Source: a virus
Length of the DNA: 25,837 nt
Strand: one strand, 5' to 3'
Virus record (IMG/VR): IMGVR_UViG_3300013094_000246
Location: 1 to 25,837 of that record
Shown: piece after piece, positions 1-25,837 of the stretch
How positions within the stretch are numbered: position 1 is the stretch's first letter
How the letters are laid out: each line of letters opens with the position of its first letter
Program-made: the position numbers and the translations under genes
The notes under the pieces: model-generated
Told to the model about the DNA's origin: nothing
Databases searched by the model: none
The model's input: the letters and a program-made list of their open reading frames with translations, nothing else

Positions 1-182
1 ACATTAGGAGCCGCACGTTCTAATTCTTTTAAATTATGATAGCTAGGATAATGGCGCAAGCACCGACGAGCGTCCTCACGTATTTTTTTTGAAATACGTG
101 GAGTCTTTTTTGGATCTAATAGACTTTCTAAAAACTCTTCAGTTCGCTGTATACTTCTAAATCTTTCGTCAGGTAGTGTCAT
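1..182 (-). CDS. BPSL0761-like small protein, 3' end outside window
   Basis: The reading frame starts with ATG at 182 and runs off the left edge after 60 codons. The translation begins MTLPDERFRSIQRTEEFL, continues through LLDPKKTPR, and has RRCLRHYPS near residues 43-51. This matches the pattern I know from the BPSL0761 family: an MTxPDER start, a DPKxTPR segment and an LRHYP segment. These are small uncharacterised proteins, mostly from Beta- and Gammaproteobacteria. The start codon directly follows the TAA stop of the transglycosylase gene upstream, so the two are probably translationally coupled. Function is unknown. A BPSL0761-like gene in a T4-type phage hints at a proteobacterial host, but that is inference. 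The C-terminus is not visible. Confidence 0.7.
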   Translation of the reverse strand, partial: MTLPDERFRSIQRTEEFLESLLDPKKTPRISKKIREDARRCLRHYPSYHNLKELERAAPN

Positions 183-1724
183 TTAAAACTCAAATAGTGA
201 ATTGTTTAAAATAGGTGTAGTAGTTTCGACTTTTGGTTGTATTTCTTTTAATAATTCAAAATTAGATTCAACTTCTAAATGCTCGTCTGCTTTAGTGCTA
301 GCGTTAACTGTTCTTTTACCTGTATAACCTCGTGTACCAGGTATCGATTGCCAGAATTTATCAAATTCGTCAACAATAGCATCGGCAGTACCTCGATCAC
401 TTGTTGCAAATATAGCATCTATAATATCCTTAGCATACATTCTGTCAAACTTTTCGTCAACTAACATTGATGGACATAGTCCTGCATCATATCGACGATT
501 GGCTTCTTGTACAGCATTAATATGCATCCATACATTATGCCCCATCATGATAGCGTAAGTAAAACTATCCCACGATGTTTTTCCAACTTTACCATTCTTA
601 TTAACATCATTTGGACCATAGATACAAATCTTGTTAACTTCGACACCGTCCATTACTGGACTTGTAGTAAATGATTGAAAATGCTTATCTTGTACAACAA
701 CATCTTGAAATAAACGATTGTCGTTTTTGTATTTCTTATCATCTAAGCTGGGCAACATACGATACAGCCATTTTTCTCTATCTGTAATTTCTGTTTGCAC
801 ATAAATTTGACCGTTAGCAGTTGCTAAGAAAGGACTAGCACAGTCGAAACTAATAGTAAAGTCACTATTATGATATTTCCTTACAGCTCTTTGTATATCT
901 GTTAAGATTAATGCCCACTCAAGTTTACTAGTTCCTAAGAAGTGCATCCAGTCTTGTTCGCCTTTTTCAAGCAAACCATCAAAGCGTAATGCCACTAGAC
1001 GTTTTAAAGTCAAGTGAATGTCACACATATTTTGTCCACCCATACCCCAACCATTAAAATGACGGCCTGGATATTGCTTTGGATCACAATATTTTTTCAT
1101 GTGCTGATACCAACCTTCTGCATCGGTATGATTTTCACCTTGTAGTACATTTAAGAACTTACAATTACCATTACGATTGTTAATAAAGTAGTCATTATTA
1201 ATAAATGTAGCCTGTACTGCTTCTGCGTATGTACTAATACCTGTTGCACGAGCACCTGCTGGACTACGTGATACCCAAGCTGGAACGTCAAGACACATAC
1301 CGTAATCCATTAACGCATCCATCCAAGCTAACACTTGTGTGCGTTTTTTCATGGCTTTAGGGCAGTTGGGATCTTTCCAATCACCTTCCCATTTGCCTTT
1401 ACCAATCTGGAATCCGCCTGAATCTCCTAACACCCAACTAGTTGCACGATTACGATTACGGAACATGTCTTCGCCTTCATCTTGTTTTGTAAGATCTAAG
1501 TTAGCATGACCTGCACTATACAAACAATGGTCGTAATAAAAAGCACCTTTGTCTGGTTCTAAGTAGTTAAGGCTTTCTACACCATTCTTAAAACTTGCAG
1601 GTATCCGAGCAGGATCGACGTAATTGCTATAACGTTGTTTTCCTATGTACGTGCTATAAAATCCTGATGTTGCCGGTAGGAAATATGCGTAATCGTTTTG
1701 TGTAGCTGTTAAATTTCTATTCAT
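183..1724 (-). CDS. dpdA: DpdA/TGT-like guanine transglycosylase (7-deazaguanine DNA modification candidate)
   Basis: 513 residues with the active-site order of the tRNA-guanine transglycosylase superfamily: DSGGFQ at 101-106, LDVPAW near 145-150, VLQGE at 193-197 (base-binding Gln-Gly), GWGMGGQN at 225-232, and SFDCASP with the presumed nucleophile D294. Spacing between the two key Asp residues resembles canonical TGT. The C-terminal CxCxxC zinc site of tRNA TGTs is missing and the C-terminal 200 residues differ. Phage and island-encoded paralogs of this kind (DpdA) swap guanine in DNA for 7-deazaguanines, which protects against restriction. No preQ0 synthesis gene is in the window, so the base would come from the host or from elsewhere in the phage. 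The last five residues are SLFEF, the same as in the DNA polymerase of this window and similar to the clamp-binding tail of T4 gp43. The superfamily call is firm; DNA rather than tRNA as target is inferred. Confidence 0.82.
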   Translation of the reverse strand: MNRNLTATQNDYAYFLPATSGFYSTYIGKQRYSNYVDPARIPASFKNGVESLNYLEPDKGAFYYDHCLYSAGHANLDLTKQDEGEDMFRNRNRATSWVLGDSGGFQIGKGKWEGDWKDPNCPKAMKKRTQVLAWMDALMDYGMCLDVPAWVSRSPAGARATGISTYAEAVQATFINNDYFINNRNGNCKFLNVLQGENHTDAEGWYQHMKKYCDPKQYPGRHFNGWGMGGQNMCDIHLTLKRLVALRFDGLLEKGEQDWMHFLGTSKLEWALILTDIQRAVRKYHNSDFTISFDCASPFLATANGQIYVQTEITDREKWLYRMLPSLDDKKYKNDNRLFQDVVVQDKHFQSFTTSPVMDGVEVNKICIYGPNDVNKNGKVGKTSWDSFTYAIMMGHNVWMHINAVQEANRRYDAGLCPSMLVDEKFDRMYAKDIIDAIFATSDRGTADAIVDEFDKFWQSIPGTRGYTGKRTVNASTKADEHLEVESNFELLKEIQPKVETTTPILNNSLFEF

Positions 1725-1725
1725 G

Positions 1726-2076
1726 TTATATCAAATGTTGTGCTAATACCATGCAACTTAACCACAACCACATAGTATTAAAACCTACTAATGTAGGTAA
1801 GAATTTTTTTCGACTAGCCCATATTAAAGTAGCACTAGTTACTAATGTCAGATAATAAAATTGCCAAATATCGATATGGAAAATTAATCCTGGAATAATA
1901 ATAATTGCTTTAGCAGTCCAGGATAAAAATTCAATAATATTGTAATCTGTCCAGTAGTCTTTAGTAAACCACATCGAATAACAATCTTTAATTTTACTCC
2001 ATTCGATGTGGGTGTATAATGCTACAATCATTAATGCCCACGCACCAGTTGCCCATATAATTTGATCAGTTGTCAT
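1726..2076 (-). CDS. Small multi-pass membrane protein, unknown
   Basis: 116 residues, strongly hydrophobic, with about four membrane segments by eye: roughly residues 5-23, 50-68, 72-88 and 95-113. Many Trp residues (WATGAWALM, WLWLSCMV) and short polar loops are visible. I do not recognise the family. Its start overlaps the end of the DUF2061 gene by 11 bases, and its stop lies one base before the start of the dpdA-like gene. It is therefore translated as part of the clamp-to-dpdA operon. A membrane role is all the sequence supports. Confidence 0.6.
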   Translation of the reverse strand: MTTDQIIWATGAWALMIVALYTHIEWSKIKDCYSMWFTKDYWTDYNIIEFLSWTAKAIIIIPGLIFHIDIWQFYYLTLVTSATLIWASRKKFLPTLVGFNTMWLWLSCMVLAQHLI

Positions 2077-2245
2077 TTTTACCCCAATTAATTTTTAGCC
2101 ATGCTCTTTCTAACGCATATTGCCAGATAGCCAATACAATATGTATAGCAACGGCTTCGCCTAACCCTGTCCATAAGGCAGTGATAAGCAAAGCTGTAAA
2201 TCTATAAGAAAGCGTTCGAACAATAGTTCGCTTGTGTGTTTCCAT
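2066..2245 (-). CDS. DUF2061-like small membrane protein
   Basis: A 59-residue frame starting METHKRTIVRTLSYRFTALL and ending WQYALERAWLKINWGKNDN. It fits the DUF2061 pattern: an N-terminal E-x-x-x-R-x-x-x-K/R-[ST]-x-x-[WY]-R segment, a central hydrophobic stretch with two short membrane segments separated by G-L-G-E-A, and a C-terminal YxxERxW-x-x-I-x-WG motif. DUF2061 proteins are small bacterial and phage membrane proteins of unknown role. The ATG overlaps the TAA of the clamp gene (TAATG), which suggests translational coupling, and the 3' end overlaps the next gene by 11 bases. I selected it for the family match and this packing. Confidence 0.75.
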   Translation of the reverse strand: METHKRTIVRTLSYRFTALLITALWTGLGEAVAIHIVLAIWQYALERAWLKINWGKNDN

Positions 2246-2976
2246 TACTTGCTTTGCGCTGGCAAGATATAGTCATATATTGCAATACCACTATCTACAG
2301 TAATATTCAATGCACCGGCATCTGCAATACGCATAATTTTATCACCAGTTAGGTTCAAAATACTTTGAACTTGTGTAACAGGCCAAGACCATGTTTGTTT
2401 GAGTTTTCCAGTAATACCTGATTGGAATACAAATGATCCTGCATGTGTGCTTGCATCACCAAAACTAATAATTAGATTACTGTTATCTGTACTAACTTTA
2501 AATGTACCTTCATCTGTATGCGCACTTGATTGGAATTTTAATCTTTGGATTGCTGAAATCGATGGACTAAATTCTATATCCCATTTAGCACCTTTAAATT
2601 TAACAGTTTTCATTACATCATTAATAACATTTTCGCTCATAAAACGATAATCGTTTTCAAAATCTCCAGTATTATTTGTAAAATGTAATCCTGTTACAAA
2701 CGTTTCTTCGTCGCGTTCTTGTTTAACTACATTGATAGTAGCATTTTCTTTGTATTCTGGACACTTAAGGTGAATGTCTAGTTTATTTAAGTTAGGCATA
2801 CCAAATGTGCCTTCTAAATCATCAACTGGATTGTGTGTTTTTGCGTTTAAAATAACACTACGGTCTTCAGCCATTGATTCAATAACTGTTTCTTTATCAG
2901 TGGCACTAATTTTAATTAAAGGTAAAAATCCTAAAGTATGTGTATGTGCTACTAGGTCTTGTAAAAAGTCTTTCAT
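2245..2976 (-). CDS. 45: gp45-like DNA polymerase sliding clamp
   Basis: 243 residues from the ATG at 2976. An in-frame ATG at 2988 exists, but its ATGGAG contains the GGAG ribosome-binding site for the second ATG, so I prefer 2976. The protein resembles T4-type clamps in several places. A FGMPNLNKLDIHLKCPE stretch corresponds to the FGxxxLNxFL-L-x-x-P/D-E segment of gp45. Two alternating strand-helix halves follow, and a C-terminal strand IAIYDYILPA matches the final clamp strand. The length is close to T4 gp45 (228). In T4-like phages the clamp is a trimeric ring that holds gp43 on DNA and activates late transcription. It sits just downstream of the polymerase and dehydrogenase genes, and upstream of a transglycosylase with a polymerase-like clamp-binding tail. 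Identification rests on pattern similarity, not a search. Confidence 0.75.
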   Translation of the reverse strand: MKDFLQDLVAHTHTLGFLPLIKISATDKETVIESMAEDRSVILNAKTHNPVDDLEGTFGMPNLNKLDIHLKCPEYKENATINVVKQERDEETFVTGLHFTNNTGDFENDYRFMSENVINDVMKTVKFKGAKWDIEFSPSISAIQRLKFQSSAHTDEGTFKVSTDNSNLIISFGDASTHAGSFVFQSGITGKLKQTWSWPVTQVQSILNLTGDKIMRIADAGALNITVDSGIAIYDYILPAQSK

Positions 2977-2996
2977 ATGATTCTCCATGTTTGTTT

Positions 2997-3024
2997 ATTA
3001 TATAGGTTTTTCTGACAATGTCAA
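2997..3024 (-). promoter_or_regulatory. Consensus sigma70 promoter for the clamp operon, with palindrome at -35
   Basis: On the minus strand TTGACA (3024-3019) and TATAAT (3002-2997) are both exact consensus hexamers with a 16-base spacer, 21 bases ahead of the chosen clamp start. The -35 box overlaps the perfect palindrome TGACA-T-TGTCA at 3013-3023, which could be an operator. The promoter overlaps the last codons of the dehydrogenase gene, so the clamp can be made independently of the upstream polymerase transcript. Confidence 0.7.
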
Positions 3025-3800
3025 GGATTTTTCCTAACCTTTTTATTATATTCAATGGCCGATTCGACCAAAGTATGTGAAATTTGCAAAGTATCAGCAT
3101 AATGTACAAATGCATTTGTGTCCTTGGGAAAACATGCACCTCCGAATCCTCTACTGCCATCTGGACCAGGAACCATCATGTGACTATTTCCAATACGAGT
3201 GTCATGTGTTAATATTTGTCGAACTAAATCGTAATCTGCACCGTTTAGTTTACACATATCGTATAATTGATTAAAGAATGCCACCTTAACACTTAAGAAA
3301 CAATTAGTAGCATATTTGATCATACTAGCCTCTGTAATACTAGTATTAAACACTATTTTTAACTTAGGGCATGATTCTTGAAATACTGTTTGCCACATTC
3401 CTTCAGGATCATCACCTCCCATAACCATATAAGTTTGATTTTTAAAATCATCATTGGCTGTTACTGCACGTAAAAATTCTGGACTATAACAAATACTATG
3501 ATTAGGAAAATTTTTTAATAATTGTTCTAAATAATTTGGTGGTACAGTACATTTGAGTAATACTGGAATATGTAAAGGCACATCTTTCATTATTTCATAA
3601 ATTTGACTTACATCGCAATCTCCTGATGGTGTGCTTGGTGTACCGACACAAATAATAATACCGTCTGCGTACTTAAAATCTGAAATTTTGTTATTATTAA
3701 TTTTTGGATCAATAATATGTAAAATATTGTTAGGCTCAATAGCATTTCCAACGGCCTTTCCAACAAATCCGTACCCTGCAATTATAATTTCTTTTTTCAT
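3021..3800 (-). CDS. Short UDP-glucose/GDP-mannose dehydrogenase-like protein
   Basis: 259 residues starting MKKEIIIAGYGFVGKAVG at 3800; the upstream extension to 3869 runs into the polymerase gene and is not needed. A Rossmann fold is shown by GYGFVG at 9-14. Family landmarks follow: CVGTPSTPSG near 51-60, SPEFLRAV at 106-113, K162 and N166 in the central helix, and GGACFPKD with the presumed catalytic C223. The family oxidises the C6 alcohol of UDP-glucose or GDP-mannose to the acid with NAD. Usual members have about 400 or more residues. This one stops right after the central dimerisation helix and lacks the C-terminal nucleotide-sugar-binding domain. The catalytic residues are intact, so it does not look like simple decay. 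It lies one base after the polymerase stop. Role unknown: precursor sugars for DNA or capsule modification are possible. Confidence 0.85.
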   Translation of the reverse strand: MKKEIIIAGYGFVGKAVGNAIEPNNILHIIDPKINNNKISDFKYADGIIICVGTPSTPSGDCDVSQIYEIMKDVPLHIPVLLKCTVPPNYLEQLLKNFPNHSICYSPEFLRAVTANDDFKNQTYMVMGGDDPEGMWQTVFQESCPKLKIVFNTSITEASMIKYATNCFLSVKVAFFNQLYDMCKLNGADYDLVRQILTHDTRIGNSHMMVPGPDGSRGFGGACFPKDTNAFVHYADTLQISHTLVESAIEYNKKVRKNP

Positions 3801-3801
3801 A

Positions 3802-6471
3802 TTAAAACTCGAATAAACTGTTAAATGTATTTTTTTCTTCTGTGCTAGTAATATCCCAATCAAGTACACCGATTAAGTTATCTAACTTATTATCAATAAT
3901 GGTCTGTTCCATCTCAGCATGATCAAATGGTAAATCTTTGAACCACTGTGGTAATCTCAGTTCGTCTACTGGATAAGCAACTGATGTATAACCTAACGGA
4001 TTAGGTTTGAGTTTACAAACAATAACCTTTGCACCGTCAGTAATACTCATAGAATATTTGTCACCATACATACGCTTTAGTGAATTCCAATTGATACTAG
4101 CACGAACATGCCCTGGCATGTTGGCTTTACCTGCCTTGGCTTCTTTAGCTTGATAGTCAGTAATGTTGTTAGCACGTTTAGGACTACCTTTTTCCCATCC
4201 AGGGCGCCCTTTAAACTTGATACGGAACTCACTAATATGATCTAGCACTTCTTGTTCGGGCTTACCCATTAAGACCATTTCAAGAACATCACTTAAGAAG
4301 TTTTGTATAAATTCAGGAGTATCGCTACGTTTAAGATCTAACCCCATTGCTTTGATCTTACCAGGCTTACCATCTATATCTGTACGTTTGCCTTCTTTGT
4401 CATAATACAATACAGCATATCGTTTCTTGGTAATAAACAAACTCTTACTACCGACAATTTCACGACCTGCTTTAATTACTTCACCACGACTCTTTGGACA
4501 GTGGAAATAATCTAACATAAACTGTGGGAATGTAGTGTTTACTTCTTCGCCGATTTGATCGTATAATGCAATTACAGTTTCTTTAGTCCAAGGAAGTTTA
4601 CCTGCATCAATATCTTTTTGCAATGTACTGTAAGCACTAAAATAACAACTGTCAGTATCACCGTAAATAACAGCTTTACCTCTATAGTCATATTCACCGG
4701 TAATAATTTCGTTGACCTTACCGGCCATATGTTTAACAATTTGACGACCAGTTAATGTAGTGGATTGACCAATACGTTTATCAAAGAATCTACAACCGCT
4801 ATTGAGAATAGCACCATATAAACTATTCAAGTTAATTTTCTTAACCAGCTGTCGCTTATCCCAATATTCTTCTTCTACTTTATTTCCGGCCTTAATAGCT
4901 TCTTTTAATTTGGCCTGCATTTCTTTACGTTCAGCATACCAACGCTTTAGTAGTCCAGGAATAATACCTTCTTTTTCATAAGTGAATATAGTACCGTTGG
5001 CGCTGAGCATCCAAGGCTGATTACTTTCATAAATTAGTCTATATACTTCGGCAGCACTTAGGATATCAGTGTCTCCGTTTTCCCAATCGATAGTAATATC
5101 TGTGCCGATTTCTTGATTCATTACCGCAGTATATTCTAACGAACCGAATATACCTTCCCATGCGGCCGCAAATGATTTATTTTTAGCCATCTGTGCTTCA
5201 ATATATTCGTCTGTTTTAGTTTGACGTAATTGTCCAATAATAGTTTCTGGACCCATGTTAAGTGCTCTAATAGCACTAGGATACAGTGAGTTAATATCTA
5301 ATGAACCAATCCAATCGTGAATACCTTCTTTAGGATATGCAACATACGCACCTGCGGCCGCAGTATTTTCTTCTCTGTCATCTTTCTTAATACGATTAGG
5401 AACTTGAAAACCTCTGCGATGTGCTTCGTTAATAATAGCTTGTTCGGTTACAGCTACAGCACCCATCGTTGTCTGTAGCAATACTGTATTTTCATGTGCC
5501 AATGTATTGGCAAGATCCATGAATTTTAATTTCTTATCTAGATCATCGAGTAGTTTACAGTCATTGATGTTGTATTCAACAAATGTTCTAAAGTCATTGT
5601 TATATAACTGATCTAGTGTGCCTTCGTATTGCGTTTTGCGTTGGCCCAACTCGTGTTCGGCAATAGCATCTAGTCGATAACTATGACGTTCTTCATATGT
5701 ATACTTACGATATAGTTCAAGATAGTCCAAATGTACACGACCTATATAATCATAAGTTGTTGCTGTACGACCGTATTTTTCATATTCACGTTTTTTAGGC
5801 AGTTGATCAAACAAACAAAAACGTCTTGTATCTTCTTTGCTTAACGCCTTAATAACACGATTAGTGGTATATGGTACGTCAAAACCTTCCGAGTTCCAAC
5901 CACTTAAGATATCCGCATCTTTGATTAGGTCTAAAAACATGTCCAATAAATCTGCTTCGTTATCAAACAAATATGTATTAGGAAAGTCTTTGACCATTTC
6001 CTTGGCTTCTGCCATTTTAAGTTTTTTAGGAGGAATAGCTAAACATACCATAGTCTCTAACCATTGCAGGTAGACAGCAATCGCAGTAATTGGCATGAAC
6101 GCATCGTCTGGACTTGCGTAGCCACGTTCTGGATCAAAGTCTACCTCAATATCGAAAAATGCTACATTTAGTTTTGGAGCATCTTGATTTAAGTAGTGTT
6201 CGCTTAGTGTTACAAAGATAGGATTAATGTCAGACTCATATAAAGTCTTACCGCTATTAATAGCTTGTTCTTTGCGTAGTTCTTTTGTGTTTTTACAAAC
6301 GATACGTGTGAGCGGTTCACTGTAGATTGAAGTAAATTTCCCTCGGGGATCTTTTACATAAAATGTATGACGTACAGGAATATCTCTAAATTCTCTCTCG
6401 CCATTTTTGTTGCGTTCAACCACTTTAACAATATCATTCTCGCGGTCAAACCATGCGTCTACATAAGACAT
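3802..6471 (-). CDS. 43: Family B DNA polymerase, T4 gp43 type, with 3'-5' exonuclease
   Basis: 889 residues (T4 gp43 has 898), starting MSYVDAWFDRENDI at 6471. A GGAG site lies nine bases upstream; the in-frame ATG at 6486 overlaps that site. Exonuclease motifs are present: DIE at 107-109, GWN-SEGFD around 192-198, and YNINDCK around 300-306. Polymerase motif A is SLDINSLYPS (catalytic D392), motif B is KKINLNSLYGA around 544-554, and motif C is YGDTDS (D605, D607). A KKRY segment and KxxGLDLKRSDTP follow in the thumb region, as in other phage gp43 proteins. The protein ends in NSLFEF, equivalent to the T4 gp43 tail (SLFDMFDF) that binds the clamp. It replicates the phage genome with the clamp encoded just downstream. 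Confidence 0.97.
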   Translation of the reverse strand: MSYVDAWFDRENDIVKVVERNKNGEREFRDIPVRHTFYVKDPRGKFTSIYSEPLTRIVCKNTKELRKEQAINSGKTLYESDINPIFVTLSEHYLNQDAPKLNVAFFDIEVDFDPERGYASPDDAFMPITAIAVYLQWLETMVCLAIPPKKLKMAEAKEMVKDFPNTYLFDNEADLLDMFLDLIKDADILSGWNSEGFDVPYTTNRVIKALSKEDTRRFCLFDQLPKKREYEKYGRTATTYDYIGRVHLDYLELYRKYTYEERHSYRLDAIAEHELGQRKTQYEGTLDQLYNNDFRTFVEYNINDCKLLDDLDKKLKFMDLANTLAHENTVLLQTTMGAVAVTEQAIINEAHRRGFQVPNRIKKDDREENTAAAGAYVAYPKEGIHDWIGSLDINSLYPSAIRALNMGPETIIGQLRQTKTDEYIEAQMAKNKSFAAAWEGIFGSLEYTAVMNQEIGTDITIDWENGDTDILSAAEVYRLIYESNQPWMLSANGTIFTYEKEGIIPGLLKRWYAERKEMQAKLKEAIKAGNKVEEEYWDKRQLVKKINLNSLYGAILNSGCRFFDKRIGQSTTLTGRQIVKHMAGKVNEIITGEYDYRGKAVIYGDTDSCYFSAYSTLQKDIDAGKLPWTKETVIALYDQIGEEVNTTFPQFMLDYFHCPKSRGEVIKAGREIVGSKSLFITKKRYAVLYYDKEGKRTDIDGKPGKIKAMGLDLKRSDTPEFIQNFLSDVLEMVLMGKPEQEVLDHISEFRIKFKGRPGWEKGSPKRANNITDYQAKEAKAGKANMPGHVRASINWNSLKRMYGDKYSMSITDGAKVIVCKLKPNPLGYTSVAYPVDELRLPQWFKDLPFDHAEMEQTIIDNKLDNLIGVLDWDITSTEEKNTFNSLFEF

Positions 6472-6485
6472 AAATTTCTTCTCCA

Positions 6486-6503
6486 TGCAATTTAGGGCTT
6501 GCA
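6486..6503 (-). promoter_or_regulatory. Hairpin at the polymerase ribosome-binding site, candidate gp43 translational operator
   Basis: The transcript reads TGCAA, an eight-base loop GCCCTAAA, then TTGCA, directly followed by the TGGAG ribosome-binding site of the polymerase gene. A five-base-pair stem with an eight-base loop beside the Shine-Dalgarno site is the architecture of the T4 gp43 operator, where the polymerase represses its own translation. The loop bases differ from T4, and a hairpin this short can arise by chance. Confidence 0.45.
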
Positions 6504-6553
6504 AATACCTTTATGCGGTTTATTGGCCCGCTAGCCTTCTATAGCAATACTTA

Positions 6554-6811
6554 TTAGATACGTTTTGTAATATCCAAAATTGCTTCAATTTCTTCCCAGT
6601 CTTCGTTGTATGAAGACCAATCGCCTTTATGTGCAATCTTAATAGCTTTGTTAATAACACTGGGTTTAATTTGTAATTCTTCTGCAACTGCTTTAACAGT
6701 TTCTTTTAAGCCTTCTTGCAAATCTTCTACTTCACGTAAAACTGTAGAACCTTCGCTAATTAATCTTTCTAATTTTGCCTTTTCTTCGGGACCATAACTA
6801 CGACCTGACAT
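6554..6811 (-). CDS. dsbA: DsbA-like late-transcription dsDNA-binding protein
   Basis: 85 residues, MSGRSYGPEEKAKLERLISE at the start. The rest is predicted helical, with a central segment running into EELQIKPSVINKAIKIAHKGD and an acidic C-terminus EDWEEIEAILDI. This order (helix, conserved K-x-x-x-[NK]-x-x-x-x-x-x-HK-x-D segment, acidic tail) is that of T4 DsbA and its marine relatives, small DNA-binding proteins implicated in late transcription. A clear AAGGAG site and a sigma70 promoter lie upstream, and the polymerase gene follows, so it probably leads the replication operon. Identification is by pattern only. Confidence 0.7.
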   Translation of the reverse strand: MSGRSYGPEEKAKLERLISEGSTVLREVEDLQEGLKETVKAVAEELQIKPSVINKAIKIAHKGDWSSYNEDWEEIEAILDITKRI

Positions 6812-6835
6812 AATATCTCCTTAACTATATTGCCT

Positions 6836-6864
6836 ATTATACAATATTTATTTTATAAAAGCAA
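6836..6864 (-). promoter_or_regulatory. Sigma70-type promoter for dsbA and probably the polymerase
   Basis: On the minus strand TTGCTT (6864-6859) and TATAAT (6841-6836) are separated by 17 bases, 25 bases ahead of the dsbA start. The TTGCTT also resembles part of a T4 MotA box, but its spacing fits a plain sigma70 -35 box better. Confidence 0.6.
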
Positions 6865-6871
6865 CATATTT

Positions 6872-7471
6872 TTATTTAAATTTAGGCCCAGTTAACCAAA
6901 TAACTAAACTTTTTCTAATACCTTTTGTAATTGGTGTAACTCGATGTATTAAAAAACTTGGAAATAATAATAAAGATCCTTTTTTTAGAGTTGGCTTTAT
7001 AGTTCTATTATCACCACAGACATTAAATTCAAAATCTCCACCTTTAAAATCTATACCTGGTTCGTTTAACAGTAGTGTTACTGAAAGTTTTCTATTTTCT
7101 ATCCAAGCTTTTTCCATTTCTCCTAGACCCATGTCTATATGAAAATCGTATCTTCCATTTTTAGAAGAATCATAAGTTGAATATTGAATAAAATCATAAC
7201 CGTTGATATCAAAATTAAAATATTTTTCATTCATGTAATCTAACGCATTATTAAATCTTTCAAAAATCCATTTATTATCATTTGACGGATTTATAAAATT
7301 TAAATCACTGATTCTAATATTTCCTTCATCTATTCCGGGTTGTAAATTTAATTTGTCTACATAATTATTAATATGGTCTAATTCTTCTTTAGAAAATATT
7401 GTATCATCGGATGCGTATATTGGTAAATTCCGCAATCTTTGATATGTATTATTTGATATTTTTTTGTACAT
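6872..7471 (-). CDS. 2-oxoglutarate/Fe(II)-dependent oxygenase (prolyl-4-hydroxylase type)
   Basis: 199 residues. The facial triad is visible: HID at H111 and D113, and H176 in FLIHRVTPITKG, with R186 ten residues later as the expected 2-oxoglutarate-binding residue. LSVTLLLN at 129-136, GGDFEF at 144-149 and KKGSLLLFPS at 163-172 are the usual core strands of P4H/PKHD hydroxylases. Such enzymes are common in aquatic T4-like phages; substrates are mostly unknown, and modification of virion or host proteins or of nucleotides is possible. I see no good Shine-Dalgarno site before the ATG at 7471, so it may be weakly translated. It lies after the terminator of the virion block and ahead of dsbA. 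Confidence 0.85.
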   Translation of the reverse strand: MYKKISNNTYQRLRNLPIYASDDTIFSKEELDHINNYVDKLNLQPGIDEGNIRISDLNFINPSNDNKWIFERFNNALDYMNEKYFNFDINGYDFIQYSTYDSSKNGRYDFHIDMGLGEMEKAWIENRKLSVTLLLNEPGIDFKGGDFEFNVCGDNRTIKPTLKKGSLLLFPSFLIHRVTPITKGIRKSLVIWLTGPKFK

Positions 7472-7520
7472 ACATTAATTATCTGTACACGATACTACTG
7501 TTGATATTTTAGAGGTGAAA

Positions 7521-7542
7521 ATGGCAGAACTAAGTCTGCCAT
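7521..7542 (-). terminator. Rho-independent terminator ending the virion-cargo block
   Basis: The minus strand reads ATGGCAGA, loop CTTAGT, TCTGCCAT, then TTTC. The perfect eight-base-pair stem with a six-base loop begins four bases after the stop of the 488-residue protein gene. The U tract is short, so termination may be partial. Confidence 0.65.
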
Positions 7543-7546
7543 ATAA

Positions 7547-9013
7547 TTAGCCTCGAGCTATTTTTAACCAGCGAGAAAGCTCGTCTGATTCTTTAACACT
7601 GGATGTTGCATCTAAATGTTGTTGATCCATACCAGTTTGTAATCCACTTGCACCTAATGCTTTGTCAAGAGCTACTTGTGCTCTTGATAGTGCTTGACTG
7701 TGACCGTCATTATCTTCGGAATCGTTATCTGCAATATCTCGCATTAAATCTTGAATTTGTTTAATTAATGCAGAATTATCTGTTGTAGGTGCAGGTGCTG
7801 TTGGTTTTGCAGGTGTATGACTTACATTTGGAATAGTAGAACCAGTTGGTGCTGCCGATGCATGTGCTGGCTCATCTTTTTCGCCAGTGAAGAAATCTGC
7901 AACATTTTTTCCTAATTTTGCGCCAATATCGTGTCCTGCCGCTCCACCACTGATTGCTCCTATAGCCGCTCCAGCAGGACCAGCAAGTGCACCTGTTGCT
8001 CCGCCTAATGCGCCTAATCCGGCAGCACCTAATCCGCCACCGATTGCTTGCCCCCAATTGCGAGCAGAGCCAGTCCACTTTTCATTAGCCGCTTCTGCTA
8101 CATATCCAAAACTTTCAATTAATTCTTTAGAAATGTTTACACTTTCTTCCCAGTTAGCGTCCGTATCTTTCATACCGAAATTCTTAGGAATTTGATATGC
8201 TTGATTAACACCATGTTTAGCACCCCATTTAGCTGAATTAGGATTACCAAACGCGGCACCTCCAGCAGTATTTCCCCAATCGTTGCCGCCTGACCCAGAA
8301 TCAAATGTTCCAAAAATTTTATCAACAACAGCTTTAAATCTTGGATCTTTCATGGCTGTTTGTGTTTCTGGACCCATACGTCCATCTGCACCGTATTTAG
8401 GTAATGCTTTAGGATCTATTGCTAAAATAGCATTTTGTAATGCTTTTATTTTTGGATCAACTGGCGATAATTTTTTAGTTGTGTTATCGATAGTTGTATT
8501 GGTTTTAGAAGCACCTGCACCACTTCCAGATTTTTCTAATTGACCAACTAAATCATTTAGTTGTGCAATTTTGATAGAATAGTCATCTCCTTTTGGTGCA
8601 ACTTTATCTGCAACAGGTGCATCAGGAACTTTAGCTTTATTTGCTTGAACATCGGGTGTTTTTAATTTTGATAGATCGACTTTAGTTCCTTGATCCATTG
8701 ACATACCAAGAAACTTATTTTTAATTTGTTCACCTGCACCTGTTGAAGCTAATGCCTTTGCTAAATCTGGAGCATAGCGTTGTATCCAATCGCTTGGCAT
8801 AATTTTTGGTATTGGGGTACCACCGGCTTCTCTTGCACTTGCTACATCCATATACTTAACCATACCGTCTTTGCTATCAATAAATGCAGGTGCACTTGTA
8901 TTATCAGTATATTTTTTAATTGTGTCGATGTCTTGTGATCCACCAGCTGTGTTAGGAATCATTGCTCCAGCATCTATTGCATCCAACTTTTCCATTAAAT
9001 CTTTTAAGTTCAT
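7547..9013 (-). CDS. Virion-associated candidate with PG-binding-like segment and glycine-zipper region
   Basis: 488 residues of low complexity with three recognisable parts. Residues 184-225 (VDPKIKALQNAILA through YGADGRMGPETQTAM) fit a peptidoglycan-binding-1-like helix bundle, with the typical DGxxGPxT motif. Residues 321-370 are a long Gly/Ala zipper of the kind seen in membrane-inserting proteins. The C-terminus ESDELSRWLKIARG is a short amphipathic helix, and a similar peptide begins the 76-residue protein of this block. A wall-binding plus membrane-inserting combination suits a protein ejected with the DNA or acting during entry. This is inference. It is the last gene of the block, 11 bases after its neighbour. 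Confidence 0.6.
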   Translation of the reverse strand: MNLKDLMEKLDAIDAGAMIPNTAGGSQDIDTIKKYTDNTSAPAFIDSKDGMVKYMDVASAREAGGTPIPKIMPSDWIQRYAPDLAKALASTGAGEQIKNKFLGMSMDQGTKVDLSKLKTPDVQANKAKVPDAPVADKVAPKGDDYSIKIAQLNDLVGQLEKSGSGAGASKTNTTIDNTTKKLSPVDPKIKALQNAILAIDPKALPKYGADGRMGPETQTAMKDPRFKAVVDKIFGTFDSGSGGNDWGNTAGGAAFGNPNSAKWGAKHGVNQAYQIPKNFGMKDTDANWEESVNISKELIESFGYVAEAANEKWTGSARNWGQAIGGGLGAAGLGALGGATGALAGPAGAAIGAISGGAAGHDIGAKLGKNVADFFTGEKDEPAHASAAPTGSTIPNVSHTPAKPTAPAPTTDNSALIKQIQDLMRDIADNDSEDNDGHSQALSRAQVALDKALGASGLQTGMDQQHLDATSSVKESDELSRWLKIARG

Positions 9014-9024
9014 TTTACTATCCT

Positions 9025-10539
9025 TTATTCCTTAGGTACACAGTTAGGAACCGTACGTCCGCCTTTTTTCTTAGTGCCTACTGGATGATACCCTTTCCAG
9101 CACGGGTTTGAATTTTTTAGTGTGCGTTTTTTTGCGTTGGCTTCTTTGATTGGATTAGGTTCTTGAGATTTTTTTTCTTGTTTGGCCTTCCATTCTTTTT
9201 CAAATTCTGCTTTGGCCTGTTTGGCACGTTCTAAACTAGCTGTAGATTTTGCCTTTTCACGATCCCATGCACGACTTAATTTTACTTGTGCTGATTGGCC
9301 TTCATCTAAGTCGTTTGCAATAGCTTTTTTTATAATGTTAACAACATTAGGATTTGCTTTTAGCTGATGTAGTGTATGCTCGGCATGAGCTTTATCTTTG
9401 AATCCGCCTTGTACTACTGCCCATGTTGGTGTACCAAAAAATTCGCCGTGGGGATACCATATCTCTGATTTTCCAGTATCTGTACGATCTACAACTTTTA
9501 ATTTAGTTGGATCTATTTTTTCTTGGCTATGTTTATTTGCTTGAGTTGCTGCCATCATTTGTTTATGTGATTGAGCCGCCGCTCTGTTTGCGGGATTAGG
9601 TTCTTGACCAATCATATCTCTTAACAAATCAGCCCAACTCCAACCTTCCATTTCTGGATCGTGAAATTTTTCATCAAACCATTGGGTAACTTCGTCTAAA
9701 TCTTCTTCTACAAAATACTTTGGAATAAAACCTTTTTTCTCGGCAATATCAATCATGTAACTTAGCAATGTATTGTCACTTGCATTTGCAAAGTGTTCCT
9801 TAGTATCAGGATCCATTTTTTTAAGAATATCCATACCAAACTTAAATGCATGTTTATAACCAGGCATATTATCAAAAGTCATTGTGGTATTTGGATCGTA
9901 TGACTGCGGTTTTGCATCTTGACGATTGCTCATCGATTTATTCATAAAGTTTAAAAACTTAGGATCATGCGCTTCATTAGACATAAGTCCTGGACCTCCC
10001 GGTCCTGGAGTAAAGCCGATAGTATGCCCTGGAATCTCGTGTTCTTTAACTTTTTTATGCTTCATAGCATTACTAAGTTGTTTAGTACCAGTATCTGCTT
10101 TGTTAAACTCTTTAGCAACTGATTGTTTGATACCTAACTTTTTAGCAAACTTAGGATCGTGTGCGGCAGCAGCCATAGTACGTGCTTGTTTTTCGCTTGT
10201 ACTTTTTTCACTAATAACTTCGCGGCCTTCTTTCATTAATACACGTTCGGCAATAACACTTGCATACTGATTCATGAGTTGACGTTTATGAGCTTGCTCT
10301 TCTATATGCTCTTGGTTGACTTCTTGAAAAAATTTATTAAGGAGTGAAGGTTTACGTTCTACAACCGGAGCAGGTTCTTTTTGTTGATAGTGTTGCATTG
10401 CCATTTGTACTGGCAAACTAACTTTATGAGGATTAGCTCCTTCAGTAACAACTTGAAGGAACTTTTTCATATCATTTGCGCCTTCTACAGGATTAGTAGA
10501 GGCATTATCTATCGCCTGTAGTATGCGCTTCATGTCCAT
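9025..10539 (-). CDS. Marine T4-like virion-type protein with NPCWKGY...PNCVP tail
   Basis: 504 residues, hydrophilic and rich in Lys, Gln and Ala. The N-terminus MDMKRILQAIDNASTNPVEG continues to KKFLQVVTEGANPHKVSLPV, with VTE-G at 31-34 as a possible prohead-protease site. A middle part around 355-410 (SEIWYPHGEFFGTPTWAVV) looks like a small folded domain. A Lys-rich helix covers 415-470. The C-terminus NSNPCWKGYHPVGTKKKGGR then VPNCVPKE is a two-cysteine motif that I recall from many marine phage head-region proteins. No enzymatic motif is visible. It sits five bases after the preceding gene. A capsid core or internal head protein is the most likely role. Confidence 0.55.
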   Translation of the reverse strand: MDMKRILQAIDNASTNPVEGANDMKKFLQVVTEGANPHKVSLPVQMAMQHYQQKEPAPVVERKPSLLNKFFQEVNQEHIEEQAHKRQLMNQYASVIAERVLMKEGREVISEKSTSEKQARTMAAAAHDPKFAKKLGIKQSVAKEFNKADTGTKQLSNAMKHKKVKEHEIPGHTIGFTPGPGGPGLMSNEAHDPKFLNFMNKSMSNRQDAKPQSYDPNTTMTFDNMPGYKHAFKFGMDILKKMDPDTKEHFANASDNTLLSYMIDIAEKKGFIPKYFVEEDLDEVTQWFDEKFHDPEMEGWSWADLLRDMIGQEPNPANRAAAQSHKQMMAATQANKHSQEKIDPTKLKVVDRTDTGKSEIWYPHGEFFGTPTWAVVQGGFKDKAHAEHTLHQLKANPNVVNIIKKAIANDLDEGQSAQVKLSRAWDREKAKSTASLERAKQAKAEFEKEWKAKQEKKSQEPNPIKEANAKKRTLKNSNPCWKGYHPVGTKKKGGRTVPNCVPKE

Positions 10540-10543
10540 GGTA

Positions 10544-12451
10544 TTATCCTAATAGGCGTTGTGTCAATGCACGGATTTGATCGACTTCGCGTGATTCGAC
10601 AATTGTTGGTTTTTCAGCACGAGTTAATCGTTGCAATTGATTTTGCATACGAGTAAACTCTGTAGATTCTTTAACAGTTTCTTTTTTCTTGTCAGCAACT
10701 GCTTTCTTCATTGACTCTTTTTTGTTACCGTCTTTGTCCATGTCTAGAAAATCTGGTTTAGCAGCCTTTGCTTTTTCTGCAACATAAGCAGTAGTTTCTT
10801 TAATGTTTTTCCACATAGCGGCTGCGGCTACTTTTTCGCCTTTCTCTTTGCTACCGTATTCTTTAGCGGCTTTAGCGGCTAGTCCTTTAAAACCTTTACC
10901 TGGCTTACCAATGTCACCACCTGCTTTAGCTTTCTTAACTACAACAGACTTCTTAGCGGCACTTAGTCCTACGCTTGGTTTACCTTCTTTTAAACTTTCG
11001 TCTATGCCTAGATGATAAGCCAATCTATCAGCAATAAATTCACCAGCGTCAGCATCATAGTTTCTTATTTCACCATTGGTAAAGTAATAATCCCATAAAG
11101 CGTCTTGGAGATCACGATCTAATTCGCCGCCTTGTTTGAAATGCTCCACTTCTTTGGGATAATGACTCAACAGTCGATCTAAATTTTCGCTGATGCGTTG
11201 TTTTGTGCTTTCGTCATACTTGTTATACTTGGCTTTAACTGGCTCCAAACTCTTGCCTTCTTTACCAGCTTTGGCTAGAGCCTTCATGCCTTCCTTGCCG
11301 TATTTCATAACACCTTTAGCGGCACGACTCATTGTCTTATCAGTGGATTCGTGCATGCATGAACATTTTTCCATCATCATACCGCACTCATTGCATTTTT
11401 GTCCTTCGTCCATTTTGCCAGCTTTTTTAGCGGCACGGATTCGGCTACCTAAGTATTCATCTTTTCCACTTTCAATTTTGCCATCTTTGTCGTAGTCTTT
11501 CTTTGCCATCTTACTTTTGGCTTCCATCATCATAACACCACACTCATACATTTGACCATTATTTAAATGTGGATGAGTATGACAGCATTCTCCCATAGCA
11601 CCGTGAGTAATAGTACCACCGCATGACTCACATGCTTCTTTATGATGCATAGCTAGTTCTAAATTACCTGATTTGTGATGTTTAGCATATTCACATGCAT
11701 GATGATGAGCCATTTGTGCTGGACTCATTTTAGCTTCATTTGTAGTAGTCTTGCCATCTTTATGGATAGTCTGCTTGCCTGGATTGGCCTTACCCCATGC
11801 TTTGGATTCTTTCTCGTCAGCTTTATCCATTGCACGTTCACCTGCTTTGTCGGCGCTAGAACGAGCTTTAGCATGTGACTTTGTACGGTCTTTACTTGCA
11901 TCATATGGCTCGTCGCTGAAACGATCTGTATTACCTTTATGAGTGATTGTACTACCTTTTTTAGTAGTTGTGCCACCGGTGCTACTACGTTTTTCGTAAT
12001 CGCCATTTGCATCGTCTTTTGTTTTTTTCCAATCAAACGCATTTTCTGAAACTTTATCAGCATGTGCCTTTTTAAGTTCTTTAACTTTAGCTTTAGCCTC
12101 TAATAACCAACCTTTAAGTGCTTGTTTGCGACTTTCATTCATTGGCATTGTTTCTAGCTGATCACTATACTCACCAATTTTCTTTTCGTAAGCCATATAG
12201 TGATAAACACTAGCAATGTTAGTAGCAGCCATAGTAATTTTAGCTTGTACCCATGCTTCTAATTGTTCATCATCAGAAATATGATCTTGTAGACTAGTTG
12301 CATATGATGCTAATTTAATTAGCTCTTGCTTGGCCATTGCGCCTTCTTGATCTCCGTGATCTGTTATAGGTTCTTCTGCGCCTATATCAGGTGTTTCTGC
12401 ACCCATATCTTGATCCATTTCTGTATCCATATTGTCTAAATTTGCTGGCAT
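10544..12451 (-). CDS. Large virion-type protein with His/Cys-rich centre and DxDxDG loops
   Basis: 635 residues. The acidic N-terminus is followed by a predicted helical segment 38-130 (KQELIKLASYATSLQDHI, NIASVYHYMAYEKK). The centre 248-366 is rich in His and Cys: HHHACEYAKHH, ACESCGG, ECCHTHPH, YECGVMMM and CNECGMMMEKCSC, suggesting bound zinc or another metal. Two calcium-loop-like motifs occur, DYDKDGKIESGKDE at 319-332 and DMDKDGNKKE at 570-579. The Lys/Ala-rich rest recalls scaffold or internal head proteins of marine T4-like phages. The C-terminus VDQIRALTQRLLG is a short amphipathic helix. It lies in the virion-cargo block, 28 bases after the upstream gene, with a possible late promoter there. 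Function unknown. Confidence 0.55.
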   Translation of the reverse strand: MPANLDNMDTEMDQDMGAETPDIGAEEPITDHGDQEGAMAKQELIKLASYATSLQDHISDDEQLEAWVQAKITMAATNIASVYHYMAYEKKIGEYSDQLETMPMNESRKQALKGWLLEAKAKVKELKKAHADKVSENAFDWKKTKDDANGDYEKRSSTGGTTTKKGSTITHKGNTDRFSDEPYDASKDRTKSHAKARSSADKAGERAMDKADEKESKAWGKANPGKQTIHKDGKTTTNEAKMSPAQMAHHHACEYAKHHKSGNLELAMHHKEACESCGGTITHGAMGECCHTHPHLNNGQMYECGVMMMEAKSKMAKKDYDKDGKIESGKDEYLGSRIRAAKKAGKMDEGQKCNECGMMMEKCSCMHESTDKTMSRAAKGVMKYGKEGMKALAKAGKEGKSLEPVKAKYNKYDESTKQRISENLDRLLSHYPKEVEHFKQGGELDRDLQDALWDYYFTNGEIRNYDADAGEFIADRLAYHLGIDESLKEGKPSVGLSAAKKSVVVKKAKAGGDIGKPGKGFKGLAAKAAKEYGSKEKGEKVAAAAMWKNIKETTAYVAEKAKAAKPDFLDMDKDGNKKESMKKAVADKKKETVKESTEFTRMQNQLQRLTRAEKPTIVESREVDQIRALTQRLLG

Positions 12452-12474
12452 GAGTATACTCCGTTATTCTTCAT

Positions 12475-12482
12475 ATATTTAG
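12475..12482 (-). promoter_or_regulatory. Possible T4-type late promoter (CTAAATAT)
   Basis: CTAAATAT on the minus strand lies 24 bases ahead of the 635-residue protein gene, overlapping the stop codon of the gene before it. It resembles the T4 late box TATAAATA in its TAAATA core. Evidence is the short motif plus position only. Confidence 0.3.
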
Positions 12483-13135
12483 CGTCTTTTGATGACTTGT
12501 GCTTCGTTCTTAGGACCGCCAAACAAGCTAGTTCCTTTAATATCTAATCCGTTTTTAGCTGTTCCGTCGCTATTTTTAGGTTGTACTACTTTAGGTTGTG
12601 GTGGCGCTTTCGTTCCAGAACCTGTACCTGGACTACCTGTATAACTTCTTTTACCACGTGCCTTACCTGGACTTAGTTGCGGAGCATCTACTGTACCAAT
12701 GTTGGCGGCACTTGTAGCACCTGCTGTAGCAGTTTCTTTAATATTTTTCTTTTTCTTTTTAGCGATAGCAATAGCGGCCTGTTGTGCGGCATTGGCAGCT
12801 TCCGCCACACCTTGTTTCAATCTATGTTTAATACTATTAATACGCTGTGCTAGACTGTGATGTTTAGTATACACACTATGATCATCGCTGTATTGATAGT
12901 TAGGATCAAATTGAGCTTCTAAATGTCCTAATTCTTGTTCTAAATGAAAACGTTCTTCTGAGCTTAATTCTCGAGAAACATGCGCAGGAGCATTAGCTCG
13001 TTGTGCTATCATATCTTGTGTGCGCTGGCGCTCTTCATCAGGAGTACCGCGAACGCGGTGTTTAATTCCTTTATCTTTAAGAAATGATTTAAAATCATCG
13101 CCTAAACTTTCGCCGATTAATTCTCTTAATTTCAT
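12479..13135 (-). CDS. Putative prohead-targeted protein, unknown function
   Basis: 218 residues, hydrophilic. The N-terminus MKLRELIGESLGDDFKSFL contains IGE-S at 7-10, which fits the [LI]xE-[AGS] cleavage rule of T4-like prohead proteases. Residues 55-110 form a charged helical region (SSEERFHLEQELGHLEAQF). Then comes NAAQQAAIAIAKKKKKN, and a Gly/Pro/Thr-rich disordered tail. No enzymatic motif is visible. The ATG overlaps the stop of the 76-residue gene by four bases. Targeting to the capsid interior is inferred from the leader and from its neighbours. Confidence 0.55.
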   Translation of the reverse strand: MKLRELIGESLGDDFKSFLKDKGIKHRVRGTPDEERQRTQDMIAQRANAPAHVSRELSSEERFHLEQELGHLEAQFDPNYQYSDDHSVYTKHHSLAQRINSIKHRLKQGVAEAANAAQQAAIAIAKKKKKNIKETATAGATSAANIGTVDAPQLSPGKARGKRSYTGSPGTGSGTKAPPQPKVVQPKNSDGTAKNGLDIKGTSLFGGPKNEAQVIKRR

Positions 13136-13362
13136 TTTTTAATTCCTCTAAATCCTGCACCAACAGCACGTTCGCCATTCATAAACTTGGGTAAACTAAA
13201 CCACAACTTGAACCATTCTTCAGTTCCAGGCTTGATGTTTTGCTCACGCATGATCTTTGCTTTCTCTGTACCAGTTATACTGATATTACTTCCGCCATAA
13301 GGTTGTAAGCCCTTAAATTCATTAATACCTGCTAACTTCTTAAGACGTGCTATTTCATCCAT
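13132..13362 (-). CDS. Small virion-block protein with DEIARLKKLAGI leader
   Basis: 76 residues. It starts MDEIARLKKLAGINEFKG, an amphipathic helix followed by INE-F, a weaker candidate prohead-protease site. The rest (KAKIMREQNIKPGTEEWFKLWFSLP, GAGFRGIKK) contains a short Trp-rich segment. I do not recognise the family, though DEIARLKKLAGI-type peptides recur in marine phage structural proteins. Start and stop are fused to both neighbours (TAATG with the Dps gene, ATGA with the next), so it is translated with them. Confidence 0.6.
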   Translation of the reverse strand: MDEIARLKKLAGINEFKGLQPYGGSNISITGTEKAKIMREQNIKPGTEEWFKLWFSLPKFMNGERAVGAGFRGIKK

Positions 13363-13802
13363 TATTTAAGACTCGCTCTCAACATCCAACTGTGCTTTTT
13401 ATGTGCATCTTGACGATCTGCTAAGAAGTTACTTAGACCGTGATCACCGGCAGCTTCGGCCATATCAAATGTAATACGGAAAATTTCTGCCATTTTATCG
13501 CTGTCTGCTAACAATTCTTTTAACATATCGCTCCACTCTAATACAGCATTTTCATCATTAACTGTTGTCAACATACTGAATTTTTGCAAACTAGCTGGAG
13601 TGTAAATTTGTAAAGCACGTAAATGTTCTGCAAATGTATCAATACTTCCATATACTTCTGTATAAATGCGTTCAAACAGTTCATGCAACTGAGAAAATAA
13701 AGGACCTTCTACATTCCAGTGAAAATTATGACTCTTAAGATAAAAACTAAATTCACTAGCAAATGCAGTTTTTAATGCAAGATGATATTTGTTATGTTCC
13801 AT
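13362..13802 (-). CDS. dps: Dps-like ferritin (DNA-binding protein from starved cells)
   Basis: 146 residues forming a four-helix ferritin-like protein. The Dps signature is clear: SHNFHWNVEGPLFSQLHELFE, then DTFAEHLRAL. By spacing, all the ferroxidase ligands are present: H28, H40, E44 (Asp in Listeria Dps), D55 and E59. Dps proteins form 12-subunit shells that oxidise and store iron with peroxide and often coat DNA. It lacks the long Lys-rich tail that gives some Dps proteins DNA binding, and it has no obvious prohead-protease leader. Its stop overlaps the start of the next gene and it starts one base after the preceding stop, so it is an integral member of the virion-type operon. Protection of DNA from oxidative damage in the infected cell or in the capsid is plausible; which one is unknown. 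Confidence 0.88.
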   Translation of the reverse strand: MEHNKYHLALKTAFASEFSFYLKSHNFHWNVEGPLFSQLHELFERIYTEVYGSIDTFAEHLRALQIYTPASLQKFSMLTTVNDENAVLEWSDMLKELLADSDKMAEIFRITFDMAEAAGDHGLSNFLADRQDAHKKHSWMLRASLK

Positions 13803-13803
13803 T

Positions 13804-14181
13804 TTATATACCGTACTTGTTCTTTTTAGGTTTAGCTACAGGACTAGTTTTATTGCCACCCTCTGGTTCTTGGCTCTTTTTCCAGGGTAGTACTTCGTGA
13901 TCTTCTGTAGGGATAACTTTTTTAGCATCTTTAAACATATTGTGTTCTACTTCACTAAACGGATGTTGTGTCCAATATGGTCCCATCCAGCTTTCGTGCG
14001 GAACATCCTTAGGTATATTACCGTTTCCATCCATAGTTCCAACTACAATACCCATGCGCATTTGATGATAGCTAGGATAGTAGCCTCCTGGATCACGAAC
14101 TTTTCGTGTGCCCTGCGCCGCAGATGCATGATTTTCGTGGTGTTTACCAGTATGTTCGATAATAAATTCTTTAGCTCGCAT
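13804..14181 (-). CDS. Putative prohead-targeted protein, paralog of the C-terminal domain of its neighbour
   Basis: 125 residues. The leader MRAKEFIIEHTGKHHENHA has IIE-H at 7-10 as a candidate processing site. A GYYPSYHQMRMGIVVGTM segment and PFSEVEHNMFKDAKKV follow, and the protein ends SPVAKPKKNKYGI. The last 132 residues of the 1051-residue protein just upstream show the same order: MRAQEFMRKKLDEG, YMQYRFGMAMG, PFSDADVEKVKAAAK and SPVAKPKKNRFGI. The two are therefore paralogous. The start codon overlaps the stop of that gene (TAATG). No catalytic motif is visible; a small virion or internal head domain is the best guess. Confidence 0.65.
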   Translation of the reverse strand: MRAKEFIIEHTGKHHENHASAAQGTRKVRDPGGYYPSYHQMRMGIVVGTMDGNGNIPKDVPHESWMGPYWTQHPFSEVEHNMFKDAKKVIPTEDHEVLPWKKSQEPEGGNKTSPVAKPKKNKYGI

Positions 14182-17100
14182 TATATTCCAAATCTATTTT
14201 TCTTAGGTTTAGCAACTGGACTTATAACATTAAGACCTTCGTCGTGTTCGTAACTAGGTCCGTTACTAAGATTTGTAATAGAACCTGCACCCATAGATTT
14301 AGCTGCCGCTTTAACTTTTTCGACATCTGCATCACTAAACGGTGAAATTAAAGGGTCACCGCTCATTGCACCCGCTCGAGGCATGTCAGGATTGCCCATA
14401 GCCATACCAAAACGATACTGCATATAAGGACTACCGTTGGCTTTATTCATACTAATATTAGGCACACTCATAGCATTATGCAGACCTGATATAAGATGAG
14501 GATGGAATTTTTCACCCTTACCTGCATAAGGTACATCGCCTTCATCTAATTTCTTTCGCATAAATTCTTGTGCTCTCATTTCTCGTATTATCCTATTACT
14601 TTCTTTTATATTTAGCGGTTCTTCGGTGGGCTGTTGTTTAGGGGAAATGCCCATACCTCGACGAGTAACATTCATTAAATGTTCAATCCAGGCAGGAGAT
14701 AATTTAGTAGCACCAAAATTTCCACCATTAAACGCATCGTTCCATATGGCAAATGCTTGTTCTGGACTATCAATCTTTATACTGTTTCTTAATTGTGTAA
14801 AACTTACTCCGGTTCCTCGAGGAGTTGGTTCTAATTTAACATCAACATGTTCGTATCCTTGGAATTTATTAACAGCATTCATCAACGCATTAGCAATACT
14901 CATACCTTTTTGATCTTCTCCTACCATAATGATAATATTATCATATCTAGGAGGTTTTCCTGGACGAGGTTGTATTAGTTCATGCTTGATTTTTAAAGTT
15001 AGTGTTCCACCTTGTTCTGTAACTGCACTGATATTTTTAGCATATTGCGGATATAACATATGCCATGTTTTAACTTTATCTGCAACTGGAATAGGATCAT
15101 TTTTACCTACAGCATTTCCAATGAACAAATAAGGATCTCCGCCTACTTCTTTAGCCTTATTGATTGCATAATTAAATAGTTCTTGATGTCCTTTATGTCC
15201 AGCAAAACTACCAATCGCAACTACCGCAGTTTTGCCATCGGTTTTTGTTCCTACTGCTAGTCTTCTTTGTTGCGCGGCTTGCTTTGCTGCCATTTTCTCG
15301 GCTGTTTTGGTAGCAACTACATCCTTAAACATATCTGTAGTTACTTTGACAGGACCGTTACGGCTATTAAGAATAATACCTTCATAATCTTGGCCTAGCA
15401 TATCTCTACCAACAATATTAGGATGTGATATTATCATATCAGCCAATTTTTCTTTCATTGGTTGAATTACTGTGTTGGCTTCTTGTTTAGCCGCACGTTT
15501 ATTGCTTAAAAGCATATCTCTTAGTGCGCCAAGATTTGCTAAAGGATCAATAACACCTGATGCATCAATATCACCATTTGTGGTTAAACTATTATCGATA
15601 AACATAGTTGAACCTATTTGTTTTAATGATTTTAATGTTTTTACAATATCATCTTCATTCGGATGTTGTTCACCTGTACTAGAAACTTGAACAGTGAATG
15701 GAACTAGTGCTAATTCAACACCTTGCGGTAATTTATTATATTTGACACTAACAAATTTAAGTTTACCATCGATTTCTTCTGCCATTGGTACATATAAAAC
15801 TTCTACATGAACTTTAACATCTTTTAAAAAATCTGGTCCTAATTTGCTATCGATATCTGCAATAGTTTGAATTACTTGGTCATACAGTCTATCGTATTTT
15901 TGAGCACGATCTAATTGCCAAGGATCAGTGATACCTTGCTCTTGTGCCCATGCCATACTTGCACCTGGTTCAAATATTGGACCTAATTTTTGAGGTTCGT
16001 AAAAAGGTCTTCCTGATGCATCTTTACCAAAACGCCCACCTAACCCATCGACTTTGACATTCATAGGAATGTTCCCTAAGTTAAGTCTATCGTTACTATC
16101 TTTTAATTCATCTAACAAATCTAAAAAGTCAATGTCTTTCATTTTTTGTAAATGAACTGCACCTTTACGTTTACTTTGAACTACACCGTCTTCATTTAGT
16201 GATTCACTTACTCTTTTATAGTTACTATAATAAGTTTGCGTCAATTGATTTAAATCTGCAGGTTCGGGTAGTTGCAATGCGGATAACATTTTATCTACGG
16301 CAGCTTTCTTTTCAGCGGCATCTCTATTAGGGTCGTTTTTATATAATCCTTGAGCACCTGGTCCATACAATTTAACTAAGAATCCTTTTAAAACGGTTTC
16401 CTTTTCTTCAGGTTGCAGTACAGCATTCATTATTTCTAATATACCGACAAACGACCAAAATTTAGGTACTAGTTTTTTTATTTGTCTATGATTAATCCTA
16501 TCGCCAAACAATGTAGTTAAAATTCCGGAAACATCGTTATTATATCCACTTGGTGGTAATGCTTTCATTACAGGTAATCCATGTTTTACCATGGGCGCAT
16601 TTGTAGCAGGATCTATCACAGGAGTATACTTAGGACGTAAACCACCACCTTCTTTTGAACTAACTGCAAAACTAAACATATTATCACGAACTGGTGCTTT
16701 GCCTTTAGTCGTATAAAATTCTTTGTTGCTAAGTGATGCTAGTGCTTGTATAATCCATTTATGGAATACACCTTTAATTCCGTGCTGTAAATCTTCCCAA
16801 GCACTTGAGTGACTAAATTTAGCCCAATCAGTTGGTTTGTTGTCTTTATAGTCGACAAATTCTAAATCAATTTGAACTTTAATAGGAGGATTTTGAAACT
16901 CCCATAAACTAAGATATTGTTCATTACCTCGATCAAATCCTAAGAATTTTGCACCTGCAATACTTTTACCTTGTATTGCTGTTAAGAATTGTTGTACTTG
17001 GGGTGCTAAGTCTTTATTAACTTGTGTATCTATATCACCGACTTTAGGTTTAATACGAACAAATTCTTCATCTGATATGTTTGTATTAAAAAAATGTAAA

Positions 17101-17336
17101 CTGCTACCGCTTAAAAATTCCTGACTTTGTAATAACTCAGGACTCCACAAATTTTGTTTGCTATGTTTTTTAAATGCAGTATTAATTCCTAATAGCAATT
17201 TATTAAAAACAGGCAATACAAATCCACGATTGTGCACTTGTAAATCTATAGTATCGGCAGTTGCTCCGCCGATAGTAGCATTTCCACCTTCCTTTAGTAC
17301 AGGATTAATGCGACTAAAAAGCTCGCGTAGTAACAT
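14181..17336 (-). CDS. Multidomain nucleotidyltransferase: pol-beta-like, ligase-like and HxGH cytidylyltransferase-like domains
   Basis: 1051 residues. Leader: MLLRELFSRINPVLKEGG, with LKE-G at 14-17 as candidate prohead-protease site. Domain 1 (about 20-360) shows the pol-beta-type pattern: GSS at 77-79, GDIDTQV with D101 and D103, and VQIDLEF with D157. Domain 2 (about 395-680) has ligase/capping-type motifs: KVDG at 428-431 (presumed nucleotidyl lysine K428), then R435, VHVEVLYVP at 509-517, YEGIIL at 651-656 and PVKVT at 662-666. Domain 3 (about 700-895) has an HxGH nucleotidylyltransferase motif, GHKGHQELF at 713-721, and a late GVSFTQLR at 843-850 matching the ISxTxxR motif. The C-terminal domain (920-1051) is a paralog of the next gene product. 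Further [LI]xE sites occur at LNE-D 380-383 and LDE-G 930-933, both at domain borders. Motifs are visible in sequence; activity, substrate and processing are inferred. Confidence 0.75.
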   Translation of the reverse strand: MLLRELFSRINPVLKEGGNATIGGATADTIDLQVHNRGFVLPVFNKLLLGINTAFKKHSKQNLWSPELLQSQEFLSGSSLHFFNTNISDEEFVRIKPKVGDIDTQVNKDLAPQVQQFLTAIQGKSIAGAKFLGFDRGNEQYLSLWEFQNPPIKVQIDLEFVDYKDNKPTDWAKFSHSSAWEDLQHGIKGVFHKWIIQALASLSNKEFYTTKGKAPVRDNMFSFAVSSKEGGGLRPKYTPVIDPATNAPMVKHGLPVMKALPPSGYNNDVSGILTTLFGDRINHRQIKKLVPKFWSFVGILEIMNAVLQPEEKETVLKGFLVKLYGPGAQGLYKNDPNRDAAEKKAAVDKMLSALQLPEPADLNQLTQTYYSNYKRVSESLNEDGVVQSKRKGAVHLQKMKDIDFLDLLDELKDSNDRLNLGNIPMNVKVDGLGGRFGKDASGRPFYEPQKLGPIFEPGASMAWAQEQGITDPWQLDRAQKYDRLYDQVIQTIADIDSKLGPDFLKDVKVHVEVLYVPMAEEIDGKLKFVSVKYNKLPQGVELALVPFTVQVSSTGEQHPNEDDIVKTLKSLKQIGSTMFIDNSLTTNGDIDASGVIDPLANLGALRDMLLSNKRAAKQEANTVIQPMKEKLADMIISHPNIVGRDMLGQDYEGIILNSRNGPVKVTTDMFKDVVATKTAEKMAAKQAAQQRRLAVGTKTDGKTAVVAIGSFAGHKGHQELFNYAINKAKEVGGDPYLFIGNAVGKNDPIPVADKVKTWHMLYPQYAKNISAVTEQGGTLTLKIKHELIQPRPGKPPRYDNIIIMVGEDQKGMSIANALMNAVNKFQGYEHVDVKLEPTPRGTGVSFTQLRNSIKIDSPEQAFAIWNDAFNGGNFGATKLSPAWIEHLMNVTRRGMGISPKQQPTEEPLNIKESNRIIREMRAQEFMRKKLDEGDVPYAGKGEKFHPHLISGLHNAMSVPNISMNKANGSPYMQYRFGMAMGNPDMPRAGAMSGDPLISPFSDADVEKVKAAAKSMGAGSITNLSNGPSYEHDEGLNVISPVAKPKKNRFGI

Positions 17337-17338
17337 TA

Positions 17339-17710
17339 TTAATCCTTGTACTTGCCGTCTTTGATATCTTTTATAACTTCGTGATGCATTTTATTGCATA
17401 CACGTTCGCATAAATCTTCTTCTAAATTATCTGGTAATTCCTTAATAGGAAATTTACGAATATATGCTTTATAACTACTTTCGACAGCAGGCTTAAAAAA
17501 GTTTAAATTAGTAGGTTTTTTAGATTCAATTCTGTCAATACATTTTGCAATGCTTGGATATGTTAAACGGCGATATATGTCATCATCTTGATGCATGAAA
17601 TGTATTAAATCTTCGACTAAGTCAAAGTTTATATCTCGTTTATGTCCATCATGATGCACAAAATCTTTTTCATGGAAAAATTTGCCTTCTAATAATTCTT
17701 TTATTCGCAT
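17339..17710 (-). CDS. Putative prohead-targeted protein, unknown function
   Basis: 123 residues. The leader MRIKELLEGKFFHEKDF has LLE-G at 6-9, a good match to the T4-like prohead-protease rule. The rest is charged and predicted helical, with a His/Asp-rich part early (HEKDFVHHDGHKRDINFD, HFMHQDDD) and Cys residues near the end (DLCERVCNKMHHEV). No known domain is recognised. It is the first gene of the virion-cargo block, behind a late-promoter-like box, and ends two bases before the multidomain nucleotidyltransferase starts. Confidence 0.6.
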   Translation of the reverse strand: MRIKELLEGKFFHEKDFVHHDGHKRDINFDLVEDLIHFMHQDDDIYRRLTYPSIAKCIDRIESKKPTNLNFFKPAVESSYKAYIRKFPIKELPDNLEEDLCERVCNKMHHEVIKDIKDGKYKD

Positions 17711-17755
17711 TTTGTATCTCGGTTAGTAAAGTCGGCAGAAAACTCTGCGGTTAGA

Positions 17756-17763
17756 GTATTTAT
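17756..17763 (-). promoter_or_regulatory. Probable T4-type late promoter heading the virion-cargo block
   Basis: The minus strand reads GATAAATACTCT, very close to the T4 late promoter TATAAATA with its common downstream CTC. It lies about 45 bases ahead of the 123-residue gene, in the gap after the clpA operon. A short GC hairpin (GCAGA-TCTGC, 17735-17748) follows in the predicted 5' leader. Confidence 0.5.
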
Positions 17764-17778
17764 CGCTTTTACCAGAAC

Positions 17779-18372
17779 TTATTTTTTAACTATGCGTTCT
17801 ACTTTACTAATGCTACCGCCCAAATGCATTTTAGCTAGCAATAAGTTATTGTCACCAGTGATATAGAAGTGCGTACCGCCCCAACTGCGTGGGCGTTGTA
17901 GTTCTCGGATGCAACTTTTTGTTAATTTGCATTTTTTATTCGTATCAGCCCATGCTATAAATGCGCTATGTTCTTGTACAGTTTTGCCCAACGTAACACG
18001 ATAATCATAGTCCATTTTAGGCATGATTATCGTGCCCTCTTGTAAATTTGCACCAGTTTCAGGCTCGCAGACATATTTTACATGGTCTGGATTAATTTTA
18101 ACTAATTTCTTAATAAGAGATTGATTATTAGTGTAGATACTAATCCAAGGACTTTCGACACGAACATCTATAGCCGATTCGTGCATTAGCTCTGTAGCAA
18201 GTTTGATACCGTAGCCGGTATCATCCTTGTTTTTTGTAAATTCGACCTTTTTTAATGTAGCTATTGCGGCTGGCATGTCTCTTGAACGAAATAAATGCGA
18301 GTTGGCACAAGTCAGTACAATTTTGTACTGATAAATGCCTCGAAATAAACTCCTTGTAGTCTTATGCTCCAT
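17779..18372 (-). CDS. Conserved-looking phage protein of unknown function
   Basis: 197 residues from the ATG at 18372, which overlaps the end of clpA by 11 bases; an upstream in-frame ATG at 18414 lies inside clpA and looks unnecessary. The protein is mixed alpha/beta with no membrane segment. Notable segments are SLFRGIYQYKIVLTCANSHLF, SPWISIYTNNQSLIKKL, MDYDYRVTLGKTVQEHSAF and RSWGGTHFYITGDNNLLLAKM. I recall similar proteins in aquatic T4-like phages without a function. No catalytic motif is evident. Translation is probably coupled to ClpA. Confidence 0.6.
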   Translation of the reverse strand: MEHKTTRSLFRGIYQYKIVLTCANSHLFRSRDMPAAIATLKKVEFTKNKDDTGYGIKLATELMHESAIDVRVESPWISIYTNNQSLIKKLVKINPDHVKYVCEPETGANLQEGTIIMPKMDYDYRVTLGKTVQEHSAFIAWADTNKKCKLTKSCIRELQRPRSWGGTHFYITGDNNLLLAKMHLGGSISKVERIVKK

Positions 18373-20659
18373 TTTCTTGTGATTCAATAATAATAATATC
18401 TGAGTTATCTTCAATTGTTGGACTTGCTAACAACGGCATTTTAATATCTTGTGTAGCAGTTAATACCAATGCATCGTTAGCAACATTAATGCTTAACAGC
18501 CCACCATTCTTTAAATCACCGAATAACATCATACGAGCCATACTACGTTTAATTTCTTTATCAATAATACGTTGTAATGGACGAGCACCCATTTTACTAT
18601 CGAATCCTTTAGTAATTAACCAATCAGTACTTTCCTTATCTATTTTGACAAGGATGCCTTTATCTTTAACTTGAGCACGGAGTTCGTCGATGAATTTGAT
18701 AACAATCTTAGTCATAGTTTCTTTACTAAGTTTATTAAACGTAATAATGCCATCTAAACGATTACGAAATTCAGGAGTTAAAAACTTCTTCAAGTCTTTA
18801 TCACTATAATCTTTTTCTTGACCACCGAATCCGATTGCATTCTTTTCGGCACTTTCTGCCCCAGCGTTAGTAGTAAGAATAAGAATTAAATTGCGACAAT
18901 CTGCTTTCTTACCATTTGAACCGGTAATAAATCCATTGTCCATTACTTGTAACAATACAGTCATTACATCTGGGTGTGCTTTTTCAATTTCGTCTAACAA
19001 CAATACAGCGTTAGGCGATTCTTGAATACTAGTAATCAACTGTCCGGCATTTTCTTCGAACCCAACATATCCTGGAGGGCTACCGATTAATTTGCTAATA
19101 CTGTGTTTTTCTTGATATTCACTCATATCATAACGAAGCAATTTAACACCTAGGTGTTTAGCAAGAGATTTTGCAGTTTCAGTCTTACCTGTACCAGTTG
19201 GACCCATGAATACAAATGATCCAATAGGTTTATTTTCACTTTTAAGTCCTGCTTGGGCAACAACAATTTTATCTACAACTTCTACAAGGGCAAGTTCTTG
19301 TCCATAAACTTCTGATTGCAAATTTTCTTGTAGCGTAGCAAGATTGTTTGATTCAGTTTCCATGATCTTTTCTTCAGGCATCTGGATCATCTTAGCAAGT
19401 TCATATTGAATTTCATGTTCGCCGATAATTCTTTCATCTGCAAGTTTCAAATTAAAACGGCTACATGCTACATCGATTAAGTCAATAGCCTTATCAGGCA
19501 ACTTTTTATCTGTTTGATACTTAACACTTAACTTAATAGCGGCATCGATTGCATCATCACGAATCTTAACACTATGGAAACCTTCGTAGTATTTCTTAAT
19601 ACCTTTAAGTATCTGCTTCGTAACTTCCATAGTAGGCTCGTCAACAGTAATGCGTTGGAAACGACGCATCAAAGCACGATCCTTTTCAAAATGTTTACGA
19701 TATTCTTCCCATGTAGTTGAAGCTACGACTTTAATATTGCCTTTGCTTAATGCAGGCTTCATCATGTTAGCAAGATCGTTAGCAGAGTTGCTTGCTGAAC
19801 CAGCACCGCTAATCATGTGTGCTTCATCAATAAACAATACAGTCTTGCCTTTCTTTTGAAGAGCCTTAACGACTTGTTTAAAACGTTCTTCAAAGTCGCC
19901 GCGATATTTAGATCCGGCAAGCATGGCACTAATATCTAAACTATAAACTTTATAATCTTTAAGGAATTCCGGAACAGCACCATTAACAATATTGTAAGCA
20001 AGTCCTTCTGCTATAGCAGTCTTACCTACACCAGGATCGCCTACTAAAATTACATTGTTTTTACTACGACGACCTAATGCTAGTGCAACATTTTCTAATT
20101 CGTCAATACGACCGATAACAGGATCGACTTTTTGTTTTGTTACTTCATCATTAAGATTAGTAGTAAATGCCTTTAATGCACGATTACCTTGATGATCTGC
20201 TGGACCTTCTTCGTCAACTTCTTCGACATTATTGTTTAGATAATCAGCAAATTTATCTTTATCAATGCCTGCTTTTTGTATATAATAATTTGCCCAGCTA
20301 CGTTTTTCACCGATCATAGCGAGAAACACATCTGTTGGTTCAATCTTTTGTCGTCCATTGAACAATACTTGTGTAAATGCACGATTAAGTACACGTTCAA
20401 CTGCTTGTGTCTTTTTAGGTTTAACTACAACATCAGGAATAGTAATTTCCTGACATTTGTTTTGCAAGTAGTCTGTTAACTCTGCTTTTAAATTGTCACT
20501 ACTTGCACCGAATCCTGTAATGGCTCCGGCAAATTGTTCATCGGCTAACATAGCAAACAATAAATGTTCTATGGTTAGATATTCGTGATGCATTTTTTTA
20601 GCAGTATCGATTGCTCGTTCAAATACCACTTGTAAGTTATCACTGGGTTCAACCATCAT
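18362..20659 (-). CDS. clpA: ClpA-type AAA+ unfoldase
   Basis: 765 residues, the length of a full bacterial ClpA. An N-terminal adaptor-binding Clp_N domain covers about 1-145 ([20 protein letters not shown]). AAA1 has Walker A GDPGVGKT at 207-214, Walker B FIDEAH at 276-281 and pore loop KYRG at 251-254. AAA2 has Walker A GPTGTGKT at 486-493, Walker B LLLDEIEK at 553-560 and pore loop GYVG at 530-533. No ClpB-type middle coiled coil is seen. IGF at 609-611 sits where ClpA carries its ClpP-docking IGL loop. It could therefore unfold proteins into a host ClpP; no ClpP gene is in the window. Two adjacent ATGs are possible starts (20659 and 20656); the second has the better Shine-Dalgarno spacing. 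The gene overlaps the deformylase stop. Confidence 0.93.
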
Positions 20660-21144
20660 TTTTTCCTTTTCTTTAGTTGTTTTTTTCTAGCTATTGATAG
20701 TCTCAAAGGACTAATATTATCAGTAAAGCATACACCGTTTAAATGATCTAGTTCATGTAAAAAACATCTAGCATCAATGCCTACAAGTGATATTATACAT
20801 TCTTTTCCGTTTCTGTCAAGATATTCGACATCTACTGCCATAGGTCGTTTAATATCTAACCATAGGTCAGGAAAACTTAAACATCCTTCTTCGCCTTCTT
20901 GTTCAACTTCGCTAGTAAATTTTACAGTAGGATTGAATAATCCAAATTCTCTACCATCATCTGTACGCATTACAAATACTCTGTATAGTAATCCTACTTG
21001 ATTAGCAGCCAGTCCTCTGCCGTTGCTTGCTTTCATTAATAAAAGCATTTCGTTTTCAATTTGTTCAGCATTGGTTTGAGTGCTGAAGTTCCAATCTTCA
21101 GCACGTTTTTTTAAAATAGGATCAGGAAATTTTACTAATTTCAT
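20656..21144 (-). CDS. def: Peptide deformylase
   Basis: 162 residues with all three deformylase motifs: GRGLAANQ at 42-49, EGCLS at 86-90 with metal ligand C88, and HELDH at 130-134 with metal ligands H130 and H134 and catalytic E131. The enzyme removes the formyl group from the N-terminal Met of new proteins using a bound divalent metal. The C-terminus is a short Lys/Arg-rich tail ([11 protein letters not shown]). The ATG overlaps the end of the DnaJ-like gene by 23 bases, and the stop overlaps the clpA start, so the three are translated as a unit. Deformylases are recurrent in marine phages, where they are thought to help high rates of protein synthesis. Confidence 0.95.
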   Translation of the reverse strand: MKLVKFPDPILKKRAEDWNFSTQTNAEQIENEMLLLMKASNGRGLAANQVGLLYRVFVMRTDDGREFGLFNPTVKFTSEVEQEGEEGCLSFPDLWLDIKRPMAVDVEYLDRNGKECIISLVGIDARCFLHELDHLNGVCFTDNISPLRLSIARKKQLKKRKK

Positions 21145-21982
21145 CGTTTAGCTGATTTAATTTAGCCATTAAAACAGGGTCTTTAATAATAGGTGTTTTA
21201 ATACGGACTACAGTTACAAATCTACCTTTTCGACCATTGTTTACATTTACAAACCCTTGTCCGTTACTTGCAAACTCTGTTCCGTGCTCAACTCCTGCAC
21301 GGATATCTAAGTTCATAGTTCCGCCAGTTATTGTTTTAATTGTTTTTTTACAACCAATCATTGCTTCGATTGGATTTATATCAACTGTAGAATATAAATC
21401 ATCTCCTTGCCTACTATATATCGGATCTCCAGTAACTAAAATAGTTACATTTAAATTTCCCCTAGGCGCTCCCGCAATGCTATCGTCTCCTAAACCGTTA
21501 TAACGAATAGTATCCCCGTGAACGATTCCAGCAGGAACATTAATAGCTACAGTTTGGCTACGACCACTTGGTAATTGATAGTTTGCTTCTAATTGTTTAC
21601 CTAAATATGAATCTAATAAACTAATAGTACATTGGATGTTTAAATCTCTATTGCGTCTTGTTTGTCCGCGCATATGAGCAAATATATCTCCGAAAGGATG
21701 CCCTTGCGGAAATGCTCCTCCAAACGGATCAAACCCGCCGCCAAATGGATTTCCAGTATTAAAATGGAATTGCTGACCTCCAGGGTGTGCACGTTGATGA
21801 TCGTATTCAGCTTTTTTTTGTGTATCGCTTAAGGTATCATAAGCAACACTAATGTCTTTGAATTTGGCTTGATCTCCACCTTTGTCTGGATGATGTTTAT
21901 TAGCCAAAGTTCTGTATGCTTTTTTTATTTCGTCTGGGCTAGCGTTTTCGCTAATACCTAGCGTTTGGTAATAATCAGTCAT
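21122..21982 (-). CDS. DnaJ-family cochaperone without zinc finger (CbpA/DnaJ type II)
   Basis: 286 residues. A J domain occupies about 4-62, with YYQTLGISENASPDEIKKAY and the essential HPD at 31-33, which stimulates Hsp70 ATPase. A Gly/Phe-rich linker follows at about 68-105 (GGGFDPFGGAFPQGHPFG). The C-terminal substrate-binding domains begin at about 110 (RDLNIQCTISLLDSYLG) and include NVPAGIVHGDTIRYNGLGD. No CxxCxGxG repeats are present, so this is the CbpA-like type. It would use the host DnaK, as no Hsp70 gene is in the window. It is the first gene behind a consensus promoter and leads the operon with deformylase and ClpA. Confidence 0.93.
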   Translation of the reverse strand: MTDYYQTLGISENASPDEIKKAYRTLANKHHPDKGGDQAKFKDISVAYDTLSDTQKKAEYDHQRAHPGGQQFHFNTGNPFGGGFDPFGGAFPQGHPFGDIFAHMRGQTRRNRDLNIQCTISLLDSYLGKQLEANYQLPSGRSQTVAINVPAGIVHGDTIRYNGLGDDSIAGAPRGNLNVTILVTGDPIYSRQGDDLYSTVDINPIEAMIGCKKTIKTITGGTMNLDIRAGVEHGTEFASNGQGFVNVNNGRKGRFVTVVRIKTPIIKDPVLMAKLNQLNDEISKIS

Positions 21983-21994
21983 AGTCGTAAAAAT

Positions 21995-22033
21995 GCTCCA
22001 ATAATATAGTAATTATACTATATCAATTGGAGC
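21995..22033. repeat. Nested inverted repeat around the dnaJ promoter -10 box
   Basis: Outer arms GCTCCAAT and ATTGGAGC (eight bases, perfect) enclose inner arms TATAGTA and TACTATA (seven bases, perfect) with a four-base centre; two and three unpaired bases separate the arms. The centre lies on the -10 hexamer. As transcription would start inside the dyad, it is more likely an operator for a dimeric protein than an RNA hairpin. Confidence 0.6.
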
Positions 22034-22040
22034 TTGTCAA
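22012..22040 (-). promoter_or_regulatory. Perfect-consensus sigma70 promoter for the dnaJ-def-clpA operon
   Basis: The minus strand has TTGACA (22040-22035), a 17-base spacer and TATAAT (22017-22012), both exact consensus at the optimal distance. Transcription should start near 22005, about 20 bases ahead of the DnaJ start. It implies strong use by the unmodified host RNA polymerase, as expected for early expression. Confidence 0.8.
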
Positions 22041-22049
22041 GATTTTGAT

Positions 22050-22217
22050 TTATTTTTTCTTAGCAGGTGCAGTATCAGGTTTGGTGCCTGCTATTTCTGT
22101 ACCTTCTGCTTTCTTGTGATGTTTAACTTCTTTTTTAGCAGGAGCTGGTTTCTTGTCAGCGGACATTGCTGTTGATGCAAATATTGCTACAATTAAAAAT
22201 GCTAGTAATCTTTTCAT
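22050..22217 (-). CDS. Small secreted Lys/Ala/Pro-rich peptide
   Basis: A 55-residue frame with an AAGGA ribosome-binding site. It begins with a clear signal peptide, MKRLLAFLIVAIFASTAMSA, and probable cleavage after the last A. The mature part is about 35 residues, rich in Lys, Ala and Pro (DKKPAPAKKEVKHHKKAEG, ending TAPAKKK) and strongly basic. It recalls acid-shock-type or other small periplasmic peptides of Proteobacteria rather than a known phage protein. It lies 11 bases after the holin-like gene, so it may be expressed at lysis. A role in the periplasm, for example binding the wall or the outer membrane, is conjecture. Confidence 0.6.
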   Translation of the reverse strand: MKRLLAFLIVAIFASTAMSADKKPAPAKKEVKHHKKAEGTEIAGTKPDTAPAKKK

Positions 22218-22228
22218 TTTATTTTTCC

Positions 22229-22903
22229 TTATAGTGCAGGTTGATCTGCTGGTGGAACAACTTTCTTGCCACTAGCTGTTAATGCTGGCGCTGTTACGGG
22301 TGTTGTTCCTGACCCGCTATTAAAACCCGATCCAAACCCTCCTGGGCTTGTCGTTGTTGCTGGAGGTGTGCTTCCAAACCCGCCTCCGCCAAACCCACTT
22401 GAGGCCGGTGCTGGTGTTGAACCAAAACCACCGCCGGAAGAGCCGAAGCCTCCTGATGCCGGAGCGCCAAATGCTGAAGCCCCGCCTGTTGATGAACCAA
22501 ATCCGCCACTTGATGCTCCTCCAAATCCGCCACTTGATGCTCCTCCAAATCCGCCACTGCCCTGTCCGCTACCAAATCCGCCAGCTACATTGCCTGACAT
22601 GTTTTGATTATTAGTTATAGTTTGACTTGTAGCAGTTGGGTTAGCGGCAGTACCTGCTAATTTTTCTTGTGTACGACCAAATGCACTAATACCTAATACT
22701 GCGCCCATAGCAATGTGAAATAATCCAGCACCTTGCAAGGTTAATGGATTCCATTGAGTGATAGGTACATGATTAACACCTTGCCAAAGTGCCCATAAAA
22801 CAGGAAATACTGCCATATCCAATAAACAGATAAGCATATACATCCAGCCCATCATTGGACGCCATAATTGTTGCATCCAGCTACTATCTTTTTTGTCTGA
22901 CAT
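22229..22903 (-). CDS. Holin-like membrane protein with FG-rich low-complexity tail
   Basis: 224 residues. The N-terminal 80 residues hold two or three membrane segments (WMYMLICLLDMAVFPVLWALW; GAGLFHIAMGAVLGISAFG), with RP-MMGW before the first and a GRTQEK end. This order resembles the 3-TM holins related to gene-transfer-agent release (GTA_holin_3TM). Residues 105-205 are a Gly/Ser/Phe repeat tail with about a dozen GGFG or SGFG units, probably disordered, followed by a short Pro/Lys end. Position after endolysin and spanins supports a holin. The tail is unusual and partly built from a 24-base tandem duplication. Holin is the best call, not proven. Confidence 0.6.
   Translation of the reverse strand: MSDKKDSSWMQQLWRPMMGWMYMLICLLDMAVFPVLWALWQGVNHVPITQWNPLTLQGAGLFHIAMGAVLGISAFGRTQEKLAGTAANPTATSQTITNNQNMSGNVAGGFGSGQGSGGFGGASSGGFGGASSGGFGSSTGGASAFGAPASGGFGSSGGGFGSTPAPASSGFGGGGFGSTPPATTTSPGGFGSGFNSGSGTTPVTAPALTASGKKVVPPADQPAL
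22497..22558. repeat. 24-base tandem repeat in the holin tail
   Basis: The 24-base unit CCAAATCCGCCACTTGATGC-TCCT (plus strand) occurs twice perfectly and once in part. It encodes repeated GGFGGASS octapeptides on the minus strand. Such in-frame repeats can expand or contract by slippage, so tail length may vary between relatives. Confidence 0.85.
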
Positions 22904-22929
22904 TGTTCGCCCCTTTTGTCTTTATATAC

Positions 22930-22937
22930 GTATTTAT
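22930..22937 (-). promoter_or_regulatory. Possible T4-type late promoter ahead of the holin-like gene
   Basis: The minus strand reads AATAAATACG, sharing ATAAATAC with the box at 17756-17763. It overlaps the stop codon of the lipoprotein gene and lies about 27 bases ahead of the holin-like start. Confidence 0.4.
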
Positions 22938-23206
22938 TTTATAGTATTATAAATCTTCTGTTGTGTTGCATACCATTCAAGCCAGTTATCGACTTTATCT
23001 TTACAAGTATAATATTGACTATAATTTGCAGATATCACAGTTAACGCATCGCTTAATTTTGTTGTATTTGGGTCTACTTGTGCTAAATCTGGACAAGCTA
23101 TTTTAAGGTCTGGTGTTGTATCAGGCCATGCCATTTTTTGACTAGGAGCCATGATAGAAGAACATCCACTTAATAGTATTAATGATAGTGCTAATATTTT
23201 TTTCAT
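22934..23206 (-). CDS. Outer-membrane lipoprotein spanin candidate (o-spanin, Rz1-like)
   Basis: 90 residues with a lipoprotein signal MKKILALSLILLSGC, lipobox LSGC and lipidated C15. The mature part has two further Cys residues (IACPDL, YYTCKD) and a helical end, SDALTVISANYSQYYTCKDKV. The start overlaps the stop of the two-TM coiled-coil gene by four bases (ATGA), the usual arrangement of spanin pairs. O-spanins connect the outer membrane to the inner-membrane spanin and fuse the membranes at the end of lysis. It is less Pro-rich than lambda Rz1, so the call rests mainly on the lipobox, size and position. Confidence 0.65.
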   Translation of the reverse strand: MKKILALSLILLSGCSSIMAPSQKMAWPDTTPDLKIACPDLAQVDPNTTKLSDALTVISANYSQYYTCKDKVDNWLEWYATQQKIYNTIK

Positions 23207-23661
23207 TTATTAGGTCCTAGTGGATTTTTAGCCGCATCGTTAAGAATTTTTGGAACTTCTGGATCCAATTTACATTCAGCATCGATTTGTTTTTCTTTTT
23301 CTACGATACGCTCTTTAATTTTTGCATAGTATTCTACACGGACTTTTTGTTTTTCTTTACTCTTTTTTTCTAATTTATTATTTGCATCAGCGCTGGCTTG
23401 TTCGGCCGCGGCAATTTGAGCTTTTTGTTCCGCCATTTGTTCTTTTAAAATAGCAGTAACACCTGCACCACCGTACATAAATGTACCGATTAATATTACA
23501 ATAAATGCTACAGGTTTAATAAATTTTGAATATAATTTAAAAACTGGAAAAGTAGAAAGTAAAGATGCAAAAAAATAAGCTAATGCACCGACACCTGCTA
23601 CTGATGGCCATAACCATGTGGGTAAATCTTTAAGTAATTGTTCTAATAACCAACTAAACAT
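23203..23661 (-). CDS. Inner-membrane spanin candidate (i-spanin, Rz-like)
   Basis: 152 residues. Two hydrophobic segments, about 15-35 (LWPSVAGVGALAYFFASLL) and 47-70 (FIKPVAFIVILIGTFMYGGAG), are followed by a long coiled coil, about 72-125, rich in Glu, Lys, Ala and Gln. The C-terminus DAECKLDPEVPKILNDAAKNP matches the C-x-[LV]-[DP]-P-x-x-x-x-LN-x-A-A end of Rz-like proteins. A typical i-spanin has one N-terminal membrane segment; here there are two, so the topology may place the coiled coil in the periplasm only if the N-terminus is also outside. It lies between the endolysin and the lipoprotein. Confidence 0.7.
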   Translation of the reverse strand: MFSWLLEQLLKDLPTWLWPSVAGVGALAYFFASLLSTFPVFKLYSKFIKPVAFIVILIGTFMYGGAGVTAILKEQMAEQKAQIAAAEQASADANNKLEKKSKEKQKVRVEYYAKIKERIVEKEKQIDAECKLDPEVPKILNDAAKNPLGPNK

Positions 23662-23663
23662 AA

Positions 23664-24293
23664 TTAACCTTGTAGGATTTGATGAGCTTGAGCTGTATGC
23701 TGTTGACGCTCTTGTAAACCTAACGTACCGCCATTAATCTTTTTGGTTAATCCTAATACATCGCCTTTATCTGCTAGATCATTTAAATTATTTGCTTCCC
23801 AGAACCAACAAGCACTTTGTACACACCCTTCAAATGTTGTTAAGAATTCTGGAATATCTTCTAACGGAGTATCGATACTTTCAGCAAATTTAGCATAGTT
23901 ACTTTTGCCAGTTAACTGAATAAGCCCGCGCCCGCAATATTTCCAACCATCGCCCGATTCTTCTGGTCCGTTGCCCATACGTCCACCGTAAGCACGATTG
24001 GCAATCTTTTCTGGTTGGTGTGCATAATCGTTAACATTATCAGCATTAAAATAATGTGGCCAAACTTTACACAATGTTTCTGGTCTATAGTTTAAATTTT
24101 CAATGATAGCTTTATAGCCAGCTGACTCTACCATTGTTTGCCCCATAAAACAAGCTACACGTTCTAATGTGTTAATATCATAGTCAGGAAGAATTTTACA
24201 CAATGCCTCATGCCAGTGTTCGCTATAAGGATTGTTTTGTAGTATTGCTGTACATTTTTCTAAGCTAAAATCAAATGTAAATCCGTCTGCCAT
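23664..24293 (-). CDS. GH19 chitinase-like endolysin
   Basis: 209 residues, the size of single-domain phage endolysins. Glycoside hydrolase family 19 features: QTMVESAGYKAIIENLNY, with the presumed catalytic Glu in VESAGY; RAYGGRMGNGPEESGDGWKY, with the second acidic position; and the CGRGLIQLTGKSNYAKF segment that is highly conserved in this family. No signal peptide or membrane segment is present, so it needs the holin for release. It cleaves the glycan strands of peptidoglycan. The ATG overlaps the stop of the upstream gene (TAATG). Confidence 0.92.
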   Translation of the reverse strand: MADGFTFDFSLEKCTAILQNNPYSEHWHEALCKILPDYDINTLERVACFMGQTMVESAGYKAIIENLNYRPETLCKVWPHYFNADNVNDYAHQPEKIANRAYGGRMGNGPEESGDGWKYCGRGLIQLTGKSNYAKFAESIDTPLEDIPEFLTTFEGCVQSACWFWEANNLNDLADKGDVLGLTKKINGGTLGLQERQQHTAQAHQILQG

Positions 24294-25024
24294 TATTGTT
24301 TCCTTTTAAGTGCAACAGCCCAATTGTTGCGTTCAAATATAAATGTATCACCTATTTTATTAATGTTATAGTTTCCTATAACTTTAGTTAAGAACATAAC
24401 CTCAGCCATGTCTTTATTTTCTAGTACAATAGGTCCCTTAATACTATTATATAATTCTTGTTTTGCTCCACTATTTATAATATCAAATATTACAGTTCCA
24501 CTAAATGGACGTTTGAATGAAATACTTTCGTTAACTACACTCAAAGTATCTGCATAACTGTTGCTAAAAAAGTTACTAAAATTTTCTAATACATTTCTTT
24601 CTACAGTAATTTTATATGAATCTTTATCTTTAGGAACTATTTCTTCTAATTTTTCTAATGTAGCTGGTACACTTTTAAAACTTTTAAAATAACGAAAACG
24701 CATTTGTTCGATTCCTGTTATTTTTTGTACTCCTTCTACAATTTCAAAAATTTGTTCAGCTACATGACGAGTTCTTTCTAGTTCTACATATACTCTATAA
24801 TTACCGTCGTCAGTTTCACCTGGAGTACAGTCAGCATCTAAAACAAAAGTATATCCCATCTCGATAAAATTTTCTAAATCTTTTGCAGGATCTTCTTGAT
24901 TTACTGTAAAACTTAGTACAACTACATTTTCGTCTTTACCGATCTTACTTTTAAAACTATCGATATCAAACACTTCTTTTACAAGATTTCTTAAATCATT
25001 CGCGCGAAGACTTTCATTTATCAT
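24293..25024 (-). CDS. Conserved-looking T4-like phage protein, unknown function
   Basis: 243 residues, soluble and mixed alpha/beta. Visible segments: MINESLRANDLRNLVKEVFD, ENVVVLSFTVN, YTFVLDADCTPGETDDGNY, MRFRYFKSF and KDMAEVMFLTKVIGNYNINK. I recall similar proteins, without a function, next to the head genes of aquatic T4-like phages. No catalytic motif is seen. The gene is fused to both neighbours by overlapping start and stop codons. The DADCTPGETDDGNYRVYVELER stretch could be a compact beta domain. Confidence 0.6.
   Translation of the reverse strand: MINESLRANDLRNLVKEVFDIDSFKSKIGKDENVVVLSFTVNQEDPAKDLENFIEMGYTFVLDADCTPGETDDGNYRVYVELERTRHVAEQIFEIVEGVQKITGIEQMRFRYFKSFKSVPATLEKLEEIVPKDKDSYKITVERNVLENFSNFFSNSYADTLSVVNESISFKRPFSGTVIFDIINSGAKQELYNSIKGPIVLENKDMAEVMFLTKVIGNYNINKIGDTFIFERNNWAVALKRKQ
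24472..24479 (-). promoter_or_regulatory. Perfect T4 late-box octamer upstream of the endolysin
   Basis: The minus strand contains TATAAATA exactly, inside the 243-residue coding region and about 180 bases ahead of the endolysin start. It could add late transcription of the lysis genes. An AT-rich octamer can occur by chance. Confidence 0.3.
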
Positions 25025-25593
25025 ACTTGTGCTCCGCCTGTAGCACTTGGTGCGGCTGGTGCTGTTGGTGCAGGAGCTCCTGGTGCGGCTGCGGCTGGAC
25101 CTGCGGGGGCTTGTGCAGGAGGAGCTCCTGCATTATCAGAGCTATCTGATTTTTTATCTTCGTTCTTCATTTTATCCATATAACCTTTGTAGATATCAAA
25201 TGCTATCTTTTTAGGCATAGTAATTTCTACAATCCAAATAGGATGACGATCCAATTTACCTTTTTTTGTGCCTGGACGCAGATCAGATTCTGTTTTAATT
25301 TTACGTGGTTCTAATAAATGACTCTTTTGATATGTAACTTTACATCCTAGTTCTGTTAAACGTTTGGCGGCAACTGGGTTGGGCATTTTACTATGCTCCC
25401 ACATGAATCCAGCTGTGATCCAATGCCGATCTACTTTAGGCCCGTAAGCTAGTTCTCCGTCGTCCCAGTTTTCGTAAGCATACATATCCATTTCGTCTAG
25501 GACACGCTCAAAGTCCTTTAACACAGCTAAACTGCTGTTGTTTTCGTAAAGATCTTGTATATTTCTTATTACATCTAATATATCGTGGTGCAT
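25021..25593 (-). CDS. Conserved-looking T4-like phage protein with Ala/Pro-rich tail
   Basis: 190 residues. The first 140 are folded-looking: MHHDILDVIRNIQDLYENNSS, LKDFERVLDEMDMYAYENWDDGEL, DRHWITAGFMWEHSKMPNP and RHPIWIVEITMPKKIAFDIY. The rest is a low-complexity Ala/Pro/Gly tail (about 155-190). I recall relatives in marine T4-like phages near the head genes, without a known function. It is the first minus-strand gene after the divergent gap and overlaps the next gene by four bases. Confidence 0.6.
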   Translation of the reverse strand: MHHDILDVIRNIQDLYENNSSLAVLKDFERVLDEMDMYAYENWDDGELAYGPKVDRHWITAGFMWEHSKMPNPVAAKRLTELGCKVTYQKSHLLEPRKIKTESDLRPGTKKGKLDRHPIWIVEITMPKKIAFDIYKGYMDKMKNEDKKSDSSDNAGAPPAQAPAGPAAAAPGAPAPTAPAAPSATGGAQV

Positions 25594-25754
25594 GTTGTTG
25601 TCCTAGATTCCTCTATACTTATTTAGCTGGTTTGAAATCATAACATATCACTTTACTTTTTTGTGTATTTGTTAAATAAAAATGTAGGACCTCTGTAGTT
25701 ATCAAAGGCGGTCACTACAAGTCTTACTTTTTTATAAGAGTAGGAGCAACTTTA
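25594..25754. other. Divergent intergenic region
   Basis: This 161-base AT-rich gap separates the plus-strand gene from the minus-strand block. It holds a possible late box for each direction (minus CTAAATAAG at 25626-25618; plus TTAAATAA at 25672-25679), a weak inverted repeat (TGTAGT to ACTACA, about 25692-25717) and a TAGGAG ribosome-binding site at 25741. I see no tRNA and no clear sigma70 promoter. Confidence 0.5.
25618..25626 (-). promoter_or_regulatory. Possible T4-type late promoter for the 190-residue gene
   Basis: The minus strand reads GCTAAATAAGTATAG, with the TAAATA core of T4 late promoters, about 25 bases ahead of the gene start. It shares GCTAAATA with the box at 12475-12482. 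Confidence 0.35.
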
Positions 25755-25837
25755 ATGAGTAAACAACGAGTGAAAAAGCGTTTTACATCAGAAGTTAATA
25801 TCATTGATTTTCAGCCATATCTTCCGGCGAAAAAGCA
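25755..25837 (+). CDS. Start of a plus-strand gene, cut by the window edge
   Basis: An ATG at 25755 is preceded by TAGGAG at a good distance. The 27 complete codons give MSKQRVKKRFTSEVNIIDFQ then PYLPAKK, with no stop before the edge. The N-terminus is very basic. It is too short to identify. It is the only gene on the plus strand and diverges from all others here. Confidence 0.55.
   Translation, partial: MSKQRVKKRFTSEVNIIDFQPYLPAKK

Follow-up and report, generated by a model that had tools for sequence, protein, structure and literature searches.

In a viral DNA stretch of 25,837 nucleotides (IMG/VR record IMGVR_UViG_3300013094_000246, hereafter the window), a protein thought to be a DpdA-like base-exchange enzyme was found to end in the same short peptide as the DNA polymerase. 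We consider it likely, with a probability of roughly 75%, that this enzyme is tethered to the replication clamp via its polymerase-type tail and exchanges guanines for 7-deazaguanine in just-replicated DNA. In the proposed mechanism, the tail peptide would dock on the PCNA-fold clamp of the phage, encoded three genes upstream, docking would tether the enzyme to DNA fresh from the replisome and the tethered enzyme would then swap guanines for 7-deazaguanine in the new DNA. Since the tail is common to the polymerase and the DpdA-like enzyme, the latter probably rides the replication ring, marking new DNA as it goes. Docking of the tail on the phage clamp is what we infer from the sequence pattern and its genomic context, and base exchange in step with replication would be a further step beyond this.

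The DpdA-like enzyme is a protein of 513 aa encoded on the minus strand at positions 183–1724, and it was identified from the ORF call, Foldseek and conserved motifs. No match was returned by Pfam and PHROG searches, and searching PDB sequences with a profile did not bring up any tRNA-guanine transglycosylase (TGT), so that a fold search was required. Using the predicted structure (pLDDT 86), all 50 of the 50 listed Foldseek matches in the PDB were TGTs, the best being 4hvx (E 1.2e-6, 14% identity), with a TM score of about 0.5 normalised to the target, which makes the relationship a distant one. The protein possesses the TGT motifs DSGGFQ (D101) and ISFDCASP (D294), and both aspartates are invariant in 48 sequences; we take them to be the equivalents of D102 and D280 of TGT. 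As the top fold matches were exclusively TGTs and the aspartates are invariant, the protein was taken as a DpdA-like DNA transglycosylase, and it is probably a TGT-fold, DpdA2-like enzyme of large T4-related phages. Of 23 large related contigs, 11 have QueD and one has QueC above the cut-off, and in Vibrio phage 2.275.O the DpdA gene is flanked by a 7-deazaguanine gene cluster with QueF, FolE and a gene for queuosine biosynthesis. From these genes we infer that the installed base would be a 7-deazaguanine.

The polymerase, a family B (gp43-like) protein of 889 aa (3802–6471, minus strand), was assigned by Pfam PF00136 (E 8.9e-38) and phrog_262 (E 5e-198); its ORF has an ATG start, with an alternative TTG start at 6504. 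Directly before the stop its C-terminus reads STEEKNTFNSLFEF, and the predicted clamp-docking motif NTFNSLFEF with the stop codon (3802–3831, minus strand) is kept in nearly all relatives. A gp45-like clamp gene had been proposed to lie between the polymerase and DpdA genes, and this was borne out by a 243-aa ORF at 2245–2976 (minus strand; it may start at 2988) whose structure model (pLDDT 93) has the PCNA fold, with a Foldseek match to yeast PCNA (6e49_C, E 3.5e-11). Relatives of this clamp carry the annotation PCNA or sliding clamp. Both the polymerase and the clamp match those of the large myophages Phosso, PA5oct and Vibrio 2.275.O, and the polymerase also matches Atu_ph07 and CBB. Of 202 contigs, 197 have both the clamp and the polymerase gene upstream of DpdA, each at a distance of no more than five genes. 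A UDP-glucose/GDP-mannose dehydrogenase-like gene (3021–3869) lies between the polymerase and the clamp in the window, and 96 of 202 relatives have, downstream of DpdA, a member of a family that weakly matches a glycosyltransferase.

The endings NSLFEF of the polymerase and NNSLFEF of the DpdA-like protein, reported in the preliminary description as standing directly before the stop and as unique to these two genes, were confirmed on both counts: among 25 non-overlapping ORFs of at least 70 aa each, the other ORFs share zero terminal residues with the polymerase. The DpdA-like protein ends TPILNNSLFEF, the proposed docking peptide being ILNNSLFEF with the stop codon (183–212, minus strand). 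This peptide lies in a 48-residue C-terminal tail (residues 466–513 plus the stop codon; 183–329, minus strand) which the structure model predicts to be disordered (pLDDT < 50). With its short peptide of hydrophobic and acidic residues, which resembles the polymerase end and is borne on a disordered linker, the tail has the features of a T4-type clamp client, as judged from sequence and structure model. Calculated from composition, an exact NSLFEF end is expected by chance in about 2.7e-8 per protein, or about 7e-7 across the window. The common peptide is encoded by mostly different codons (aac aat tca cta ttt gag ttt taa in DpdA and ttt aac agt tta ttc gag ttt taa in the polymerase, the serine being TCA in the former and AGT in the latter), and therefore the two ends are alike as protein and not as copied DNA. 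A recent duplication of the tail was ruled out by these differing codons.

The wider comparison drew on 160 viral loci encoding DpdA relatives, both close and distant, on 80 loci with a polymerase (the contigs being partly shared) and on 41 loci from genomes; as single queries the Vibrio 2.275.O and PA5oct proteins found no relatives in IMG/VR, while an alignment query did match. In most DpdA relatives the motif is not at the very end. The preliminary description had stated that homologs without a hydrophobic tail, in phages whose polymerase keeps one, would speak against the idea, and taken literally such homologs exist: many DpdA relatives, at most 89% identical to the window protein, have no terminal tail though their polymerase keeps it. 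However, in nearly all of these an internal [F/Y]xxLF[D/E] lies some 40 residues short of the C-terminus, within tail sequence for which the structure model predicts disorder, and this internal copy explains the discrepancy. Among 72 distinct near relatives, the motif is internal only in 50 and terminal only in 22, with none having both and none having neither. Its position has switched at least eight times on a tree of DpdA bodies, five of these switches being forced by well-supported branches. As the motif is missing at one site only when it is present at the other, it looks like a peptide under selection. The shared unit is better written as [hydrophobic]xx[L/F]F[D/E] than as NSLFEF. A looser pattern was present in all but 7 of 192 contigs, and several of these 7 have variants; the DpdA of Phosso ends EGLF, without the acidic-aromatic part. 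In bacterial DpdA relatives with no phage clamp nearby (L326–L358) the motif was not found, while in matches from genome bins that have the clamp and polymerase it is present wherever the tail is complete, and these are evidently phage contigs. Four loci filed under bacterial or archaeal MAGs (L323, L324, L325 and L345) carry a phage polymerase, clamp and DpdA and are likely to be phage sequence.

The specificity of the motif was surveyed in 236 loci and 37 gene families by searching for a strict form within the last 50 residues. It occurred in 125 of 137 polymerase tails, in 91 of 144 DpdA tails (4 were expected by shuffling) and in 7 of 12 tails of a small nuclease-like family. With polymerase and DpdA set aside, the other families, the nuclease-like one among them, had it in 15 of 1834 tails (0.8%). 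DpdA is undercounted here because the strict pattern misses LNxSLFE. In a 212-kb contig (G004), a near-terminal motif was present in the polymerase and DpdA only, among 262 ORFs. The Vibrio 2.275.O polymerase ends NNTDLFDW and the DpdA of this phage ends NNNDLFGW; among its 509 annotated genes only 3 have an LFxW end. A scan of 12 large contigs for the DNA pattern of LF[DE]F followed by a stop found the polymerase as the sole real gene; DpdA was missed because its motif is internal or its last residue differs. The claim that the transglycosylase carries a clamp-binding tail is thus strongly supported at the sequence level, because the motif is kept at one of two positions, is rare elsewhere and is absent in the bacterial relatives, and because a PCNA-fold clamp is encoded next door, although its simple form, in which the motif is always terminal, was not upheld.

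A number of other proteins with similar peptides were noted. The third LFxW gene of Vibrio 2.275.O (NVP2275O_204, L242:714-938) encodes 74 aa with a CxxC...HxxxC-like pattern and ends SSLFEW. The gene after DpdA in the same phage (L158:9723-10835), with a weak Amidoligase_2 match, has the N-terminus MFNELFDF, which may be due to chance. A family of approximately 190 aa without a Pfam match (L049:13640-14215, L056:13788-14369, L139:13824-14426, L141:19237-19854 and L309:11557-12141) has a PD-(D/E)xK-like stretch, DLEMKSK, and clamp-like tails with endings such as STYNSLFEETV, HFDNLFEPA and TLNSLFIF, making it a possible clamp-tethered nuclease. Small HNH-type proteins near DpdA (L297:11616-12020, L318:9225-9635 and L251:6722-7138) end NPxFxxFFEEV or LNPKLFEVV, an FkbM-family methyltransferase on contig G001 (L234:1814-2860) has the polymerase-like tail NKFESLFDFG, and a DnaE-like fragment protein of PA5oct (L214:7438-8040) ends DPFKLFS.

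It had also been suggested that DpdA tails might covary with the gp43 tail of the same phage. At one locus (L267) NTFGSLFSF is identical in the two tails, at four others (L246, L247, L248 and L286) both tails have FF, and in Vibrio 2.275.O both have W, a match which was read directly from the sequences and is separate from the tables used for Fisher tests. Without phylogeny, the Fisher tests were significant for FF (p 0.0004) and for K (p 0.0009). However, on phylogenetically independent pairs the association was not significant, there being too few switches, and covariation at the level of residues can be described as no more than suggestive.

Other readings of the shared peptide were also weighed. 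A clamp-binding tail could serve a different task, such as bringing the enzyme to sites of late transcription or packaging, on which the clamp is loaded too, or merely storing it at the replication centre. The same motif on T4 gp33 and gp55 serves transcription (PMC2988020) and the clamp interaction of T4 alpha-glucosyltransferase (alpha-GT) did not set the modification share (PMC13216743), but DNA is what a base-exchange enzyme works on, and DpdA has the polymerase and the clamp as its conserved neighbours, and we regard such a task as unlikely. It is quite improbable that the motif binds some other partner shared with the polymerase (SSB, the beta clamp of the host or a polymerase accessory protein) in place of the phage clamp; short clamp motifs do look alike, but the position, chemistry and context of this one fit gp43–gp45, and the gene between those of the polymerase and DpdA encodes a clamp of PCNA fold. 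Host beta-clamp motifs have a leading Gln, which the DpdA and polymerase motif lacks. The peptide is short and only six residues are common in the window, yet chance or local sequence duplication is hardly credible given the expectation for the window, the differing codons and the conservation of the motif across the family at changing positions.

Tethering of the DpdA-like enzyme to the phage clamp would bear on the question of how phages keep new DNA modified ahead of host nucleases, and if true, a peptide that docks a base-exchange enzyme on the clamp would be a mechanism for that protection. We put forward tentatively, and at somewhat less than even odds, the broader proposal that the whole phage transglycosylase family is clamp-tethered and that the same motif recruits the nuclease-like family, the HNH protein and possibly the FkbM methyltransferase. 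If the whole family were tethered, base exchange would be part of the replisome and the clamp would be a hub at which the genome is both marked and edited. With the motif as bait, large phages could also be searched for further clamp clients. Clamps are not mentioned in the main paper on phage DpdA (PMC6884629), and in the open-licence literature no paper linking DpdA with clamps was found. This agrees with the earlier statement that no clamp-tethered DpdA has been described, though the interaction of T4 alpha-GT with gp45 is known.

Among known systems, DNMT1 has a PCNA-binding PIP box and likewise modifies DNA while held on the clamp at the replication fork, but it is a eukaryotic methyltransferase of unrelated fold and motif and is no relative. 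The tails of T4 gp43, gp33 and gp55 are a parallel in form: they end in similar hydrophobic and acidic peptides, which bind gp45 and can stand in for one another, and the gp55 motif, with a divergent linker of variable length, still works internally in a gp55–gp33 fusion (PMC2988020). The DpdA peptide is similarly short and hydrophobic-acidic and either C-terminal or internal, and its flexible linker likewise varies in length, the difference being that the bearer of the peptide is a base-modifying enzyme and not a polymerase or transcription factor. Vibrio phage nt-1, which contains dPreQ0 in its DNA, has a DpdA2 that has been studied by experiment (PMC6884629). This DpdA2 shares TGT-like DNA base exchange, as predicted for the window protein, and its HMLG...ISYD aligns with HFLG...ISFD of the latter. 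The similarity is very weak, with no significant BLAST or HHalign match to the window protein (BLAST E 1.2, compared with 0.003 for the Vibrio 2.275.O relative; HHalign probability 0.2%, E 0.28, with the same catalytic region aligned). The nt-1 DpdA2 is without a clamp-type tail, though nt-1 gp43 ends TLESFFG, and tethering is therefore not needed for DpdA function generally. A parallel in function is T4 alpha-GT, which binds gp45 (Sommer 2004), as confirmed by pull-down (PMC13216743), so that a clamp-bound phage DNA-modifying enzyme is already known. Its clamp binding is not the main determinant of the share of modification (PMC13216743), which advises caution against over-reading the present case. 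Both would be phage DNA-base-modifying enzymes on a replicative sliding clamp, alpha-GT being a glucosyltransferase acting on hydroxymethylcytosine and the DpdA-like protein belonging to another enzyme class, and the tethering proposed here, if true, would extend this one known case to an unrelated chemistry.

Follow-up and report, generated by a model that had tools for sequence, protein, structure and literature searches.

The window analyzed here covers positions 1 to 25,837 of IMG/VR virus record IMGVR_UViG_3300013094_000246. On its minus strand, an ORF of 1051 aa reads from an ATG start at 17336 to 14181, opposite a plus strand that is crowded with stops. The encoded protein unites three nucleotidyltransferase modules, a pol-beta-type domain (d1), a ligase-like domain (d2), and an HxGH adenylyltransferase domain (d3), flanked by a predicted leader and a putative C-terminal cargo. 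These features and three companion ORFs are listed below, with slashes marking predicted cleavage sites.

17339..17710, minus: companion ORF, 123 aa, immediately upstream of the precursor, leader-like start MRIKELLE/GKFF
14181..17336, minus: putative precursor ORF, 1051 aa (leader, d1, cut site, d2, d3, C-terminal cargo)
17289..17336, minus: predicted capsid-targeting leader MLLRELFSRINPVLKE, aa 1–16, cut at VLKE/GGN (pattern in fusions and T4 controls)
16209..17288, minus: d1, pol-beta superfamily nucleotidyltransferase domain, aa 17–376 (AF2, fold search, invariant residues)
16173..16208, minus: d1/d2 linker with predicted prohead-protease site SLNE/D, aa 379–383 (site in relatives)
15297..16172, minus: d2, probable ligase/capping-like covalent nucleotidyltransferase domain, aa 389–680 (KVDG, VEVLY, YEGIIL, PVKVT; AF2)
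14652..15248, minus: d3, HxGH adenylyltransferase domain, aa 697–895 (profile match, fold search)
14184..14651, minus: putative C-terminal cargo, aa 896–1051 (predicted sites NIKE/S at 912 and KLDE/G at 932, read from sequence)
13804..14181, minus: companion ORF, 125 aa, leader-like start MRAKEFIIE/H; its C-terminal half resembles the precursor tail
12479..13135, minus: companion ORF, 218 aa, leader-like start MKLRELIGE/S (from sequence only)

A sequence-only reading of this DNA had noticed motifs of three nucleotidyltransferase superfamilies on one polypeptide, and these lie where it placed them: G77-S78-S79, D101/D103, and D157 in d1; K428-V-D-G431, E512 (VEVLY), E652-G653 (YEGIIL), and K664 (PVKVT) in d2; and H714-x-G716-H717 and S845..R850 (SFTQLR) in d3. 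The motif set is not a chance occurrence, since, among 81 fused homologues (90% identity clusters), every complete domain retains its key residues without exception: the pol-beta triad, KxDG, both glutamates, the motif V lysine, HxGH, and R850. Compared with an 80%-identical relative, dN/dS is 0.07–0.09 per domain. In IMG/VR, we found 137 fused homologues (the 81 clusters at 90% identity), all of which keep the order d1-d2-d3 (137/137). In cultured T4-like phages and several contigs, the three domains are instead encoded by separate, mostly adjacent genes in the same order (Xanthomonas X1, Stenotrophomonas (Menderavirus) YB07/IME-SM1, L005, L073, L074, L076, L079); Va1 and CP21 contain d1, with no d2 found, and nothing in T4 itself matches any of the three domains. 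Between homologues, the distances of d2 and d3 correlate (0.65), while those of d1 hardly correlate with either (d1–d2 0.13, d1–d3 0.11). The statement that no described protein has this combination held in the literature and family libraries searched, but homologues are common in public genomes, labeled as “hypothetical protein”.

For d1, sequence searches of Pfam and PDB returned nothing. Its AF2 model is of high confidence (pLDDT 95, pTM 0.90), and the structure prediction and fold search that the sequence-only reading had suggested as a check supported a pol-beta superfamily fold. All top matches belong to this superfamily (pol mu/beta/TdT/TUTase), with Z up to 8.4, a modest score, but of consistent match identity. 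The GS motif, the DxD motif, and the third carboxylate (G77, S78, D101, D103, and D157) are present in every complete homologue. Thus, d1 shares the GS...DxD...D signature and fold with family-X DNA polymerases and TUTases, but differs in that no sequence match is found and the fold alignment (Z ~8) contains only ~12% identical residues. The alignment covers ~170 residues with DNA pol mu/beta, compared with ~100 for most TUTases.

The same approach supported an HxGH nucleotidylyltransferase fold for d3. This domain has a profile match to NMNAT/PPAT (E 2.1e-6 for NMNAT), and its fold matches range from Z 11 to 12.9 (PPAT 12.9, NMNAT/NadM ~12), with PPAT, NMNAT, and FAD synthetase scoring alike. 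H714, G716, H717, and R850 are found in 81/81 homologues and S/T845 in 77/81.

Of the three proposed nucleotidyltransferase-type domains, d1 and d3 are supported by AlphaFold2 and fold search, and d2 is a probable one, mainly on its invariant motifs. K428, D430, and G431 of motif I, E512 of motif III, and E652 and G653 of motif IV occur in 81/81 homologues, and K40/D42/G43/E124/E264/G265/K276 (numbered within d2) remain invariant across a set of 54 divergent sequences with identities as low as 21%. In a joint d2–d3 model, in which d3 fills the PDB match lists, d2 reaches a pLDDT of about 91 and has strands at the motifs as expected. Motifs I, III, and IV and their order are common to d2, ATP/NAD-dependent ligases, and capping enzymes; d2 differs from these in motif V, where K664-V-T666 replaces the two-lysine K-x-K, and in that no OB or other accessory domain was recognized. 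As this threonine is fixed in 81/81, the earlier claim that catalytic residues are intact in all three domains applies to the signature residues, but is not strictly true for a ligase. The K-x-T motif would suit a dead or repurposed ligase-like fold that serves in binding, with d1 and d3 as the only enzymes, a reading that we consider decidedly unlikely, because a dead site that keeps the nucleotidyl-lysine motif and both glutamates invariant would be unusual.

For d2, no match was found among Pfam and PDB sequences, and no cellular relatives were confirmed in GTDB contigs. A BFVD match to a viral RNA ligase (E 3e-5) is the sole named ligase among the fold matches, and d2 has weak similarity to DUF6267 (hhalign E 0.003). 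Profile comparisons with the T4 Rnl2 and T4 DNA ligase families were not significant (E 0.058 and 0.53; control pairs 0.13–0.72). The Rnl2 alignment superimposes the motif Ia region of both families, but was not used, as the protein in the window does not keep the arginine.

The C-terminal region (aa ~905–1051) had been described as a virion-type domain; it matches no known virion family and is instead a paralogue of the neighboring ORF 13804–14181 (37% identity, E 4e-4). Tails of relatives differ from one another and include unrelated activities (HD_4, lysozyme/LysM, and amidoligase). Close relatives of the upstream ORF 17339–17710 (MRITELLEGK...) lie directly upstream of fusions in L053, L054, and L071.

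The sequence-only reading had overlooked the leader and cut sites. At the leader site, which is of the [LIV]-x-E/GGN type, P1 is Glu and P3 is L/I/V in 78/78 fusions, compared with a background of 14% of Glu residues having L/I/V at P3 inside folded domains. A second site, between d1 and d2, is present in 46/46 relatives and in 61/61 anchorable relatives. The density of [LIV]xE[AGS] per 1000 aa is 38 in leaders, 18 in the d1/d2 linker, and 0.7 in folded domains; it is 0 at the d2/d3 junction, so that no site separates d2 from d3. The strict leader pattern occurs in 47/699 ORFs, against 5.2 for shuffled N-termini, and 35 of these 47 fall in the cluster of the fusion family. T4 controls have similar leaders: MKTYQEFIAE/A (IPII and IPIII), MAKINELLRE/S (gp24), and MELITE/L (Alt, which is cleaved at ITE-6 and LTE-619; PMC5694885). 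In Synechococcus S-SCSM1, a simple leader regex failed to single out virion proteins across the genome (no enrichment, 3/47 vs 8/200, p 0.35) and was rejected for that use.

Textbook leaders are found on separate d1 and d2 genes, with one d1 gene beginning MKTFKEYLVE/GGN; cultured T4-like phages of the Campylobacter CP21/CP220 type also bear a leader on d1. In contrast, d1 of YB07, IME-SM1, X1, and Vibrio Va1 begins MGGN, leaderless and starting at the Gly-Gly-Asn that we predict as the mature N-terminus of d1. The N-terminal and d1/d2 sites, along with the existence of separate genes elsewhere, point to a precursor that is cut to free d1 and leave d2–d3 joined, which the distance correlations match. 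On this view, the proposal of one polypeptide acting together is correct only in part. Leaderless relatives also indicate that the enzymes do not depend on packaging. They would fit an ordinary intracellular fusion enzyme that is never packaged and in which the sites of leader and linker are fortuitous features of flexible sequence. We regard this as quite unlikely, given the 78/78 conservation of P1 and P3, the restriction of sites to domain boundaries other than d2/d3, the coincidence of M-GGN starts with the predicted mature end, the leaders borne by d1 and d2 where each is encoded alone, and a d3 homologue found in virions (PMC9602691).

This homologue is ORF91 of S-SCSM1 (E 8e-23), which starts MKSFLQFLKE/AAES and was detected by mass spectrometry (PMC9602691); a further cytidylyltransferase was identified in virions of S-CREM2 (PMC10665884). 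The authors of both studies caution that carry-over is possible (PMC10665884, PMC9602691). A prohead protease of the gp21-type family PF03420 is encoded in 10 of 14 long records of relatives; none was found within the 25.8-kb fragment of the window. From the analogy to T4 and the virion-detected homologue, we infer capsid packaging of the precursor, for which the support is good, as well as its cleavage and ejection.

In the mechanism that we favor, the 16-residue leader would bring the precursor into the prohead. There, a gp21-type protease would cleave behind [LIV]-x-E; this would take off the leader to expose GGN, part d1 from d2–d3, and trim the variable C-terminal cargo. The freed enzymes would accompany the DNA on ejection and work during the opening minutes of infection. 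Their most likely targets are nucleic acid ends, with d1 adding or filling in nucleotides, d2 activating and joining ends, and d3 making or recharging a nucleotide cofactor. We give this reading as a whole about even credence. A putative end-repair or cofactor role is the leading functional idea, and the substrate and joint pathway of d1-d2-d3 are speculative.

Once packaged, the enzymes could alternatively act on host proteins or metabolites, with d1 as a protein nucleotidylyltransferase and d3 as an NMNAT tuning NAD+, making them T4-like “polyvalent” ejected effectors. Pol-beta NTases in polyvalent proteins are predicted to modify proteins (Iyer et al, 2017, PMC5512222), cyanophage authors suggest NAD+ roles for virion NMNATs (PMC10665884, PMC9602691), and the tails bear unrelated activities. 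We consider this possibility less likely, as the fixed domain order and the co-inheritance of d2 and d3 suggest one pathway, and the d1 match to family-X polymerases, at a modest Z of 8.4, extends beyond a minimal NTase core.

T4 repairs tRNA with RNA ligases, a precedent for a kit that would mend RNA (tRNA) and, brought in at entry, counter the anticodon nucleases of the host; in it, d2 would be the RNA ligase, d1 a terminal adder, and d3 a cofactor enzyme. The viral RNA ligase match of d2 and the resemblance of d1 to TUTases as well would agree with such a kit, which we nevertheless consider unlikely: no kinase/phosphatase partner was seen, most TUTases align with d1 over a shorter stretch than DNA pol mu/beta does, and the comparison of d2 with Rnl2 was not significant. 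A more specific version of the end-joining mechanism, and a very doubtful one, is that d2–d3 form a self-recharging ligase. Here, d2 would take AMP from NAD+, d3 would turn the released NMN and ATP back into NAD+, and d1 would fill gaps. The ejected kit, supplied as a precursor that the capsid protease trims to size, would repair the phage genome on arrival, or host nucleic acid, ahead of any phage gene expression. KVDG is the form found in LigA-type ligases.

Taken together, three nucleotidyl-transfer superfamilies, annotated as “hypothetical protein”, are linked in a single conserved phage system, present on far more than a hundred viral contigs, for which the analysis provides testable predicted cut sites and mature proteins. 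If the favored mechanism is true, T4-type capsids deliver a ready-made set of nucleotidyl-transfer enzymes as a prohead-protease-processed precursor. Ejected effectors would then include a multi-enzyme kit in addition to Alt and the IPs, and there would be a biochemical lead for DUF6267 and for the NMNAT-like proteins that recur in cyanophage virions.

Among known systems, the internal (“ejected”) T4 head proteins Alt, IPII, and IPIII resemble the precursor in their 6–20 aa N-terminal leader ending in [IL]-x-E, in the gp21-type protease of related genomes, and in potential processing at the C-terminus. Alt is also a transferase carried in the virion, but none of the three contains d1, d2, or d3. 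Polyvalent proteins (Iyer et al, 2017, PMC5512222) likewise unite multiple unrelated catalytic domains in a single injected chain, injection being predicted for our precursor, and have variable C-terminal modules and a repertoire that includes pol-beta and nucleotide-metabolism domains. Our fusions differ from these in their fixed d1-d2-d3 core, their T4-like lineage, and their predicted cutting by the prohead protease rather than by an embedded peptidase. The latter, a zincin theme of polyvalent proteins although not a strict requirement, was not found in P0001, L001, and L002 or in a scan of ten tails. In text searches of the main text of the polyvalent-protein paper, no fused ligase or adenylyltransferase domain came up (PMC5512222).

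Cyanophages offer a third comparison. No d1 was detectable in syn9 or S-SCSM1, and their neighboring genes, considered as candidates, showed no direct homology to it; S-SCSM1 ORF90 and syn9 gp182 share PHROG 1462 and appear nuclease-like (D...xK) by eye only. In syn9, DUF6267 (PF19782, gp183) adjoins a cytidylyltransferase/NMNAT (gp184), similar to d2 beside d3, and one PHROG profile, phrog_455, includes both DUF6267 and the cytidylyltransferase/NMNAT (syn9 gp184; S-SCSM1 ORF91). Cyanophage DUF6267 is a KxDG...EGxxI...K protein that adjoins, or shares a profile with, an HxGH enzyme, as in d2–d3, and this HxGH protein carries a T4-type leader, as does the fusion precursor.

A single minus-strand ORF (17336-14181; 1051 codons) fills the region flagged by a sequence-only reading and contains all the motifs of three nucleotidyltransferase superfamilies quoted there. 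This putative precursor consists of a predicted leader, a pol-beta-type nucleotidyltransferase domain (d1, residues 17-376), a ligase-like domain (d2, 389-680), an HxGH adenylyltransferase domain (d3, 697-895) and a C-terminal cargo, or tail. Scanned as a single sequence, it gave a Pfam match below the cut-off (FAD_syn, E 0.0018), and PHROGs 19290, 12709 and 3041 cover its three parts. Since such scans yield little, the case was built on relatives and folds.

Other genes of the window (the last four lie close to the precursor)
3021-3869, UDP-glucose dehydrogenase-like gene, flanking the DNA polymerase gene
3802-6504, DNA polymerase gene
6872-7471, 2OG-Fe(II) oxygenase-like gene, on the other side of the DNA polymerase gene
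13362-13802, Dps/ferritin-like protein
18362-20659, ClpA-like AAA+ ATPase
20656-21144, peptide deformylase
21122-21982, DnaJ-type co-chaperone

Profile searches of ORFs from IMG/VR contigs recovered 137 tri-domain fusions (81 at 90% identity; 908-2135 aa), all with the order d1-d2-d3. A d1 scan of IMG/VR found an encoded relative on 229 contigs, of which 80 were retained. In five viral loci (L005, L073, L074, L076 and L079), the three domains are separate, mostly adjoining genes. By tblastn, d1 and/or d2 also match 38 records of cultured T4-like phages of Stenotrophomonas, Xanthomonas, Vibrio and Campylobacter, labelled 'hypothetical protein' in every annotated case. In Xanthomonas phage X1, as in the Menderavirus group of Stenotrophomonas phages, one extra gene separates d1 from d2, and an HxGH gene stands directly after d2. 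No cellular relatives of d2 were confirmed in GTDB contigs.

The extra gene adjoins d1/d2 in X1 and YB07, is joined to d2 in IME-SM1 and lies beside the HxGH gene in cyanophages. Judged by eye, it has a D...xK pattern resembling PD-(D/E)XK nucleases. In related viral loci, it was found beside d1/d2 or the HxGH gene at:
L008, 5008-6009
L009, 4857-5690
L081, 7080-8717
L132, 2044-3774
L133, 3325-4659

Fold comparison supported the proposed assignments of d1 and d3; d2 was assigned mainly from invariant motifs. The AF2 model of d1 (pLDDT 95, pTM 0.90) has family-X polymerases, TUTases and other pol-beta nucleotidyltransferases as top-ranked PDB matches (Foldseek E 3.6e-3; VIA Z 8.4 across 169 residues); this Z is modest, yet the identity of the matches agrees with the invariant GS/DxD/D triad. 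The d3 domain is a predicted HxGH enzyme, matching NMNAT by sequence profile (E 2.1e-6) and both PPAT (Z up to 12.9) and NadM/NMNAT (Z about 12) by fold, scores too similar to single out one substrate.

The d2 domain, modelled by AF2 with high confidence, gave no sequence match in Pfam or PDB searches, and in BFVD it matched a viral RNA ligase (E 3e-5). Among 54 sequences, 11 columns are invariant, and seven of these are ligase-type motif residues (K, D and G of motif I, Glu of III, Glu-Gly of IV, Lys of V), located on or at model strands 43-46, 125-133, 271-276 and 279-284. Motif V has an invariant Thr where a second lysine is expected; we term d2 ligase-like, not a ligase. At motifs IV-V it aligns to DUF6267 (hhalign E 0.003, versus 0.06-0.7 for most other pairs tested). 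In syn9, a DUF6267 gene (KYDG...HEGFVI...LKIV) precedes an HxGH gene, and one PHROG profile spans both proteins.

All 78 start-complete fusions carry [LIV]-x-E/G(G/S)N (slash, predicted cut by a T4 gp21-type prohead protease) directly past an N-terminal stretch of 12-24 aa (rarely about 140 aa). Glu and a P3 of L/I/V are each present in 78/78, in related sequences that are not independent trials; 14% of glutamates inside folded domains have L/I/V at P3. Similar starts occur in stand-alone d1 (MKTFKEYLVE/GGN in L005, MKSFKEYLTE/GGN in L073, MKLSELILILE/GGN in Campylobacter CP21), stand-alone d2 (MKSFKEYLKE/D, MKTFKNYVTE/E) and the T4 controls IPII/IPIII (MKTYQEFIAE/A), gp24 (MAKINELLRE/S) and Alt (MELITE/L), the last cut at ITE-6 and LTE-619 according to mass spectrometry (PMC5694885). 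The leader-less relatives X1, YB07, IME-SM1 and Va1 start with M-GGN, so the predicted mature end is the same with or without a leader. A P-loop (GGPGSGKTTVGE) protein at L040:3567-5180, another viral locus, has a similar leader, MILNELFTTVDE/G, and is a further candidate packaged enzyme.

A site also precedes d2 in 61/61 testable fusions (related sequences), versus 5% of comparable folded-part windows; at the d2/d3 junction, none was found across 1533 aa. Distances of d2 and d3 correlate (r 0.65) and those of d1 barely do (d1-d2 0.13; d1-d3 0.11), which fits d1 being a product in its own right. The gp21 family (PF03420) was detected in 10 of 14 long records.

A virion link comes from cyanophage S-SCSM1, where a homologue of d3, ORF91 (leader MKSFLQFLKE/A; profile E 8e-23), was detected in virions with its neighbours ORF89, 90, 92 and 93 (PMC9602691); ORF90 is its version of the extra gene. 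A cytidylyltransferase is likewise present in S-CREM2 virions (PMC10665884), and the authors of both studies consider carry-over possible (PMC9602691, PMC10665884). A genome-wide leader regex showed no enrichment among S-SCSM1 virion proteins; the leader argument therefore draws on homologous position and the example of T4 rather than on any general predictor.

Cargo behind d3 differs between fusions and is unrelated (HD_4 (SpoT-like), lysozyme with LysM, GP88, amidoligase); GVAE[GA] linkers are confined to tails (22 versus 0), and in the window the tail and the next ORF are paralogous. HD_4 (SpoT/MESH1-like) follows the three enzymes in viral loci L002 and L224, suggesting injected (p)ppGpp-hydrolase cargo. 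A short module, CWKGY-x-x-G-x-KKK-x-G-x-x-VPNCVP, recurs near the C-termini of quite different proteins of these phages, including the window's 9025-10539 product and the tails of L001, L003, L016, L018, L019, L026 and L028; 18 of the 81 tri-domain fusions have it.

Translated as one chain, the precursor would be brought into the prohead by its leader and, judging from the conserved sites, cut after E16, after E382 and within the tail; following T4 precedent, the products would be ejected along with the DNA. The substrates of d1 and d2-d3 might then be ends or a nucleotide cofactor. We favour end repair, because a polymerase-X-like, a ligase-like and an AMP-transferring cofactor enzyme are combined; a host-effector role for the packaged enzymes or a role in tRNA repair is less likely. 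Delivery would be like that of T4 Alt and the IPs. The architecture resembles that of polyvalent proteins (Iyer et al., PMC5512222), from which the precursor differs in its fixed core, T4-like lineage and prohead-protease-type sites.
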